This document shows positions 1-64,000 of a stretch of 64,000 bases of DNA, piece after piece (the first letter of the stretch is position 1; every line of letters begins with the position of its first letter). This DNA comes from Kribbella pratensis (lineage in GTDB: Bacteria; Actinomycetota; Actinomycetes; Propionibacteriales; Kribbellaceae). The stretch spans positions 430,358 through 494,357 of the forward strand of contig NZ_SODP01000005.1 in the NCBI RefSeq assembly GCF_004365355.1, given 5' to 3'. The position numbers and the translations under genes are program-made. The notes beneath the pieces are model-generated. The model was given only the letters and a program-made list of their open reading frames with translations. It searched no databases and was not told the DNA's origin.

Positions 1-816
1 CTCGAGCAGCTGTACGAGAAGGCGCTGGGCGAGCTCGGTATCGAGGTCGACGCGCTGGTCGCGGAGTACGGCCCGGACCAGCTGGTGCCGCCAGTGCCCA
101 CACAGCCCAAGGACGGTGACGACGAGACGCTGGAGCTGGAGGGCGAGCCGTTCGACCGGACCAAGGTCGAGAAGCGGCTGAAGCAGGCCGAGCGCGCGCT
201 GAACCAGCTCGGCAAGATCAATCCGCTCGCGCTCGAGGAGTTCGAGGCGATGGAGGAGCGGCACCGCTTCCTGTCCGAGCAGCTCGACGACCTGAAGAAG
301 TCCCGGCGCGACCTGATGGACATCGTCAAGGAGGTCGACGAGCGGGTCGAGCAGGTCTTCACCGAGGCGTACCGCGATGTCGAGATCGCGTTCGAGCACG
401 TGTTCAGCCGGCTGTTCCCGGGCGGTGAGGGCCGCTTGGTCCTGACCGACCCCGACGACATGCTCGGCACCGGGATCGACGTCGAGGCCCGCCCGCCCGG
501 CAAGAAGGTCAAGCGGCTGTCACTGCTGTCTGGCGGTGAACGCTCGCTGGTCGCCGTGGCGTTCCTGGTCGCGCTGTTCAAGGCCCGCCCGTCGCCGTTC
601 TACATCCTCGACGAGGTCGAAGCCGCGCTGGACGACACCAACCTCGGCCGCCTCCTGGAGATCTACGAAGAACTCCGCGAGAACAGCCAGCTGCTGGTCA
701 TCACCCACCAGAAGCGCACCATGGAGGTCGCCGACGCCCTGTACGGCGTGACCATGCGCGGCGACGGCGTCTCCTCGGTCATCTCCCAGCGGATCCGCGA
801 ACCCGAACCCGTCTGA
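1..816 (+). CDS. smc: Chromosome partition protein Smc, C-terminal part (5' end outside window)
   Basis: This is the C-terminal part of the SMC ATPase of the condensin-like complex that compacts and segregates chromosomes with ScpA/ScpB. The reading frame is open from the first base of the window, so the hinge and N-terminal Walker A head lie outside. What remains is the end of the second coiled coil (roughly the first 130 residues, charged heptad-like) followed by the C-terminal ATPase lobe. That lobe has the ABC signature LLSGGERSL and the Walker B/D-loop stretch [13 protein letters not shown], both intact. It ends with the usual short tail. ftsY follows about 11 kb downstream on the same strand, a spacing widened here by the cyd operon and other inserted genes. 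Confidence 0.95.
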
Positions 817-835
817 GCCGGTCCGTCTGGGCCGT

Positions 836-1159
836 CTAGGCCGTGATCGTCATCGAGGCGAGCCGGTCGTCCTCGACGGCGAAGGTGAAGTGGGAGGGGC
901 CGTTGAAGCCCTTCCCGCCGACCTGGGTCAGGATCGTCAACGGGTTGCCGGCGACGGTGACCTGGGTGTCGGTGAACGTGGCCTGCTTGCCGATCAGCTC
1001 GTTCTCGCTCCAGGAGCGGATCCGGTCGGGGCCGCGGAACTCCCGCCCCCAGTCGTTCACGTAGCCGTCCGGGGCGAACGCTGCCACGAACGCGTCGTTG
1101 TCCTGTTCGTCGATCGCGGTGAGCGCGCGCTGGACCGCGGCTGGGATGTCCTGACTCAT
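836..1159 (-). CDS. SnoaL-like / NTF2-fold protein
   Basis: A 107-residue protein with the small alpha+beta pattern of the SnoaL/NTF2-like superfamily: N-terminal helices (AVQRALTAIDEQDNDAFVAAF), then FAPDGYVNDWGREFRGPDRI and strands ending at FAVEDDRLASMTITA. Many members have no known substrate, so no reaction is assigned. The start ATG at 1159 was chosen because the longer open frame upstream adds 47 residues with no domain character and crosses the divergent control region of the sigma-factor gene. It is convergent with smc, with a gap of only 19 bases and no clear terminator hairpin. Confidence 0.75.
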   Translation of the reverse strand: MSQDIPAAVQRALTAIDEQDNDAFVAAFAPDGYVNDWGREFRGPDRIRSWSENELIGKQATFTDTQVTVAGNPLTILTQVGGKGFNGPSHFTFAVEDDRLASMTITA

Positions 1160-1183
1160 GACGGCGACGATAGCCGTCCCGGT

Positions 1184-1210
1184 TGAACCGGTCCGTGAAT
1201 CCGTACGTAT
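1184..1210 (+). promoter_or_regulatory. Candidate SigL-type autoregulated promoter
   Basis: TGAACC (1184-1189), a 16-base spacer, and CGTAT (1206-1210) resemble the TGAACC/CGT promoter elements reported for the mycobacterial SigL regulon. It stands directly upstream of the SigL-like sigma factor and its possible leader peptide, as expected for an autoregulated ECF locus. This is motif reading only; no start site is known. Confidence 0.5.
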
Positions 1211-1244
1211 GACGGGGTGACGGACGCTCGACCGAGGAGGGTTG

Positions 1245-1337
1245 ATGAAGCGACTGAGGAGCGTGGCCGGAGTGGTCGGGGCGGACGGCAATGAGATCAC
1301 GCCCCAGCTGTCCGGCTCCGGTCATGGCGGTCACTGA
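1245..1337 (+). CDS. Possible 30-residue leader peptide before the sigma factor
   Basis: A short frame, MKRLRSVAGVVGADGN and on to GSGHGGH, begins with ATG at 1245 behind a strong ribosome-binding site (GAGGAGGG, 1234-1241, within four to five bases of the ATG). It ends at 1337, overlapping the candidate sigma-factor ATG at 1324 by 14 bases. The strength of the ribosome-binding site, better than any in front of the sigma gene, is the main support. It may couple translation of the sigma factor, or the site may be used for something else. No family is recognised. Confidence 0.4.
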   Translation: MKRLRSVAGVVGADGNEITPQLSGSGHGGH

Positions 1338-1938
1338 GTCGACCTGTGCCGCGCTGGTGTGGGCGCCTGCGGAGCCCGGTATCGTGCGGTCGGTGGGTGA
1401 CACCCCAGGGCCGCAGGATGCCGAGACGCTGATTCGCACGCTGTACGCCGAACACGGGCGCAGCCTGTTGGCCTATGCGACCCGTCTGACGGGAGACCGG
1501 GCCGCGGCCGAGGACGTCGTACAGGAGACATTGGTCCGGGCCTGGAAGCACGCCGGGGACCTGAGCACCGGCAGCGGGTCGGTGCGGGGCTGGCTGCTGA
1601 CGGTGGCGCGGAACATCGTCACCGACCGTGCGCGGGCCCGGGCGGTGCGTCCGGCCGAGGTGGCGGACGTGGTGGACCAGCCGCCGGTCCAGGGCGACCA
1701 CTCCGAGGCCGTGGTGAACACCATGGTCGTGATGGACGCGCTGGACAAGGTGTCGCCCGAACACCGTGAAGTACTTGTGCAGCTCTACTACCGCGGGCGG
1801 TCCGTGGCAGAGGCTGCAAAGGAACTGGGTGTCCCACCCGGTACCGTGAAATCACGTTCGTACTACGCCCTCCGAGCTCTGCGCGCGGTGATGGCTGGAC
1901 CAGCTGCGTTGACTGGAGACGGGGAGGTGTCCCGATGA
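1324..1938 (+). CDS. ECF RNA polymerase sigma factor, SigL-like
   Basis: An ECF sigma factor with region 2 (AETLIRTLYAEHGRSLLAYATRLTGD then AAAEDVVQETLVRAWKH) and region 4 (ALDKVSPEHREVLVQLYYRGRS, AKELGVPPGTVKSR, helix-turn-helix). Sequence and partner resemble mycobacterial SigL. It would direct polymerase to its own promoter and to envelope genes once released from the anti-sigma factor encoded next. ATG 1324 gives about 204 residues. GTG 1384 is an alternative that would bring the N terminus close to the usual SigL length, because residues before RSVGDTPGPQ look like poor family sequence. Its stop overlaps the next start (ATGA, 1935-1938), so the two are co-translated. Confidence 0.85.
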   Translation: MAVTESTCAALVWAPAEPGIVRSVGDTPGPQDAETLIRTLYAEHGRSLLAYATRLTGDRAAAEDVVQETLVRAWKHAGDLSTGSGSVRGWLLTVARNIVTDRARARAVRPAEVADVVDQPPVQGDHSEAVVNTMVVMDALDKVSPEHREVLVQLYYRGRSVAEAAKELGVPPGTVKSRSYYALRALRAVMAGPAALTGDGEVSR

Positions 1939-2630
1939 CTGAGCATGACCGCACGCAACTCGGCGCCTACGCGTTGGGCGCACTAGAGCCCGGTGAGGTG
2001 GCAGAGGTGGACGAGCACCTGGCCACGTGCGCGGAGTGCCGCGCTGAGCTGGCCGAGCTCGAGGAGATGAAGGACTTTCTCGGTGAGGTCCCGCCAGAGG
2101 CGTTCCTCGACGGGCCACCGGAAGGTGGCGACCTGTTGCTGCAGCGCACGCTGCGGGCCGTCCGCGAGTCGTCGCCGGAGCCTGCCGTACAGGTTCCGGC
2201 CAAGCGCCGCAGCTCCCGTTGGCTCATGGTGGCCGCCGCACTCGTTGCGGTCGCGGGTGCGCTCGGCGGTGGGGTTGCACTCGGTCGATCGACTGCACCG
2301 GAGGCCACCACCGAGCCCGCAGCCGGCTACAGGGAAGTCAAGACGACCGATACGGCCACCGGCGCCACCATGGCCACCACCGTGGAGCCGCGGACCGGTT
2401 GGAGTTGGGTGCAGGTGCAGGTCAAGGGCCTGAAGGCCGGAGATCAGTGCCTGCTCCTCGTCACTGACAGCTCCGGCAAGACCTGGACCGCAGGTAGCTG
2501 GGTGGTGTCGGAGAAGGCAGCCAAGAACGGCAGCACGTTCGGCGGCGGTGTGCTGGTTCCGCTCGACAAGGTGCACTCGGTCGAGATCAGGACCCTGCAG
2601 GGAAAGCACGTCGTCTCAGCAACCATCTGA
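1935..2630 (+). CDS. Membrane anti-sigma factor, RslA-like (zinc-binding)
   Basis: A 231-residue partner of the preceding sigma factor. The N-terminal ZAS domain carries the H-x3-C-x2-C motif (HLATCAEC) that binds zinc and holds the sigma factor. A single membrane segment follows at about residues 95-115 (WLMVAAALVAVAGALGGGVAL). The extracytoplasmic C-terminal domain (about 130-231) contains the CLLLVTDSSGKTW and VEIRTLQGKHVV stretches seen in RslA-like proteins. In this family, loss of zinc under oxidative conditions releases the sigma factor; that mechanism is inferred here. The gene overlaps the sigma gene by four bases. Confidence 0.85.
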   Translation: MTEHDRTQLGAYALGALEPGEVAEVDEHLATCAECRAELAELEEMKDFLGEVPPEAFLDGPPEGGDLLLQRTLRAVRESSPEPAVQVPAKRRSSRWLMVAAALVAVAGALGGGVALGRSTAPEATTEPAAGYREVKTTDTATGATMATTVEPRTGWSWVQVQVKGLKAGDQCLLLVTDSSGKTWTAGSWVVSEKAAKNGSTFGGGVLVPLDKVHSVEIRTLQGKHVVSATI

Positions 2631-2673
2631 GCAACGATCTGAAAGTAGTTGCGGGAGACGAGAGGATAGAGCC

Positions 2674-3765
2674 GTGGCTACTACCTCCGAGGACCTGCGG
2701 GAGCGCCGGAAGAACGCGGCGGACGACTGCGAGCGCTGGCTCGGCAACCGGCGAGTGCCGGCGCCGGATCGGCTTCAGCGGCTCGCGGAAGTCGCCACGG
2801 ACGACCTCGTCGACATGTACGGCAACGGTGGCGAGGTCGCGGCGCTGGAGCAGGAGGTCGCCGAGCTGCTGGGCAAGCCGGCAGCGGTGTTCCTGCCGAC
2901 CGGCATCATGGCGCAGCAGAGTGTGCTCCGCGTGTACGCCGACCGCGCGGGGACCAGCCGGGTCGCAGTACACGGGCTGTCTCACCTCCTGGTGCACGAG
3001 CTGAACGCACTGGAAGAGGTGCACCATCTGCGGATCGAGCGGCTGACGTCAGAGCCACGCCAGCCTCGTCCGGACGAGTTGGCCGCGATCCCAGGCAAGC
3101 TGGCCGCGGTCACGTTGGAGCTGCCGCTGCGCGATGCCGGGTACGTGCTGCCGACGTGGGACGAGCTGGTCGTCTTCTCGGAGTACTGCGCCGAGCGCGG
3201 CGTACCGCTGCACCTGGACGGCGCCCGCCTGTGGGAGAGCACGCCGTACCTCGAACACAGCCTGGCCGAGATCGCTGCGCTGGCTTCGACCGTCTACGTG
3301 TCGTTCTACAAGGTGCTCGGTGGCATCAGCGGTGCCGCACTGGTCGGTCCCGAGGACGTCATCGCCGAAGTACGCCGATGGCAGCGCCGGCTCGGCGGCA
3401 ACCTCTTCTCGCTCTTCCCGTACGCCGTGTCCGCGCGCGACGGGCTGCGCACTGTGCTCCCGCTGATGGACGACCTGCACCAGCGGGCGGTCGAGGTCGC
3501 AATGGCCTTGCAGAGCGAGGGTTTCCGCGTGTTCCCGGAACCGCCGCACACGAACTCGTTCCGCCTCTACGCACCTCGGTCCGCGGACGCGATCGAGCGT
3601 ACGACGGTCGAGCGGATGGAGCGGACCCGCGAGGCGTTGTGCCCGCCGTGGCAGTCGGCCGACGTACCGGGGTGGTCGTGGATCGAGGTCGTGGTGACGC
3701 CGCATTCGCTGACCTGGCAGGTCGACGAAATCGCCAAGGCGTTCGGGGAACTTCTGACTCGCTGA
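2674..3765 (+). CDS. Threonine aldolase family PLP enzyme
   Basis: A 363-residue fold-type I PLP enzyme of the beta-eliminating lyase/threonine aldolase family, which cleaves L-threonine or related beta-hydroxy amino acids to glycine and an aldehyde. Family marks include DMYGNGGEVAALEQEVAELL near residue 48, HLDGARLW (Asp182 and Arg185, cofactor and carboxylate contacts) and YVSFYKVLGG with the probable Schiff-base lysine Lys213. The N-terminal 45 residues differ from the usual LRSDTVT opening of low-specificity aldolases, so the exact substrate is uncertain. GTG 2674 was chosen because upstream frame overlaps the anti-sigma gene. No operon partner is apparent. Confidence 0.85.
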   Translation: MATTSEDLRERRKNAADDCERWLGNRRVPAPDRLQRLAEVATDDLVDMYGNGGEVAALEQEVAELLGKPAAVFLPTGIMAQQSVLRVYADRAGTSRVAVHGLSHLLVHELNALEEVHHLRIERLTSEPRQPRPDELAAIPGKLAAVTLELPLRDAGYVLPTWDELVVFSEYCAERGVPLHLDGARLWESTPYLEHSLAEIAALASTVYVSFYKVLGGISGAALVGPEDVIAEVRRWQRRLGGNLFSLFPYAVSARDGLRTVLPLMDDLHQRAVEVAMALQSEGFRVFPEPPHTNSFRLYAPRSADAIERTTVERMERTREALCPPWQSADVPGWSWIEVVVTPHSLTWQVDEIAKAFGELLTR

Positions 3766-3813
3766 GAGCGTCAGGCCAGTGTTGGTAGTGGGTGTGGGGA
3801 TTCGGGGAGAGAA

Positions 3814-3909
3814 GTGCTGACATTCGTTGTGACGATGGTCGTTCTGCTGGTTCTGTCGGGCCTGGTGCTGCTCGCTGTGGCGCGGGGAGAAGGCAAGCGC
3901 TTCGGCTAG
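3814..3909 (+). CDS. Small single-span membrane protein (31 aa)
   Basis: A GTG-initiated frame coding for about 31 residues: a hydrophobic helix (VLTFVVTMVVLLVLSGLVLL) followed by the basic tail ARGEGKRFG. A purine-rich ribosome-binding site (GGGGAGAGAA) lies just before the start. Third-position G+C is high. The composition is that of the tiny membrane proteins common in actinomycete genomes. It fills the 166-base gap between the aldolase and the reductase. The function is unknown. Confidence 0.5.
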   Translation: MLTFVVTMVVLLVLSGLVLLAVARGEGKRFG

Positions 3910-3931
3910 TGTCGCTGTAGGGTCGCGGAGC

Positions 3932-4501
3932 ATGAGGCGACTCATCTTCCAGGAGTACGTGACACTCGACGGGTACGCCGCCGGACCCGATGGCGGACTG
4001 GAGTTCTTCGACTCCGTCGCGGACGACGGCGGCGCTGCCGACGACGACAATCTCCAGCTGCTGGAGAGCATCGACACGATGCTGCTCGGCGCCGAGACGT
4101 ACCGGTTGTTCGCGAGCTACTGGCCGACCGACGCCTCCGCCGACCAGCCGATCGCGCCGAAGCTGAACGCGCTGCGCCTGGTCGTCGTGTCGACCAGGCT
4201 GAAGAGTGCGCCGTGGGGCTCCTACGAGCCGGGTCTGGTGGTCCGCGACCTCGATGCGGTGCGTGCGCTCAAGGCCGAGGAGACCGGCAAGGACATCATC
4301 CTGTGGGGCAGCATCACGCTGTTCCAGTCGTTGCTGCGCGCCGGACTGGTGGACGAGGTCCAGTTGCGCATCTGCCCCATCCTGCTGGGTGCGGGCAAGA
4401 GTGCGTACCCCAGTGGCGAGCCACCGGTCGAGCTGGAGCTGATCGAGGCGCGCCCGTGGGCCAACGGCGGCGTACTGGTGCGCTATCGGCCGACTAGCTG
4501 A
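3932..4501 (+). CDS. Dihydrofolate reductase family protein (RibD C-terminal-like)
   Basis: A 189-residue protein of the DHFR/RibD-C superfamily. It opens with RRLIFQEYVTLDGYAAGPDGG, the typical N terminus of these stand-alone reductases, continues with TMLLGAETYRLFASYWP, and has DIILWGSITLFQSLLRAGLVDE for the nucleotide-binding part. Members use NADPH, but most physiological substrates are unknown; it is probably neither the folate nor the riboflavin enzyme of this organism. It is convergent with the M56 peptidase gene, the two stops overlapping by eight bases. Confidence 0.85.
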   Translation: MRRLIFQEYVTLDGYAAGPDGGLEFFDSVADDGGAADDDNLQLLESIDTMLLGAETYRLFASYWPTDASADQPIAPKLNALRLVVVSTRLKSAPWGSYEPGLVVRDLDAVRALKAEETGKDIILWGSITLFQSLLRAGLVDEVQLRICPILLGAGKSAYPSGEPPVELELIEARPWANGGVLVRYRPTS

Positions 4502-5399
4502 CCGCGTCCACGATCGCTTTCACGATCGGGGCGGCGATGGTGATCGTGGGCATGACCAGCAGCGTGACTGCGCTGACATACGTCAGTGTGGCGAGGACGC
4601 GTTCGTCAGGAGCCGGGTCGGCCAGGCGTTCGACGCGGAGGACCGTTGCGGACTTGGCCGCCGCCAGTGCCGCCTCGGGCGCCGGTGAGCCGGCCAGCGC
4701 GACCAGTGCGCGGGCCAGCGGGCGGGGGCCGTTGCGGCGGCGCGCGTCGTCGTCAGCCAGGAGCTCCACCAGCGTGCGGGCCTGCTCCAGCGCCACGTCG
4801 CTACGGACCCAGCGCGGGAACGCGTGGTGCAGGGCGGTGAACTCCTCCAGCACCAGGTCGTGACGTGCCCGCAGATGTGCTTGTTCGTGCGCCAGCACTG
4901 CCTTCAGCTCGCTGTCGTCCAGCCGGTCCAGCGCACCGACCGACACAACGACCCGTGCGCCCCGCAGCGCCGGCAGGCAGTACGCCAGCGGGGTTTCCTC
5001 GGCCAGCACTCGCAGTCCGGGGATCAGTCCGTCCGGAGTGGCGAGTACGTCGACCAGATCGCGGTGCCGCTTGCGACGTGCCCTCGTGCCGACTGCGACT
5101 TTCCCCACCGCCCAGAGCAGTCTGATGACGACCGATGCGGTCATAGCGAGGATTAGTGCGGCCACGAGGTCACGTGGCGACGACGGGTCGAACTTCGGCT
5201 GGCCGGGCTCGCCCGCGATCGAGTACGAGAGCGCTATGCCGGCACCCAGCGCAGCCAGTACTGCGGCCAGCGCGATCGCCTGCCAGAGGATGACGGCGGC
5301 GCGGGGGACCCGGTAGGGCCAGGTGGAGCGAGCCAGCACGGCCGGTGCGGGGCCGGTGAGGACCAGCGCGAGGACGGCCAGGAGGACCGGGGTGATCAC
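4494..5399 (-). CDS. M56 family membrane metallopeptidase (BlaR1-like, short form)
   Basis: A 301-residue membrane protein with hydrophobic segments at its N terminus, around residues 37-60, around 85-105 and at the C terminus, and a cytoplasmic zinc-protease motif HEQAH (HEXXH) in LAHEQAHLRARHD. It lacks the extracellular penicillin-binding sensor of staphylococcal BlaR1, so its signal is not obviously a beta-lactam. In the family, activation leads to cleavage or inactivation of the cognate BlaI repressor. It starts at GTG 5399, overlapping the blaI stop (GTGA), so the pair is co-translated. The short form resembles Rv1845c of M. tuberculosis. Confidence 0.85.
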   Translation of the reverse strand: MITPVLLAVLALVLTGPAPAVLARSTWPYRVPRAAVILWQAIALAAVLAALGAGIALSYSIAGEPGQPKFDPSSPRDLVAALILAMTASVVIRLLWAVGKVAVGTRARRKRHRDLVDVLATPDGLIPGLRVLAEETPLAYCLPALRGARVVVSVGALDRLDDSELKAVLAHEQAHLRARHDLVLEEFTALHHAFPRWVRSDVALEQARTLVELLADDDARRRNGPRPLARALVALAGSPAPEAALAAAKSATVLRVERLADPAPDERVLATLTYVSAVTLLVMPTITIAAPIVKAIVDAVS

Positions 5400-5821
5400 C
5401 CCGTCTGCTCCTGGCTGTCCAGCCGGGACAGGGCCTCGCGCAGGAGAGCTGCTTCCTCGTCGGAGACCTGGCCGACGAAGCGGACCAGCGCCTCGCGACG
5501 GTCGCCGGCGCGGTCGAGGGCGTCGCGCATCAGGTCGGCGGCCAGCTCCTCACGGGGCGCGGCCGCACGGTAGCGCCAGGCCTTGCCGTCGCGTTCGCGC
5601 TCGGTCAGCTTCTTCTTCGCCAGCCGGTCCAGAACGGTCATCACGGTCGTGTACGCGAGCTCCCGGGTGCCGGCCAGCTGCTCGTGCACCTCGCGCACGG
5701 TCAACGCCGTCGGCGCAGCCCACAGCTGCTCCATCACCAGCCGTTCCAGGTCGCCCAGAGGGCGTGGTGGCTGCGCCTGATGCCGTCCGCGTGCCACCGC
5801 CCCGATCTCCTCACTCACCAC
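5396..5821 (-). CDS. BlaI/MecI/CopY family transcriptional repressor
   Basis: A 141-residue winged-helix repressor. LGDLERLVMEQLWAAPTALTVREVHEQL and LAYTTVMTVLDRLAKKKLTERERDG form the recognised BlaI DNA-binding domain; the C-terminal helices (ADLMRDALDRAGDRREALVRF) form the dimer region. Two adjacent GTG codons could start it (5821 or 5818). It is divergently placed from cydA, and two palindromes lie between them, so it may control both itself and cydABDC. The overlap with the M56 gene supports a sensor/repressor pair. Confidence 0.9.
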   Translation of the reverse strand: MVSEEIGAVARGRHQAQPPRPLGDLERLVMEQLWAAPTALTVREVHEQLAGTRELAYTTVMTVLDRLAKKKLTERERDGKAWRYRAAAPREELAADLMRDALDRAGDRREALVRFVGQVSDEEAALLREALSRLDSQEQTG

Positions 5822-5833
5822 GTGACCAGTATA

Positions 5834-5884
5834 ACTACACGTCGTAGTAGATCCGCGCTAACATCTACTACGAAACGTCGTAGA
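5834..5884. promoter_or_regulatory. Two palindromes between blaI and cydA (candidate BlaI operators)
   Basis: ACTAC-ACGTC-GTAGT lies at 5834-5848, and the palindrome with arms TCTAC and GTAGA (inner arms CTACGA and TCGTAG) at 5864-5884. The centres are about 33 bases apart, three helical turns. Both resemble the TACTAC/GTAGTA half-sites bound by mycobacterial BlaI. They fill almost the whole interval between the two divergent genes, so repressor binding would be expected to affect both promoters. Confidence 0.65.
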
Positions 5885-5903
5885 TGGCTGGGGAGGCCTT
5901 CCG

Positions 5904-7307
5904 ATGGACACGCTGGATCTGGCCAGGTGGCAGTTCGCGATCACCACCGTGTACCACTTCTTCTTCGTGCCGGTGACGATCTCGCTGGCCGCGATCACGG
6001 CCGGCCTGCAGACGGCGTGGTACCGGACGGGCAAGGAGAAGTACCTGCGGCTGACCAAGTTCTACGGGAAGCTGTTCCTGATCAACATCGCGATGGGCGT
6101 GGTCACCGGCTTGGTGCAGGAGTTCCAGTTCGGGATGAACTGGAGCGACTACTCGCGCTTCGTCGGCGACGTGTTCGGCGCCCCGCTCGCGCTCGAGGGT
6201 CTGCTCGCGTTCTTCCTCGAGTCGACGTTCATCGGTCTGTGGATCTTCGGGTGGGAGCGCCTGCCGAAGCTCGTTCACCTCGGCTGCATCTGGATGGTCG
6301 TGCTCGGCACGCAACTCTCGGCGTACTTCATCCTCGCGGCCAACTCGTGGATGCAGAACCCGGTCGGGTTCCGTTACAACACGGCTCGTGGTCGCGCCGA
6401 GATGACGGATCTGTGGGCGGTGCTGACCAACAAGGTCGTGCTGGTGACGTTCCCGCACACGATCTTCGCGGCGTTCATGGTCGGCGGCGCGTTCGTCGCG
6501 GGTGTCGCGCTGTGGCACCTGATCCGGCGGCCGCTGGTGGACAAGGACGTGTTCCGGTCGGCGCTGAAGATCGGGGCATCGGTGGTGCTGGTGGCCAGTG
6601 TGGGCGTTGCGATCAGCGGCGACCTGCAGGGCAAGGTGATGACCGAAGTACAGCCGATGAAAATGGCCGCGGCCGAGGCGCTGTACCAGACGGAGAAGCC
6701 GGCGTCGTTCTCGGTCTTCACCGTCGGCACGCTGGACGGGTCGAAGGAGATCTTCTCGATCAAGCTGCCGTACCTGCTGTCGTTCCTGGCCACCGGGCAC
6801 TTCAACGGTCAGGTCAAGGGCATCAACTCGCTGCAGGACGCGTACGAGCAGTTGTACGGCCCAGGGTCCTACAAGCCGAACATCCCGCTGACCTACTGGA
6901 CCTTCCGGCTGATGATCGGGGTCGGGATGGCGTCGGCGGCGGTCGCGCTGTGGCTGCTGTGGACGACCCGTCGCGGCCGGGCGCCCGCCCCGTGGTTGAT
7001 CTGGCTGGCGGCGCCCTTGCCACTGCTGCCGCTGATCGCGAACACCTTCGGCTGGGTCTTCACCGAGACCGGCCGGCAGCCCTGGCTCGTCTTCGGGTTG
7101 TTGCCCACGGCATCGGGTGTGTCACCTGGTACGACGAGCGGGGAGGTGATCACGTCGCTGGCCGGATTCACTCTGCTGTACGGCGCACTCGCGGTCGTCG
7201 AGACCAAGCTGATGCTGCGGACGATCCGCGGCGGACTGGCCGGGACCGACGATCCACCGGAGGCTTCACCGGATCAGCCCGACAAGCCGCTGTCGTTCGC
7301 GTACTGA
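5904..7307 (+). CDS. cydA: Cytochrome bd ubiquinol/menaquinol oxidase subunit I
   Basis: CydA, 467 residues, carries the three haems and the quinol site of cytochrome bd oxidase, which reduces oxygen to water at high affinity in the cytoplasmic membrane. Visible marks are the N-terminal ARWQFAITTVYHFFFVP with the haem ligand His18, FPHTIFAAFMVGG with a second conserved His, and GVGMASAAVALW with the conserved Met. At 467 residues, against about 520 for the E. coli protein, it is of the short Q-loop type. ATG 5904 follows the ribosome-binding site GGGGAGG. It is the first gene of cydABDC. Confidence 0.95.
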   Translation: MDTLDLARWQFAITTVYHFFFVPVTISLAAITAGLQTAWYRTGKEKYLRLTKFYGKLFLINIAMGVVTGLVQEFQFGMNWSDYSRFVGDVFGAPLALEGLLAFFLESTFIGLWIFGWERLPKLVHLGCIWMVVLGTQLSAYFILAANSWMQNPVGFRYNTARGRAEMTDLWAVLTNKVVLVTFPHTIFAAFMVGGAFVAGVALWHLIRRPLVDKDVFRSALKIGASVVLVASVGVAISGDLQGKVMTEVQPMKMAAAEALYQTEKPASFSVFTVGTLDGSKEIFSIKLPYLLSFLATGHFNGQVKGINSLQDAYEQLYGPGSYKPNIPLTYWTFRLMIGVGMASAAVALWLLWTTRRGRAPAPWLIWLAAPLPLLPLIANTFGWVFTETGRQPWLVFGLLPTASGVSPGTTSGEVITSLAGFTLLYGALAVVETKLMLRTIRGGLAGTDDPPEASPDQPDKPLSFAY

Positions 7308-7317
7308 GGGGCTCAAG

Positions 7318-8307
7318 ATGGAACTGACGACTGTGTGGTTCATCGCGATCGCGATGCTGTGGACCGGGTACTTCGTGCTCGAGGGCTTCGACTTCGGAGT
7401 CGGGATGCTGTTCCGGGTGCTCGGCCCCAACGAGCCCGAGCGAAGGGCCGCGATCACCACGATCGGGCCGGTCTGGGACGGCAACGAGGTCTGGCTGATC
7501 ATGGCCGGCGCCGCGACGTTCGCAGCGTTCCCCGAGTGGTACGCGACGCTGTTCAGCGGCTTCTACCTGCCGCTGTTCCTGATCCTGGTCGGGCTGATCG
7601 TGCGCGGTGTCGCGCTGGAGTACCGCGGCAAGCGGGACGATCCGGTCTGGCGCGGGCGGATGGATCTGATGATCACGATCGGCTCGCTGCTGCCGGCACT
7701 GCTGTGGGGCGTTGCCTTCGGCAACATCGTGCGCGGTGTGCCGCTGGACGCGAATCACGAGTACATCGGCAGCTTCGGGACGTTGCTCAACCCATTCGCG
7801 TTGCTCGGCGGCGTCACGTTCGTGGCGGTGTTCGTCACGCACGGCGCGATCTTCCTCGCGCTACGCACCACCGACGACCTGCGCGTCCGCGCCAACCGGC
7901 TCGCCACCCGCGCGGGGGTCGTCGCCGCGGTGCTCACGATCGCTTTCCTGGCTTGGGCGCAGGCGCTGCGCGGCGACACCGTTTCCATCATCGTCACGAT
8001 CGCGGCCGTGGTCGCGTTCGCCGGCGGGCTCGTAGCGAACCTCGTGCGTCGCGAGGGCTGGGCCTTCATCGGTACGACGCTGGCCATCGGACTCGCTGTG
8101 GTGTCGTTGTTCGTCGCACTGTTCCCGAATGTGATGCCGTCGACGCTGGAGCCCGGGTCGACGCTGACCGCGGCCGAGGCGGCGTCCTCGGCGTACACGT
8201 TGAAGGCGATGACGATCATCACGGCGATCTTCTTGCCGCTGGTGATGGTGTATCAGGGCTGGACGTACTGGGTGTTCCGGAAACGCGTCATGGTGGCGGC
8301 GTCGTGA
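7318..8307 (+). CDS. cydB: Cytochrome bd oxidase subunit II
   Basis: CydB, 329 residues, is the structural partner of CydA. The N terminus (TVWFIAIAMLWTGYFVLEGFDFGVGM) is the typical family opening with the conserved Glu-Gly-Phe-Asp motif, followed by WDGNEVWLI and multiple membrane helices. It begins ten bases after cydA and overlaps the cydD start by four bases (GTGA at 8304-8307), so the operon is tightly coupled. Confidence 0.95.
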   Translation: MELTTVWFIAIAMLWTGYFVLEGFDFGVGMLFRVLGPNEPERRAAITTIGPVWDGNEVWLIMAGAATFAAFPEWYATLFSGFYLPLFLILVGLIVRGVALEYRGKRDDPVWRGRMDLMITIGSLLPALLWGVAFGNIVRGVPLDANHEYIGSFGTLLNPFALLGGVTFVAVFVTHGAIFLALRTTDDLRVRANRLATRAGVVAAVLTIAFLAWAQALRGDTVSIIVTIAAVVAFAGGLVANLVRREGWAFIGTTLAIGLAVVSLFVALFPNVMPSTLEPGSTLTAAEAASSAYTLKAMTIITAIFLPLVMVYQGWTYWVFRKRVMVAAS

Positions 8308-9929
8308 AGCCGCTCGACCCGCGGTTGCTGCGGAGGGCCCGGGGCGCGCGGGTCTTCCTGGCGGCCTCGGTACTGATCGGTGTCGCGAGTGGCGTGCTGA
8401 TCGTCGTACAGGCTGTGCTGCTGGCGCACGGCATCACAGGCGTCGTACTGCGAGGCAGTGGGGTCTCCGGTGTTGCGCTGGGGTTGGCACTGGTTGTTGC
8501 GGGGCGGGCGTTGCTGGTGTGGGCCCAGGAGGTGGTCGCTCAGCGCGCTGCGGCAGCCGTGAAGTCGACGCTGCGACGGCAGGTGCTGGAGCACTCGCTG
8601 AAGCTCGGACCGGTGTGGCTGAGCGGGGAACGCAGCAGTGCGCTGACAACGCTGCTCACCAAGGGACTTGACGATCTGGACCCGTACTTCGCTCGGTACC
8701 TGCCGCAGCTCGTCCTTGCGTCGACGGTCCCGGCCGGCGTCATCGGCTGGATGGCGACGGGCGATCTGATCGCCGCCGGGACGGTGCTGGTCACGCTGCC
8801 GTTGATCCCGATCTTCATGGCGCTGATCGGCTGGGCGACCCAGGCACGTAGCCGTCGGCGTCAGCACGCGCTGGCGGTGCTGGCGCATCACTTCGCTGAT
8901 GTGGTTGGCGGACTGACCACGCTGAAGCTGTTCGGACGCGCGAAGGCGCAGGAGTCCGCCGTACGTCGGGTGACCGATCAGCACCGCGCCGCGTCGATGG
9001 GGAGCTTGCGGCTCGCGTTCCTGTCGTCGTTCGCGCTGGAGTTGCTGGCCAGCATCTCGGTGGCGTTGGTTGCCGTTGGCGTCGGGCTCCGACTGGTCGA
9101 CGGGAAACTGGGGCTGGAGACGGCGTTGATGGTGCTGATCCTGGCGCCGGAGGCGTACCTGCCGTTGCGGCAGGTCGGTCTGCAGTTCCACGCGAGTGCG
9201 GACGGTGTTGCGGCGAGCGAAGAGGTGTTCCGCGTGCTGGAGACGCCGCTGCCGATGCGGGGCGACCGGACCGATGTGCCTGACCTGCGGGTGAGTCCGC
9301 TGCAGCTGTACGACGTGACTGTGCGGTACACGGGGCGTGACGAGCCGGCGCTGGACGGGTTCGACCTGGAGTTGCGGCCGGGGGAGGTGGTGGCACTGAC
9401 TGGTCCCAGTGGCGCTGGGAAGTCCACCGCTCTGGCCGTGCTGCTCGGGTTTGTCGAGCCTGAGCGCGGTGTGGTCGTGGCAGGGGGCAGTGCGGCTGAC
9501 GAGTTCGATCCGATCGAGTGGCGACGCCAGTTCGCCTGGGTGCCTCAGCGTCCTGGGCTGCGCCTTGGCTCTATCGCCGACAACGTGCGACTCGGCCGCC
9601 CGACCGCATCCGACGACGAGGTCCGTCTTGCTCTCCTCACTGCAGGTGCTGGTGAGCTCGCGCTGGACAAGCCGGTCGGCGAGCAAGGCCAGCTCCTGTC
9701 CGGCGGCCAACAACGCCGAGTCGCTCTCGCCCGAGCCCTACTCACCAATGCCCCCGTACTTCTCCTGGACGAGCCCACGGCTGGTCTGGACCCGGACGCC
9801 GAAGCAGCCGTCATCAGCGGCCTTCGCGCCACGGGCCGCACTGTCCTGATGGTCGCCCACCGTCCCGCACTGATAGCAGCGGCCGACCGAACAGTCTCCG
9901 TGGGAGCCCGAGAGCTGGTGAACGCATGA
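8304..9929 (+). CDS. cydD: Thiol reductant ABC exporter subunit CydD
   Basis: CydD, 541 residues, is one half of the heterodimeric CydDC exporter of glutathione/cysteine-type thiols, needed for maturation of cytochrome bd. Six membrane helices occupy the first ~310 residues, followed by the ATPase domain with Walker A (GPSGAGKS), signature LLSGGQQRR and Walker B LLLDEPTAG. GTG 8304 was chosen because it overlaps the cydB stop and gives the family's normal length; a longer frame upstream is a shadow of cydB. It overlaps cydC by four bases (ATGA). Confidence 0.93.
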   Translation: MKPLDPRLLRRARGARVFLAASVLIGVASGVLIVVQAVLLAHGITGVVLRGSGVSGVALGLALVVAGRALLVWAQEVVAQRAAAAVKSTLRRQVLEHSLKLGPVWLSGERSSALTTLLTKGLDDLDPYFARYLPQLVLASTVPAGVIGWMATGDLIAAGTVLVTLPLIPIFMALIGWATQARSRRRQHALAVLAHHFADVVGGLTTLKLFGRAKAQESAVRRVTDQHRAASMGSLRLAFLSSFALELLASISVALVAVGVGLRLVDGKLGLETALMVLILAPEAYLPLRQVGLQFHASADGVAASEEVFRVLETPLPMRGDRTDVPDLRVSPLQLYDVTVRYTGRDEPALDGFDLELRPGEVVALTGPSGAGKSTALAVLLGFVEPERGVVVAGGSAADEFDPIEWRRQFAWVPQRPGLRLGSIADNVRLGRPTASDDEVRLALLTAGAGELALDKPVGEQGQLLSGGQQRRVALARALLTNAPVLLLDEPTAGLDPDAEAAVISGLRATGRTVLMVAHRPALIAAADRTVSVGARELVNA

Positions 9930-11539
9930 GCACATCGTGGCAGCTGGTGCGGCCGCAGGCGGGCGTGCGCTGGCGGCTGGCGCTCGCGCTGGTGCTGGGT
10001 GTTGCAGCCGCCGGCTCGGCGGTGGCTCTGCTGGCGACCGCCGCCTGGTTGATCACTGCTGCCTCTGCACAGCCCCCGGTGCTGTTGTTGCTGGTGCCGA
10101 TCGTGGCGGTGCGGGCTTTCGGTGTCGGCCGCGGTGTCTTCCGGTACGTCGAGCGCCTGGTCGGCCACGACGCGGCGTACCGGGTGCTGGGCGAGACGCG
10201 GGCTCGCATAACCGGTCGACTCGAGAAGATCGCACCGACATCCCAACGGAAGGGCGACCTGCTCGCGCGGCTCGTGCTGGACGTGGACGCAGTCCTCGAC
10301 CTCTGGCTGCGTGTGCTGCTGCCGGTCGCGGTAGCAGCCGTGACAGCCGCCGCGACCGTTGCTCTCCTCGCGCTGCTCCTCCCAGCGGCCGGTGCAGCGG
10401 TCGCGCTAGCAGTCTTGATCGCCTGCACCGTCGTACCGTGGCTGGCTGCCCGCACCTCCCAACAGGCCGAGCGCAACATCGCCGGCGCCCGCGGCGACGT
10501 AGCAGCCACCACCACCGAGACGCTGCTCACGGCGGCGGACGTGCTGGCCTATAACGCGGTCGACTCGGTCCTGGACGACTTCTCCCGCCACGACGCCCGC
10601 CTGGCCGCCGCCGAACGCCGCTCCGCCTGGAGCACCGGCCTCGGCAGCGCACTCCTCGTCCTCTGCATCGGCGGTGCCAGCATCGCCGCCCTCGTCCTCG
10701 GGAGTACGGCGAACATCACCGGCGCGGTGTTCGCGGTACTTGTCCTCACGCCACTCGCCCTGGCCGACGTACTCGGCGGCATCCCGGCCGCCGCTCAACT
10801 AGCCATCCGAGTTCGAGCAGCACTGGGCCGAGTCCAGGAACTCGTGGACACCCCGGACTCGGTGACCGAGCCGACCGAGCCGCTACCGCTCCCGGTCGGA
10901 CGCCACCTGCGGGTGAAGCTGCTCCGCGTCGGGTACGACGACACCGACGTACTGGACGGGCTCAGCCTGGACATGCCCGCCGGGAGCCGCGTGGTGGTCA
11001 CCGGGCCCAGCGGTTCGGGAAAGAGCACCCTGGCCGCAGTGCTGCTGCGGTTCCTCGAGCCGCGCGGGGGAGAGGTGCTGCTGGACGGTGTGGACCTCGC
11101 CAGGCTCGAAAGCGACCAGGTGCGGTCCGTCGTTGGCCTGCTGACCCAGGAGAGCCACGTCTTCGACACGAGCATCCGGGAGAACCTGCTGCTCGCAAGG
11201 CCCGGCGTGAGCGACCTGCAGCTGTGGAAGGCGCTCTACCGCGCACGGCTCGGGCTCTTCGTGGAGAAACTGCCGGACGGTCTCGACACGATGGTCGGCG
11301 AGCACGGTGCCCGGCTGTCCGGTGGTGAGCGTCAGCGGCTCGCGTTCGCCCGGCTCCTGCTCGCAGACCGCGACGTACTCGTCCTGGACGAGCCGACCGA
11401 GCACCTGGACGAGGAGACCGGCCGGGCGTTGCTCGCCGACCTGTTCGCGGCCGCCGGCGACCGGACCGTCGTACTGCTCACCCACCGGCCCGAGCTGGTG
11501 CCTCCTCACGTACCGCGACAGCTGGTTTGCCTGACGTGA
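9926..11539 (+). CDS. cydC: Thiol reductant ABC exporter subunit CydC
   Basis: CydC, 537 residues, is the second half of the CydDC exporter. Membrane helices run through the first ~300 residues, beginning RWRLALALVLGVAAAGSAVAL. The ATPase domain follows, with Walker A GPSGSGKST, signature RLSGGERQRL, Walker B VLVLDEPTEHLD and the switch histidine in LLTHRPEL. It is the last gene of cydABDC, ending 43 bases before ftsY; no clear terminator hairpin is visible there. Confidence 0.93.
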   Translation: MSTSWQLVRPQAGVRWRLALALVLGVAAAGSAVALLATAAWLITAASAQPPVLLLLVPIVAVRAFGVGRGVFRYVERLVGHDAAYRVLGETRARITGRLEKIAPTSQRKGDLLARLVLDVDAVLDLWLRVLLPVAVAAVTAAATVALLALLLPAAGAAVALAVLIACTVVPWLAARTSQQAERNIAGARGDVAATTTETLLTAADVLAYNAVDSVLDDFSRHDARLAAAERRSAWSTGLGSALLVLCIGGASIAALVLGSTANITGAVFAVLVLTPLALADVLGGIPAAAQLAIRVRAALGRVQELVDTPDSVTEPTEPLPLPVGRHLRVKLLRVGYDDTDVLDGLSLDMPAGSRVVVTGPSGSGKSTLAAVLLRFLEPRGGEVLLDGVDLARLESDQVRSVVGLLTQESHVFDTSIRENLLLARPGVSDLQLWKALYRARLGLFVEKLPDGLDTMVGEHGARLSGGERQRLAFARLLLADRDVLVLDEPTEHLDEETGRALLADLFAAAGDRTVVLLTHRPELVPPHVPRQLVCLT

Positions 11540-11582
11540 CAAATGCGTGCGGCGGGCCGGGTGTCTGTCAAGATGGGGAACC

Positions 11583-12788
11583 GTGTTGACCCCACTGCTT
11601 GTCTCGCTCCTGCTGCCACTCGTCACAGACCAGGCCCTGATCACGATCGTCGTCCTGATCGCGGTCGTCCTCGTCGTCGGCACGACCGGTCTGGTCGTCG
11701 CCCGGCGGCGCCGTTCCGAGCTGCCCGCGGCCACCAAGCCCGCCGTGGAGGCACCGGAGCCGAAGGTCGGTGAGGACGCCGAGGAACCTCGGGACACTCC
11801 GACCCGGACGCTGGAGGACGCCGATCTGCCGGAGACGGACTCCGCTCCGACGACGACGCTCGAGAAGCCGGAGTCCGCGCAGGGCCGACTGGTCCGGCTG
11901 CGTGCCCGTCTGGCGCGTTCGCAGGGCTCGCTCGGCAAGGGGCTGCTCGCGCTGCTGTCCCGCGACAAGCTCGACGAGGAGGCGTGGGAGGACATCGAGA
12001 CCACGCTGATCACTGCTGACGTCGGCGTCGCGCCGACGCAGGAGCTGGTCGAGAAGCTGCGCACCCGGATGCGCGTGGAGGGCGTCGGCGCCGCACAGGC
12101 CCGCGACATCCTCCGCGAGGAGCTGGTGGCCCTGGTCGACCCGTCGATGGACCGGTCGCTCAAGGCGAGCCGTAAGGACGGGCAGCCTGCCGTCATGCTG
12201 ATGGTCGGGGTGAACGGCACCGGCAAGACCACCACCGTCGGCCGCCTGGCCCGCGTGCTGATCGCCGAGGACAAGCATGTCGTTCTCGGTGCCGCCGACA
12301 CCTTCCGCGCGGCCGCCGCCGACCAGCTGCAGACCTGGGGTGAGCGGGTCGGCGCCCGCACCGTGCGCGGTCCGCAGGGCGGCGACCCGGCCAGCATCGC
12401 GTTCGACGCGGTCAAGGAGGGCATCGCGGAGGAGGCGGACGTCGTCCTGGTCGACACCGCCGGTCGCCTGCACACCAAGACCGGTCTGATGGACGAGCTC
12501 GGCAAGGTCAAGCGCGTCATCGAGAAGACGGCCGAGGTGGACGAAGTACTGCTGGTCATCGACGCCACCACCGGTCAGAACGGCCTCACCCAGGCTCGTG
12601 TGTTCGCAGAGGTCATCGACGTCACCGGGCTGGTCCTGACCAAGCTGGACGGTACGGCGAAGGGCGGCATCGTGATCGCGGTGCAGCGGGAGCTCGGCGT
12701 CCCGGTCAAGCTGGTCGGTCTCGGCGAGGGACCTGACGACCTGGCGCCGTTCGACGCCGAGCAGTTCGTCGACGCGCTGCTGGAATGA
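11583..12788 (+). CDS. ftsY: Signal recognition particle receptor FtsY
   Basis: FtsY, 401 residues, is the SRP receptor GTPase that docks ribosome-nascent chains carrying membrane proteins. It has an N-terminal membrane-anchoring helix (about residues 4-40), an acidic Pro/Glu-rich A region to residue 100, the four-helix N domain, and the G domain. P-loop GVNGTGKTTT (209-218), DTAGRLH and TKLDGTAKGG are all intact. GTG 11583 is the chosen start. An in-frame codon at 11547 would add 12 polar residues before the anchor helix. Its partner ffh lies at 27.4 kb. Confidence 0.95.
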   Translation: MLTPLLVSLLLPLVTDQALITIVVLIAVVLVVGTTGLVVARRRRSELPAATKPAVEAPEPKVGEDAEEPRDTPTRTLEDADLPETDSAPTTTLEKPESAQGRLVRLRARLARSQGSLGKGLLALLSRDKLDEEAWEDIETTLITADVGVAPTQELVEKLRTRMRVEGVGAAQARDILREELVALVDPSMDRSLKASRKDGQPAVMLMVGVNGTGKTTTVGRLARVLIAEDKHVVLGAADTFRAAAADQLQTWGERVGARTVRGPQGGDPASIAFDAVKEGIAEEADVVLVDTAGRLHTKTGLMDELGKVKRVIEKTAEVDEVLLVIDATTGQNGLTQARVFAEVIDVTGLVLTKLDGTAKGGIVIAVQRELGVPVKLVGLGEGPDDLAPFDAEQFVDALLE

Positions 12789-12870
12789 TGTTGAGCTGAT
12801 GTCGAGCTGATGTAGAGCCGCAGTGACCGGCTTCGTCTCCGGGTGAAGGCCCGAACGAGAAGGAGATGAC

Positions 12871-13278
12871 ATGACCAAGTTCATGCTGCTGATGAGCCAC
12901 GACGGCGGTAACACCGACATCCCGATGCTGGAGTGGGACGAGGCCGACCGGAACGCCCACATGAAGCACCTGGGTGACTCGATCGAGCGGCTGCGGCAGA
13001 GCGGCGAGCTGGTCGAGGTCAACGCGCTGACCTGGCCCAAGCACGCGAAGGTGGTGCGGGCGAACGGTGTGAGCGCGCCGGTGCTGACCGACGGCCCGTA
13101 CGCCGAGGCCAAGGAGGTCCTGGCCGGCTACACGATGGTCGACGTCGAGTCGGAGGAGCGGGCACTGGAGATCGCGGCCGAGCAGTCTGCCGCCCCCGGT
13201 CCAGGCGGCGTACCTCTGGAGCAGCCGATCGAGGTCCGCCGGGTGATGGACGGCGATGCCGATCTGCACGACTTCTGA
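12871..13278 (+). CDS. YCII-related/DGPF domain protein
   Basis: A 135-residue YCII/DGPF-domain protein: MTKFMLLMSHDGG at the N terminus and LTDGPYAEAKEVLAGYTMVDV, which contains the DGP(F/Y) signature. The gene has a strong ribosome-binding site (GAAGGAG). DGPF proteins are the regular genomic partners of ECF42-type sigma factors, and such a gene follows here, overlapping by 23 bases. The biochemical role of DGPF proteins is not established; a dehydratase-like or small-molecule-binding role is only suggested by the fold. Confidence 0.85.
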   Translation: MTKFMLLMSHDGGNTDIPMLEWDEADRNAHMKHLGDSIERLRQSGELVEVNALTWPKHAKVVRANGVSAPVLTDGPYAEAKEVLAGYTMVDVESEERALEIAAEQSAAPGPGGVPLEQPIEVRRVMDGDADLHDF

Positions 13279-14467
13279 CCCTGGTCACGGCCTCGAGGAC
13301 CTGCTGCGTGAGCTCACACCGCAGGTCCTCGGAGCGGTCGTGCGCTGGTCCCGTGACTTCGCCGCGGCGGAGGACGCGGTCCAGGAGGCGCTGCTGGCCG
13401 CCGCGACGACCTGGCCGCGGGACGGCCGCCCGAACAACCCGAAGGCCTGGTTGATCCAGACAGCCTCACGGCGGCTGATCGACGAAGTACGGCAGGAGCA
13501 AGCGCGTCGCCGACGCGAGGAACGCGCCGCCCTGCGTGAGGTGCCGGGCGGGGAGACCGAGGAGCACGACGACACGCTCCGGCTGCTGTTCCTGTGCTGC
13601 CATCCCGCCCTCACCCCGGCCTCGGCGATCGCGCTGACCCTGCGGGCGGTCGGCGGGCTGACGACGGCCGAGATCGCGACGGCGTACTTGGTGCCTGAGG
13701 CAACGATGGCGCAGCGGATCAGCCGGGCGAAGCAGAAGTTGAAGGGCGCCAGCTTCGAACTGGACACGGACCCGGACCGGCTGCGCAACGTGCTGCACGT
13801 GCTCTACCTGATGTTCAACGAGGGCTACACGAGTACGAGCGGCCCGGAGTTGCACCGCAGCGACCTGTCGACCGAGGCGATCCGGCTGACGCGCGCCGTA
13901 CGCGCACAGCTCACCGATGACGGGCAGGTGGCCGGACTGCTCGCGCTGATGCTGCTGACCGACGCCCGCCGTGCAGCGCGGACCGGTCAGCGCGGAGAGC
14001 TCATCCCGCTGGCAGAGCAGGACCGATCGCTGTGGAACCACGCCCACATCACCGAAGGCGTGGCTCTAGCGGTCGAAGCGTTCAACACGCCGCCACTGGG
14101 CGAGTACCAGATCCAGGCCGCCATTGCAGCACTGCACGACGAGGTCGACCGCGCCGAGGACACCGACTGGCCGCAGATCCTGGCGCTGTACGGACTCCTG
14201 GAGGACCTGTCCGGCAATCCGATGGTGAAGCTCAACCGCGCGATCGCGGCCGCCATGGTGGACGGCCCCGACGCCGGTCTGAAACTCCTCGAACCACTCG
14301 ACGACGAGCTGGCCGGTCACTACCGCCTGGACGCCACCCGCGGACACCTCTACGAGATGCGCGGCGACCGCGCGGCCGCCGCCGACCACTTCCGTGCCGC
14401 GGCCCGCGGTACGACGAGCCTCCCCGAACGCGACTACCTGATGACGAAAGCCTCGTCGCTCGGCTAG
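13256..14467 (+). CDS. ECF42-type RNA polymerase sigma factor with C-terminal helical extension
   Basis: A 403-residue sigma factor. Residues 1-170 hold region 2 (AVVRWSRDFAAAEDAVQEALLAA) and region 4 (AIALTLRAVGGLTTAEIATAYLVPEATMAQRISRAK). The long C-terminal half (DUF6596 and TPR-like helices, including LYLMFNEGYTS and VDGPDAGLKLLEPLDDELAGHYRLDATRGHL) marks the ECF42 group. ECF42 sigmas have no anti-sigma factor and are thought to depend on this extension. The gene overlaps the DGPF gene by 23 bases, the standard pairing. ATG 13256 is the only good start near the overlap. Confidence 0.87.
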   Translation: MPICTTSDPGHGLEDLLRELTPQVLGAVVRWSRDFAAAEDAVQEALLAAATTWPRDGRPNNPKAWLIQTASRRLIDEVRQEQARRRREERAALREVPGGETEEHDDTLRLLFLCCHPALTPASAIALTLRAVGGLTTAEIATAYLVPEATMAQRISRAKQKLKGASFELDTDPDRLRNVLHVLYLMFNEGYTSTSGPELHRSDLSTEAIRLTRAVRAQLTDDGQVAGLLALMLLTDARRAARTGQRGELIPLAEQDRSLWNHAHITEGVALAVEAFNTPPLGEYQIQAAIAALHDEVDRAEDTDWPQILALYGLLEDLSGNPMVKLNRAIAAAMVDGPDAGLKLLEPLDDELAGHYRLDATRGHLYEMRGDRAAAADHFRAAARGTTSLPERDYLMTKASSLG

Positions 14468-14493
14468 GGCGTGGCTCCTGCCCCCACGCCTAG
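14464..14493. terminator. Hairpin between convergent sigma and asparaginase genes
   Basis: GGCGTGG (14468-14474) pairs with CCACGCC (14484-14490), extended by CTA/TAG around a one-base bulge. It contains both stop codons and probably serves as a bidirectional terminator. There is no strong U-run, as is common in high-GC genomes. Confidence 0.55.
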
Positions 14494-15449
14494 GCGTACT
14501 GCGCGAACCCCGCGGCCAGGTCGTCATCTGTTGCCAAGAGCAACCGAAGCAGCACCCGTGCCTTGTACGGGTCGAGGAATCCGCCGTCGATCAGGCCGCG
14601 CTGCAACAGGTCGGTCTCCGAGCCGGGGGAGTGGTACGTGTTGCGGACCACCGAGCCGGCGCCGGTGCGCGAGGTCAGGACGACCGGTATCCGGGCCGCC
14701 AGGTCGCCGAGCACCGGGGCGAGTGCGGCCGGCACATGCCCCACGCCGTACCCGGCGACGACCAGGCCCTGGTGCGTGTCGGCCAGTCCCTGCAGCAGTA
14801 GGCCGTCGTCGTCCATGGTGACCGTGTAGAGCGCCACCTTCAGATTGTCGAGCTCGGCCGGCTCGGCGCTGCCCTGAACGCCGTCGAGCCGCAGCGGGCG
14901 GGTGAGGATGCCGACCCGGTCCTCGACGACATGGCCGATCGGCCCGGTGTTCGGCGACACGAAGGTCGCCGTACTCGTGCTGTGGGTCTTGCGCACCCAG
15001 CGCGCGGCGTGGATCTCGTCCTTGAAGACGACCAGTGCGCCGAGGTCGCGCGCCGCGGGGGAGCAGGCGACGCGCAGCGCGGCGAGGAGGTTGGCGGGAC
15101 CATCGGGACCGGCCAGTGTCGGGTTACGCATCGCACCGGTGAAGACGAGCGGTTGCGGGTGTGGCCAGACCAGATCCGCCAGAAACGCGCTCTCCTCGAG
15201 TGTGTCGGTGCCTTGCGTGACCACGGCGCCCGCGGCACCGGCGGCGACGGCCTTCGAGGCGGCGTCGACGACCTCGAGGATCTTGGCGGCGGTCAGGTTG
15301 GCGCTGGGGATCTTCTCGATGTCCTGGATCTCCACCGGATGGCCCAGCTCGGAGAGCCCGGGCATCGCTGCGGTGAGGTCGCCACCGGTCAGGCGCTGGT
15401 TGCCTGCCATCGAGATCGTTCCGCCCAACGTGAACAACGCGACGCTCAC
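14490..15449 (-). CDS. L-asparaginase
   Basis: A 319-residue asparaginase hydrolysing L-asparagine to aspartate and ammonia. The two catalytic threonine motifs are present: ALFTLGGTISM at the N terminus and VVTQGTDTLEESA near residue 100, and the C terminus has the typical TSRTGAGSVV stretch. There is no signal peptide, so it is probably cytoplasmic. It lies 27 bases downstream of the XRE-cupin regulator on the same strand, probably in one transcript, which suggests the regulator responds to an amino acid or nitrogen signal. Confidence 0.9.
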   Translation of the reverse strand: MSVALFTLGGTISMAGNQRLTGGDLTAAMPGLSELGHPVEIQDIEKIPSANLTAAKILEVVDAASKAVAAGAAGAVVTQGTDTLEESAFLADLVWPHPQPLVFTGAMRNPTLAGPDGPANLLAALRVACSPAARDLGALVVFKDEIHAARWVRKTHSTSTATFVSPNTGPIGHVVEDRVGILTRPLRLDGVQGSAEPAELDNLKVALYTVTMDDDGLLLQGLADTHQGLVVAGYGVGHVPAALAPVLGDLAARIPVVLTSRTGAGSVVRNTYHSPGSETDLLQRGLIDGGFLDPYKARVLLRLLLATDDDLAAGFAQYA

Positions 15450-15476
15450 TGCGTATCTCCTGTCAATTGGCCTGTG

Positions 15477-16052
15477 TCATGTGGTGCGCGCTCTGACGTG
15501 CATCCGCTCCCCTTGCGGGCCGTAAAGACATAGCACCTCGGTCGGTCCAGGGCCGGGATTGGCGAACCAGTGCGGCACCCGGCAGTCGAACTCGGCCACC
15601 TCGCCCTCCTTCAGGACGAAGTCCTGGTCGCCGAGCTTCAGCCGCACCCGCCCGGACAGCACGTACAGCCAGTCGTAGCCCTCGTGCGTCTTCTGCGCCA
15701 CGTCGTTGCCCGGATACCCCTCCGGCAGGATCTGCTTGAAGGCCTGCAGCCCACCCGGCCGCCGGCTCAACGGGATGTGCACCGTGCCGTGGCGCTTGAT
15801 CGGCTTCGCGTAGATCCGCGGGTCGCCCGTCGGCGGTGCGTCCACCAACTCGTCCAGCTGCACCTGGTGCGCGCGGGCGAGCGGTAGCAGCAGCTCCAGC
15901 GTCGGCCGGCGCTGACCGGACTCCAGCCGGGACAGTGTGCTGACCGAGATGCCGGTGACCTCGGACAGCTGGGCCAGCGTGGTCCCGCGCTCGATCCGCA
16001 ACGCCCGCAGTCGCGGTCCGACCGACTCGAGGACGTCCTCGTCGTTTGCCAT
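15477..16052 (-). CDS. XRE-family regulator with C-terminal cupin domain
   Basis: A 191-residue regulator with an N-terminal XRE helix-turn-helix (GPRLRALRIERGTTLAQLSE then TGISVSTLSRLESGQRRP, residues 11-50) and a C-terminal cupin (about 105-185: EGYDWLYVLSGRVRLKLGDQ, FDCRVPHWFANPGPGPTE) that probably binds a small ligand or metal. Proteins of this layout often control catabolic genes beside them, here asparaginase downstream and an FAD oxidoreductase divergently. The start at 16052 is the clear family start. Confidence 0.88.
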   Translation of the reverse strand: MANDEDVLESVGPRLRALRIERGTTLAQLSEVTGISVSTLSRLESGQRRPTLELLLPLARAHQVQLDELVDAPPTGDPRIYAKPIKRHGTVHIPLSRRPGGLQAFKQILPEGYPGNDVAQKTHEGYDWLYVLSGRVRLKLGDQDFVLKEGEVAEFDCRVPHWFANPGPGPTEVLCLYGPQGERMHVRARTT

Positions 16053-16059
16053 ACCGGCA

Positions 16060-16070
16060 ACAATACTTGT
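16060..16070. promoter_or_regulatory. Palindrome ACAA-TAC-TTGT in XRE/oxidoreductase intergenic region
   Basis: A short perfect inverted repeat eight bases before the regulator's start, followed by an A-rich stretch (CGAAAATGAAAAC) that is unusual in this GC-rich DNA. It may be the operator for the XRE-cupin protein and contain its -10 element (TATTGT on the minus strand). Motif reading only. Confidence 0.35.
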
Positions 16071-16127
16071 CGAAAATGAAAACCACGACGCATCCTCGGA
16101 TCACGTTCGAGACGAGGAGTGCGGGAC

Positions 16128-17087
16128 ATGACGAAGTACGACGTGATCGTGATCGGTGGCGGCGCCGCCGGCCTGAGTGGAGCGCTGGCCCTGGTCCGGT
16201 CCCGCCGCTCGGTGCTGGTGGTCGACGACGGTACGCCGCGTAATGCGCCCGCGGAGGGCGTGCACAACTTCCTGACCCGCGACGGCACGCCGCCGGGTGA
16301 GATCTACGCGCTCGGCCGCGAGGAGGTTCTCGGGTACGGCGGTGAGATCGCCGAAGGCACTGTGACGACCGCGAGGAAGGACGACGACGGTTTCACGGTC
16401 GAGCTGGCCGACGGTACGACGTACCGGAGCCGGCGACTGCTGGTGACCACCGGGCTGACCGACGTACTGCCGGACATACCTGGACTGGCCGAGCGGTGGG
16501 GGAAGGACGTGATCCACTGCCCGTACTGCCACGGCTGGGAGGTGCGGGACCAGGCGATCGGCGTACTGGCGACCAGTCCGATGGCGATGCACCAGGTGCA
16601 GCTGTTCCGTCAGCTGAGTGATGACGTGACGCTGTTCCTGCACACTGCGCCTGAGCCGACCGATGAGCAGTGGGAGGAGCTGGCTGCCCGCGGCATCTCC
16701 GTAGTACAAGGCAAGGTCGAGGAGCTCGAGGTGTCCGGCGACCAGATCACCGGAGTGCGGCTGGAGGGCGGCAAGGTCGTTCCTCGGCAGGCGCTGGCGA
16801 TCCAGACCACTGTGCGTGCCCGCGCGGGCTTCCTGGCCGATCTGGGGCTGGAGCCCATCCTGATCGAGAACAACGGGATAGAGATCGGTACGGCGATCCA
16901 GGTCGACGGCATGGGCGCGACAGAGGTCTCCGGCGTCTTCGCGGCCGGCAACGTCACCAATCCGATGGCACAGGTGATGCCGTCCGCGGCGGCCGGCCTG
17001 ATGGCGGGTGCCGGCATCAACTTCGACCTGATCACCGAGGAAACGGCCTGGGCGCGATCGGAAACTGGCTCTGGCCGCGTGGAGTAG
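16128..17087 (+). CDS. FAD-dependent NAD(P)H oxidoreductase, thioredoxin-reductase-like
   Basis: A 319-residue pyridine nucleotide-disulfide oxidoreductase of the thioredoxin-reductase type. It has an N-terminal FAD-binding GGGAAGLSGAL, a redox pair CPYC in HCPYCHGWEVRD, and the C-terminal FAD motif GVFAAGNVTNPM. The canonical TrxR motif is CATC, so this is likely one of the actinomycete paralogues whose partner is unknown rather than the housekeeping TrxB. ATG 16128 is preferred over GTG 16119 because GAGGAG at 16113-16118 spaces correctly. It is divergent from the XRE-cupin gene. Confidence 0.85.
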   Translation: MTKYDVIVIGGGAAGLSGALALVRSRRSVLVVDDGTPRNAPAEGVHNFLTRDGTPPGEIYALGREEVLGYGGEIAEGTVTTARKDDDGFTVELADGTTYRSRRLLVTTGLTDVLPDIPGLAERWGKDVIHCPYCHGWEVRDQAIGVLATSPMAMHQVQLFRQLSDDVTLFLHTAPEPTDEQWEELAARGISVVQGKVEELEVSGDQITGVRLEGGKVVPRQALAIQTTVRARAGFLADLGLEPILIENNGIEIGTAIQVDGMGATEVSGVFAAGNVTNPMAQVMPSAAAGLMAGAGINFDLITEETAWARSETGSGRVE

Positions 17088-17135
17088 TTGAGGAGTTGAA
17101 TAGGGGAGGGAGCGAGGGGTTGGGGCGGAGGCTAG

Positions 17136-17579
17136 GTGCGCGACACGGTCGACCCGGATTTCGCCTCGTTCGTGGATGCACGCCAGGGCAGATGGCTCCG
17201 TACGGCGTACCTGGTGTACGGCGACCTCGAACGAGCCGAGAAGACGCTCTTGCGCGCGTTCACGCAGCTGTCGATGCAGTGGACCCGGGTGGACGACCCC
17301 GACGCGTTCGTGCAGCGGCTGCTGTACCTGCCCGCGCTGAAGCCGTGGAACCGAACGCCGGCGTTCCCGGACGAGGACGACCAGGTGAAGGCTGCACTGG
17401 GCGATCTGACGCCTGCACAGCGCACTGTGTTCGTCCTGCTACACGTGGAGGAGCTCACCGAGTTCGAGGTGGGTGATCTGCTCGGGATGTCCCACACCGC
17501 CGTCCACGCGCATGGTCTGACCGCCTTCGGGCGGTTCCGGGCGGCGCTGGGCGCGGGGGACTGGCGCGATGCCCAATGA
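17136..17579 (+). CDS. Sigma-70-like (SigE family) protein, degenerate
   Basis: A 147-residue sigma-like protein starting at GTG. FASFVDARQGRWLRTAYLVYGD is like region 2 of the actinobacterial SigE-type ECF proteins, and LGDLTPAQRTVFVLLHVEELTEFEVGDLLGMSHTAV like region 4. The usual -10 binding stretch after region 2.2 is weakly conserved (LERAEKTLLRAFTQLSMQW) and there are few arginines in the recognition helix, so activity is uncertain. It overlaps the next gene by four bases (ATGA), as sigma/membrane-partner pairs do. Confidence 0.7.
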   Translation: MRDTVDPDFASFVDARQGRWLRTAYLVYGDLERAEKTLLRAFTQLSMQWTRVDDPDAFVQRLLYLPALKPWNRTPAFPDEDDQVKAALGDLTPAQRTVFVLLHVEELTEFEVGDLLGMSHTAVHAHGLTAFGRFRAALGAGDWRDAQ

Positions 17580-18826
17580 GGCGTGAAGACGTTCCACCGC
17601 TGCTGTTCCAGGCCGCCGACGAACTCCCTGAGCCAGACCTGGCCGACGCGGCCTGGGCAGCCGGACTGAGGGTACGACGCCGTCGTCGGCGGGCTGTCCT
17701 GGTCAGTGTGCTGGTCGTGCTGGTCGCACTGCTCGTCGTCTCGATCACGATCGAGGTGGGCTCGAACGGCAATGCGGACATCACGCCTCCGGAGAGACTG
17801 CTCAACACCCCGCGCGACTACGTGGCACCGGCCGGTCAGATCGCCGGCATCGACTTCTGGCTGGCGCCCCCGCCCGGCAGCGAGCGGTTCCTCGACCGGC
17901 TCGAGACTCCGCTCGGTGACCGCCTGGAGCTACCCAGCAAGGTTCATTCCCTGGCCAAGCACAAGCTCGACCAGGTCGCCGCGGTGGTGCTCGCGAAGAA
18001 CGGCGATGTCTATGCGCCTTTGCTCCTCGGCCGCGACTCGTCGTGGTCGGAGGCAGCAGTGGGATTGGTTGCGGTCGACGGCCGGCCGCCGTTGAGCTCC
18101 GGTGCCGTGTCACCCGACGGCACAGTCGTTGCCTTCCCGCAGCCCGGTGAGATCGTTACCGTCAACGCCTCGACCGCTCAGATCTCGCAATATCGGTTGC
18201 CGGCCGGAGACTTCAGCAGCGTGTCCTGGCTGGACGACGCGCAGCGCATCCTCGTGAGCGGACCAGGCGTCGCCTATCGCGTGCTGGTCGGGGAGGGCGG
18301 CGACGGCGAGCGGCAGATTGCTCGCATCGAGGCCTCGAACGACCCGGAGGCGGTCACTGCGCCGTTCCGGATCGAGACCGGCTACGTGGAGCGCTACCAG
18401 GTCGGCGGCCAGTGGACGGAGGACAGCACGCTCACGCTGCCGGTCCAGTCGTGGGTGGGCCAGACGTTCTCGTCGGACGGCGGGGTGGCCAGGCTGTTCA
18501 TCGCGAACAAGCTGCCGCAGGTCAGGACGCTGGTCTCGCAGCCACAGGGTGTGGCTGCGGTCTCCACGTTCCGGGCGGCGCCCAGCCGGTTGCTGATGCT
18601 GGGTGAACCGTTCGCGGGCTCCGGCCAGACGCCGAGAGAGGGAGGCGACCCCGCCTACGTGCGTCAGCCCGGCTGTTGCTCAGTACTGGGCTGGTACGAC
18701 CACGACAACGTGCTGGTCCAGGTCCGAGGCTGGGTCTTGGCCTGGGACCTGAACTCAGGACAGGTCCGGAGGGTCACCGAACTCGCGGTCGGCGAGCTGG
18801 CTCTCGGACCCGGTGTGCGGCCATGA
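17576..18826 (+). CDS. Membrane-anchored protein with extracytoplasmic domain, partner of the sigma-like gene
   Basis: A 416-residue protein with a short cytoplasmic N terminus (about 42 residues, ending with RVRRRRRR), one membrane helix (AVLVSVLVVLVALLVVSITIEVG, about 40-62), and a large outer domain of repeated beta-strand stretches (AVSPDGTVVAFPQPGEIVTV, VSWLDDAQRILVSG), reminiscent of a propeller. It overlaps the sigma-like gene by four bases. The layout suggests a membrane regulator of that protein, but no zinc-finger anti-sigma motif is visible. No named family is recognised. Its 3' end overlaps the convergent TetR gene by 72 bases. Confidence 0.65.
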   Translation: MRREDVPPLLFQAADELPEPDLADAAWAAGLRVRRRRRRAVLVSVLVVLVALLVVSITIEVGSNGNADITPPERLLNTPRDYVAPAGQIAGIDFWLAPPPGSERFLDRLETPLGDRLELPSKVHSLAKHKLDQVAAVVLAKNGDVYAPLLLGRDSSWSEAAVGLVAVDGRPPLSSGAVSPDGTVVAFPQPGEIVTVNASTAQISQYRLPAGDFSSVSWLDDAQRILVSGPGVAYRVLVGEGGDGERQIARIEASNDPEAVTAPFRIETGYVERYQVGGQWTEDSTLTLPVQSWVGQTFSSDGGVARLFIANKLPQVRTLVSQPQGVAAVSTFRAAPSRLLMLGEPFAGSGQTPREGGDPAYVRQPGCCSVLGWYDHDNVLVQVRGWVLAWDLNSGQVRRVTELAVGELALGPGVRP

Positions 18827-19432
18827 GCCGCTCCAGCCTTCCAGGATGGCCCGCAGAGTGACGTCGGCCAGGCGCTCGGCGTCCTCCGGCGGCGGCATCG
18901 GGCGTCCGGTCAGTGCCCGGACGACGAAGACACCGGCCATCCACTCCACCATCACCACCGGATCCGCGCTGTCGCGGACCCGTTCTCCCCGGGCTCTGGC
19001 CCGGTCGAGTGCGGCCTCGGTCAGCTCGATCCGCCGGTCCAGGACGTCCCGGTAGATCTGCGCGGACCGCGGGTCGCGGTTCGCCTCGGCGACTGCGAGG
19101 CGGATCAGTGCGAGTCCCCTTTCACTGTTGGCGAAGGCCAGTGCGGTCCGGTAGACCTCGAGCAGGTCGCCGGCGATCGAGCCGGTATCCGCATCTGGTA
19201 TTTCCATGTCGAACAGGTCGGCCATGGCGTCGTTGGCGAGCAGCTCCTTGCTGGCCCACCTGCGATAGATCGTCGCCTTGCCGACCCCCGCGGCTTCGGC
19301 AACGTCGTCAACCGTCATTCCGTCGAATCCCCGCTCCAGCAGCAGCTGAACGGCGTACCGGCGGATCCTCGGCTCTGCCTCCGGGTCCCGTGGTCTGCCG
19401 CGGCGCGGCCTCACCCCGTAGATCGGCTCCAT
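18755..19432 (-). CDS. TetR/AcrR family transcriptional regulator
   Basis: A 225-residue TetR regulator. The N-terminal helix-turn-helix runs IRRYAVQLLLERGFDGMTVDDVAEAAGVGKATIYRRWASKE in pieces (residues about 22-62); the remainder is the helical ligand/dimer domain. ATG 19432 was chosen because the 31 extra residues of the longer frame do not look like the family. It is convergent with the membrane protein gene, overlapping it by 72 bases, an unusually long overlap. Target genes and ligand are not evident; the divergent neighbour is amt, 270 bases away. Confidence 0.87.
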   Translation of the reverse strand: MEPIYGVRPRRGRPRDPEAEPRIRRYAVQLLLERGFDGMTVDDVAEAAGVGKATIYRRWASKELLANDAMADLFDMEIPDADTGSIAGDLLEVYRTALAFANSERGLALIRLAVAEANRDPRSAQIYRDVLDRRIELTEAALDRARARGERVRDSADPVVMVEWMAGVFVVRALTGRPMPPPEDAERLADVTLRAILEGWSGSWPHTGSESQLADREFGDPPDLS

Positions 19433-19556
19433 TTCTACGTCCCCAGCTCGGACGGGTGCAGTGGCGCGGCTGCTGGCCCGTGTGGTCCAGGCCAGAGTGC
19501 CACAAGTTGGCCGCCGGTGAGTCATGTCACCTCGATGTCACCTGGGAGCCCGCTTT

Positions 19557-19594
19557 GTCACATGCCTGAAACAAATGGACCGATCGGCTGAAAC
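19557..19594 (+). promoter_or_regulatory. GlnR box upstream of amt-glnB-glnD
   Basis: GTCAC-N6-GAAAC-N6-ACCGA-N6-GAAAC at 19557-19594 matches the actinobacterial GlnR consensus gTnAc-n6-GaAAc-n6 repeated twice, with exact six-base spacers throughout; only the second a-site is poor. It precedes the ammonium transporter, the best-known GlnR target in Streptomyces and mycobacteria. The operon is therefore expected to be activated by GlnR under nitrogen limitation. Confidence 0.8.
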
Positions 19595-19705
19595 GGCGCG
19601 CCGACACCGTGTGCGTTGTGGCCGAGCGGCGGGCTCCCCGGCGTTGTGGAGACCTCCCGACTGAGGACGCCGGCCACCCCCAGTTCGATGGAAGGGATGA
19701 CGTTG

Positions 19706-21381
<1,676 letters not shown>

Positions 21382-23640
21382 ATGGTGGACAGAGCAGAGC
21401 AGCGGCGCGTCCGTGCCGAGGAGGCCGACGCGCTGCTGTACCTGCTCCTCTCCAAGGCCTGCGACGCCCTCGGTGTGCCTACCGAGGGCGTCGCGCTGGT
21501 CGCGGTCGGCGGCTACGGCCGGGAGGAGCTGTCGCCGTACAGCGATCTCGACGTGATGCTCGTGCACGTCGAGGGGTACCCACGGGTGGACGAGCTGGCC
21601 GCACAGATCTGGTATCCGCTGTGGGACTCGCGGACCAAGCTGGACCACAGCGTGCGCACACTGGCCGAAGCACGCGAGGCTGCCGCGGCGGACGACCGGG
21701 TCGCGCTCGGTCTTCTGGACGCGCGCCACGTGGCCGGGGACTCACATCTGACGCTGCAGTTGCGGTCCGTGCTGATGGCGGACTGGCGTCGTACTGCGCG
21801 CTCCCGGCTGCCCGGACTGGCGCAGGCGTGTCGCGATCGCGCGTCCACGGTCGGAGAGGTCGCGCATCTCGCGGAGCCCGACTTGAAGGAGGCGTACGGC
21901 GGTTTGCGGGATGCCGTCGTACTGCGTGCGTTGGTGGCGTCCTGGCTGATCGACGTACCGCATCCGGTCGTGGAGCGGGCGCGGCGCGATCTGCTCGAGG
22001 TCCGCGACGTACTGCATGAGGTGGCCGGTCGGGCGACTGACCGGCTGGTGGCTGATCTCGCGGGTGAGGTGGCAGCTGGGCTCGGTCTGTCCGGACGGGA
22101 CGAGCTGCTGCGCCATGTGTACGCGACCGGCCGGACGCTCGCCCATGTGTGCGACGTGTCCTGGCGACGGGTCGAGAGCTTGATGACCAAGCCGCCGCGT
22201 TCCCGGCGCCGCCAACGGACCGGTGGGCCGCTGCTGCTCGCGCTGGACGAGGGAGTGGGCCAGCACGAGGGCGAGGTCGTGCTGATGCCGGACGCGCGAC
22301 CGGAGCGGGACCCTGTGCTCGGGCTGCGTGCTGCCGCGGTCGCTGCGGATCGTCAACTCGTGCTGTCTCCCGCTGTCTGTGCTCGGTTGGCCGCGTCGGC
22401 TGCTGACTTGCCGGTGCCGTGGCCGGGCGAGGCGCGCCGGTTGCTGTGCGCACTGCTCGGTGCGGGGAGCGGACTGCTTGAAGTGTGGGAGGCCTTGGAC
22501 CAGGCCGGGTATATCTCGCGCATCCTGCCCGAGTGGGACTCGGTGCGGTTCCGGCCGCCGCAATCGGCGATCCACCGGTTCACCGTCGACAGGCATCTGC
22601 TGGAGACGTGCGTCGAGGCGTCGGCGATGGTCCGCGACGTACGACGGCCTGACCTGTTGCTGGTCGCCGCACTGATTCATGACCTGGGCAAGGCGCTCGA
22701 CGGCGACCACAGCGTGACCGGTGCGGCCATCGCCGCGAAGGTTGCGCGGCGGATCGGGTTCAGCGAGGCGGACTCCGACACCATCGCCCTGCTCGTCCGG
22801 CAGCACCTGATGCTCGCGCAGGTCGCGACCCGGCGGGACCTCGACGACCCGATGACCGTGGACATGGTGGCCGGCATCGTTCGCAGTACCGAGACCCTGG
22901 ACCTGCTGGAAGCCTTGACGTACGCCGATGCGCGGGCGGCCGGTCCGGCTGCGTCGTCACCGTGGCGCATGCGACTGGTAGGCGAGCTGTGCCGCCGAGT
23001 GCGTGGTGAGCTGTCCGGTGGTGGCGAGGGCATGTGGACCGAGGCGCCACCCGTTCCGGTGCCGGTGCTGCACCAGGTGGTCGGTGTGGGCCGGCTCGGG
23101 CTCACAGTGTCCGACCACCACGGCGATCTGCGGATCAACGTCGCCGTACCCGATCAGGTCGGCACGCTGTCGACCGTGGCCGCCGTACTCGCAGTAGAGC
23201 GGCTGGCTGTGCGGTCCGCGGTCATCACGTCTGTTGAAGGACTCGGGATCTCACAGTGGACCGTTGCTGGGTCAGCGCCCGATCCGGTGCGGCTGCGGGA
23301 CAGGCTGGCCGTCGCGTTGCGGGACTCCAGCGACGTCGTACGCCGATTGGCTGCACGGGACTCATCTGCTGCACGTGTTGCCAGCAGAGTGGACCTGCTA
23401 CCGGAAGCGTCCGAGACCGCGACTGTCCTGCAGGTGCGAGCCCATGACCGTCCAGGACTGCTGTACGACGTCACTGCGGCTATCGCAGCCACTGGTGCTG
23501 ACATTCGCTCTGCCCACGTCAGCACGCTTGGTGCCGAGTGTGTCGACGTCTTCTACCTCACCGACCAGCACGGCGCCCCACTCGAACCTGAAGACGCACG
23601 AACGACGGCTAAGTCCGTCCTCGATCGGTTGACGTTCTAG
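21382..23640 (+). CDS. glnD: PII uridylyl/adenylyltransferase GlnD
   Basis: GlnD, 752 residues, modifies and demodifies PII according to nitrogen state. Domains in order: nucleotidyltransferase (GGYGREELSPYSDLDVML, with Gly-Gly and the DLD metal pair), a helical region, an HD phosphohydrolase domain (ALIHDLGKALDGDHS), and two ACT domains at about residues 570-640 and 675-750 (VRAHDRPGLLYDVT, LGAECVDVFYLTD). In actinobacteria it adenylylates PII. It starts on the base after the glnB stop and is the last gene of the operon. Confidence 0.93.
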   Translation: MVDRAEQRRVRAEEADALLYLLLSKACDALGVPTEGVALVAVGGYGREELSPYSDLDVMLVHVEGYPRVDELAAQIWYPLWDSRTKLDHSVRTLAEAREAAAADDRVALGLLDARHVAGDSHLTLQLRSVLMADWRRTARSRLPGLAQACRDRASTVGEVAHLAEPDLKEAYGGLRDAVVLRALVASWLIDVPHPVVERARRDLLEVRDVLHEVAGRATDRLVADLAGEVAAGLGLSGRDELLRHVYATGRTLAHVCDVSWRRVESLMTKPPRSRRRQRTGGPLLLALDEGVGQHEGEVVLMPDARPERDPVLGLRAAAVAADRQLVLSPAVCARLAASAADLPVPWPGEARRLLCALLGAGSGLLEVWEALDQAGYISRILPEWDSVRFRPPQSAIHRFTVDRHLLETCVEASAMVRDVRRPDLLLVAALIHDLGKALDGDHSVTGAAIAAKVARRIGFSEADSDTIALLVRQHLMLAQVATRRDLDDPMTVDMVAGIVRSTETLDLLEALTYADARAAGPAASSPWRMRLVGELCRRVRGELSGGGEGMWTEAPPVPVPVLHQVVGVGRLGLTVSDHHGDLRINVAVPDQVGTLSTVAAVLAVERLAVRSAVITSVEGLGISQWTVAGSAPDPVRLRDRLAVALRDSSDVVRRLAARDSSAARVASRVDLLPEASETATVLQVRAHDRPGLLYDVTAAIAATGADIRSAHVSTLGAECVDVFYLTDQHGAPLEPEDARTTAKSVLDRLTF

Positions 23641-23650
23641 TCTCAGCGCT

Positions 23651-24706
23651 GTGCATGTCGTAGAGGCTTTACAGCGCCAAGCCGTCGCCTGCGAGGACCT
23701 CGGGTCGCCGATGTACGCCGAGCTGCTCCGGCTGCTCGTGGACGACTACGAGGTCGGTGGCGTGTCCGTCGAAGTACTGCAGGGGTACGAGGACCGTTCG
23801 TTCGGTGAGGCGATCGGCTTGCGGTTGTTGGGCGCCGTACACGGTCTGGTGCTGTCCGGTACGGCGCCTGAGCTCGCGGCGTTCTACCCGAGTGTGGGTG
23901 GCGCGTGGGACCCGGTCCTCGGTTGGGAGGCGTTCGAGCAGTTGCTGCAGTCGCGGGTGGGGGAGGTGCGATCGCTGCTGACCCAGCCGCCACAGACGAA
24001 CGAGGTAGGTCGGTCGGCCTCCTTGTACGGCGGTCTGCTGCAGCTGGTCGAAGCGGTGCCGTTGCCGGTGCGGTTGTTCGAGATCGGCGCGTCGGCGGGA
24101 CTGAACCTCCGGGCGGATCGGTACCGGTACCTCGCGGACGGGACGTCGTACGGGCCGGAGGACAGCCCGGTGGTGTTCTCGTCGGCCTGGTCGGGACAGG
24201 TGCCTGCTGCGGACCTGCGGATCGTTGAACGCGTGGGGTGCGACATCGCCCCGGTCAACCCGCTGACGCCCGACGGTGCGTTGAGGCTGACGTCGTACGT
24301 CTGGCCGGACATGACGGAGCGTTTGGAGCGGTTGCGGGGTGCGTTGAAGGTCGCGCGGGAGGTGCCGGCCGACGTACGCCCGGAGAACGCCGTCTCGTTC
24401 CTGCGCGCGCTGGAGCTGTCCGAGGGCCATGTGACGGTCGTGTGGCACTCGATCATGTGGCAGTACCTTCGCCGCGTTGACCGGGCCGCGCTGGAGGAGC
24501 GCCTCGAGGAGCTAGGTGCTCAAGCGACCGAATCGACACCGCTGGCCCACCTCAGCCTCGAGCCGCACCACGTGATCAGCCACGACCGAGGCGCGGACGG
24601 CTGGGAGTACCGAATCGACCTGCAGATCTGGCCCGACGGCTCCCGGCGAACCCTTGGCACGGCCGCGCCGCACGGCCAGGAGCTCCGGTGGACACCTACG
24701 GAGTGA
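23651..24706 (+). CDS. DUF2332 family protein
   Basis: A 351-residue protein of the DUF2332 family, starting at GTG. The N terminus (ALQRQAVACEDLGSPMYAELLRLL), PVRLFEIGASAGLNLRADRYRY (a Rossmann-type GASAGLNL loop) and the histidine-rich VTVVWHSIMWQYL are the family's conserved blocks. The loop suggests a methyltransferase-like fold, but no reaction is established. It is 10 bases after glnD, and its stop overlaps the convergent arginase-family gene by 11 bases. Confidence 0.8.
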   Translation: MHVVEALQRQAVACEDLGSPMYAELLRLLVDDYEVGGVSVEVLQGYEDRSFGEAIGLRLLGAVHGLVLSGTAPELAAFYPSVGGAWDPVLGWEAFEQLLQSRVGEVRSLLTQPPQTNEVGRSASLYGGLLQLVEAVPLPVRLFEIGASAGLNLRADRYRYLADGTSYGPEDSPVVFSSAWSGQVPAADLRIVERVGCDIAPVNPLTPDGALRLTSYVWPDMTERLERLRGALKVAREVPADVRPENAVSFLRALELSEGHVTVVWHSIMWQYLRRVDRAALEERLEELGAQATESTPLAHLSLEPHHVISHDRGADGWEYRIDLQIWPDGSRRTLGTAAPHGQELRWTPTE

Positions 24707-25580
24707 GGGCCGCGACCAAGGTGTCGGTCAGCTCGGCCGCGTAGACGCCGTCCGGGTCGAGGTCCGGGTCGAAGATGCCGATGTCGATGCCCACACACTT
24801 CGGTGCGGCCAGCAGCGGGTGCAGGAGAGCTCGCAGCTGCTCGTGGTCGATCCCGCCCGGATCGGGGCTGTCGACCGCGGGCATGATCTCGGCGTCGAGG
24901 ATGTCCACGTCCAGGTGCACCCAGAACCCGTCCAGCTCGTCCCGCTCGAGATGCTCAAGCGTCCCGGCCGCCGCGGCGTTCACGTCCTGGGCGATCGTCA
25001 ACGCCGGCCACACCGGGATCCCGGCCTTCACCGCGTCTGCTGCGTACTCGTCGTCCTCGCGGATCCCGAGCAGCACCGCGTCGGCGTCTCGCGTGTACGG
25101 CCCGAGTCCTTCGAGATCGGTCAGATCGGCCTGCCCGCGTCCGGTGACCAACGCCAGCGCCTCACCGCCCGCGGCTCCGACGTACGGCGCGTTGTCGACC
25201 GTCCGGAAGTCCGAGTGCCCGTCCAGGTACACCACGCCGTACCGCCCGATCCGCTTCAATCCCAACGCCGGCCCGAGCAGATTGCTGCACTCGCCGCCCA
25301 GCAGCACGACGAACTTCCCCTGCTGCACAAAACCCGCGACCCGATCCGCCACCTTCACCGTGTACGCCGCCATCGCCTGCGCGTTGAACACCCCGTCGCC
25401 CGGCTTCCAATCCCCACGGTCGTACCGCGGCGGCGTCACACACCCACCGTCCTCCGCCCCGATCCGCCCCACGAAACCCTCGTCACGCAACGCCCCGGCA
25501 AGCTTGTAACACCCCGGCACAGCCCCCTCCACCGGTGGCCTCAACCCCAAGTTAGAAGGCCCATCCACCACAACCCGCAC
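24696..25580 (-). CDS. Arginase/agmatinase/formimidoylglutamase family protein
   Basis: A 294-residue ureohydrolase-family enzyme. Metal-binding blocks are LLGGECSN (usual GGDHS, the histidine replaced), VVYLDGHSDF (usual DAHxD) and HLDVDILDAEIMP (D-x-D). The altered first block argues against assigning arginase specifically; guanidino- or formimino-amide hydrolysis is the family reaction. GTG 25580 was chosen because AGGAG sits five bases upstream; a longer frame to 25640 lacks support. A nitrogen role would fit the preceding amt operon, but that is only context. Confidence 0.83.
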   Translation of the reverse strand: MRVVVDGPSNLGLRPPVEGAVPGCYKLAGALRDEGFVGRIGAEDGGCVTPPRYDRGDWKPGDGVFNAQAMAAYTVKVADRVAGFVQQGKFVVLLGGECSNLLGPALGLKRIGRYGVVYLDGHSDFRTVDNAPYVGAAGGEALALVTGRGQADLTDLEGLGPYTRDADAVLLGIREDDEYAADAVKAGIPVWPALTIAQDVNAAAAGTLEHLERDELDGFWVHLDVDILDAEIMPAVDSPDPGGIDHEQLRALLHPLLAAPKCVGIDIGIFDPDLDPDGVYAAELTDTLVAALTP

Positions 25581-25766
25581 ATCAACTCCTAACCTGTGAA
25601 CCCCAGACCACCGGTTAGATCCTCGACGCCCAGCTCCCACCTGTCAATCACCTACTACCCACCCGCGCACACTTCACCAGCCCGCACCACGCGGTCCCAT
25701 CCACGCCGGCGGCTCTGAAGCACCCGGAGCCGCCGAGGCACCCCGCGCCACCTACCTCCGCGCCGC

Positions 25767-26807
25767 CTACCCCCGCGCCGCCGACCCACCCCGCGGCATC
25801 GACGTACCCCGCCCTATCGCCGGCGCCCGAGCAACGGCGCCCCGCGACCCGTCCCCAAGCGCCGACCCCCGCCCCGCCGCCCCCGCAGCCGGCGCGACCC
25901 CATTCAAGAACCGAGCAGCCGCCACCTCCTTCACCTGCGTCGGCCCCTCCGACCCCACCTCCTGACGCGGTGCATCAGCCGGCGCCTCCCGGCCTACCTG
26001 TTGTTGCGGCACGTCGCCGCTTTCCGCACCCCGCGCCGGGTGCGGACCGCGACGCCGCATCTCGTCAACCTTCGCGTTGAGCCCCCGCCTGATCTCCTCG
26101 GCCACATGCTGCCCAGCCTCGGGTGACCGCCCCGCCAATGACTCCCACTGCGCATGCAACATCGTCTCGATCAACTCCCGCCGCACCGCCTGCCGATCCG
26201 CCCCCTCAGCCGGCGCGATCTCCTCCAGCCGATTCCGTACGACAGCCTCCGCCACCTGATCAAAATGCATCACCGCCGGCCCCTGACTGAGCCGATCGAT
26301 CAACTCCCGTCGGTCAATGCTCGCCCCCGACGCCTGCTGGATCAGACCATTCGCCGCCGCATACGCGCCGGACTGCTGCCGGTCGTCGAGCGTGAGACTC
26401 GGGTAGCCGGCCCTTCTGCTGAAGGCCTGGAGGTCCGTGGCAGCCCGAACCGCGGCCACACCGTCGTACAGCCCTCGTGACTGCGCCGTCCGGACAGCGT
26501 TGGTCTCGCCTGGTGCGTCCAGATCCATCCCGGCCTGAGTAGCCCGTGTCAGAACCGCGTGCAACGCGCGTGCCTGCAGCCGAGGGTTGGCCGTCGACTG
26601 TGTCGCCAGCCCTTCCCGCAGAAGCGGTTGATGGATCCCGATTGCACCGGTTTCCTGGTCGTAGCCGCCACTCCCGCTCGTCTCGTACAGCTCGCGGTTC
26701 CACCGGTCGACGCCGGTCGGCCGGAGTTGCCGCGCCAGTTCGTACAACCGCGCGAATTCGCGGTACGTCGGCGAGTTCTCGCGGACGCGCTCGGCGGACT
26801 CAGGCAT
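25767..26807 (-). CDS. Hypothetical protein with proline/alanine-rich C terminus
   Basis: A 346-residue protein of no family I can name. The N-terminal 220 residues are helical and include RWNRELYETSGSGGYDQETG, ARALHAVLTRATQAGMDLD and GPAVMHFDQVAEAVVRNRL. The order 'strand-like YDQETGAIGIHQPLL, then ALHAVLTRAT helix' recalls zincin-like enzymes in which HExxH would stand where HAVLT is found, so an inactive protease fold is one guess, with little weight. The last 120 residues are low-complexity, with Ala, Gly, Arg and Pro. It overlaps the upstream hypothetical by eight bases. Confidence 0.6.
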   Translation of the reverse strand: MPESAERVRENSPTYREFARLYELARQLRPTGVDRWNRELYETSGSGGYDQETGAIGIHQPLLREGLATQSTANPRLQARALHAVLTRATQAGMDLDAPGETNAVRTAQSRGLYDGVAAVRAATDLQAFSRRAGYPSLTLDDRQQSGAYAAANGLIQQASGASIDRRELIDRLSQGPAVMHFDQVAEAVVRNRLEEIAPAEGADRQAVRRELIETMLHAQWESLAGRSPEAGQHVAEEIRRGLNAKVDEMRRRGPHPARGAESGDVPQQQVGREAPADAPRQEVGSEGPTQVKEVAAARFLNGVAPAAGAAGRGSALGDGSRGAVARAPAIGRGTSMPRGGSAARG

Positions 26808-27249
26808 CGGAGGAGGGGAAGGGGGTTTCGGTCAGTGGGAACGCCGGGTTGCGGATCCAGTTCTCCATGGACTCGAGATCCTCCGTCATCGCCCGGATGT
26901 CCCACTCCTCGTCCGGCGACGCGCGATCGGCGAGCTCCCAGATCCGGCGGCGCCCGTCCGCCAGCATCGCGAGCTGTTCCTCCGTCGTCCCCTTCGGCGG
27001 ATAGACAGCGACATGGATCCGCACTGCTTCGTGGTACAGCTCGCTCCACTCGCGAGGTGGAGGCGGCGGCTCGGCGAGGTCGTTGATCAGGTGGCCCGTC
27101 CAGGTGCGGTCCTCTTCCGACGCGTCGGCCGGTACGAGCGCTCGCAGCTTGTCCTGTTCAGCTGCGAGGTCGGCAGGCTGAGCGCTGCGGTGCACCCGGT
27201 CGTACGCTCTGCCGAAGGCGTTGTTGAAGGCTGGGATGTCGAGGGGCAT
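26800..27249 (-). CDS. Hypothetical protein (149 aa)
   Basis: A small acidic soluble protein: MPLDIPAFNNAFGRAYDRVH, a central EPPPPPREWSELYHEAVRIHVA and the C-terminal SMENWIRNPAFPLTE. There are no membrane segments or cysteine motifs. It overlaps the next gene by eight bases, so the two are probably expressed together and may form a pair, for example effector and partner; this is inference only. ATG 27249 lacks a strong ribosome-binding site; an in-frame GTG lies three codons earlier. Confidence 0.6.
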   Translation of the reverse strand: MPLDIPAFNNAFGRAYDRVHRSAQPADLAAEQDKLRALVPADASEEDRTWTGHLINDLAEPPPPPREWSELYHEAVRIHVAVYPPKGTTEEQLAMLADGRRRIWELADRASPDEEWDIRAMTEDLESMENWIRNPAFPLTETPFPSSDA

Positions 27250-27356
27250 GGCGTTCACGGTAGCGAGAAAGAGTGCTTTGCCGCCGGAGTTATCCACAGG
27301 TTGCCGGGCCGGTAGACTCGGGGAGTTCATCGCTTCGACGAAACGGACTGTTTCTC

Positions 27357-28922
27357 GTGTTCGACACGCTTTCCGATCGGCTCTCCACCGCGTTCAAGAA
27401 CCTGCGGGGCAAGGGCAAGCTGACCGACGCCGATATCGACGCGACCACCCGGGAGATCCGGATCGCGCTGCTGGAGGCGGATGTCGCGCTGCCGGTGGTG
27501 CGGGAGTTCATCGCGGCGGTGCGGGAACGCGCCGGCGGGGCCGAGGTGCGCGGCGGGCTGAACCCGGCGCAGCAGGTGATCAAGATCGTCAACGAGGAAC
27601 TGGTCAAGATTCTCGGCGGCGAGACCCGCGAGCTGCGGATGGCCAAGCGGCCGCCGACGGTGATCATGCTGGCCGGTCTGCAGGGTGCAGGTAAGACCAC
27701 GCTGGCCGGCAAGCTCGCCAAGTGGCTGCGGGAGACCCAGCACCAGACCCCGATGCTGGTCGCCGCCGACCTCCAGCGGCCGAACGCGGTGACCCAGCTG
27801 CAGGTGGTCGGCGAGCGCGCCGGTGTGCCGGTGTACGCGCCCGAGCCCGGCAACGGCGTCGGCGACCCGGTGGACGTCGCGCGCAAGGCGATGGACGAGG
27901 CGCGGTCCAAGCAGTACAGCGTGGTGATCGTCGACACCGCCGGCCGGCTGGGTGTCGACGAGGAGCTGATGAAGCAGGCCGCGGACATCCGCGACGCCGT
28001 CAGCCCGGACGAGATTCTGTTCGTCGTCGACGCGATGATCGGCCAGGACGCGGTCACCACCGCGCAGGCCTTCCTCGACGGCGTCGGCTTCGACGGCGTC
28101 GTGCTGTCCAAGCTCGACGGTGACGCCCGGGGTGGCGCCGCGCTGTCGATCGCACAGGTCACCGGCCGCCAGGTAATGTTCGCCAGCAACGGCGAGAAGC
28201 TCGAGGACTTCGACGTCTTCCACCCCGACCGGATGGCGTCGCGCATCCTCGGCATGGGCGACGTGATGAGCCTGATCGAGCAGGCCGAGCGCACCTTCGA
28301 CGCCGAGCAGGCCGCCAAGACCGCGGCCAAGCTGCAGAAGAAGGGTGGCAAGGACTTCACCCTGGACGACTTCCTCGCCCAGATGCAGTCGGTGCGCAAG
28401 ATGGGCCCGCTGACCAAGATCTTCGGCATGCTGCCCGGTGCGAACCAGTTCAAGGACCAGCTGGAGAACTTCGACGAGCGCGAGATCGACCGGATCGAGG
28501 CGGTCATCCACTCGATGACGCCGGCCGAGCGGAACGACCCGAACATCATCAACGGCTCCCGCCGGGCCCGGATCGCGAAGGGTTCCGGCACCGAGGTCGC
28601 CACCGTCAGCGGCCTGGTCGAGCGGTTCTTCGAGGCCCGCAAGATGATGGCCGCGATGGCGTCCGGCAAGGGCATCCCGGGGATGCCCGGAATGCCGGGT
28701 ATGCCGGGTGCGGGCGCCGGCGGGGCACGGAAGGCCAAGCAGCAGGCGAAGAAGGGCAAGAAGCGTGGCTCCGGCAACCCCGCCAAGCGGGCGAACCAGG
28801 GCAGCCCCCAGCCGCAGGCGCCGCAGCCGGGCCAGCTCCCGGCCGCGTTCGGCGGCGGCCAGGACGGCGGCAACTTCGAGTTGCCCGACGACCTCAAGAA
28901 GATGCTCGGCGGCGGCAAGTAG
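27357..28922 (+). CDS. ffh: Signal recognition particle protein Ffh
   Basis: Ffh, 521 residues, is the SRP54 homologue that binds signal sequences and 4.5S RNA. The N domain (FDTLSDRLSTAFKNLRGKGKL), G domain with P-loop GLQGAGKTTLAG (from about 107), DTAGRL and SKLDGDARGG, and the M domain (KMGPLTKIFGMLPG, RNDPNIINGSRRARIAKGSGT) are all present. The C terminus is extended, with GIPGMPGMPGMPG repeats and a basic Lys-rich tail. GTG 27357 is the family start; an open frame further upstream is not. The 4.5S RNA gene is not seen in this window. Confidence 0.95.
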   Translation: MFDTLSDRLSTAFKNLRGKGKLTDADIDATTREIRIALLEADVALPVVREFIAAVRERAGGAEVRGGLNPAQQVIKIVNEELVKILGGETRELRMAKRPPTVIMLAGLQGAGKTTLAGKLAKWLRETQHQTPMLVAADLQRPNAVTQLQVVGERAGVPVYAPEPGNGVGDPVDVARKAMDEARSKQYSVVIVDTAGRLGVDEELMKQAADIRDAVSPDEILFVVDAMIGQDAVTTAQAFLDGVGFDGVVLSKLDGDARGGAALSIAQVTGRQVMFASNGEKLEDFDVFHPDRMASRILGMGDVMSLIEQAERTFDAEQAAKTAAKLQKKGGKDFTLDDFLAQMQSVRKMGPLTKIFGMLPGANQFKDQLENFDEREIDRIEAVIHSMTPAERNDPNIINGSRRARIAKGSGTEVATVSGLVERFFEARKMMAAMASGKGIPGMPGMPGMPGAGAGGARKAKQQAKKGKKRGSGNPAKRANQGSPQPQAPQPGQLPAAFGGGQDGGNFELPDDLKKMLGGGK

Positions 28923-28924
28923 CT

Positions 28925-28950
28925 CATCGGTACGCCGATGCCCGATCGGG
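28925..28950 (+). terminator. Weak hairpins after ffh
   Basis: CATCGG-TACG-CCGATG at 28925-28940 and the adjoining palindrome CCCGATCGGG at 28941-28950 lie directly after the ffh stop. There is no U-run. It could end ffh transcription; the 286-base gap to the next gene holds this, a GAA-capped hairpin near 29070-29084, and a promoter. Confidence 0.4.
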
Positions 28951-29126
28951 CGGACTTCCCGAGCGGACCGGCGTACGGCGTCACCTGTCAGAATTGTCAT
29001 CCGATCGGCTGGTCCGGCCGGGGCCTCGCCGGCGTACGGTGAAGTCGGGGGATGAACTCTCGGTGACGTCCGGCTGAAAGCCGGTTGGGTGCCCGGTTAC
29101 TGCATGAAGTGGCGCACCGTTACCGG

Positions 29127-29154
29127 TTGTCCACGACCCTGTGACGGCTAAGAT
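29127..29154 (+). promoter_or_regulatory. Vegetative promoter for the first transglycosylase
   Basis: TTGTCC at 29127-29132 and TAAGAT at 29149-29154 with a 16-base spacer form a recognisable housekeeping promoter about 50 bases upstream of the start codon. The transcribed leader is therefore short, which argues against a riboswitch in the mature mRNA. Confidence 0.5.
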
Positions 29155-29208
29155 CGTGCCTACGCCCGAGAGACACACCACCTGCGGAATGCGTCGAGGA
29201 CGGTTCGG

Positions 29209-30561
29209 ATGAGGCAGCAGTTCAAGAACCTGGACACGTGGCGGGGCAAGTTGTCCGCCGCATGTACCTGCTTGGCGCCGCCTACTGCCATGGTCGCCGT
29301 GTTCGTCGTCGGCGGCGTCACCTCGAACACGTTCATCGTCGACGCCCACGCGCTGGCCGCTCCGCGGCAGGACGCGGTCTTCGATGACCTGGCCGCCAAC
29401 GTGCCGACCACGCCCGGTGTCGACGGCAGCCTGCCGACGCAGGAGAAGTCCACGATCGGGGTCCCGGTCACCGGGACGACGAACGGCACCGTGCAGCCGA
29501 TCCCCGGTGCGATCGGTGACACCTCGGGCATCCCGGGCACTGTGCTCGCGGCGTACCAGAAGGCCGCCAACGACCTGGCGCTCTCGATGCCCGGTTGCCA
29601 CCTCACCTGGCCGCTGCTCGCGGGCATCGGCAAGGTCGAGTCCGCCCACGCCAGCGGCGGCAAGGTCGACGCGAACGGCAACACCCGCGGCAAGATCCTC
29701 GGGCCGGTCCTCGACGGCAGCCCCGGCATGGCGGCGATCGCCGACACCGACCAGGGCGTGTACGACGGGAACACGACCTGGGACCGCGCCGTTGGGCCGA
29801 TGCAGTTCATCCCGGGCACGTGGCGGGCGTTCGGCGCGGACGGCAACGGCGACGGGATCAAGGACCCGCACAACGTCTTCGACGCGGCCCGCGCGACCGG
29901 GGACTACCTCTGCTCCGGTGGCGCGAACCTGGCCGACCCGGAGGGTCTGGTCCAGGCGGTGCTTCGCTACAACCACTCGATGGACTACGTCTCGACCGTG
30001 CTCCGGTGGATGCAGTCGTACAGCAAGGACACCGTGAGCGTGCCGGACAAGCCGGGCACGATCGACGTCCCCGGCGACAACGGCAACAACGGCGACGACG
30101 AGAACAACGACCGTACTGCGACCACGCCGCCGCCCACCACACCGACGACAGTCCCGACGACCGCTCCGACCACGGCACCGTCGACCACCAGCCCGACGGT
30201 CGCCCCGACCACGGCGCCGACGAGCAGCAGCCGTCCGAGCTCGCCGAAGCCGTCCATCCCGAGGCCGACGAACGGCCCGGGTTCGACGACGACGCCCACC
30301 AAGCCGCCGTCCACGCCGCCGAGCACGCCGCCGACGACACCGTCCACACCCCCGACGACGCCCCCGACGACACCGCCGACCACGCCGAACGACCCGACCT
30401 GCACGCCGACCCCGACGCCCTCGGACACGCCGACCCCGTCGCCGAGCGAGCCGACGGTCACGCCGACTCCCACCCCGACGCCGAGTCCGTGCAGCGCGGC
30501 CGGTGCCGAGTCCGACCCGGCGAAGACGGCGGCGAGCGACGCCCCCAAGTCGGGCAACTGA
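29209..30561 (+). CDS. Exported lytic transglycosylase with Thr/Pro-rich tail
   Basis: A 450-residue secreted or anchored peptidoglycan lyase. An N-terminal membrane segment occupies about residues 17-48. The SLT/MltB-like domain occupies about 110-280, with the catalytic-region GIGKVESAHASGG (Glu probable acid) and AVGPMQFIPGTWRAFGADGNGDG. The last ~170 residues are Thr/Pro/Ser repeats typical of a cell-wall-spanning stalk. It is followed by a close relative in the same orientation (30704), evidently a duplication. It cleaves the glycan strand to 1,6-anhydro-muramic ends in this family. Confidence 0.85.
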   Translation: MRQQFKNLDTWRGKLSAACTCLAPPTAMVAVFVVGGVTSNTFIVDAHALAAPRQDAVFDDLAANVPTTPGVDGSLPTQEKSTIGVPVTGTTNGTVQPIPGAIGDTSGIPGTVLAAYQKAANDLALSMPGCHLTWPLLAGIGKVESAHASGGKVDANGNTRGKILGPVLDGSPGMAAIADTDQGVYDGNTTWDRAVGPMQFIPGTWRAFGADGNGDGIKDPHNVFDAARATGDYLCSGGANLADPEGLVQAVLRYNHSMDYVSTVLRWMQSYSKDTVSVPDKPGTIDVPGDNGNNGDDENNDRTATTPPPTTPTTVPTTAPTTAPSTTSPTVAPTTAPTSSSRPSSPKPSIPRPTNGPGSTTTPTKPPSTPPSTPPTTPSTPPTTPPTTPPTTPNDPTCTPTPTPSDTPTPSPSEPTVTPTPTPTPSPCSAAGAESDPAKTAASDAPKSGN

Positions 30562-30679
30562 GCCCGGCTGTAGGCTCACTGCCCAGACATCGGCAGGTAG
30601 CCGCGATCGTTACCTCGGTGCCGGTTTTCCGAGGGGTTTCTGTGGCCCGTAACTTTGCGTCGTCTTGATGTAACTTTGT

Positions 30680-30710
30680 GGCGCATGGTTCGTTGAAGGG
30701 GCTATGCGCC
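30680..30710 (+). promoter_or_regulatory. Inverted repeat enclosing the ribosome-binding site of the second transglycosylase
   Basis: GGCGCAT (30680-30686) pairs perfectly with ATGCGCC (30704-30710). The right arm contains the start ATG and the loop contains GAAGGGG, the ribosome-binding site. If it forms in the mRNA it would hide the start codon. The nine-base direct repeat GTAACTTTG lies just upstream. Confidence 0.4.
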
Positions 30711-31972
30711 TAACCCGTAGTGGTAACCGTCGGGTCAAAATAATCATCGCTTCACTGTGCACGGCCCCGCTCCTGGTCGGGGCCATCGTGACAGTTGCTT
30801 CGGGCGGGGCCGGTGCCACCGGCCAGCTCGCTGGTACCAACCCGGTCGCCCCATCGCCTGGAGCTGGGCTGAACAGCGGTGAGTTCGACGAACTGACGAT
30901 GATCGTCCCGCAGCGTCCGGGAGTGGACGGCCGGCTCGGATCCGACCAGCCCGCCCGCGCCGACGTCCCCGTGCAAGGAGCCACCGACGGCCGATCGGTC
31001 GTCCGTCCCGGCCGGCCGGGAGCTGTCAACGGCATTCCGCGCGGGGTGTTCCCCGCCTACCGCCGCGCCACCGCCAACCTCGCGGTCGTCCGGCCGAACT
31101 GCGGCCTCACCTGGCCGCTGCTTGCCGGCGTCGGCAAGGTCGAGTCCGACCACGCCAGCGGCGGCCGCGTCGACGTGGCCGGCACCACCCGCGGCCGGAT
31201 TCTCGGCCCGGTGCTCAACGGCCGGCACGGCAACGGCCGGATCAGCGACTCCGACAAGGGCAAGTTCGACGGCGACGCGACGTACGACCGCGCCGTCGGG
31301 CCGATGCAGATCATCCCGCAGGTGTGGGACGAGTTCGGGGCCGACGGCAACGGCGACGGCTTCCGCAACCCCAACAACGTGTACGACGCGGTCACCACCG
31401 TCGCCGTGGTGCTCTGCGCCGAGGGTGACGACCTGAGGCAGCCGCGAGACCTGGTCGAGGCTCTGCTGCGCTACCAGCACTCCAAGGACTTCGTCGCCAC
31501 CGTGCTGAAGTGGATGCGGGTCTACAGCAAGAACGCGGTCCTGATCCCGAACGCCACCGGCAACATCGCCGCCGCGAAGTGGACCGGGAACGCCGACCGC
31601 AGGGTCGACCCGCGCCAGGTCCCCGATGTCCCGGACGACACCAAGACGACCGCGACGACGACCCCGACGGCAACCGTGCCGCCGCCGGTGCTGCCGTCCA
31701 CGCCGCCGTCGACGGTGTGGGACAAGCCGACGGTGCCGAAGCCGATCGACACCCCGACGGGTACGCCGACGCACCGGCCGACGTCGACGCCGACGAAGAC
31801 CCCCACCAAGACGCCGACGAAGACTCCGACCAAGACGCCCACGGACACTCCGACGCCGACCCCGACGCCGACGGACACTCCGACCCCGACGGACACCCCG
31901 ACCGGGACGCCGTGTGCCGGCAACGAGCCCACCACCCCGACCTGTACGCCGGGCGGCGGCTCGCACGGCTAG
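30704..31972 (+). CDS. Exported lytic transglycosylase, second copy
   Basis: A 422-residue relative of the preceding protein. It has an N-terminal signal or anchor (VKIIIASLCTAPLLVGAIVTVA), the SLT-type domain at about 115-285 with LLAGVGKVESDHASGG and AVGPMQIIPQVWDEFGADGNGDG, and a C-terminal stalk in which TPTKTPTKTPTKTPT-type repeats run for about 60 residues. The repeat unit differs from the first copy, so the tails have diverged faster than the catalytic domains. It ends 25 bases before the amidohydrolase. Confidence 0.83.
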   Translation: MRLTRSGNRRVKIIIASLCTAPLLVGAIVTVASGGAGATGQLAGTNPVAPSPGAGLNSGEFDELTMIVPQRPGVDGRLGSDQPARADVPVQGATDGRSVVRPGRPGAVNGIPRGVFPAYRRATANLAVVRPNCGLTWPLLAGVGKVESDHASGGRVDVAGTTRGRILGPVLNGRHGNGRISDSDKGKFDGDATYDRAVGPMQIIPQVWDEFGADGNGDGFRNPNNVYDAVTTVAVVLCAEGDDLRQPRDLVEALLRYQHSKDFVATVLKWMRVYSKNAVLIPNATGNIAAAKWTGNADRRVDPRQVPDVPDDTKTTATTTPTATVPPPVLPSTPPSTVWDKPTVPKPIDTPTGTPTHRPTSTPTKTPTKTPTKTPTKTPTDTPTPTPTPTDTPTPTDTPTGTPCAGNEPTTPTCTPGGGSHG

Positions 31973-31997
31973 GAGGTCCCCGGATACGGTCGGCCCC

Positions 31998-33083
31998 ATG
32001 ACCGTACTCAAGCTTGTCGGCACGGTGCTGCCGGCCGGTGAGCAGCAGGAGCTCCATCTCAGCGGTGGGCTGGTCGTCGACCGGCCCGCCGCTGCTGATG
32101 TGACGACCGTGCACACCGGCGGCTGGATCGTGCCCGGCCTGGTCGACGCGCACTGCCACATCGGCCTCGACCAGCACGGTGCCGTCGACACCGACGTCCA
32201 GGAGCAGCAGGCGATCGTGGACCGCGACGCCGGCGCGCTGCTGGTCCGCGACGCCGGCTCGGCCGCCGACACCCGCTGGATCGACGACCGCGAGGACCTG
32301 CCGAAGATCATCCGCGCCGGCCGCCACATCGCGCGGTCCAAGCGCTACATCCGCAACTACGGCTGGGAGATCGAGCCGGAGGAACTGGTCGCGTACGTCG
32401 AGCAGGAGGCCCGTCGTGGTGACGGCTGGGTCAAGCTGGTCGGCGACTGGATCGACCGCGAGGCCGGCGATCTGACCCCGTGCTGGCCGGCCGACGCGCT
32501 GACGGCTGCAATCACCCGCGCGCACGAGCTGGGCGCCCGCGTCACGGCCCACGTCTTCGGCGAGCACGCCCTGCCGGATCTGCTTGCCGCCGGCATCGAC
32601 TGCATCGAGCACGGCACCGGTCTCGAGCCGGACATGCTCGCCCACATGGCTGATCACGGAGTCGCGGTCGTCCCGACGCTGATCCAGCTGGAGAACTTCC
32701 CGGAGTACGCCGAGCAGGCCGCCGCGAAGTTCCCCGTCTACTCGGCGCACATGCGTGACCTGTACGAGCGTCGCCTGCACCGGTTGCGGGACGCGTTCGA
32801 GGCCGGCGTACCCGTCTATGCGGGGACCGACGCGGGCGGTGTCCTCGGGCATGGCCTCGTCGCCCAGGAGATCCAGGCGCTGACCCAGATCGGTATGTCG
32901 GGGGAGCGGGCCCTGGCCGCCGGGTCGTGGGCAGCTCGCGCCTGGCTCGGTGCGCCGAGCGAGCTGCGCCCCGGCGACCCGGCCGATATGGTCGTGTACG
33001 ACGAGGACCCGCGCGCGAACCCCGCCGTACTCAGCCACCCGCGATTGATCGCACTGCGTGGTCAGGTGTTGTTCCGCCGGTGA
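31998..33083 (+). CDS. Amidohydrolase family protein
   Basis: A 361-residue metal-dependent hydrolase. Metal ligands of the amidohydrolase superfamily are visible: VDAHCHIGL (H-x-H), the candidate bridging lysine in GWVKLVGDW, VTAHVFGEHAL, CIEHGTGLE and the catalytic Asp in YAGTDAGG. The C terminus has the usual LRPGDPADMVVYDEDP. Related actinomycete proteins are imidazolonepropionase-like; the substrate is unassigned. ATG 31998 is used because the long frame upstream is a shadow of the transglycosylase tail. Confidence 0.85.
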   Translation: MTVLKLVGTVLPAGEQQELHLSGGLVVDRPAAADVTTVHTGGWIVPGLVDAHCHIGLDQHGAVDTDVQEQQAIVDRDAGALLVRDAGSAADTRWIDDREDLPKIIRAGRHIARSKRYIRNYGWEIEPEELVAYVEQEARRGDGWVKLVGDWIDREAGDLTPCWPADALTAAITRAHELGARVTAHVFGEHALPDLLAAGIDCIEHGTGLEPDMLAHMADHGVAVVPTLIQLENFPEYAEQAAAKFPVYSAHMRDLYERRLHRLRDAFEAGVPVYAGTDAGGVLGHGLVAQEIQALTQIGMSGERALAAGSWAARAWLGAPSELRPGDPADMVVYDEDPRANPAVLSHPRLIALRGQVLFRR

Positions 33084-33147
33084 CGGGAAATAATTCACTC
33101 AAACACTGGATTGGGCGGAAGATCTTGCCTTAGCGTGGCTTCCGGGA

Positions 33148-33167
33148 CCGCCGACGCCCCTCGGCGG
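33148..33167 (+). other. Hairpin in leader of the amidase gene
   Basis: CCGCCGA (33148-33154) and TCGGCGG (33161-33167) form a seven-base stem with a six-base loop about 27 bases before the amidase start. It is a plausible mRNA leader structure; no riboswitch family fits it. Confidence 0.35.
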
Positions 33168-33194
33168 ACCAGCTACAGGGAAGGACCGCCGCCC

Positions 33195-34529
33195 ATGCGG
33201 AACACCGCCACGATTCTGCTTGCTGTCGGAGCGCTCGCACTGACAGCCCTCCCGAGCAATGCGGCTCAACCACCGCAACCCACCGGTCAGCCGAACCTCG
33301 CGTCCGCGTTCCAGGACGCCGCCGCGAAGTATGACGTACCGCGTGAGGTGCTTGTCAGCGTCGGATTTGCCGAGACGCACCTCGACGGTCACAACGGCAC
33401 GCCGAGCCAGGCGAACGGGTACGGCGTCATGCACCTGGCCGGCAACAACGTCAACAAGACGATGTCCGAGGCAAGCAAACTGACCGGGCTGCCGGTCGCC
33501 GAGCTCAGCAAGGATGACACGTCGAACATCCTCGGCGCTGCCGCGGTCCTCGACTCGTACGCCGATCAGGCAGGTCTGAAGGATCGCTCAGATCTCGGCA
33601 AGTGGTACTCCGTGATCGCGAAGTACTCGCACTCCGCCGACGGCCCGACCGCGCGCCTGTACGCCGACGAGGTCTACCGGGTCATCGCCCGCGGCGTCAG
33701 TACTGCGGGTGTCTCGACCGACCCGAAGCAGGTCACGCCGGACCTCGGCGCCTACGCAAAGGTCTCGTCGCTCGGCACCGGGACGAAGGCCCAGGCCACC
33801 GACTACCCTGGCGCGATCTGGAACCCGGCCTGCACCTGCAACTACCAGGCCGGCCGCACGCAGGCGATCACCACGATCGTGATCCACGTGACCCAGGGCT
33901 CGTACGCCGGCACGATCAGCTGGTTCAAGGACCCGGCGGCGCAGGTCAGCGCGCACTACGTCGTCCGGTCCAGCGACGGCCAGATCACCCAGATGGTGGC
34001 CGAGAAAGACACCGCCTGGCACGCCCGCAGCGCGAACCCGTACTCGATCGGCATCGAGCACGAAGGCTTCATCGACCAGCCGTCCTGGTTCACCGACGCG
34101 ATGTACCGGTCCTCGGCCGCACTGACCGCCAACATCGCCGACCGCCGTGGCATCCCGAAGGACCGCAATCACATCAAGGGCCACAGCGAGATGCCCGGCA
34201 ACGACCACACCGACCCGGGACCGAACTGGAACTGGGACTACTACATGCAGCTGGTGAACGGCGGCGATCCGAACCCGCCGGAGTACAACTTCACCACCTG
34301 GGGCAACGGCGTCAACGTCCGCTCGGCCCCGAAACTGTCCGCGTCGGTCGTGACCACGCTGCCCGGCCCGACGCAGGTCTTCGTCGAGTGCCAGGTCCAG
34401 GGCGACACAGTGACGGCGAACGGCTACACCAACAACTGGTGGTCCAAGCTCCGCGACCAGGGCGGCTACATGACCAACATCTACATCGACGATCCGAACG
34501 CCAAACTCCCGGGCGTTCCGGACTGCTAG
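33195..34529 (+). CDS. N-acetylmuramoyl-L-alanine amidase (Amidase_2) with C-terminal SH3-like region
   Basis: A 444-residue exported cell-wall amidase. The signal peptide covers the first ~24 residues (TILLAVGALALTALPSNAA). An N-terminal helical region (about 30-170) resembles lysozyme-like folds. The Amidase_2 domain spans about 215-350: TIVIHVTQGSYAGTISWF with a zinc-ligand His, AQVSAHYVV, GIEHEG, and HIKGHSEMPGNDHTDPGPNW carrying further ligand positions. The C-terminal TWGNGVNVRSAPKLSASVV is an SH3_3-like binding stretch. It removes peptides from muramic acid in peptidoglycan. Confidence 0.87.
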   Translation: MRNTATILLAVGALALTALPSNAAQPPQPTGQPNLASAFQDAAAKYDVPREVLVSVGFAETHLDGHNGTPSQANGYGVMHLAGNNVNKTMSEASKLTGLPVAELSKDDTSNILGAAAVLDSYADQAGLKDRSDLGKWYSVIAKYSHSADGPTARLYADEVYRVIARGVSTAGVSTDPKQVTPDLGAYAKVSSLGTGTKAQATDYPGAIWNPACTCNYQAGRTQAITTIVIHVTQGSYAGTISWFKDPAAQVSAHYVVRSSDGQITQMVAEKDTAWHARSANPYSIGIEHEGFIDQPSWFTDAMYRSSAALTANIADRRGIPKDRNHIKGHSEMPGNDHTDPGPNWNWDYYMQLVNGGDPNPPEYNFTTWGNGVNVRSAPKLSASVVTTLPGPTQVFVECQVQGDTVTANGYTNNWWSKLRDQGGYMTNIYIDDPNAKLPGVPDC

Positions 34530-34589
34530 AGCCAGAAGGGTAGAGCCAGCTGTACCGACACGTGCCCGGCCGTCCCGCAGGATTGAGTC

Positions 34590-35822
34590 ATGATCAACAA
34601 GATCCTGGCTCGGGGCGGACGGGCATGTGCCTACCTGGCGGTTCGCTACCTCCGCGCGCTCCTGCTGTTGCTCGCGTTGCCGAACGGTCTCTTGCTCGGT
34701 TGGTTGATCACGCCCTTCACCGCCGCGCTGGTGAAGCTGGCCAACAGTGAGCGGCGCAGGGCCGCGAAGTACCTGGGCCTGCCCGAGGACGCGCCGCTGC
34801 CGCCCGCCACACCGCGTCAGCCGGGCGACGTCGTCACGCTGTTCAGGGACAGGTCGTTCAAGCGCAGCCTGTGGCTGATGCTGACGCCGCTGGCCATGGT
34901 CCCCGAACTACTCGTCGCGGTCATCGGCCTGGTCGGTGCGCCTGCCGCGGTCGCCGGCATGCTGCTGTGGAGGCTGGACCCGGGCAACTTCTCGCTGATG
35001 GGCGTCGGGGTCGACAGCTGGGCCGAGGCGCTCACGAACGGTCCCGCGCAGCTCCTGGTCAGCCTCGCGGTCCTTGGCTGGGGAGCGCCCGCGCTGGCCC
35101 GTGGACATGCTCGTGCAGTCCGCCACCTGTTGGCTCCGAGTGGGGCCGAGGTGGAGATGCACCGGCTGACGCAGCGGGTCGAGGAGCTCACGAAGAGCCG
35201 TGCAGGTGCTGTCGACTCCCATGGTGCCGAGCTGCGGCGTATCGAACGGGACCTGCACGACGGCACGCAGGCCCAGCTGGTGTCGCTGGCGATGCGGATC
35301 GGCATCGCCAAGCAGACCATGGCCGAGGACCCGGAGAAGGCCGCCAAACTGCTTGACGACGCCCGTGACGGCGCCGAGCAGGCCATGACCGAGCTACGCG
35401 GCGTACTGCGGACCATGTACCCGCCGATCCTTGCTGACCGCGGTCTGGTCGGAGCGGTCTCCGCACTGGCCGCCCGCTGCCCCCTGCCGGTCCAGCTGCG
35501 CATCGGTGAGCTGGGCGAAGTCCCAGCCGCAGTAGAGGCCGCTGCGTACTTCGTGGTCGCGGAGTCGCTCACCAACGTCACCAAGCACAGTGCGGCCGGG
35601 CATGTCGACGTACAGCTCGAACGGCGTGGACAGGAGCTCTATCTGTCCGTCATGGACGACGGGATCGGCGGAGCGCGGATCAGTGAGCAGTCCGACCTGC
35701 TGGGCCGGGGGAGTGGGCTGCATGGCATGCTCCACCGCGTGCAGGCGATCGACGGTCACATGGAGCTGCAGAGCCCGATCGGTGGGCCGACCACCGTCGA
35801 GGTGATCCTTCCGTGCGGGTGA
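34590..35822 (+). CDS. Sensor histidine kinase (NarL-type partner)
   Basis: A 410-residue sensor kinase of the HisKA_3 family. The N-terminal half has membrane helices (about 22-42, 98-127, 150-170). The dimerisation helix has the phospho-acceptor His223 in RRIERDLHDGTQAQLVSLAM, followed by the HATPase domain (FVVAESLTNVTKHSAAGHV, MDDGIGG, GSGLHGMLHRVQAI). It overlaps the response-regulator gene by ten bases. Its signal is unknown; the surrounding cell-wall genes suggest an envelope signal, which is inference. Confidence 0.9.
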   Translation: MINKILARGGRACAYLAVRYLRALLLLLALPNGLLLGWLITPFTAALVKLANSERRRAAKYLGLPEDAPLPPATPRQPGDVVTLFRDRSFKRSLWLMLTPLAMVPELLVAVIGLVGAPAAVAGMLLWRLDPGNFSLMGVGVDSWAEALTNGPAQLLVSLAVLGWGAPALARGHARAVRHLLAPSGAEVEMHRLTQRVEELTKSRAGAVDSHGAELRRIERDLHDGTQAQLVSLAMRIGIAKQTMAEDPEKAAKLLDDARDGAEQAMTELRGVLRTMYPPILADRGLVGAVSALAARCPLPVQLRIGELGEVPAAVEAAAYFVVAESLTNVTKHSAAGHVDVQLERRGQELYLSVMDDGIGGARISEQSDLLGRGSGLHGMLHRVQAIDGHMELQSPIGGPTTVEVILPCG

Positions 35823-36451
35823 TCATCCTCGAGGACAACCCGATCCTCGCCGAGGGCCTGAGCCTGCTGCTGAACAACTCCGGCTTCGAGGTCGCCGCAG
35901 TCGCCACCGACGCGGACGAGTTCGCCAAGGCGATCGCCCAACACCCGGTGGATATCGCAGTGGTCGACGTACGGCTGCCGCCGACCTTCACCGACGAGGG
36001 CCTGCGTGCCGCGATCGAGGCCCGCCGCGTCCGGCCGGGGCTTCCGGTGCTGGTGTTCTCGCAGTACGTCGAGGAGGTGTACGCCGCCGAACTCCTCGCC
36101 GCCGGGAGCGAAGGCGTCGGCTACCTGTTGAAGGATCGGGTCTCCCGCGTCGACGAGTTCCTCGAAGCGGTACGCCGGGTTGCGGCCGGCGGGACCGTGC
36201 TCGACCCGGAGGTCGTCAGCCAGCTCATGGTCAAGCGGAGCAGCCCGCTCGACCGGCTCACGCCGCGAGAACGCGAAGTACTCGCCCTCATGGCCGAAGG
36301 CCTCGGCAACACGGCGATCGGGGAGAAGCTGGTCATCTCCGACGGTGCTGTGCACAAACACGTCGGCAACGTCTTCCTCAAGCTCGACCTCCCACCGACC
36401 GACTCGGGCCACCGCCGCGTCCTCGCCGTCCTCGCCTACCTCGGCCTCTGA
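35813..36451 (+). CDS. NarL/LuxR-type response regulator
   Basis: A 212-residue regulator, the partner of the upstream kinase. The receiver domain has Asp52 (DIAVVDVRLPP) as phosphorylation site with acidic residues at 8-9 (ILEDNP) and the output LuxR helix-turn-helix is LTPREREVLALMAEGLGNTA and VISDGAVHKHVGNVFLKL. GTG 35813 overlaps the kinase stop, giving coupled expression. Targets are not evident. Confidence 0.92.
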   Translation: MRVIILEDNPILAEGLSLLLNNSGFEVAAVATDADEFAKAIAQHPVDIAVVDVRLPPTFTDEGLRAAIEARRVRPGLPVLVFSQYVEEVYAAELLAAGSEGVGYLLKDRVSRVDEFLEAVRRVAAGGTVLDPEVVSQLMVKRSSPLDRLTPREREVLALMAEGLGNTAIGEKLVISDGAVHKHVGNVFLKLDLPPTDSGHRRVLAVLAYLGL

Positions 36452-36489
36452 GCAATTCCTGAACCCTCGCGTCGGCTATGTTCGCGCTC

Positions 36490-37170
36490 GTGAAAATGCG
36501 GAAAGCGATTGTTGTCGGGCTGGTCGTAGCGAGTGTCGGAGCCGTCGCGGCGTGCGGCGGCCAGAAGAAGGACGATGCGGCCGCGTCGCCGGTGGTGGTC
36601 ACCTCGGCGAGGCCGACGCCGACGCCGTTGAACGACGCACGAGCGGCCGCAGCGCTCGCGACCGGCGGCCTCGGGGTCAAGGACATGCCAGGGATGCGGC
36701 CGTTGGGTGCGCCGATCACGACTTTGAACTCGCCGACCGTTGCCGGCCTGTGCGGGACGACCGCGGCGGGGCTGACCAGCGAGAAGCTGCGGATGGCCCG
36801 GCGGCAGCTGGTGTGGAGCGCGGGTCCGTCGGAGTTCGTGTCGGAGGAGCGGATCGTCTACCAGCAAGGCGGCGTACAGGCTGCGCTGAAGGATCTCCGG
36901 ACCTTGAGCACGATCTGCCCGGACCGGATCGGCGTACAGCCGGCGCCGACCCGTGCGAAGCTTCCGGCGGGCTCGATGGCGATCTCGTCCCACGGCACGG
37001 GGCAGGGAGGGGACTCCTACGCTGTCCCGGTGGGGAACCGGCTGCTCGTCGTGTTGTGGTCGAACTGGACCAGGTCACCCGAACCGGCTGCCATCCGAAC
37101 GGCTCTCGCCACCGCGCGCTCCGTCGTCGTCCAGCGCGAGCAGCCGACCCTCCAGGCGCTCGCCGGCTGA
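36490..37170 (+). CDS. Putative lipoprotein of unknown function
   Basis: About 226 residues with a lipoprotein signal: basic VKMRKA, hydrophobic IVVGLVVASVGAV and lipobox ending AACGG, so Cys is near residue 19. The mature part starts with a Ala/Ser/Thr/Pro linker and an undefined sensor-like domain with cysteines (AGLCGTT, STICPDR). It resembles the family of exported 'sensor domain' lipoproteins of actinomycetes in general pattern only. Starts at GTG 36490 or ATG 36496 (or ATG 36478) cannot be distinguished; there is no clear ribosome-binding site. Confidence 0.7.
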   Translation: MKMRKAIVVGLVVASVGAVAACGGQKKDDAAASPVVVTSARPTPTPLNDARAAAALATGGLGVKDMPGMRPLGAPITTLNSPTVAGLCGTTAAGLTSEKLRMARRQLVWSAGPSEFVSEERIVYQQGGVQAALKDLRTLSTICPDRIGVQPAPTRAKLPAGSMAISSHGTGQGGDSYAVPVGNRLLVVLWSNWTRSPEPAAIRTALATARSVVVQREQPTLQALAG

Positions 37171-37276
37171 CCTGACAACGTCGGCACTCGCCCTTGACGG
37201 ACGAGCTTGAGTACGCCACCCTCGATCGCGAGAGCGCTCTCATCCACCGAACCGCCCCTAGGTGAGGAGAGTTCAG

Positions 37277-38395
37277 ATGAAGGTCTTACTGGCCGCCGTG
37301 ATCACGGCGGGTGTGTTGACCGTGCCCGCCCAAGCGCTAGCCGCGCCCGAACCACTGGCTGTGGCCGGCCAAGCGGCTGCCATGCAACGTGACTTCGGGC
37401 TGACCGATCAGCAGCTGCAGCAACGGCTCAAGGCCGAGACGTCGGCCGCCAAGCTGTTGCCCGCGGCCCAGAAAGCAGCAGGCACCGCGTTCGGCGGAGC
37501 TTGGTACGACCCTGCGACGCAGAAGTTGGTCGTGGGCGTGGTCGGGTCCGACCGCGCGGCCGCCGTACGGGCAACAGGCGCCGCGGTGACCGCCGTACCG
37601 GTGACTGCGAAGACGCTGGACCACCGGAAGGCCGCCGTCGACAAGCTGGCCGGCAAGGCTGTGCCGAATGCTGTCAGCGGCTGGTCTGCCGACCCGAAGA
37701 CCGGCAGCGTGGTCATCAACGTCCAAGCAGGCAAGCGATCCCCGGCCGTCGACGCGTTCGTGGCCAAGGTCGCCAAGACCGGCGTTGTGACCGTCAAGGA
37801 GGTCGCAGCGCAAGCGCCACGTACGTACGCCGCCGGCACGGTCGGCGGCGACCCGTACTACGTCAGCAACATCCGCTGCTCGATCGGCTTCTCGGTGTAC
37901 GGCGGCTACGTCACCGCGGGCCACTGCGGCCGTAGCGGCATCGTGCGGGGCTGGGACGGATCGGACCAGGGCTCGTTCCAGGGCTGGTCGTTCCCGGGCA
38001 ACGACTACGCGTGGGTGGCGACCGGCTATGGCTGGTGGACCGTCCCGGTCGTCCTCGGCTGGGGACAGGTGAGCGACCAACTGGTCCGCGGGTCGTGGGA
38101 GGCGCCGATCGGCTCGTCGGTGTGCCGGAGCGGTTCGACGTCGCACTGGCACTGCGGCACGATCCTGGCCAAGAACGAGACCGTGAACTACGGCAACGGC
38201 GCTCTGTTCTACGGCGCGACCAAGACCAACGTCTGTGCCGAGGGTGGCGATTCTGGTGGGTCGTTCATCACCGGCGACCAGGCGCAGGGTGTCACGTCCG
38301 GCGGCTGGGGTGACTGCACCAGCGGCGGCGAGACGTGGTTCCAGCCGGTCAACGAGATCCTGCAGGCGTACGGCCTGACTCTGCAGACCGCGTAG
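37277..38395 (+). CDS. Secreted S1 serine protease (alpha-lytic/streptogrisin type) with prodomain
   Basis: A 372-residue preproenzyme. Signal peptide about 1-22 (ending ALAA), then an alpha-lytic-type prodomain to about residue 185, including DPKTGSVVINVQAGK. The mature protease has the catalytic triad His216 (VTAGHCG), Asp243 (GNDYAW) and Ser326 (GGDSGGSF), with cysteines 201/217 and 283/293 placed for disulfides. Like its relatives it should be secreted and self-processed, with broad substrate use. ATG 37277 has GAGGAG 10-15 bases upstream. It ends at a strong terminator hairpin. Confidence 0.92.
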   Translation: MKVLLAAVITAGVLTVPAQALAAPEPLAVAGQAAAMQRDFGLTDQQLQQRLKAETSAAKLLPAAQKAAGTAFGGAWYDPATQKLVVGVVGSDRAAAVRATGAAVTAVPVTAKTLDHRKAAVDKLAGKAVPNAVSGWSADPKTGSVVINVQAGKRSPAVDAFVAKVAKTGVVTVKEVAAQAPRTYAAGTVGGDPYYVSNIRCSIGFSVYGGYVTAGHCGRSGIVRGWDGSDQGSFQGWSFPGNDYAWVATGYGWWTVPVVLGWGQVSDQLVRGSWEAPIGSSVCRSGSTSHWHCGTILAKNETVNYGNGALFYGATKTNVCAEGGDSGGSFITGDQAQGVTSGGWGDCTSGGETWFQPVNEILQAYGLTLQTA

Positions 38396-38400
38396 AAATG

Positions 38401-38436
38401 CCTGTGGATCCCCTTGCGTGCAAGGGGATCCACAGG
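38401..38436. terminator. Perfect 16-bp hairpin between protease and flotillin genes
   Basis: Arms at 38401-38416 and 38421-38436 are exact reverse complements with the loop CGTG; each arm contains GGATCC. It lies between two convergent genes and presumably terminates both. There is no long U-run on either side. Confidence 0.8.
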
Positions 38437-38443
38437 TCGGCTG

Positions 38444-39799
38444 TCAGGCCGGGTTGTCCGCCACAGACTCCAGGGCCGGCTTGTCGTCCTCGACCTTCTT
38501 GCTGGCCAGCGACTCGATCAGCTGCTTGGCCAGCGCGAAGCCCGAGCCACCCATCGTGATCGTCTTGACCAGGGTGTCCTCGATGCCCTGCGCACCGTTC
38601 AGCACGACCATGTTGCCGACCTTGTCGAAGGACGACGACGCGGCCCGGACGATCTCCGGGTAGGCCTCGGCCAGTTGCTGCGCGACGACCGCGTCGGTGT
38701 TCGTGGCCAGCGCCTCGGCACGCGCCTTGATACCGGCCGCCTCGGCCATCGCCTTCGCTTGGACGGCGGACGCCTCGGCCTTACCGGTCAGCTCGGTCGC
38801 CTTCGCCTGCGCCTCACCACGCAGCTGGACCTCCCGCGCGTTCGCCTCGGCGGCGGCGATCTGCGCGTCCCGGGCGGCCTGGGCCAGCGTGCGCTGCTTG
38901 TACGCCTCGGCGTCGGCCGGCTTCAGCACCGACGACTCCAGCTGCTTCTCGGCCAGCGAGGCGTTCAGCTTCGCGGTCTCCGTCTCGGCGACGACGACCT
39001 CCTGCTTGGCCAGCGCGGCCGCGAGCGGTCCGGCCTGGAACGACTTCGACGTGGCCTGGTCGACCTCGGCCTGGTACCCGGCCTTCGCGATCTCGCTCTC
39101 CCGGATCGCAGCCGCCTTGGCGGCAGCGGCGACCTGCTCGCGCTCGGTCGCCTCCCGGTCCCGCTCGGCCTGCGCGATCCGGGCCGCAGCCTCGACCGCG
39201 GCGGCCTGCGGACGGCCCAGGTTCCTGATGTAGCCGGACTCGTCGTCGATCTCCTGGATCTGCAGCGAGTCGACCACCAGGCCGAGCTTCTCCATGTCCC
39301 CGGCCAGCGAGCCGCGAATGTTCGTGGTCAGCGTCTCCCGGTCGTGCAGCATCTCCTCGACCGTGGTCGAACCGACGATCGCTCGCAGGTGACCGGCGAA
39401 CAGTTCGTGGATGGTGCTCATCACCTGCTCGTCGCTCTGCTCCAGGAACCGCCGGGCCGCGTTGGCGATGGAGCCGTAGTCGTCACCGACCTTGTACGCC
39501 GTGACGCCCTTGATGTGCAGCGGGATGCCCTGGCTGGACACGCAGGTCACCGTCAACGGCGTGGCGCGGATGTCGAGCGGCAGCCGCCGTACGGTCTGAA
39601 AACCTGGGAGAACCGCGGTGCCGCGGCCGACCACGATCTTGAAGCCGAGGGTCTCGTTGACCTGCTCGGTGCTGGAGTGCGCGCCGAGGCCGGAGATGAT
39701 CAGAGCCTCGTTCGGCTCCGCCACCCGCCAGACCATCCGGAACACGATGAGCAGGGCCACCACCGCGACTGCGGCGACGGCCACATACGTCCAGAGCAT
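38444..39799 (-). CDS. Flotillin / SPFH-domain protein
   Basis: A 451-residue flotillin-like protein with one N-terminal membrane anchor (LWTYVAVAAVAVVALLIVF), an SPFH domain (about 30-200: RVAEPNEALIISGLG, PLDIRATPLTVTCVSSQGIPLHIKGV), and a long Ala/Glu-rich coiled coil (about 200-400) ending in GSGFALAKQLIESL. Flotillins organise membrane microdomains. ATG 39799 with GGAGGGGAA in front was chosen over a longer frame. It follows the NfeD-like gene by 19 bases, the usual pairing. It faces the protease gene. Confidence 0.9.
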   Translation of the reverse strand: MLWTYVAVAAVAVVALLIVFRMVWRVAEPNEALIISGLGAHSSTEQVNETLGFKIVVGRGTAVLPGFQTVRRLPLDIRATPLTVTCVSSQGIPLHIKGVTAYKVGDDYGSIANAARRFLEQSDEQVMSTIHELFAGHLRAIVGSTTVEEMLHDRETLTTNIRGSLAGDMEKLGLVVDSLQIQEIDDESGYIRNLGRPQAAAVEAAARIAQAERDREATEREQVAAAAKAAAIRESEIAKAGYQAEVDQATSKSFQAGPLAAALAKQEVVVAETETAKLNASLAEKQLESSVLKPADAEAYKQRTLAQAARDAQIAAAEANAREVQLRGEAQAKATELTGKAEASAVQAKAMAEAAGIKARAEALATNTDAVVAQQLAEAYPEIVRAASSSFDKVGNMVVLNGAQGIEDTLVKTITMGGSGFALAKQLIESLASKKVEDDKPALESVADNPA

Positions 39800-39818
39800 T
39801 TCCCCTCCAGGGAATGAG

Positions 39819-40013
39819 TTAGAGAGCGCGAGCGACGTACACGGTGCGGGGTGGGTCGTAGTCGACCACGACGACCTGCGTCCCCACCTCGAGTACCTCG
39901 TCGGTCGCGGGGTAAGCGTAGAAGGCTTCGGTGGCACCGCGGACCGGCAGCATCACCTCGCCGACGATCCCGGGTGCGATCCGGCCGATCACCCGCCCCC
40001 GTTTGCCTACCAT
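39819..40013 (-). CDS. NfeD-like OB-fold protein, partner of flotillin
   Basis: Only 64 residues: MVGKRGRVIGRIAPG, then GEVMLPVRG and VLEVGTQVVVVDYDPPRTVYV. This is the C-terminal NfeD-type OB domain (the GK-G-V....G-V pattern and closing VVVxVDxxTLYV), without the membrane helices of full NfeD. ATG 40013 has a strong ribosome-binding site (GGAGGGGC). NfeD-like and SPFH genes are commonly adjacent and the proteins are thought to work together. It is the first gene of a two-gene operon, divergent from the EACC1-caspase genes. Confidence 0.75.
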   Translation of the reverse strand: MVGKRGRVIGRIAPGIVGEVMLPVRGATEAFYAYPATDEVLEVGTQVVVVDYDPPRTVYVARAL

Positions 40014-40143
40014 GTTGCCCCTCCGACGCGGCCCGGCTTGCTCCAGTTCCCCGAATGCTAGCTGGCCGTGAGTCTTGTCGCCGGGTCGGAGCAGGAGGAT
40101 CGTGGAGGAGTCGGCACGGCCTGGGGGAATGGGGGAGGGGGCC

Positions 40144-40527
40144 ATGGGCGACGACGTACTGGTTGGCGTCACCGAAGCGGGGGCCGACGACGCACGCCTC
40201 GAGGACCTGGCGCTGCTGTTGCGGCAGGAGTTGTTGTCCCTCGACGTGCGGGCCGTGGAGCCGTACCGCGACGGCGAAGCGCCGGACGGGACACGCGGCG
40301 CGCTGGCCGCGATCGCCGGCGTGCTGAGCGTTTCGCTCGCCCCTGGTCTGCAGGTGCTCGGTTCGGTGGTCGCTGTGGTGCGGGAGTGGTTGCGGCGGGC
40401 CGGTGACGGCCGGACGGTGAAGCTGACCATCGACAACGACGTGATCGAGCTGACCGGCACCACCGACGAGGTGCAGCAGCAACTGGTCGATGCCTTCGTA
40501 CGACGGCACGCCGGAGCGGACGGGTGA
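40144..40527 (+). CDS. Effector-associated constant component EACC1
   Basis: A 127-residue protein matching the EACC1 family by pattern: a first alpha/beta half (LVGVTEAGADDARLEDLALL, LLSLDVRAVEP), a glycine-rich hinge (DGTRGALAAIAGVL), a hydrophobic helix (VLGSVVAVVREWLRRAG), and a final strand-helix unit (TVKLTIDNDVIELTG, DEVQQQLVDAFVRRH). EACC1 proteins recur in actinobacterial conflict systems next to varied effectors, here a caspase-like protease. The start ATG 40144 has GGAGGGGG in front. It ends one base before the caspase gene, so the two are co-translated. Confidence 0.72.
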   Translation: MGDDVLVGVTEAGADDARLEDLALLLRQELLSLDVRAVEPYRDGEAPDGTRGALAAIAGVLSVSLAPGLQVLGSVVAVVREWLRRAGDGRTVKLTIDNDVIELTGTTDEVQQQLVDAFVRRHAGADG

Positions 40528-40528
40528 G

Positions 40529-42736
40529 ATGGACGGTTCGCGGGTCGCGCTCGTGGTGGCGAACGATCAGTACGACGATCCCGGTCTGAAGCGACTCGTC
40601 GCGCCGGCGCAGGACGCGGCCGCGCTGGCCGGCGTACTGGCGGATCCGGCGGTCGGCGGGTTCGACGTACAGGTACTGCGGAACGCGCCGGCGCAGGACA
40701 TCCGGTTCGCGGTCGAGGACTTCTTCGCCGACCGCAACCCGGAAGACCTGCTGTTGCTGCACTTCTCCTGCCACGGACTGAAGAACTCTGCCGGGGAGCT
40801 GTTCCTGGCGGTGGCCGACACCAAGCCCGCGCGGCTCGCGTCGACCGCAGTGGCGGCGGACTTCGTCAACCGGCAGATGGCGGACAGCCGCGCGCAGCGG
40901 ATCGCCTTGTTCCTGGACTGTTGCTACGGCGGTGCGTTCCCGCGCGGCATGGTCGTTCGGGCCGCCGGTGAGGCACAGGTGCAGGACGCCTTTGCCAAGC
41001 AGGCCGAAGTAGGTGGCGGGCGCGGCCGGGTCGTGATCACCGCGTCCAGCGCGATGGAATACGCCTTCGAAGGCGGCCAGTTGGCGTCCGACGCGTCCAA
41101 GCCGGCGCCGTCGGTCTTCACCGGCGCCGTGGTGGACGGGCTGACGACCGGCGAGGCGGACCGGGACGGCGACGGCTGGGTAGGCCTGACCGAGTTGGTC
41201 GGCTTCGTCACCGACCGGATCCACCGGGTCACGCCGAACCAGAACCCGCAGATGTGGACCTTCGGCTCGCAGGGCGAGCTGCTGATCGCCCGCAGCCGGG
41301 TACGCCGGATCACGCCGGCGCCGCTCGCGCCGGAACTGACCCAGGCAATGGAGAGTCCGTTGCCAGCGGCAAGGTTCGGGGTGGTCGACTACCTGCGCGA
41401 ACATCTGTACGACCAGGACCTCGGGCAGGCGTACGCCGCTTGGAAGGCCCTGCGCCAGATGATCGACGACGACAGCCGCAAGGTCTCCGAGGCCGCGTCC
41501 GAGGCTTTGTCGACGGCTGAACTCAAAGTCACACCCTCATCGGTCGACCTGGTCGGCGCGGCTCCCGCCGAGCTACGCCTGTCCGGCCCGCCCATCGCGC
41601 TGACGGCGGCGGCGTCGCCGAGCGATCCGTGGTTGAAGCTCTCCCAGGAAGGCGACGTCATCCGGGTGCACGCCGAGCAGCCCGGTCCCGGTGTCCACGA
41701 AGGCTCGGTTGCGCTCGCGGGGCCGGCCGGGGAGCGCGTCGTACCCGTTCGTCTGACCGTCCCGGACACCGAATCCGAGCCGCCGGCTCCACCTCCCGAG
41801 CCCGAACCGCAACCCGAGCCCGTGCCTGCTCCCGTCCCGGAACCGCCCCACGCCGAACCGGCCGCGGCGACGCGGCGGACTGCGCAACCTCAACCGGCAG
41901 CCGCGCAATCGGTGGCAGCGCAACCGGTGGCAGGGCAACCTCAGCCGGTGGCAGCGCCAGCTGAACCGGGGGCCGCGTCCCTGACCGACAGGGCGCCTCG
42001 CCCGCCGTGGTGGCTGATCGCGGTGCTGATCGCCGGTAGTGCGTTTCTCGTCCTCGTGAACTGGCCCGGCGCGCCCTACTCCCGCAAGCTCTGGTACGAC
42101 TCGAACCAGGGCTGGTACCTGTACCGGACCTGGTACGACCCGGCCATCTGGGGCTCGCTCGTCGCTCTCCTCGCGGCCGTCGTCGCGCGCTGGGCCGGGA
42201 CGATCGCGCTGGGCGTCGTGGCCGGTTGCGCGGTGGCTGCGATCGAGGGCGCCGTACTGATCGTCGGCGGCGGTATCTCGGCCGACGAGACCTCCGCATG
42301 GGTCGTGACGGCCGTGACCGCGCTCGCGATCGGCGTCGTACTCGTGATCGTCATGAAACCGTCGGTCGGGCCGCTGTGGCCGGTCTGGCTGCCGGCCGCC
42401 GGGATGGTTGTTGCCGGGGGCATCTTGCTGGTGCTCAGCGCGGTCGTCCCGCATGGTGACGGCGTGTCGTTCTTCATGGTCACCCCGCTGGCGCTCCTGG
42501 ACGCGATCGTGTCGCTCGCCCTTGCCTGGCCGGCCCTGGCCGCGGCCGACGCCAGGACCAGGACCTGGCTGACCGCGACCGTGGTGACCTACTCGGCCCT
42601 CGGCATCCTCGGCGGCGTTCCGGCCCTGACGCAGGGGCACTCGGCGGCCGACTTCCTCACCGGCCTGTTCGGCAACGCACTGGTCGCGATCGGCGTCCTC
42701 ATCAGCCTCGGACGGCGCCTTCCGTCGCACCCTTGA
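40529..42736 (+). CDS. Caspase-like protease with Ig-like domain and C-terminal membrane helices
   Basis: A 735-residue protein. Residues 1-255 form a caspase (peptidase C14) domain: RVALVVANDQYDDPGLKRL, His82 in HFSCHGLKN, and the catalytic Cys132 in LFLDCCYGGAF. Residues about 265-330 are a helical repeat (ELTQAMESPLPAARFGVVDYL). Residues about 332-412 look like a beta-sandwich of BACON/Ig type. A Pro/Glu/Ala-rich linker (415-490) leads to about seven membrane helices. The layout fits membrane-tethered effectors of conflict systems, which would cleave targets on activation. The last 35 bases overlap the convergent permease gene. Confidence 0.8.
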   Translation: MDGSRVALVVANDQYDDPGLKRLVAPAQDAAALAGVLADPAVGGFDVQVLRNAPAQDIRFAVEDFFADRNPEDLLLLHFSCHGLKNSAGELFLAVADTKPARLASTAVAADFVNRQMADSRAQRIALFLDCCYGGAFPRGMVVRAAGEAQVQDAFAKQAEVGGGRGRVVITASSAMEYAFEGGQLASDASKPAPSVFTGAVVDGLTTGEADRDGDGWVGLTELVGFVTDRIHRVTPNQNPQMWTFGSQGELLIARSRVRRITPAPLAPELTQAMESPLPAARFGVVDYLREHLYDQDLGQAYAAWKALRQMIDDDSRKVSEAASEALSTAELKVTPSSVDLVGAAPAELRLSGPPIALTAAASPSDPWLKLSQEGDVIRVHAEQPGPGVHEGSVALAGPAGERVVPVRLTVPDTESEPPAPPPEPEPQPEPVPAPVPEPPHAEPAAATRRTAQPQPAAAQSVAAQPVAGQPQPVAAPAEPGAASLTDRAPRPPWWLIAVLIAGSAFLVLVNWPGAPYSRKLWYDSNQGWYLYRTWYDPAIWGSLVALLAAVVARWAGTIALGVVAGCAVAAIEGAVLIVGGGISADETSAWVVTAVTALAIGVVLVIVMKPSVGPLWPVWLPAAGMVVAGGILLVLSAVVPHGDGVSFFMVTPLALLDAIVSLALAWPALAAADARTRTWLTATVVTYSALGILGGVPALTQGHSAADFLTGLFGNALVAIGVLISLGRRLPSHP

Positions 42737-43529
42737 TGAACTGGCGGGCGAAGATCCCGAAGATGATCACCAGCGGCACCATCGCCATCAATGCACCCGT
42801 CATCACCATGCTGTAGTCGACGCCGTGCGAGCGGTTCAACGTCGACAGGGCGACCTGCAGGGTCAGGTGGTTCGGGTTCGTCAGCACGATCAGCGGCCAC
42901 ATGTAGTCGTTCCATGAACCGACGAACGTGAAGATCCCGAGGAACGCCAGCGCCGGCCGCGCCGACGGCAGCGCCACGTGCCAGTACGTGCCGAAGAACC
43001 CGCAGCCGTCCAGTGTCGCCGCCTCGACGAGTTCGTCGTGGATCGAGTTCTGGAAGTACTGCCGCATCCAGAAGATGCCGAACGCGTTCGCCGCACCCGG
43101 GATGATCAGCGCCTTCAGCGAACCGACCCACCCGAGCAACGCCATCGTCTGGAACTGTGGTACGGCGGACAACTGCGCCGGCAGCAGCATCGTCGCGAGC
43201 AGGATCACGAACAGCGCGTTCCGCCCCGGGAACCGGAACTTCGCGAACGTGAACGCCGCCAGCGAGTCAAAGAACAGCACGAGCAACGTGGTCGAGATCG
43301 CCACCGTCGCGGTGTTGGCCATCGACTGGAAGAACGCGACGTTGTCCAGCACCTGCCGGACGTTGTCGCCGAAGTGGCCGCCGAACGTGAACTTCGGCGG
43401 GAACCGGTAGATGTCCGCGGTCGTGTTCGACGCCATGATGATCGTCCACACGAACGGGAACATGAACACCAACAGAGCCAGCACCAGTACGGCGTGCAGC
43501 GCGATCCCGCGCCAGCGGTAACGCGTCAT
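42702..43529 (-). CDS. Carbohydrate ABC transporter permease (MalG type)
   Basis: A 275-residue inner-membrane permease of the sugar-uptake (CUT1) family, six membrane helices, with the EAA cytoplasmic loop (HDELVEAATLDGCGFFGTYWHVALPSARPAL) that contacts the ATPase. It is the last of four co-oriented genes, overlapping the preceding permease gene by four bases. No ATPase gene is in the cluster; actinobacteria often use a shared MsiK-type ATPase. Its stop overlaps the convergent caspase gene by 35 bases. Confidence 0.93.
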   Translation of the reverse strand: MTRYRWRGIALHAVLVLALLVFMFPFVWTIIMASNTTADIYRFPPKFTFGGHFGDNVRQVLDNVAFFQSMANTATVAISTTLLVLFFDSLAAFTFAKFRFPGRNALFVILLATMLLPAQLSAVPQFQTMALLGWVGSLKALIIPGAANAFGIFWMRQYFQNSIHDELVEAATLDGCGFFGTYWHVALPSARPALAFLGIFTFVGSWNDYMWPLIVLTNPNHLTLQVALSTLNRSHGVDYSMVMTGALMAMVPLVIIFGIFARQFIKGATEGAVRG

Positions 43530-44470
43530 CGGTCGTCGCTCCGTCCGCGGAAGATCCGCCAGTTGATTGCCGTGAACAACAACACGAGCAGGAAGATGCT
43601 CAGCGCGATCGCGGCGGCGTACCCGTAGTCGTTGTCCAGGAACGCGGTCCGGTAGAACAGCAGCACTACGGTCATCCCGCTCTGCCCGGTGCCGCCGCTG
43701 TTGCCGACCATCACCTGCGGCTCGGTGAACGTCTGCAGTCCGCCGATGGTCGAGATGACGACGGTGAACAGGATGACCGGACGCAACTGCGGCAACGTGA
43801 TCGAGAACAGCGTCCGGACCGGACCGGCGCCGTCGACCTTGGCCGCCTCGTACTGCTCCTTCGGGATCGCCTGCAGTCCGGCCAGGTAGATCAGCGTGTT
43901 GTACCCGACCCATTGCCACACGATCATCGTCGAGATCGCGATCTTGATCCCCCACGGCTGCCCGAGCCAGTCCTGCTGCGGGATACCGAGCGAGCGCAGC
44001 GCGGCGTTCACCAGCCCGAAGTTCGTGCTGAAGATCGAGCTGAAGAAGATCGCCATCGCGACCAGCGAGGTGACGTTCGGGATGAAGTACGCGATCCGGT
44101 ACACGTTGGTGAACCGGACCGCCGACTGGAGCATCACCGCGAGCAGGAGCGCGATCACGAGCGTCGGGACCGTCGACATGAAGAACAGCACGATCGTGTT
44201 CTCCAACGCCGTCCAGAACGTCGGGTCGTGGACCAGGAACTCGAAGTTGCCCAGCCCGGTGAACCTGCGGGCGCTCAGGCCGTCCCAACGCTGGAACGCC
44301 AGCACGATGGTCGACAGCATCGGGTAGAGCCCGAACACCGCGAACAGGATGTAGAACGGCGACAGCGCCAGATAGAACCGCCAGTACGACCAGATCCGCC
44401 GCCCGGGCCGCTGTCCCCTTCCGGTCAGCGGCTCGGTCGCGGCAGCAGGCACCGTCGCGGTACTGGTCAC
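43526..44470 (-). CDS. Carbohydrate ABC transporter permease (MalF type)
   Basis: A 314-residue CUT1-family permease. After a ~25-residue cytoplasmic N terminus it has six membrane helices, beginning YLALSPFYILFAVFGLYPML. The EAA loop is KEQYEAAKVDGAGPVRTLFSITLPQLRP. GTG 44470 was chosen because AGGAG precedes it and because it overlaps the binding-protein stop (GTGA); a longer frame runs back into that gene. It forms the translocation pore with the second permease. Confidence 0.93.
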   Translation of the reverse strand: MTSTATVPAAATEPLTGRGQRPGRRIWSYWRFYLALSPFYILFAVFGLYPMLSTIVLAFQRWDGLSARRFTGLGNFEFLVHDPTFWTALENTIVLFFMSTVPTLVIALLLAVMLQSAVRFTNVYRIAYFIPNVTSLVAMAIFFSSIFSTNFGLVNAALRSLGIPQQDWLGQPWGIKIAISTMIVWQWVGYNTLIYLAGLQAIPKEQYEAAKVDGAGPVRTLFSITLPQLRPVILFTVVISTIGGLQTFTEPQVMVGNSGGTGQSGMTVVLLFYRTAFLDNDYGYAAAIALSIFLLVLLFTAINWRIFRGRSDDR

Positions 44471-45753
44471 TGCACTCCTTGACGTTTGGCGATCGACTTT
44501 GCCTTGGAGACTGCGCTGGCCCATGCGGCGTCGGAGGTCTTGGAGCCGGTCTGCACGGTCTTGAGCTCGTCATGGAACGGTGCGGCAACCGCGTCGTCGT
44601 ACGGGCTCTGGTAGGCGACCGGGATCGCCTTCGCGGCCGGACCGAACACGTCGATCGGCACCTGTCCGCCGAAGAACTTGTCTGCCGCCTTCAGTTGCGG
44701 CTTGTCGTACGCCGCCGGCGCGGACGGGAAGATCTGCGCGTCGGCGAACGCCTTGGCCTCGTTGTCGGCGCTGAGCATGTACTTGATCACCTCGAACGCC
44801 TTCTGCGGGTCGGCCGCGTTCTTGGTGATGGCCAGGAACGAGCCGCCGAAGTTCGCCGGTCCGCTCGGCGTCGGCGCCAGCCGCCACTTGCCGGCGCTGG
44901 TCTTCACCGCGGACTTGATGTCCAGCGCGACCCAGGCGGCGCCGATGTGGGTCGGGATCGTGCCCTGGTCGAGACCGGCGTTCCAGTCCGGGCTGCCGCT
45001 CGGCGTCTTGCCGTCGATCTTCATCGTCATCGCCTTGACCGAGGTGTCCCACGCCTTGCGGATGTGGTCCTGGTCGCCGATGAACTTGTTGTCCTTGGAG
45101 ATGTACCGCTCGGTCCCCTGGCCGACGACCATGTCGTAGAGGTCGGTCGCGTCCCAGACCAGCAGTGCCTTCGGATTCTTCGCCTTCAGCTGCACACCGG
45201 CGGCGAAGTAGTCGTCCCAGGTCTTCAGCTGGTCGGCCACCTTGGCCGGGTCGCTGGGCAGACCGGCCGCGGCGAAGATGTCCTCGCGGTAGAACAGCCC
45301 GGTCGGGCCCACATCGATCGGCAGGCCGATCACCTTGCCGTCCAGCGTCGTCGCCTGGTTGACCTTCCACTGCAGGTAGTCACCGAGGACCGAGTCCGCG
45401 CCGACGGACTTCAGGTCCACGAACCGCGACGCCTGGGGGAGCAGCGAGGCGATGTCCTCGCCCTTGATCCCGGTGATGTCGGGGATGCCGGTGCCACCGT
45501 TGAACGTGGTGACCAGCTTCTGCTTGAAGTCGCCGCCGATCTCGGAGTACTTGATCTTCGGGTCCGGGAAGTGCGCGATCGTGTCGTCGATCACCGACTT
45601 GCCCAGACCGCCCGGCCAGCACCACATGGTCAACTCGGTGGTGGTGTTCTTCTTCGCCGTGCTGCCGGTGTCCATTCCGGACGAACAGCCGACCAGAGTG
45701 CCGCCGGCTACGGCTGCGAAGCCCCCGAGCAAGGTCCGACGTGAGAGCTCCAT
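44467..45753 (-). CDS. Sugar ABC transporter substrate-binding lipoprotein
   Basis: A 428-residue extracellular solute-binding protein of family 1. The N terminus has a twin-arginine signal (ELSRRTLLGGFAAVAG) and lipobox GGTLVGC, so the protein is probably a Tat-exported lipoprotein. The mature domain includes ELTMWCWPGGLGKSV, GLPIDVGPTGLFYRED and NAADPQKAFEVIKYML, typical of disaccharide binders. It starts four bases after the kinase stop with AGGAAGG in front. The carried sugar is not readable from sequence. Confidence 0.92.
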   Translation of the reverse strand: MELSRRTLLGGFAAVAGGTLVGCSSGMDTGSTAKKNTTTELTMWCWPGGLGKSVIDDTIAHFPDPKIKYSEIGGDFKQKLVTTFNGGTGIPDITGIKGEDIASLLPQASRFVDLKSVGADSVLGDYLQWKVNQATTLDGKVIGLPIDVGPTGLFYREDIFAAAGLPSDPAKVADQLKTWDDYFAAGVQLKAKNPKALLVWDATDLYDMVVGQGTERYISKDNKFIGDQDHIRKAWDTSVKAMTMKIDGKTPSGSPDWNAGLDQGTIPTHIGAAWVALDIKSAVKTSAGKWRLAPTPSGPANFGGSFLAITKNAADPQKAFEVIKYMLSADNEAKAFADAQIFPSAPAAYDKPQLKAADKFFGGQVPIDVFGPAAKAIPVAYQSPYDDAVAAPFHDELKTVQTGSKTSDAAWASAVSKAKSIAKRQGVQ

Positions 45754-45757
45754 GGTT

Positions 45758-46723
45758 CTACCTTCCTGAGTTTGCGCTGATCAGCGCCTGGAGGTGGTGG
45801 TCTTCGGGGTGCGCCGCCTGCCAGGCGGCCAGGTCTTCCCAGCGCGGTGCGGCGTCCGCCCCACCCAGCCGGGTGACCGAGAGAGCCGCCGTGAGCGCGG
45901 CGAACCGCAGCCGCTGCTCCAGCGGCAGTTCCCAGAGCGTGGCGGCGATGAAGCCGGCGGCGAACACGTCACCCGCCCCGGTGGTGTCCGCCGCCGAGAC
46001 CGGATACGCAGGTACGGCGACGCGCTCGCCAGTCCTGGCGTCAAGCGCTTCGGCTCCGTCGGCGCCCTTAGACACGACCACCAGCGGGACCTGCTCCGCC
46101 AGGGCTTCGAGCGCGTCGCCAGGTGACGTCGTACGGGTGTAGGCCATCGCTTCGTCGGCGTTCGGCAGGAACACGTCGCAGTGCTCGAGCTGGTCGAGCA
46201 CTGCCGGGTCCCACTGCTCGGACGGGTCCCATCCGACGTCTGCGAACACCACACTGCCGGCCGCCTTCGCCTTCGCCAGCCACTCGTTCGGCCAGGGGCC
46301 GATGTGGGCGGCGACTGCTCGGGCAGTCGGCAGCGTGGTGACCAGCTCGTCGGCCGACAGCAGGGGAGAGGATCCGCGCGTGACCAGGGCCCGATCGTTG
46401 TCATAGGCAAGGGCCACGGTCAGCGGGGTCTGCCAGCCGGCGAGTCTGCGGGACAGAGTCAGATCGATGCCCTCGTCGTCGACGAGCCGGCGCCAGACAC
46501 GGTCGCCCAGGTCGTCGGCGCCGAACACTGCGGCCATCCCGGTGCGCAGTCCGAGCCGGGCCAGCGCGACGGCGAAGTTCGCGATGCCGCCGGGGCTCTC
46601 GTGCGACTCGGTGGCCCAGACCTCGGTGCCGGGCCGGGGTGCGGTGGGCAGGCCTAGCACCAGGTCCTCGAAGATCAGACCAGACACAAAGACATCCAGG
46701 ATCGGGACGTCCAGTTCGTGCAT
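45758..46723 (-). CDS. PfkB family carbohydrate kinase
   Basis: A 321-residue ribokinase-like sugar kinase. N-terminal VSGLIFEDLVLGLPTAPRPG, GGIANFAVALARLGLRTGM, and the C-terminal PfkB signature DTTGAGDVFAAGF with the catalytic Asp. It uses ATP to phosphorylate a sugar or nucleoside. It is the first gene of the ABC-importer operon and divergent from the DeoR/GH4 genes; the natural guess is that it phosphorylates the imported sugar before GH4 cleavage. ATG 46723 is used; GTG 46732 is an alternative next to the ribosome-binding site. Confidence 0.9.
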   Translation of the reverse strand: MHELDVPILDVFVSGLIFEDLVLGLPTAPRPGTEVWATESHESPGGIANFAVALARLGLRTGMAAVFGADDLGDRVWRRLVDDEGIDLTLSRRLAGWQTPLTVALAYDNDRALVTRGSSPLLSADELVTTLPTARAVAAHIGPWPNEWLAKAKAAGSVVFADVGWDPSEQWDPAVLDQLEHCDVFLPNADEAMAYTRTTSPGDALEALAEQVPLVVVSKGADGAEALDARTGERVAVPAYPVSAADTTGAGDVFAAGFIAATLWELPLEQRLRFAALTAALSVTRLGGADAAPRWEDLAAWQAAHPEDHHLQALISANSGR

Positions 46724-46764
46724 GCTCAGCACACTCCTGCAGGGTCGATCAAACTCTTTCGTGA

Positions 46765-46793
46765 ATCTAAGGTCGCCTGCGCAAGATCCGCAA
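46765..46793 (-). promoter_or_regulatory. Promoter of the kinase-ABC operon
   Basis: On the minus strand TTGCGG (46793-46788), a 17-base spacer, and TTAGAT (46770-46765) make a good vegetative promoter about 42 bases before the kinase start. Arms AAACTC (46751-46756) and GAGTTT (46825-46830) flank both divergent promoters and may be part of the DeoR operator; this last point is weak. Confidence 0.5.
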
Positions 46794-46808
46794 TACCTGG
46801 TCAAAGAT

Positions 46809-46839
46809 TTGACTGAGAATGACGGAGTTTGCGTGATAG
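46809..46839 (+). promoter_or_regulatory. Promoter of the DeoR-GH4 operon
   Basis: TTGACT (46809-46814) and TGATAG or GTGATA (46833-46839), spacer 18-19 bases, lie just before the DeoR GTG at 46850. The -10 end is only about 11 bases from the start codon, so the mRNA is probably leaderless or nearly so, which is common in actinobacteria. Confidence 0.5.
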
Positions 46840-46849
46840 CGTCTGCGAT

Positions 46850-47602
46850 GTGTTGCCGAAGCAGCGACAGGATCAGATCGTCCGCGCGCTCCGGGCCGAC
46901 GGGGCCGGGGGCGTCAAAGTGCTTGCCACGAAGCTCGGCGTCAGTGAAGCGACCATCCGGCGCGACCTCGAGCAGCTGCACGCCGAGGGCCGGCTCACCC
47001 GGGTGTACGGCGGTGCGCTCGCCGTCGACGGCGGCGACGAGCCCTTCGCGGACGTCAACGCCGTCCATGCGCAGGAGAAGGACCGGATCGCTCGCCGCGC
47101 CGCCGAGCTGGTGAGCGACGGCGAGTCCGTCCTGCTGGACATCGGCACGACGGCGCTCCGGGTGGCGCAGCACTTGCACGGGCGGTCGGTGACCGTGGTG
47201 ACCAGCAACCTCGCAGTACTGGAGGAGCTGCAGAACGACGAGCAGATCGAGCTGATCGTGCTCGGCGGCTTCGTGCGGCGCAGCTACCGGTCCCTGGTCG
47301 GATACTTGACCGAGGAGAGCCTGCGGCAGATCCACGTCGACTGGCTGTTCCTGGGGACGAGCGGGGTGCGGCCGGATGGCCGGGTGATGGACAGCACGAT
47401 GATCGAGGTGCCGGTCAAGCGAGCGATGATCAAGGCGGCCGACCAGGTCGTGCTGCTGGCGGACAGGACGAAGTTCCCGGGCCATGGGGTGGCCCGGGTG
47501 TGCGAGCCGGGGGAGCTCTCCATGGTGGTGACCGAGCCAGGCGCCGACGAGGCAACCCGGACCCAATTGACCGAGGCGGGAGTACAGGTGGTGCTGGCAT
47601 GA
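46850..47602 (+). CDS. DeoR/GlpR family transcriptional regulator
   Basis: A 250-residue repressor: N-terminal helix-turn-helix QDQIVRALRADGAGGVKVLATKLGVSEATIRRDL in two helices, then the sugar-phosphate-binding domain (IGTTALRVAQHL, VVTSNLAVLEEL, DWLFLGTSGVRPDGRVMDS, LLADRTKFPG). DeoR proteins release DNA upon binding a phosphorylated sugar, matching the kinase next door. GTG 46850 is close to the -10 element, so a leaderless message is likely. It overlaps the GH4 gene by four bases. Confidence 0.9.
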   Translation: MLPKQRQDQIVRALRADGAGGVKVLATKLGVSEATIRRDLEQLHAEGRLTRVYGGALAVDGGDEPFADVNAVHAQEKDRIARRAAELVSDGESVLLDIGTTALRVAQHLHGRSVTVVTSNLAVLEELQNDEQIELIVLGGFVRRSYRSLVGYLTEESLRQIHVDWLFLGTSGVRPDGRVMDSTMIEVPVKRAMIKAADQVVLLADRTKFPGHGVARVCEPGELSMVVTEPGADEATRTQLTEAGVQVVLA

Positions 47603-48951
47603 GGCTGACGATCCTGGGCGGGGGCGGCTTCCGGGTTCCGCTCGTGTACCACGCATTGCTGGGCGACCGCGGCGCCGGACGGATCACCGAAGTGGTCCTC
47701 TATGACACCGACCGCACCCGGCTCGGAGCCATCGGGGCGGTCCTTCGCCAGCAGGCAGCCAGCACTGAGCATCCGCTTCCGCCTCCGGTGGTGACGGAGA
47801 CGACCGACCTGGACGAGGCTCTGCGTGGTGCGGACTTCATCTTCTCGGCCATCCGCGTCGGCGGCCTTGAAGGACGCACCATCGACGAGCGGGTGGCGCT
47901 CGACCTCGACGTACTCGGTCAGGAGACAGTCGGCGCGGGTGGGATCGCCTACGGCCTGCGGACGCTGCCGGTCGCGGTACGGATCGCTCAGCGCATCGCA
48001 GCGGTCGCACCGGAAGCGTGGACGATCAACTTCACCAACCCGGCCGGCATGGTCACCGAGGCGATGATCCCGATCCTGGGGGACCGGGTGATCGGCATCT
48101 GCGACTCACCGTCAGGACTGGGGCGCCGGGCCGCTCTGGCGCTCGGTGTGGACCCGTCGACCGCGTTCTACGACTATGCCGGACTCAATCACCTCGGCTG
48201 GCTTCGCGGTCTGCGGTCCGGCGGTGTGGATCGGTTGCCTGACCTGCTGCAGTCGGACGACGCACTGAGCTCGTTCGAGGAGGGACGGCTGTTCAGTCCG
48301 GATTGGCTGCGGTCGATCGGCTCGATCCCGAACGAGTACCTGCACTATTACTACTTCGCGCGGGAGACGCTTGCCGCCGTACAGGCTGTGCGGCAGACGC
48401 GGGGCACGTTCCTGCTGGAGCAGCAGTCCGCCTTCTACGCGGAGACCGGGAAGCACCCGGAGGAGGCGCTCGAGCTGTGGCAGAAGACGCGGGCCGAGCG
48501 CGAGTCGACGTACGGCGTGGAGAGTCGTGAGGTCGCGGACGCGGGGGAGCGCGACGAGCGCGACATGGAGGCAGGCGGCTACGAGCAGGTCGCGCTGTCG
48601 CTGATGCGGGCGATCGCGCACAACGAGCGGGCCTCGCTGATCCTGAACGTGCGGAACCGCGGCGTACTGCATCATCTGGACGACGACGCCGTCGTGGAGA
48701 TCCCGTGCACCGTGGACGCCAACGGCGCGCTGCCGGTGGCTGTGTCCCAGCTCACCGACCATCAGGCCGGTCTGGTCTGCTCGGTGAAGGCCGTCGAGCG
48801 CTCCACGATCGAGGCCGCCACGACGTCCTCGAGGTCGGCTGCCCTGAAGGCGCTCGCCTATCACCCGTTGATCGACTCGGTGACGGTGGCGCGTAGCCTC
48901 CTGGATACGTACGTCGAGAGCCTGCCGGACCTCGCGTACCTCCGCGCGTGA
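47599..48951 (+). CDS. Family 4 glycoside hydrolase (6-phospho-beta-glucosidase-like)
   Basis: A 450-residue GH4 enzyme, which cleaves glycosides by an NAD+- and Mn2+-dependent redox mechanism. N-terminal NAD-binding MRLTILGGGGFRVP, central INFTNPAGMVTEAM, the metal ligands in GICDSPSGL (Cys) and YAGLNHLGW (His). Most GH4 enzymes act on 6-phospho sugars, consistent with the kinase encoded across the divergent promoter. CDSP in place of the more usual C(N/H)xP makes the exact anomer specificity uncertain. ATGA overlap with the DeoR gene confirms the start. Confidence 0.87.
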   Translation: MRLTILGGGGFRVPLVYHALLGDRGAGRITEVVLYDTDRTRLGAIGAVLRQQAASTEHPLPPPVVTETTDLDEALRGADFIFSAIRVGGLEGRTIDERVALDLDVLGQETVGAGGIAYGLRTLPVAVRIAQRIAAVAPEAWTINFTNPAGMVTEAMIPILGDRVIGICDSPSGLGRRAALALGVDPSTAFYDYAGLNHLGWLRGLRSGGVDRLPDLLQSDDALSSFEEGRLFSPDWLRSIGSIPNEYLHYYYFARETLAAVQAVRQTRGTFLLEQQSAFYAETGKHPEEALELWQKTRAERESTYGVESREVADAGERDERDMEAGGYEQVALSLMRAIAHNERASLILNVRNRGVLHHLDDDAVVEIPCTVDANGALPVAVSQLTDHQAGLVCSVKAVERSTIEAATTSSRSAALKALAYHPLIDSVTVARSLLDTYVESLPDLAYLRA

Positions 48952-48972
48952 GGCCGATCGGTCCGAGGTCGA

Positions 48973-49003
48973 TTGGTCCGGGACACGCCGGATCTGGCAC
49001 AAT
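48973..49003 (+). promoter_or_regulatory. Promoter of the rpsP operon
   Basis: TTGGTC (48973-48978) and CACAAT within TGGCACAAT (48998-49003), spacer about 19 bases, stand 140 bases before rpsP. The 190-base gap thus holds a promoter and a leader of about 130 bases, without an obvious hairpin. Confidence 0.45.
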
Positions 49004-49141
49004 GGCCTGCTGAGTCCGTCCAGGTTCTGTGCAGCCCTCTAACTCCACTGCCCGGCCGGCCCATCGAGCCGTCACTGCGTTGTCCCCACGACGCGTCGTG
49101 CTGCTCACCAAGACAGGAATTCCAAGGGAGACCACCCAAAA

Positions 49142-49660
49142 GTGGCAGTCAAGATCCGTTTGAAGCGCATCGGCAAGAAGCGCACCCCGCACTACCGCAT
49201 CGTCGTGATGGACGCCCGCGCCAAGCGGGACGGCCGGGCGATCGAGGAGATCGGCATCTACAACCCGAAGACCGAGCCCTCGTTCATCCGGGTCGAGTCG
49301 GAGCGGGCGCAGTACTGGCTGGGCGTCGGCGCGCAGCCGAGCGAGGCCGTCGAGGCGATCTTCAAGGCCTCCGGCGACTGGCAGAAGTTCAAGGGCGAGC
49401 CGGCTCCGGCGCCGCTCCGCGTCGCCGAGCCGAAGCGGGACAAGCAGGAGATCTTCAACGAGGCGCTGGCCGAGGCCCACGGCTCGCTGAAGACCGAGGC
49501 CGTCACCGCCAAGAAGTCCGCGGCGAAGAAGTCGGCCCCGAAGGCCGACGACACCGCGAAGGACGACGCGGCCGAGGCCCCGGCGGCCAAGGCCGACGAG
49601 GCTCCCAAGGCTGACGAGACGCCCGCCGCCGAGGCGCCGGCCGAGACCACCGAGGCCTGA
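49142..49660 (+). CDS. rpsP: 30S ribosomal protein S16, extended C terminus
   Basis: S16 with its core in residues 1-85 ([39 protein letters not shown]) and a long Ala/Lys/Asp/Glu-rich tail of about 75 residues ([14 protein letters not shown], then EAPAAKADE). Bacterial S16 is usually about 80-100 residues; a low-complexity extension is common in actinobacteria. GTG 49142 follows GGGAG. It leads the khpA-rimM-trmD-rplS group and is directly followed by khpA. Confidence 0.95.
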
Positions 49661-49662
49661 CG

Positions 49663-49917
49663 ATGATGGAGACCGAGGCGCTCGAGCACCTGGTCCGAGG
49701 CATCGTGGACAACCCCGACGACGTCAGTGTCCGGTCCCGGAACCTGCGCCGCGGACGCACCCTCGAGGTGCACGTCCACCCCGACGACATCGGCAAGGTG
49801 ATCGGCCGCAACGGCCGCACCGCCACCGCGATCCGCACCGTCGTCGGCGCCCTCAGCTCGGAGTCCTCGCTCCGCATCGACTTCGTCGACGAGTTCAACC
49901 GGCGCCCGCGCCGCTGA
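49663..49917 (+). CDS. khpA: KH-domain RNA-binding protein KhpA
   Basis: An 84-residue KH-domain protein. LEVHVHPDDIGKVIGRNGRTATAIRTVV carries the GxxG loop (GRNG) that grips single-stranded RNA. KhpA is conserved between rpsP and rimM in many Gram-positives. It acts as an RNA chaperone, alone or with KhpB. The start is at the first of two consecutive ATG codons, two bases after rpsP. Confidence 0.92.
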   Translation: MMETEALEHLVRGIVDNPDDVSVRSRNLRRGRTLEVHVHPDDIGKVIGRNGRTATAIRTVVGALSSESSLRIDFVDEFNRRPRR

Positions 49918-49931
49918 GCTCAGCAGTCCTC

Positions 49932-49967
49932 CGAAGGGCCGCACCCGGTCTGGGGTGCGGCCCTTCG
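49932..49967 (+). terminator. Intrinsic terminator after khpA
   Basis: CGAAGGGCCGCACCC (49932-49946) and GGGTGCGGCCCTTCG (49953-49967) form a perfect 15-base stem with a six-base loop, followed by a T-rich stretch (TCCTATTCTTCCCTC). It splits the rpsP-khpA transcript from rimM, or attenuates it. Confidence 0.8.
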
Positions 49968-49973
49968 TCCTAT

Positions 49974-50006
49974 TCTTCCCTCAGTTGATGTCTTCCCTCA
50001 GTTGAT
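49974..50006 (+). repeat. Tandem direct repeat before rimM
   Basis: TCTTCCCTCAGTTGAT occurs at 49974-49989 and again at 49991-50006, a 17-base period. It lies in the 3' flank of the terminator and 16 bases before the rimM GTG. It may be a chance short duplication or part of rimM control. Confidence 0.7.
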
Positions 50007-50022
50007 CTCCGGAGAAGGGTTT

Positions 50023-50571
50023 GTGCAGGTGTTGGTGACAGTCGGGCGGATCGGCCGGGCGCATGGGATCAAGGGTGAGGTCGGGGTCGACGTACGGACC
50101 GACGAGCCGGACCGGCGGTTCGCCGACGGCGCGGTGCTGGTGACGGATGCCAAGGTGTCCCGCACGCTGACGGTGGCATCGAGCCGCTGGCACAGCGGGC
50201 GGCTGCTGGTGAAGTTCGCCGAGGTGCCGGACCGGACTGCCGCCGAGCTGCTGCGCAACCTGTCCGTGCAGGCCGAGATCGACGAGGACGAGCGCCCGGA
50301 GGACCCCGACGAGTACTACGACCGCGAGCTGATCGGCCTCGCCGTACGCACCACAGACGGCGCCGACGTCGGTGAAGTGATCGACGTGGTCCACCTTCCG
50401 TCGCAGGACCTCCTGGAGATCCGCCGCCCGGCCGGCAACGCCGTCCTGGTCCCGCTGGTCGAGGAGCTGGTCCCGGAGCTCAACCTGGAGAAGCAGTACG
50501 TCGTCGTGGCCGACCGGCCCGGTCTGCTGGACCCGGACGGTGCCGAGGTGGTCCCGACCGATGAGGCTTGA
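50023..50571 (+). CDS. rimM: Ribosome maturation factor RimM
   Basis: RimM, 182 residues, helps assemble the head of the 30S subunit and binds S19. The N-terminal RimM domain ([25 protein letters not shown]) and C-terminal PRC-barrel ([42 protein letters not shown]) are complete. GTG 50023 with GGAGAAGGG in front is the start; an ATG 21 bases upstream is not supported. It overlaps trmD by 11 bases. Confidence 0.94.
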
Positions 50572-51757
50572 CGTCGTCACGATCTTCCCGGAGTACCTGG
50601 CCGCCTTGGACGTCTCCCTGGTCGGCAAGGCGGCGAAAAGCGGTCTCCTGGACGTTCACCTGCACGACCTGCGCGAGTGGACCCACGACCGCCACAGGAC
50701 CGTCGACGACACCCCGTACGGCGGGGGAGCGGGCATGGTGATGAAGCCGGAGCCCTGGGGTCTCGCGCTCGACGCGATCGCTCCAGTGGACGGTCCGGCG
50801 CAGCCGCGGCTGATCGTGCCGACTCCGGCGGGGCGCCCGTTCACCCAGGAGCTCGCGTACGAGCTGGCCGCCGAGCCGTGGCTGGCCTTCGCCTGCGGCC
50901 GGTACGAAGGCATCGACGCGCGCGTTGCGTCGTACGCCGGTGAGCGGATGCGCGTGGACGAGGTGTCCATCGGCGACTACGTGCTGAACGGCGGCGAGGT
51001 CGCAGTACTCGTCATGGTCGAGGCAGTCGCCCGCCTGCTCCCGGGCGTCATTGGCAACCCGGAGTCCCTGGCGGAGGAGTCCCACTCGGGCGACGGCCTG
51101 CTGGAGTACCCGGTGTACACGAAGCCGCCGAGCTGGCGCGGCTACGACGTACCTGAGGTTCTACTGTCCGGGAACCACGGGCTGATCGCCGACTGGCACC
51201 ACGAAGAGTCAGTACGCCGTACTGCGGAGCGCCGGCCGGACCTGCTGGCGGCGTGGGGCGACGTACTGGCGGCCAAGGACGACTCCGACGCGGTCCGCAT
51301 CCTCCCGGCCACCGCAGCCGACGCGGGCGAGATCCACGTGTTGCAACTGGCCGGCTTCCTCTCCGAGGCCCGCTTGTACGACGACTACACGATCCCGCCC
51401 CTCACCGAGGAGGTCGCCGACACAGCCGCCCGTCTGGAGCGCTCCGTCGCCCTGAAGGCGGTCGCCGGTGCCCGCATCGTCGGCTCCGTCCAGCTGACCG
51501 TCGACGGGCCAGTGGGGCAGATAGAGCGGCTCGTCGTCGCCCCCGACTGGCAGGGGCGTGGTCTTGGTGCCCGTCTGCTCCGCGCGGCCGAACAGTTGGC
51601 TCCGTCCGACGTGACGTCGTACGTCCTGAATACCGGTGCCAAGAGCGAGCGCAACCTCGCCCTGTACCGCAAGGCGGGCTACCGGGAGAGCAGCCGCCGG
51701 GCCCAGACGCCGAAGGTGGATCTGGTCTACCTGACCAAACGCCGTCGCCGGAAGTGA
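50561..51757 (+). CDS. trmD: tRNA (guanine37-N1)-methyltransferase TrmD fused to a GNAT acetyltransferase domain
   Basis: A 398-residue protein. Residues 1-236 are an ordinary TrmD, the trefoil-knot enzyme that puts N1-methyl on G37 of t[55 protein letters not shown] and [15 protein letters not shown]. TrmD normally ends about here (230-275 residues). Residues about 243-398 form a GNAT domain ([23 protein letters not shown], acetyl-CoA loop [37 protein letters not shown]). The frame has no stop or plausible internal start between them. Confidence 0.92.
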
Positions 51758-51864
51758 CAAGCGTCACGCCCGGGTCACGCTCACCCTATGGTGTGGAATC
51801 AGGCTGATTTCGTCACGGTGTGGGACGTGTGGCAAGATTGTCTGCTGCTGCCCTTCGGTGCTCC

Positions 51865-51941
51865 TGCCACAGGGGGTGACCACCGACCGGCAGCCTTCTG
51901 ATGACTTCATCACCACCGACATTCGTGGGTGACCTGTGGCA
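51865..51941 (+). ncRNA. Structured leader of rplS with long-range stem
   Basis: TGCCACAGG (51865-51873) and CCTGTGGCA (51933-51941) are perfect reverse complements enclosing about 59 bases, in the leader of rplS. The gap of 205 bases between trmD and rplS also holds a -10-like CAAGAT near 51835. Structured leaders before ribosomal protein genes often bind the encoded protein; such feedback is a guess here. Confidence 0.4.
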
Positions 51942-51962
51942 CGCGCGAGGAAGAGACACCTG

Positions 51963-52322
51963 ATGAGCAACGTCCTGAATGAGCTCGACAACGCGAGCAA
52001 GCGTGACGACATCCCCGCTTTCCGGCCCGGCGACACCGTCAACGTGCACGTCAAGGTCGTCGAGGGCAACCGGTCCCGCGTCCAGGTGTTCAAGGGTGTC
52101 GTGATCCGGCGCCAGGGTGGCGGCCTGCAGGAGACCTTCACGGTCCGCAAGGTCAGCTTCGGCGTCGGTGTCGAGCGGACCTTCCCGCTGCACACCCCGA
52201 TCGTCGAGAAGATCGAGGTCGTGACCCGCGGCGACGTCCGCCGCGCCAAGCTGTACTACCTGCGCGAGCTGCGCGGTAAGGCGGCGAAGATCAAGGAGAA
52301 GCGCGAGATCCCGGCCTCCTGA
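51963..52322 (+). CDS. rplS: 50S ribosomal protein L19
   Basis: L19, 119 residues, lies at the 30S-50S interface. [62 protein letters not shown] and [25 protein letters not shown] are typical. ATG 51963 follows GAGGAAGAG; the frame extends further upstream but with no family sequence. It is followed 25 bases on by the first lepB. Confidence 0.95.
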
Positions 52323-52347
52323 CGCCGCGTAACGACGACGGTCTCCG

Positions 52348-53097
52348 ATGGCGCCGAGCACTGCGACTCGAGCTCGCCCTCGCCCGGTAGCCTCGAGGGC
52401 GCGTCGCAGCAAGGGACGTCACCGCAGGCTGAAGCAGCGGAATCCGCTGCTCAGCCTGCTCGTCGAGATGAGCACCGTCACGGTGCTCGCACTCGTCATC
52501 ACCGTGGTCCTGCGGCTGTTCGTCGCGGAGGCCTTCTACGTCCCGTCGGAGTCGATGTACGACACGCTGACCAAGGACGACCGGATCCTGGCCGAGAAGA
52601 TCAGCTACCTGCACCGGGACGTCGACCGCGGCGACATCATCGTGTTCAAGGACCCGGGCAACTGGCTGAACGAGGAGCAGGCCCAGCCGGGCACGCTGCG
52701 CCGGGTCGGTGAGTTCGTCGGCATCCTGCCCCGCAGCGGCGAGGGTCACCTGGTGAAGCGGGTGATCGGCATCGGCGGCGACCGGGTGATCTGCTGCAAC
52801 AAGCAGGGCCAGATCACCGTCAACGGGATCGCGCTGGATGAGCGGGAGTACCTGCTCAAGGATGCCAAGCCGTCCGAGGTGCCGTTCAACGTGCTGGTGC
52901 CGGCCGGCCATCTGTGGGTGATGGGCGACAACCGCGCCGAATCCGCCGACTCGCGTGCCCATATGGGCGGCCCCGGCGGCGGGTTCGTGCCGGTCGAGAA
53001 CGTGGTTGGCCGGGCCTGTTGCGTAATCTGGCCGTCTGACCGGATGACGATGCTGCGTCCTCCGGAAACCTTCAAGAAGCCGGGGCTGAAGAAGTGA
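52348..53097 (+). CDS. lepB: Signal peptidase I, first copy
   Basis: A 249-residue type I signal peptidase. A basic N terminus (about 1-33) precedes one membrane helix (LVEMSTVTVLALVITVVLRLFVA). The catalytic dyad is Ser69 in YVPSESMYDTL and Lys137 in HLVKRVIGIGGD, with the C-terminal box VMGDNRAESADSR. It cleaves Sec and Tat signal peptides at the outer membrane face. It overlaps the second copy by four bases (GTGA). Confidence 0.93.
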   Translation: MAPSTATRARPRPVASRARRSKGRHRRLKQRNPLLSLLVEMSTVTVLALVITVVLRLFVAEAFYVPSESMYDTLTKDDRILAEKISYLHRDVDRGDIIVFKDPGNWLNEEQAQPGTLRRVGEFVGILPRSGEGHLVKRVIGIGGDRVICCNKQGQITVNGIALDEREYLLKDAKPSEVPFNVLVPAGHLWVMGDNRAESADSRAHMGGPGGGFVPVENVVGRACCVIWPSDRMTMLRPPETFKKPGLKK

Positions 53098-53861
53098 CCG
53101 ATACACCGACCAAGACGGACCCGAAACCCCCCGCCCATCGTTCGGGCTTCGGGGCCGCAGCCCGGGAGTTCGTGCTGATCGTGGTCGGGGCCCTGATCGT
53201 CTCGTCGATCCTGCGGGCGTTCGTCGGGCAGATGTTCATCATCCCGAGCGAGTCGATGGAGAACACGCTGCTGGTCGGTGACCGGGTCGTGGTGGAGAAG
53301 CTCACCGACGTCAAGCGCGGTGACGTTGTCGTGTTCGAGGACCCGGGCGGCTGGCTCGGCCCGGAGGAGAGCGGCCAGAAGCGCGGTTCGGTCGGCCGGT
53401 TCTTCGAGATCGTCGGTCTGCTGCCGGATTCCAGCCACGGCCACCTGATCAAGCGCCTGATCGGCATGCCCGGCGACAAGGTCGCCTGCTGCGACTCCAA
53501 GGGCCGCCTGCTGGTCAACGGTCAGCCGCTCGACGAGACGAAGTACCTGTATCCGGGGGATGCCCCGTCCCAGATGGAGTTCCAGGTCACCGTCCCGGCC
53601 GGCCGGATCTTCGTGATGGGCGACCACCGGTCCGCCTCCGGGGACTCCCGCGTGCACCTGCAGGATCTCGACGCGAACGGCGGCAATCAGGGCGACGCGG
53701 CGTTCGTGCCGCTCGACAAGGTCACCGGGCGAGCGATATCGATCGTCTGGCCGGCGGGTCGCTGGAGCAAACTCGGCGTACCCGACACCTTCAAGGCGAT
53801 CCCGCCCCCGGGTCCGGCGCCTGACAAACCCTCCATATCGCTCACGCCACCACCTAAGTGA
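53094..53861 (+). CDS. lepB: Signal peptidase I, second copy
   Basis: A 255-residue second signal peptidase. Membrane helix at about 24-46, Ser54 in FIIPSESMENTLLVGD, Lys120 in HLIKRLIGMPGD, and VMGDHRSASGDSR. GTG 53094 overlaps the first copy. Tandem lepB genes here are typical of actinobacteria such as Streptomyces, and the copies differ enough to have distinct substrate preferences. The C-terminal 20 residues are Pro-rich. Confidence 0.93.
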   Translation: MTDTPTKTDPKPPAHRSGFGAAAREFVLIVVGALIVSSILRAFVGQMFIIPSESMENTLLVGDRVVVEKLTDVKRGDVVVFEDPGGWLGPEESGQKRGSVGRFFEIVGLLPDSSHGHLIKRLIGMPGDKVACCDSKGRLLVNGQPLDETKYLYPGDAPSQMEFQVTVPAGRIFVMGDHRSASGDSRVHLQDLDANGGNQGDAAFVPLDKVTGRAISIVWPAGRWSKLGVPDTFKAIPPPGPAPDKPSISLTPPPK

Positions 53862-53912
53862 GAACCTGTCGCCTCTGACGCCTAGGGTGAGTTGTGTGAT
53901 GCGGAGGGCTGA

Positions 53913-54614
53913 ATGAGCGCGTTGCCGCGCGGGAGCACGGTACGGCGAGACGCCGGGCTGTACGGGTACGAGCGTGCCCTGCGCCGCGTCGGCCTGGACC
54001 CGATCGCCGGTGTCGACGAGGCCGGTCGTGGGCCCTGTGCCGGCCCGCTGGTGGCGGCCGCGGTGATCCTGCCGGAGGGCAAACGGGGCCAGATCCCGGA
54101 GCTCGCCGACTCCAAGCTGCTGACCGCCAAGGCGCGGGACCGGTGCTACGAGGAGATCCGTAAGCGGGCCCTGGCCTGGTCGGTGGTCTCGATCGAGGCC
54201 GCGGAGTGTGACCGGCTCGGCATGCACGTCGCGAACGTGGAGGCGCTCCGCCGGGCGCTGTTCAGGCTCGACGTGCGCCCGTCGTACGTGCTGACCGACG
54301 GCTTCGGTGTCGACGGTCTCGGCGTACCGGGGCTGGCGATCTGGAAGGGTGACCGCGTGGCGGCCTGTATCGCCGCCGCCTCCGTGATCGCCAAGGTGAC
54401 CCGCGACCGGGTGATGCAGCACTGGGACACCGTGTACCCGCAGTACGGGTTCGCGATCCACAAGGGGTACTGCACCCCCGAACACCAGGCGGCACTGGAC
54501 GAATACGGCCCGTGCCCGCAACATCGACGGCGGTTTGAGAATGTCCGCCGCAGTCTGCGGCCCGATATGGGACAGAATGTGACCAGTCCCACCGGAGTGG
54601 AGAGCAATCGATGA
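53913..54614 (+). CDS. rnhB: Ribonuclease HII
   Basis: RNase HII, 233 residues, removes RNA from RNA-DNA hybrids and single ribonucleotides misincorporated in DNA. The active-site block is GVDEAGRGPCAGPLV (Asp-Glu pair), with LTDGF for the third acidic residue and the C-terminal IHKGYCTPEHQAAL. A ~20-residue N-terminal leader precedes the domain. It overlaps the DUF2469 gene by four bases. Confidence 0.93.
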   Translation: MSALPRGSTVRRDAGLYGYERALRRVGLDPIAGVDEAGRGPCAGPLVAAAVILPEGKRGQIPELADSKLLTAKARDRCYEEIRKRALAWSVVSIEAAECDRLGMHVANVEALRRALFRLDVRPSYVLTDGFGVDGLGVPGLAIWKGDRVAACIAAASVIAKVTRDRVMQHWDTVYPQYGFAIHKGYCTPEHQAALDEYGPCPQHRRRFENVRRSLRPDMGQNVTSPTGVESNR

Positions 54615-54934
54615 GTGCCGATGACCTCGAGAAGTACGAGACCGATATGGAGCTGCAGCTCTATCGGGAGTACAAGGACGTCGTCGGGATCTTCAAGTAC
54701 GTCGTGGAGACCGAGCGGCGGTTCTACCTGTGCAACGCGGTCGACCTGAAGGTGCGGACCGAGGGCGGCGACGTGTACTTCGAGGTGACGATGGCCGACG
54801 CCTGGGTCTGGGACGTCTACCGGTCGGCCCGCTTCGTGAAGAACGCCAAGGTCGTCACCTTCCGCGACGTCAACATCGAAGAGCTGGCCAAGTCCGATCT
54901 TGAAGTCCCGAAGGACTCTGACTTCGGCCGCTGA
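54611..54934 (+). CDS. DUF2469 family protein
   Basis: A 107-residue protein (MSADDLEKYETDMELQLYRE, VVETERRFYLCNAVDLKV, VWDVYRSARFVKNAKVVTF) of the DUF2469 family. It is conserved across actinobacteria and always found between rnhB and yraN. The function is unknown. It overlaps rnhB by four bases. Confidence 0.9.
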   Translation: MSADDLEKYETDMELQLYREYKDVVGIFKYVVETERRFYLCNAVDLKVRTEGGDVYFEVTMADAWVWDVYRSARFVKNAKVVTFRDVNIEELAKSDLEVPKDSDFGR

Positions 54935-55027
54935 GCTTCTTCACAGGCTGAGCTTTTCCACAGGCGGAAACTGAGGTCCGTTTCGCAGGCCTGATCCCGG
55001 CATGTTCTCTGCCGGAGGTGGTCAACG

Positions 55028-55384
55028 ATGCGGACCAAAAACACCGTCGGACGGTACGGCGAGGATCTCGCCGCGAGGTATCTCAGCGAGCGCGGTTTCG
55101 CCGTGCTCGAGCGCAACTGGCGCTGCGAGCTCGGCGAGATCGACATCGTCGCGCGCGAAGGCGACACGCTCGTCGTCTGTGAGGTGAAGACCCGGCGCGG
55201 GCTCAACTACGGCAGCCCGCTCGAGTCGATCACCTACCGGAAGCTGACCACGCTCCGGAAGCTGTCCGGCCGCTGGTTGCAGGCTCATCAGCTCAGACCG
55301 GCAGCGATCCGGATCGACGTCGTCGCCGTCCTGTTCGACCACAACAAGCCACCCACTGTGGACCACGTGCGGGGTGTGGCCTGA
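55028..55384 (+). CDS. YraN family protein (UPF0102)
   Basis: A 118-residue nuclease-like protein. GRYGEDLAARYLSERGFAVLERNWRC followed by GEIDIVAREGDTLVVCEVKTRRG is the UPF0102 signature; the Asp-Glu-x-Lys arrangement (D..EVK) is that of a Holliday-junction-resolvase-like fold. ATG 55028 has GGAGGTG in front. It overlaps comM by one base (TGATG). It is likely to work in DNA metabolism with comM and dprA, which follow. Confidence 0.9.
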   Translation: MRTKNTVGRYGEDLAARYLSERGFAVLERNWRCELGEIDIVAREGDTLVVCEVKTRRGLNYGSPLESITYRKLTTLRKLSGRWLQAHQLRPAAIRIDVVAVLFDHNKPPTVDHVRGVA

Positions 55385-56958
55385 TGGCGCTCGCACAGAC
55401 CTGGTCCGTCGCGCTGGTCGGCCTGGAGGGCCACCTGGTCGAAGTCGAAGCCGACATCGCCCAAGGCTTGCCGAAGACGACCCTGATCGGTCTCCCCGAC
55501 ACGTCCCTGTCCGAAGCCCGCGACCGCGTCCGCGCCGCCGTGGTCAACAGTGGTGAGCGATTCCCCGACCGTAAGGTCACCATCGGCCTGTCACCCGCCA
55601 CCCTGCCCAAGACCGGCTCGCACTATGACGTCGCGATCGCACTTTCCCTGCTGACCGCGGCCGGTGTCGTCGATCCCAGCTCTCTCCGTCAAACGGCGAT
55701 CATCGGCGAGCTCGGCCTCGACGGCCGCATCCGCGAGGTCCGCGGCGCGCTGGCCATGACCTTGGCCGCAGCCCTAGCCGGCTTCGACCGCATCGTCGTC
55801 CCGGACCTCAACGTCGGCGAGGCACGTCTCGTCCCAGGCATCGAGGTGTACGGCGCACGCTCGCTCCGTCAGGTCCTCGCTCTCCTCCGCGGCGTCGAGA
55901 TCCCCGACGAAGCGCCGCCCCGCGCCGAGCCACGCCTCGTGTCGGAGTCCCTGACCCGCGTTCCAGCGGTCGATCTCGACGACGTCATCGGCCAACGTGA
56001 GGGCCGCCGCGCCATCGAGGCCGCTGCAGCCGGTGGCCATCACCTGTTCCTGCACGGCCCGCCGGGTTCCGGCAAGACGATGCTCGCGGAACGGTTGGCC
56101 GGGCTGATGCCCGACCTGAGCACAGACGACTCGCTCGAGGTGTCGGCCGTGCACTCACTCGCCGGTCTACTCACCAACGACGCCGAGCTCGTCGTCCGGC
56201 CACCGTTCATCGCGCCGCATCACACGGCGTCCCTCGCCAGCCTGGTCGGCGGTGGGTCGGGTGTACCGCGACCCGGCGCCATCAGTTGCGCGCATCGCGG
56301 CATCCTGTTCATCGACGAGGCGGCCGAGATGCATCCGCTGACCCTCGACACGCTCCGCCAGCCACTCGAGTCCGGGTTCGTCGAAGTTCATCGGGCTGCT
56401 GCGGTCGCGAAGTTCCCTGCCCGATTCATGCTCGTGCTCGCTGCCAATCCGTGTCCCTGCGGGCTGTCCGGCACCAATCAAGGCATCTGCAGCTGCACAC
56501 CTCAGGTCCTGGCGCGCTACCGCCAGCGGATCAGCGGGCCGATCAAGGACCGCATCGACATCCAACGACAGATCCTCCCGGCGGCGCGCACCATCAGCGA
56601 CGGCGAGCCCGCCGAATCGACGGCCGTCGTTGCCGAGCGGGTGCAGCTCGCCCGCGACCGCCAGGCTCACCGTTACCAGGGCACAGCCTGGATCCTGAAC
56701 AGCGAGGTCCCCGGCCCGATCCTCCGCCGAGAACACCCCTTGGATGCCGCAAGCAACAAGCTTCTCGAGGACCACTACGCAGCCGGCCGCCTCACCGCCC
56801 GGGGTTTCGACCGTGTCGTCCGCCTGGCCTGGACGCTGGCCGACCTCGCCGGCGCCGGCACCCCGACCGTCGAACTAACCCACGAAGCCTTCCAACTCCG
56901 CGCCGGCGAACCCTTGGCCCCACTATCCGACGCCCGCCCCCTCAGAGGAATCGCCTAA
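55384..56958 (+). CDS. comM: ComM/YifB family Mg-chelatase-like ATPase
   Basis: A 524-residue protein of the YifB/ComM AAA+ family. The N-terminal Lon-protease-like domain (SVALVGLEGHLVEVEADIAQG, LGLDGRIREVRGAL) precedes the AAA+ domain with Walker A GPPGSGKTMLAE (about 225-232), Walker B GILFIDEAAEMHP and the zinc-like cysteines NPCPCGLSG. In transformable bacteria ComM drives branch migration of incoming DNA. Its last ~17 codons are the seed of the tandem repeats that follow. It overlaps the next small frame by one base (TAATG). Confidence 0.93.
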   Translation: MALAQTWSVALVGLEGHLVEVEADIAQGLPKTTLIGLPDTSLSEARDRVRAAVVNSGERFPDRKVTIGLSPATLPKTGSHYDVAIALSLLTAAGVVDPSSLRQTAIIGELGLDGRIREVRGALAMTLAAALAGFDRIVVPDLNVGEARLVPGIEVYGARSLRQVLALLRGVEIPDEAPPRAEPRLVSESLTRVPAVDLDDVIGQREGRRAIEAAAAGGHHLFLHGPPGSGKTMLAERLAGLMPDLSTDDSLEVSAVHSLAGLLTNDAELVVRPPFIAPHHTASLASLVGGGSGVPRPGAISCAHRGILFIDEAAEMHPLTLDTLRQPLESGFVEVHRAAAVAKFPARFMLVLAANPCPCGLSGTNQGICSCTPQVLARYRQRISGPIKDRIDIQRQILPAARTISDGEPAESTAVVAERVQLARDRQAHRYQGTAWILNSEVPGPILRREHPLDAASNKLLEDHYAAGRLTARGFDRVVRLAWTLADLAGAGTPTVELTHEAFQLRAGEPLAPLSDARPLRGIA

Positions 56959-57332
56959 TGCCAAACCATGCCCCAACCACCAGCGCAACCGTCTCCCGCG
57001 GAGGAGCGGGCCCCGCCGACCCGATCGCCGAAGACAACGAAGACCAAGAACGCCTGGCCCACGCCGAGCTGATCGCCAACGGCAACGGCGATCGAGAAAC
57101 GCCTGGCCCGCACCGGCGAGCCCCTGGCGCCGCTATCCAACGTCCGCTCCCTCAGAGAAATCGCCCGATGACGAAGCATGCACTGACTACCGACGCGACC
57201 GGCTCCGCGGGAGGAGCGGGCGGCTCCGAGGTGATCGCCGACGGCCACGGAGACCGAGAACGCCTATCCCGCGCCCGTGAGCCCCTGGCCCCACGGTCCG
57301 ACATTCGCCCCCTCAGAGGAATCGCCCGATGA
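56958..57332 (+). CDS. Repeat-derived frame spanning copies A and B (124 aa)
   Basis: An open frame of 124 codons that starts inside the comM stop (TAATG) and ends in an ATGA overlap with the next. It begins MPNHAPTTSATVSRGGAG and, after the internal duplication, continues MTKHALTTDATGSAGGAGGS, then a comM-like ending SDIRPLRGIAR. It is a product of the repeat, resembling the first residues of DprA fused to the last of ComM. Whether it is translated is unknown; it has no recognised family. Confidence 0.35.
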   Translation: MPNHAPTTSATVSRGGAGPADPIAEDNEDQERLAHAELIANGNGDRETPGPHRRAPGAAIQRPLPQRNRPMTKHALTTDATGSAGGAGGSEVIADGHGDRERLSRAREPLAPRSDIRPLRGIAR

Positions 57333-57490
57333 CGAACCATGCCCTGACCCCCGACGCGACCGACTCCGGCGGAGGAGCGGTCGGCGCCAAGATGACCGCC
57401 GAGAGCAACGGGGATCCAGAGCGCCTGGCCCACGCCCGCGAGCTGTTCGCACATTTGTCCGACGTCCGCTCTCTCAGAGGAATCGCCTGA
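57329..57490 (+). CDS. Repeat-derived frame, copy C (53 aa)
   Basis: A 53-residue frame, MTNHALTPDATDSGGGAVGA through to AHLSDVRSLRGIA. It has a DprA-like beginning and a ComM-like end, and sits between the stop/start overlaps ATGA (57329-57332) and TGATG (57488-57492), so it would be translated in a chain if the ribosome passes through. Probably a by-product of duplication. Confidence 0.3.
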   Translation: MTNHALTPDATDSGGGAVGAKMTAESNGDPERLAHARELFAHLSDVRSLRGIA

Positions 57491-57786
57491 TGACGAACCA
57501 TGCACCGACCGCCGATGCGATCGGCTCCGGGGGAGGAGCGGGCGGCTCGGAGGTGATTGCCGACGGCAACGGTGATCGAGAACGCCTCGCCCGCGCTGGC
57601 TTATCCCGCGTCGTCGAGCCAGGCGACCTCGCTGCGCTGAAGGCTTTCGACGGGATGCCCGCCCTGGAGATCTGGGACCGCCTCCGCAGAAGTCCTCCGG
57701 CTTCGAACGTTGGTCGACCCGCCTGGCCGAGGTCGACCCGCAGCGAGACCTCGAGCGCGCCGCTGCCGCCGGAGCACGGTTCGTGA
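57490..57786 (+). pseudogene. dprA: dprA 5' part, separated by a frameshift
   Basis: Codes for MTNHAPTADAIGSGGGAGG, the repeat head, then a DprA-like N-terminal stretch ERLARAGLSRVVEPGD and ALKAFDGMPALEIWDRLRR. From about 57690 the frame turns to nonsense and stops at 57786. The sequence SSGFERWSTRLAEVDPQRDL, plainly the continuation of the DprA N-terminal domain, is found in the neighbouring frame from about 57693. One missing base near 57690 explains it. The stop overlaps the downstream frame (GTGA, 57783-57786). Confidence 0.75.
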
Positions 57787-58694
57787 TCCCGGGCGACGAC
57801 GAATGGCCCGACGAGGTGGAGGTTCTCGCCGAAGCCGGACAGTTGACGCGGCGCGCCGGCATCCCGTTCGGCCTGTGGGTTCGCGGCCGGGCGAACCTAC
57901 GGCACGCCTTGAAAAGTTCTGTCGCCCTAGTCGGTGCCCGCGCCTGCTCGTCGTACGGCGAACACGTCGCCGCCGAGCTCTCCGCTGGTCTAGCCGACTC
58001 TGGAGTGACCGTGGTCTCCGGCGGCGCGTTCGGCATCGACGCGGCTGCCCATCGCGGCGCACTCGCAGTCTCCGGTACGACGATCGCCGTGCTTGCCTGT
58101 GGTGTCGACGTCAGCTACCCGAAACGCAACTCAGCCCTGCTTAGTCGTATCGTCGAGCAAGGTCTGGTCGTCGCCGAACTCCCACCTGGCTGCTCACCGA
58201 CCAAGCTTCGCTTCCTAGCCCGCAACCGCCTCATCGCCGCTGCCACCCAAGGCACAGTCGTCATCGAAGCCGCAATCCGCAGCGGCGCCCTCAACACCGC
58301 TGGCTGGGCCGAACAGTGCGGTCGCGCGGTTCTGGCCGTGCCCGGCCCCGTCACCTCCCGCATGTCCGCCGGCAGCCACCTGCTGGTCCGAGAACGCAAC
58401 GCCGTACTGGCCACCAGCGTCGCCGACATCATCGAGTCAATCTCACCGTACGGCGCCGGCCTCACCCAACTCCCGCGAGCCCCCCAATCTCTCACCGACA
58501 CCCTGGACGCCGACCTCCAACGCGCCCTGGACGCCGTCCCCGTCCTCCACCCAGCCCCAGCCACCCGCATAGCCGTCACCGCCGGCCTGGACCTCCCCAC
58601 CACCCAACAATCCCTAGAAGCCCTAACCGCGCTAGCCCTAATCACCCAAACCCCCACCGGCTGGCGCCTCCCATCCCCACCCGAGCCCTCGTGA
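57783..58694 (+). CDS. dprA: DNA-processing protein DprA, core and C-terminal domains
   Basis: A 303-residue frame from GTG 57783 holding the complete Rossmann core of DprA: SVALVGARACSSYGEHVAAE, VTVVSGGAFGIDAAAHRGAL, GVDVSYPKRNSALL, FLARNRLIAAATQGTVVIEA, and the C-terminal winged-helix region (LDLPTTQQSLEALTALALI). DprA loads RecA on incoming single strands. The first ~30 DprA residues of this domain lie before the start in the same frame, but the N-terminal SAM-like domain is in the other frame. The protein could be made by reinitiation at GTGA. Its last codons are the seed of the 49-50-base array. Confidence 0.85.
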   Translation: MIPGDDEWPDEVEVLAEAGQLTRRAGIPFGLWVRGRANLRHALKSSVALVGARACSSYGEHVAAELSAGLADSGVTVVSGGAFGIDAAAHRGALAVSGTTIAVLACGVDVSYPKRNSALLSRIVEQGLVVAELPPGCSPTKLRFLARNRLIAAATQGTVVIEAAIRSGALNTAGWAEQCGRAVLAVPGPVTSRMSAGSHLLVRERNAVLATSVADIIESISPYGAGLTQLPRAPQSLTDTLDADLQRALDAVPVLHPAPATRIAVTAGLDLPTTQQSLEALTALALITQTPTGWRLPSPPEPS

Positions 58695-59170
58695 CCCATA
58701 CCCGACCGGCTGGCGCCTCCTATCCCCACCCGAGCCCTCGTGATCCATACCCGACCGGCTGGCGCCTCCTATCCCCACCCGAGCCCTCGTGACCCATACC
58801 CGACCGGCTGGCGCCTCCTATCCCCACCCGAGCCCTCGTGACCCGTACTCCGACCGGCTGGCGCCTCCCATCCCCACCCGAGCCCTCGTGACCCGTACTC
58901 CGACCGGCTGGCGCCTCCCATCCCCACCCGAACCCTCGTGACCCGTACTCCGACCGGCTGGCGCCTCCCATCCCCACCCGAACCCTCGTGACCCGTACTC
59001 CGACCGGCTGGCGTCTCGCGTGCCATCAGCGCCGTCGTGACCCGCGCCCCCGACCGGCTGGGGCGTCCCGTCCTCGCCTGCACCTTCATGGCACGAATCC
59101 CGGCAGGCTGGTGCTGTCGTATCCCCGGCTGCGCTCTCGTGACCCGAACCTCGGGCGGCTGGCGTCTCCC
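58657..59170. repeat. Minisatellite of about ten 49-50-base units
   Basis: CCGGCTGGCGCCTCC recurs at 58657, 58706, 58755, 58804, 58854, 58904, 58954, 59004, and in worn form near 59054, 59104 and 59155. The period is 49 for the first three and 50 after. The first unit is the end of dprA coding (TPTGWRLPSPPEPS). The remaining units contain TATCCCCACCCGAGCCCTCGTGACCC. There are no unique spacers. The array fills most of the 689 bases between dprA and the next plus-strand gene. Confidence 0.9.
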
Positions 59171-59326
59171 ACCCTCGTTCGTGTAGCCAAACCGGGTGTA
59201 TGCGGGTAGTGCTTCGGAGGGTGGGGCGTAGCGGGTGGTGACTTTGGTGGCTCGGGCGTGGAGGGCGGTGCGTAGGGGCTTGGGTGTGAGGACTTTTGCG
59301 TTGGTGACTAGCCGCCAGAGGGCCAT
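58769..59326 (-). CDS. Possible minus-strand protein running into the minisatellite
   Basis: A 185-codon frame that begins MALWRLVTNAKVLTPKPLRT behind AAGGGTGG at a suitable distance. The first ~53 codons lie outside the array and have strong third-position G+C, like real genes here; the rest reads through the 49-50-base units in rotating register (EAPAGRSTGHEGSGGDGRRQ-like peptides). I recognise no family. It could be a real short gene whose 3' end was swallowed by the expanding array. Confidence 0.35.
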   Translation of the reverse strand: MALWRLVTNAKVLTPKPLRTALHARATKVTTRYAPPSEALPAYTRFGYTNEGGRRQPPEVRVTRAQPGIRQHQPAGIRAMKVQARTGRPSRSGARVTTALMARETPAGRSTGHEGSGGDGRRQPVGVRVTRVRVGMGGASRSEYGSRGLGWGWEAPAGRSTGHEGSGGDRRRQPVGYGSRGLGWG

Positions 59327-59383
59327 TAGGCTGCCACCCTTCACGGCTACCCTGCTGGTCGAACTCGAGGGGACGGTCGTCGG

Positions 59384-59872
59384 ATGAGTTTGGTGGTGGG
59401 CACGATCGGCGTTTATGGGTTTGATGTCGAGTCGTTCCTGCAACGACTGCGGGGCGCCGACGTCCGGTTGGTGCTCGACGTGCGGCAGCGGCGTGGGGTG
59501 CGGGGACATGAGTACGCCTGGGCGAACTCGGTTCGGCTGCAGAGGACTCTCGCGGATGCCCGGATCGCTTACGAGCATCACCCTGAACTGGCGCCGACCA
59601 CCGACCTACGCGAACTGCAGTACGCCGAAGACGAGCGGCGAGGGGTGGGCAAGCGTTCGCGTCGCGAGCTCGCCGCCGAGTACGTCCGGCGCTACACGAC
59701 CGAGATCCTCGACCACGCTGACCTTGCGTCGATCGTGTCCGCGCTGCCGAGCGACGGGATGGCAACGCTCCTCTGCGTCGAGCTTGAGCCTGCCGCCTGC
59801 CATCGCTCGTTGATCGCCGCACGGCTGACCGAGCAGCACGGTGTCATGATCGAGCACCTGCGGCCCTTGTGA
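59384..59872 (+). CDS. DUF488 family protein
   Basis: A 162-residue protein with the DUF488 pattern: SLVVGTIGVYGFDVESFLQRL at the N terminus (usual TIGxS), LVLDVRQRRGVRGHEYAWAN, and the C-terminal LLCVELEPAACHRSLIAARL, with the conserved Cys and Cys-His-Arg. The family is suspected of binding nucleic acid or a metal; no reaction is known. Only the C-terminal third is repeated downstream in decayed form. Confidence 0.8.
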   Translation: MSLVVGTIGVYGFDVESFLQRLRGADVRLVLDVRQRRGVRGHEYAWANSVRLQRTLADARIAYEHHPELAPTTDLRELQYAEDERRGVGKRSRRELAAEYVRRYTTEILDHADLASIVSALPSDGMATLLCVELEPAACHRSLIAARLTEQHGVMIEHLRPL

Positions 59873-59886
59873 TGCGTGGGGTGCGG

Positions 59887-60036
59887 TCTGTCGAGCTTGA
59901 GTCGGCGGCGTGTCATCGATAGTTGATTGCTGCGCGGTTGAGTGAGCGGCACGGCGTCGTGATCGAGCACTGCGGTGCTCGTGACGTCGGCTCTGGGGCA
60001 GCAGCATGGCGTCGAGATCGAGCACCCGCGGCCCTT
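59887..60036 (+). repeat. Decayed partial copies of the DUF488 gene's 3' end
   Basis: About 100 bases from 59887 match the last 100 of the DUF488 gene (coding VELESAACHR, a TAG stop at 59920, then LIAARLSERHGVVIEH), and a shorter third copy (59995-60036) keeps only QQHGVEIEHPRPL. They are frame-broken and not expressed as genes. The 266-base gap before the permease holds nothing else. Confidence 0.75.
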
Positions 60037-60138
60037 GTGGTGGGTTGGCTTTGGGGCAGTGGCTCGTCGGCGAACAGCAAGCTGGATGCTGACGCGTGGG
60101 GCGCGAGCAGGAGGGCTGGGCGGGGCCTGTGGGGCGGG

Positions 60139-61773
60139 CTAGTTGCGCATGTGTTTGCCGCGGGTTGGTTTGTGGGGTTGTTGGGCGGGTGGGGTGCGGA
60201 TGGCGCGTAGTTCGGGTGGGCGGTCCTGGTCGGTCCGGATTGCTTGCAGGCCGCCGGTGCCGGGGTCGGTGTCGCCGAGGTCGAAGTCCCAGCTGTCCTC
60301 GTTGGCGAGGCGGCTGTGCCAGCGGCCGTAGAGTGCGTAGATCGCGATGCCGATGACCATCCAGACGCCGAACTTGGTCCAGGTGCTCGTCTTCAGGTTC
60401 AGCATCAGCCACACCGTCGCGGCGAGCGACAGCAGCGGGATCAGCGGGACCATCGGCACCCGGAAGCCGCGCTCCAGGTTGGGCTCCGAGCGACGCAGCG
60501 TCAGGACGCCGACCGCGCAGAACGCGAAGCAGAACAGGGCACCGATGACCAGCAGCTCCTCGAGCTCGAGGACCTTCGGGTACAGCGTGAGCGCCAGCGC
60601 GGCGAGACCCGCGAAGCCGGCAGCGCGGGCGGGGGAGGAGTACACCCGGCTGACCCGGCCGAGGCTCTTCGGCAGCAGGCCGTCACGACCCATGTTGAAC
60701 AGGACGCGGCTCTGCGCGATGAGGACCACCATGATCACGGTCATCAACGCGAGCAACGCGCCTAGATTGACCACCTTTGCGGCCCATCCGACGCCTACCG
60801 CAGCTAATGCCTCGGAGACCGGCGCGGCGCCGCCGAGTTTGCCGTACGGGCGCATCCCGACCAGGACGACGGCCATCGCGATGTAGAGGATCGTCACCGC
60901 GCCGACGCCGAGCAGCATCCCTTGCGGGACAGTCTTCCGCGGGCTGCGGGCGTCCTCCGACGCCGTCGCGATCAGGTCGAACCCGATGTAGGCGAACACG
61001 ATCGTGCTGGCGGCGGTGAAGATGCCCATCGTCCCGAACGAACCGAACGACGAGTCCAGGATCCAGCCCAGCAACGTCGGACTCGCGGTCGCGGGCGCAG
61101 CCCGGGCCGGCGGCACGAACGGGTGGTAGTTCGCCATGTTGATGTGCGCGGCACCGACGATCACCACGAGCAGGATCACCGCGACTTTCGCGATCACGAC
61201 GACGGTCAGCACTCGGGCCGACAGCTTGGTGCCCGTCACGATCAGCGCGGTTAGGACCAGCAGGAGCAACGGGGCAACGAGATTGAGCTTGGCTTCGGGA
61301 CCGAAGAACTGAGCTACCCCGCTGGGCAGCGTGACTCCGAATCCGTCCAAAGTGGCCAGGAAGTACGCCGACCAGACGCGGGCGACGATCGCTGCCGCGG
61401 TGACGAGCTCGAGCACGAGCGCCCAACCGACCAGCCAGGCCCACATCTCACCGAAAGTCACGTAGCTGAAGGTGTACGCGCTACCGGAGACAGGGATCGT
61501 CGAGGACAGCTCGGCGTAACAGGCCGCAGCCAGTACACAGACGATCGCGGCGATGACGAACGACAGGATCACTGCCGGTCCGGCGACATTGGCCGCCTGG
61601 ACCCCGCTGATGCTGAAGATGCCAGAGCCGATCATCACGCCCAGGCCGAGTACGACCAGGTCGCGACGACCGAACAAGCGCGGCAGACGATGCCGCGCGT
61701 CCTCGACTCGAGTGAACGCCGACTCGACCGGCAAGCGCCGGCCTACGGTCTGTCCGTTCGCTGAGGGGGCCAT
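60139..61773 (-). CDS. APC family amino acid permease
   Basis: A 544-residue amino acid transporter of the APC superfamily with about twelve membrane helices, beginning VVLGLGVMIGSGIFSISGVQ (the family's GSGIF motif) and including PVSGSAYTFSYVTFGEMWAW and YIGFDLIATASEDARSPRKT. The last ~75 residues are a hydrophilic cytoplasmic tail ending with KHMRN. It resembles the cationic amino acid or YfnA subgroup; substrate is not readable. ATG 61773 is the clear start. It is divergent from xerC. Confidence 0.9.
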   Translation of the reverse strand: MAPSANGQTVGRRLPVESAFTRVEDARHRLPRLFGRRDLVVLGLGVMIGSGIFSISGVQAANVAGPAVILSFVIAAIVCVLAAACYAELSSTIPVSGSAYTFSYVTFGEMWAWLVGWALVLELVTAAAIVARVWSAYFLATLDGFGVTLPSGVAQFFGPEAKLNLVAPLLLLVLTALIVTGTKLSARVLTVVVIAKVAVILLVVIVGAAHINMANYHPFVPPARAAPATASPTLLGWILDSSFGSFGTMGIFTAASTIVFAYIGFDLIATASEDARSPRKTVPQGMLLGVGAVTILYIAMAVVLVGMRPYGKLGGAAPVSEALAAVGVGWAAKVVNLGALLALMTVIMVVLIAQSRVLFNMGRDGLLPKSLGRVSRVYSSPARAAGFAGLAALALTLYPKVLELEELLVIGALFCFAFCAVGVLTLRRSEPNLERGFRVPMVPLIPLLSLAATVWLMLNLKTSTWTKFGVWMVIGIAIYALYGRWHSRLANEDSWDFDLGDTDPGTGGLQAIRTDQDRPPELRAIRTPPAQQPHKPTRGKHMRN

Positions 61774-61909
61774 GGTCAGGGGTGCCTCCGTTGCTACTAG
61801 GGCAATCGGGCCGAACAGTAGTCGACCGTCGGGTTATCGACCAGACCTCCTCTCGCCGGTCTCCGCGCGGTGGCTTGCGATGCCGGGCCGCCTCACGCAT
61901 CGTCGAGAC

Positions 61910-62851
61910 ATGACGCCGGACGATGTCAGTGGGAACCCTTCCTGGCCGGAAGGTTTCACTCAGTTACTGGCTGACTACGAACGGCATCTGACGGCGGAAA
62001 GAGACCTCAGCACTCACTCGGTCAGAGCCTACATCGGAGATGTCGCGGATTTACTCGAACATTTGATTCGGCTTGGTCACGATGAGCTTGGCGGGCTGGA
62101 CATCCGGGGACTGCGGTCCTGGCTGGCCAAACAGCAAAGTCTGGGGAAATCCCGCAGCACGATGGCCCGGCGGGCGACGGCCGCAAGGGTGTTCACGGCG
62201 TGGGCGCAGCGGACCGGGCGCATCGGTACGGATCCGGGAGCATTGCTCGCCAGCCCCAAGCCGCACAAGAGCCTGCCGGGCGTTCTCGGCCAGGCGGACA
62301 CCCGAGCCGTCCTCGACGCCGCAGCCGTTGCCGCGGACGACGGAAGTCCGGTCGGGCTGCGTGACCTCGCGATCATGGAGCTCCTGTACGCGACCGGGAT
62401 CCGCGTCGGCGAGCTGTGCGCACTGGACGTCGACGACATCGACCGGTCGCGCCGAGTCGTCCGCGTGTTCGGCAAGGGACGCAAGGAACGGTCCGTCCCG
62501 TACGGCGTACCGGCTGCGGAGGCGCTCGAACGGTGGCTGGCCGAGGCGCGGCCGAAGCTGGCGCGAGAGGGGAGCGGTCCGGCCGCCTTCCTCGGCGCGC
62601 GTGGTGGCCGGATCGATCAGCGAGCGGTACGACGGATGGTGCACGAGCGGATCGCGGTCGTCGACGCACCGGATCTGGCTCCGCACGGACTGCGGCATAC
62701 AGCGGCCACCCATCTCCTGGAAGGTGGCGCGGATCTGCGGAGCGTGCAGGAGTTGCTGGGGCATGCGTCCCTGGCGACGACGCAGGTCTATACGCATGTC
62801 TCCGGCGAGCGGCTTCGGAAGGCCTATCAGCAGGCGCATCCGCGGGCTTGA
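61910..62851 (+). CDS. xerC: Tyrosine recombinase XerC
   Basis: A 313-residue site-specific tyrosine recombinase that with XerD resolves chromosome dimers at dif. The N-terminal SAM-like DNA-binding domain spans about 14-105. The catalytic residues are Arg165 (ATGIRVGEL), Lys189, His259 and Arg262 (HGLRHTAATHLL), His285 (LLGHASLATTQVYTHV) and nucleophile Tyr294. ATG 61910 was chosen over a much longer frame that overlaps the permease promoter region. Position between the DprA region and the rpsB side fits the usual actinobacterial order. Confidence 0.9.
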   Translation: MTPDDVSGNPSWPEGFTQLLADYERHLTAERDLSTHSVRAYIGDVADLLEHLIRLGHDELGGLDIRGLRSWLAKQQSLGKSRSTMARRATAARVFTAWAQRTGRIGTDPGALLASPKPHKSLPGVLGQADTRAVLDAAAVAADDGSPVGLRDLAIMELLYATGIRVGELCALDVDDIDRSRRVVRVFGKGRKERSVPYGVPAAEALERWLAEARPKLAREGSGPAAFLGARGGRIDQRAVRRMVHERIAVVDAPDLAPHGLRHTAATHLLEGGADLRSVQELLGHASLATTQVYTHVSGERLRKAYQQAHPRA

Positions 62852-62912
62852 CCCGGCGTCTGTGTGCGGGGGATGCGGCGGGTGAGTGGCCGAATGCGGC
62901 AGACTGCGGGAC

Positions 62913-63392
62913 ATGCGGGTTTCGGCGAAGTCTGACTATGCGTTGCGAGCTCTGATCGAGATCACCCAACGGTGGGTGGCCAACGATCCTTCGGTGGTGT
63001 CGGCCGAGGAACTGAGCCGGGCGCAGGGCATTCCGCACGGCTTCCTGCAGGGCATCCTCGCCGACCTGCGACGGGCCGGCGTGCTGTCCAGTCAGCGTGG
63101 GCAGTCGGGCGGATGGCGACTGGCCGTCGACCCCAATGACATCTCTGTCGCCGACGTGATGCGGGCAGTCGACGGTCCGATCGTGAGCATCTCCGGTGTC
63201 CGGCCGGAGAGCGTTTCGTACAACGAACATGCGGTGGTCCTCCAACGGGTCTGGATCGCGGCTCGCGCCAGCCTGCGCGACGTACTCGAGAACACGACGC
63301 TGATCGATCTCGCCAAGAACAAGCTCCCGGCCGGCGTCGAGCGCCGCTCGAAGGACGAGGACGCCTGGCAGGCCCGCGTCCCCGGCAGCTGA
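62913..63392 (+). CDS. Rrf2 family transcriptional regulator without iron-sulfur cysteines
   Basis: A 159-residue Rrf2 regulator: RVSAKSDYALRALIEITQR, the winged helix (SAEELSRAQGIPHGFLQGIL and SSQRGQSGGWRLAVDPNDISVADVM), and a C-terminal helix. There are no cysteines, so it cannot hold the [2Fe-2S] cluster of IscR or NsrR. Such members sense other ligands, like CymR. ATG 62913 is the family start; upstream frame is unsupported. It stands 61 bases after xerC. Confidence 0.87.
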   Translation: MRVSAKSDYALRALIEITQRWVANDPSVVSAEELSRAQGIPHGFLQGILADLRRAGVLSSQRGQSGGWRLAVDPNDISVADVMRAVDGPIVSISGVRPESVSYNEHAVVLQRVWIAARASLRDVLENTTLIDLAKNKLPAGVERRSKDEDAWQARVPGS

Positions 63393-63405
63393 CCGGTTCG
63401 AACTG

Positions 63406-64000
63406 CTACTTGCGTCTGATCAGCAGGCCGGCGGTCAGCGTCAGCGCTGCTGTGGCGGCGATGATGAGCTTGGCCGTTCGCTGATTGCTGTCGGGCGGGG
63501 CGGGTGACACGTCCGCGGCGCGTGGCGTTGGCGGCGGCGCTGCGGGCACCGGGGACGGAGGGCGAGCAGGTTGACCCTGCTGATTGGTGAGCGGGAGTAG
63601 GCGGACCGGCCAGTCGCGGATGAGGGTCAGGGGATTGAGGTACTGCTTGCCCTGGAGCAGGCCCCAATGCAGGCAGGCCCTCGGCAGGCAGTGCGAGCCG
63701 GCGGCGGACAGGCGCCCGATCACAGTCCCGGCACGGACCGTGGCCCCGACCGAGACCGCCGGCACGACCGGTTCGTACGTCGTTCGACGCGTTCCGGCGG
63801 TGATCGTGACGATGCCGCGGCCGGCCAGCGGACCGGCGTACGTGATCGTGCCGGGGGTGGCGGCGAGGACGGGTTGGCCGGGCCGGCCGGCCAGGTCGAC
63901 GCCGCGGTGGCCGGGGAGCCACGGTTTCGCGGGCAGTTCGAAGCCGTGGACCACCTCCGGGCGGGGCTGGAGCGGCCAGTCGGAGGTGGCACCGGGCAGG
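63406..64000 (-). CDS. M23 family (LytM-like) peptidase, 5' end outside window
   Basis: The frame stays open to the right edge of the window, so the N terminus is missing. Visible are the M23 beta-fold with HRGVDLAGRPGQPVLA (His and Asp zinc ligands), GTVIGRLSAAGSHC and ACLHWGLLQG. The usual second H-x-H is C-L-H here, so the general-base histidine is replaced and activity is uncertain. A Pro-rich linker leads to a C-terminal membrane helix (LIIAATAALTLTAGLLI) with RRK tail. In related genomes such a gene stands just before rpsB. Confidence 0.82.
   Translation of the reverse strand, partial: LPGATSDWPLQPRPEVVHGFELPAKPWLPGHRGVDLAGRPGQPVLAATPGTITYAGPLAGRGIVTITAGTRRTTYEPVVPAVSVGATVRAGTVIGRLSAAGSHCLPRACLHWGLLQGKQYLNPLTLIRDWPVRLLPLTNQQGQPARPPSPVPAAPPPTPRAADVSPAPPDSNQRTAKLIIAATAALTLTAGLLIRRK

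Follow-up and report, generated by a model that had tools for sequence, protein, structure and literature searches.

The locus analysed here raises the question of whether a tRNA methyltransferase and an acetyltransferase truly form one protein and, if so, what the second activity is for. It lies within a window of 64,000 nucleotides (the whole stretch of DNA that was analysed) from the soil bacterium Kribbella pratensis. TrmD, an essential enzyme of the SPOUT class and a drug target, methylates tRNA beside the anticodon. An initial annotation had claimed that its gene runs without a stop into a full GNAT domain, that there is no internal start, and that the joining would link m1G37 formation to acetylation. 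The genes and domains concerned are as follows.

49142..49660, + strand: rpsP, ribosomal protein bS16 (PF00886), in the same gene cluster as trmD::GNAT
49663..49917, + strand: KhpA-type KH-domain RNA-binding protein (PF13083)
50002..50571, + strand: rimM, 30S maturation factor (PF01782, PF24986), directly upstream of trmD::GNAT
50561..51757, + strand: trmD::GNAT fusion gene, 398 aa in a single frame, ATG at 50561, stop TGA at 51755-51757
50561..51247, + strand: TrmD domain (tRNA guanosine-37 N1-methyltransferase), residues 1-229 (NF000648 300.7 bits, PF01746 210.3 bits)
51248..51292, + strand: linker, residues 230-244, of low pLDDT and variable in Kribbella
51293..51754, + strand: GNAT acetyltransferase domain, residues 245-398 (PF00583 49.2 bits, predicted fold)
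51551..51568, + strand: acetyl-CoA pyrophosphate-binding loop QGRGLG, residues 331-336, from the sequence
51737..51754, + strand: basic C-terminal tail KRRRRK, residues 393-398, from the sequence
51936..52322, + strand: rplS, ribosomal protein bL19 (PF01245), directly downstream of trmD::GNAT

The gene order at the window locus, rpsP-KH-rimM-trmD-rplS, contains the order rpsP-rimM-trmD-rplS that is typical of TrmD. The fusion gene is present as a single copy in the K. pratensis genome, and its ATG falls within the 3' end of the rimM frame, giving an overlap of 11 bases. All 398 codons are uninterrupted and both NF000648 and PF00583 score above their cut-offs, which bears out the claim that TrmD continues into a full GNAT domain. 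A frameshift or stop between residues 236 and 245, the event named at the outset as fatal to this claim, was not found: in all 38 Kribbella genomes the match spans residues 1-396 or more and internal stops are absent. The statement that no internal start exists was slightly too strong, as GTG and TTG codons are present at residues 260-261 of the window gene. Since these codons fall within the first helix of the GNAT, and since start codons are not conserved between residues 215 and 275 (at any one position in at most 7 of 30 Kribbella sequences), the fusion nevertheless appears to be the only sensible product.

The initial annotation had pointed to other Propionibacteriales as the place to look for the fusion, and there it was indeed found. 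The full fusion occurs in 97 of 196 genomes sampled from the order of the window, which is inferred to be Propionibacteriales (family and order names were inferred from named relatives). It is present in 38/38 genomes of family f1, which holds the window genus Kribbella, in 51/75 of family f3 (genus g6, 45/46; g12, 5/5; g17, 1/2; g3, 0/20; g15, 0/2), in 8/75 of family f2, together with one decayed copy, and in 0/8 of family f4. In a class-wide sample it was recovered from 30 of 394 genomes, confined to f1, f2, f3 and a further family, f36, where 46 of 59 genomes carry it (matches extending to residue 365 or further were counted, two of which start inside TrmD). Named genera with the fusion include Nocardioides, Marmoricola, Terrabacter, Phycicoccus and Auraticoccus, and the Terrabacter and Phycicoccus GNAT domains cluster with those of f36. 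The 17 best-matching named loci are all from Kribbella, with 62-89% identity over the GNAT part. A fused fragment on a small contig of a family f55 genome (G608, 6% contamination) may be a contaminant. That a missed stop or frameshift had spuriously fused two separate genes is hard to square with this recurrence in 38/38 Kribbella, 97/196 order and 46/59 f36 genomes, and we consider its probability negligible; an artefact, a frameshift and an internal start are ruled out by the conservation of the frame in relatives and by the start-codon scan of the 30 Kribbella sequences.

We found no description of a TrmD::GNAT fusion in the open-access literature, which was the scope of the search; it may be listed as an architecture in subscription journals or domain-architecture databases. 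Passages of PMC1282579 likewise make no mention of it.

The N-terminal half exceeds the cut-offs of both curated TrmD models (300.7 bits against 220 for NF000648 and 236.4 bits against 195 for TIGR00088), and its family membership suggests that it is an ordinary TrmD making m1G37. At the position of the catalytic Asp169 of E. coli TrmD, the window protein has a glutamate, in the motif EESH. This substitution is not an oddity linked to the fusion, because EESH is shared by fused and unfused TrmDs alike (202 of 210 sequences). Relatives that lack the GNAT domain have an ordinary TrmD, and in two fused genes in which the GNAT has decayed (genomes G562 and G074) the TrmD half is still recognised. 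TrmD therefore does not need the GNAT domain, which is an optional add-on to it.

For the C-terminal half, PF00583 matches residues 294-374 with 49.2 bits (cut-off 20.7), and PF13508 and PF13673 are likewise above cut-off. The motif QGRGLG conforms to the GNAT loop consensus (Q/R)xxGx(G/A); the acetyl-CoA loop that had been reported at residues 331-336 looks usable and is conserved across the fused domains. A full-length structural model built from 29 aligned sequences has a mean pLDDT of 78.8 and a pTM of 0.45. In it, the GNAT from residue 251 onwards scores 87-96 in blocks of ten residues and residues 230-242 fall below 50; only 25% of linker residues 230-245 are invariant among the 30 Kribbella sequences. 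The GNAT half modelled alone (residues 234-398) reaches a pLDDT of 93.6 and a pTM of 0.87. The C-terminal half thus appears to be a GNAT N-acetyltransferase that folds on its own at the end of a flexible linker and, to judge from its fold and conserved residues, would be catalytically competent.

Which amine such an enzyme would acetylate was approached through its nearest structures. The top solved fold for the GNAT model is Ta0374 with acetyl-CoA (3f0a; Z 21.0, 1.7 Å over 148 residues), followed by RimI (2cnm; Z 20.7, 1.6 Å over 142 residues) and archaeal Ard1 (Z 20.7 and 20.1), and the N-terminal acetyltransferase 5isv gives Z 20.0. PaiA ranks first in Foldseek. The presence of RimI and of Ard1, NatA and NatC among the closest folds, together with a gene cluster encoding bS16, RimM and bL19, raises the prospect that the domain acetylates ribosomal proteins in the manner of RimI, at their N-termini or at lysines. 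We regard this as improbable: the protein scores 34.2 bits against the RimI model TIGR01575, well short of the 86.4 bits needed for membership, which is thereby rejected; many GNATs tie in Z, and the substrate is not indicated by the fold searches; and no ribosomal context was noticed around the stand-alone relatives examined, apart from an rpsA-like gene near one Nonomuraea locus (L153). No general base could be assigned in the window GNAT at the position of the RimI glutamate. Membership of the AAC(6') aminoglycoside 6'-N-acetyltransferases (best model 23.2 bits, cut-off 325) and of PaiA, the spermidine/spermine acetyltransferase (NF053587 12.6 bits, cut-off 250), was also rejected for the window protein.

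We next consider whether the domain is maintained. The GNAT half evolves under purifying selection: in 435 pairwise comparisons within Kribbella its median dN/dS is 0.222, against 0.077 for the TrmD half. Among 126 distinct fused domains, E257, R305, P328, D329 and G336 are kept in every one, G334 in 125, Y369 in 122 and N365 in 117. All ten signature residues tested are kept in 112 of the 126, and at least one is missing in the other 14. GNAT function has thus been lost in places among fused genes; the domain of G562 is below the profile threshold and just under the Pfam cut-offs, and that of G074 lacks its last part. Decay may be under-counted, since most loci were selected as best matches. 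Taken as a whole, the trmD::GNAT fusion is real, spans many genera and is kept by selection.

The same residues bear on whether the domain serves TrmD. Among 70 relatives that have no TrmD part (stand-alone proteins, together with a few fused to other enzymes), E257, R305, P328 and D329 are kept in all 70. Because relatives without TrmD keep them too, the conserved residues are traits of the family and were not made for TrmD. It is conceivable that acetyl-CoA binding to the GNAT alters TrmD activity, so that m1G37 tracks carbon status, and both the high conservation of the CoA loop, which is among the most conserved parts, and the attachment of the GNAT by a flexible linker behind the C-terminal domain of TrmD would suit such a sensor. 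A pure sensor, however, would not need E257 and R305, which lie outside the loop and are as conserved as it is, and the same residues recur in proteins without TrmD; we find this explanation very unlikely.

Relatives of the window-type GNAT (type 1) were then followed beyond trmD. Within the order sample, a type-1 GNAT is found in 110 genomes and sits at trmD in 97 of these. Of the 99 order genomes without the full fusion, 13 hold a relative at E<=1e-25, which gives no clear complementarity and does not support the idea that stand-alone copies replace an absent fusion. Second copies were also seen alongside the fusion: 11 of 38 Kribbella genomes carry one, and in genome G093 (L301, C1:1089409-1089747) a degenerate second type-1 GNAT lies directly behind trmD::GNAT, apparently as a tandem duplicate.

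The stand-alone genes lie in varied surroundings. In 7 of 8 loci examined by eye in families f47, f49, f51 and f54, the GNAT is at or near purU, and several of these loci also hold glyA and folD, genes of one-carbon folate metabolism (loci L241-L246 and L257; a Pfam check covered a single example each of purU, glyA and folD). In Nonomuraea (L150, L153, L155) it lies directly upstream of coaE, encoding dephospho-CoA kinase (Pfam on L150), and at one locus it is beside a zwf-like gene. The remaining loci share no common pathway, and a single context-based function for the stand-alone relatives is not supported. Other fusions exist as well. A Kribbella gene (L095:3896-5098, - strand) joins an NADPH-dependent FMN reductase to a close relative of the window GNAT, as identified with Pfam, and four further loci read by eye (L096-L098 and L255) have the same architecture, which looks like a reduce-then-acetylate pair. 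A MarR-like gene is adjacent to the FMN reductase-GNAT gene in Kribbella, in opposite orientation (by eye). In Geodermatophilus, the gene at L178:2701-3480 (+ strand) joins a type II chorismate mutase to a member of this GNAT subfamily.

The ease with which this subfamily joins other proteins points to a general-purpose amine acetyltransferase. The stand-alone contexts (purU/glyA, coaE or a zwf-like gene) and the varied fusion partners, FMN reductase and chorismate mutase among them, are the main argument for supposing that an active small-molecule acetyltransferase was fused to TrmD by chance and kept for its expression in an essential, highly expressed cluster, tethering to tRNA being meaningless; the repeated absence or decay of the domain points the same way. 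We treat this as possible but doubtful, in view of three observations on the way in which GNATs are attached to TrmD.

First, a different GNAT has been joined to the same end of TrmD. Three TrmDs initially taken as unfused have C-terminal tails of 179-221 residues, and Pfam identifies TrmD plus GNAT in each. Such type-2 fusions are present in 18 distinct genomes (f49, 12; f51, 4; f56, 2), at loci L265, L269, L274, L302, L321-L329, L346, L347, L349, L350 and L354. The curated model nearest to the type-2 GNAT is PaiA, with 38-56 bits in three examples (best 56.2), below the cut-off of 250. The type-1 and type-2 profiles align as distant GNATs with 22% identity, and the type-1 profile has no match at 1e-10 in loci L302-L356.

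Second, unfused trmD genes have neither type of GNAT beside them, as judged from 67 matches (62 distinct) with 0.9-3 kb of downstream sequence. In the sample examined, a GNAT of type 1 or 2 at trmD is fused, and not a mere neighbour. The presence of two GNAT subfamilies at the same TrmD end, with none merely adjacent to the 62 distinct unfused trmD genes, speaks against chance fusion.

Third, the fused domains are shifted towards basic charge in both types. Net charge was summed over the stretch that starts at the first conserved helix and runs to the C-terminus. Its median is +3 in fused type-1 GNATs (n=126) against 0 in those not joined to TrmD (n=70), and +1 in fused type-2 GNATs (n=18, range -7 to +5) against -5 in those without TrmD (n=32), kinship not being separated in either comparison. 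For type 1 the comparison group matters: 15 relatives from named genomes have a median of +1, as do five FMN-reductase fusions, and the strongly acidic set consists of 15 relatives taken from other families in the class, with a median of -5. Much of the type-1 charge lies in the last 14 residues, without which the fused groups stand at -1 to +2; over the last 12 residues the median is +3 in the 126 fused domains against +1.5 in the 70 relatives. The tree offers just two or three independent pairs for the charge shift, too few for a statistical test. A basic shift of this kind would be consistent with life beside RNA.

The history of the joining was addressed with separate trees of the two halves. 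With 96 sequences, the tree of TrmD halves requires 13 state changes (three type-2 fusions were scored as unfused), and an AU test rejects the grouping of all fused TrmD halves in one clade (p 0.000155, lnL 210 lower). For the GNAT halves (93 rows), one clade of fused domains is compatible with the data (AU p 0.545). In a quick GNAT tree, the Kribbella and three f2 domains fall outside a group of 50 rows (support 99), which comprises the remaining fused domains and some unfused ones. These patterns would fit one GNAT lineage that was joined once or several times and then lost or passed around, and they would fit separate joinings too. On the TrmD tree, two f2 genomes (L068, L070) have fused TrmDs that sit next to one from f36 (support 97), a sign that the fused gene may have been transferred as a whole.

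Our preferred reading, to which we assign a probability of about one half, is that trmD::GNAT encodes a genuine bifunctional protein, in which an ordinary TrmD is combined with a GNAT that would be active on an amine substrate of its own and is perhaps held near RNA. The conserved residues shared with relatives lacking TrmD suggest that this substrate would be the one those relatives use. Fusion would set the GNAT at a fixed dose with the ribosome-maturation gene cluster. In the weakest step of the scheme, TrmD and the basic tail may bring the GNAT near tRNA or other RNA, as the charge and the joining of two kinds of GNAT at the same point would indicate.

The proposed link between acetylation and m1G37 receives hints from the two subfamilies at the same TrmD end, from their absence as mere neighbours of the 62 distinct unfused genes and from the basic shift. 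Tight coupling is disfavoured by the unfused relatives, by decay and by the presence of the same residues without TrmD, so that a direct link is hypothetical. In its strongest form, this idea would hold that an acetyltransferase was joined to TrmD at least twice in Actinobacteria because the acetyl group goes to something on or beside tRNA (an aminoacyl-tRNA amine, the tRNA itself or a ribosome-assembly protein), in a non-toxic reaction coupled to m1G37 with the basic tail as an RNA anchor; we think this unlikely. These data do not discriminate between the acceptors envisaged initially, namely an antibiotic-like molecule, tRNA and a ribosomal protein. If true, a widespread, selected and repeatedly made TrmD-acetyltransferase fusion would mean that something in TrmD's reach gets acetylated. 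Even with the GNAT as a passenger, the case would plainly illustrate how one essential enzyme acquired the same kind of domain from two different sources.

Comparison with known systems places the bifunctional protein as follows. Residues 1-229 are like TrmD throughout, with approximately 60% identity to Mycobacterium TrmD structures, but the window protein has 169 extra residues that are absent from the 50 solved TrmD chains compared (202-249 residues long). The GNAT shares its fold with RimI and with archaeal and eukaryal N-terminal acetyltransferases at Z of approximately 20, but falls below the curated RimI cut-off, as described above. By sequence profile, the best match in the PDB is 1y9k, deposited as an IAA acetyltransferase (51.8 bits), and a TG..S motif before the last helix is common to both; the match is limited to profile positions 55-145, and 1y9k is a separate protein whereas the window GNAT is fused. 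We know of no assigned substrate for 1y9k. The toxins AtaT and TacT, GNATs reported to acetylate aminoacyl-tRNA (PMC7595197, PMC9177977), offer a known case of a GNAT using an amine carried on tRNA. They belong, however, to toxin-antitoxin pairs, whereas the window GNAT is fused to trmD, and no small antitoxin gene was found adjacent to it, its direct neighbours being rimM and rplS. The type-2 fusions of f49, f51 and f56 have the same architecture as the window protein, TrmD followed by a C-terminal GNAT, but draw that GNAT from another subfamily, the window protein scoring only 12.6 bits against the PaiA model.
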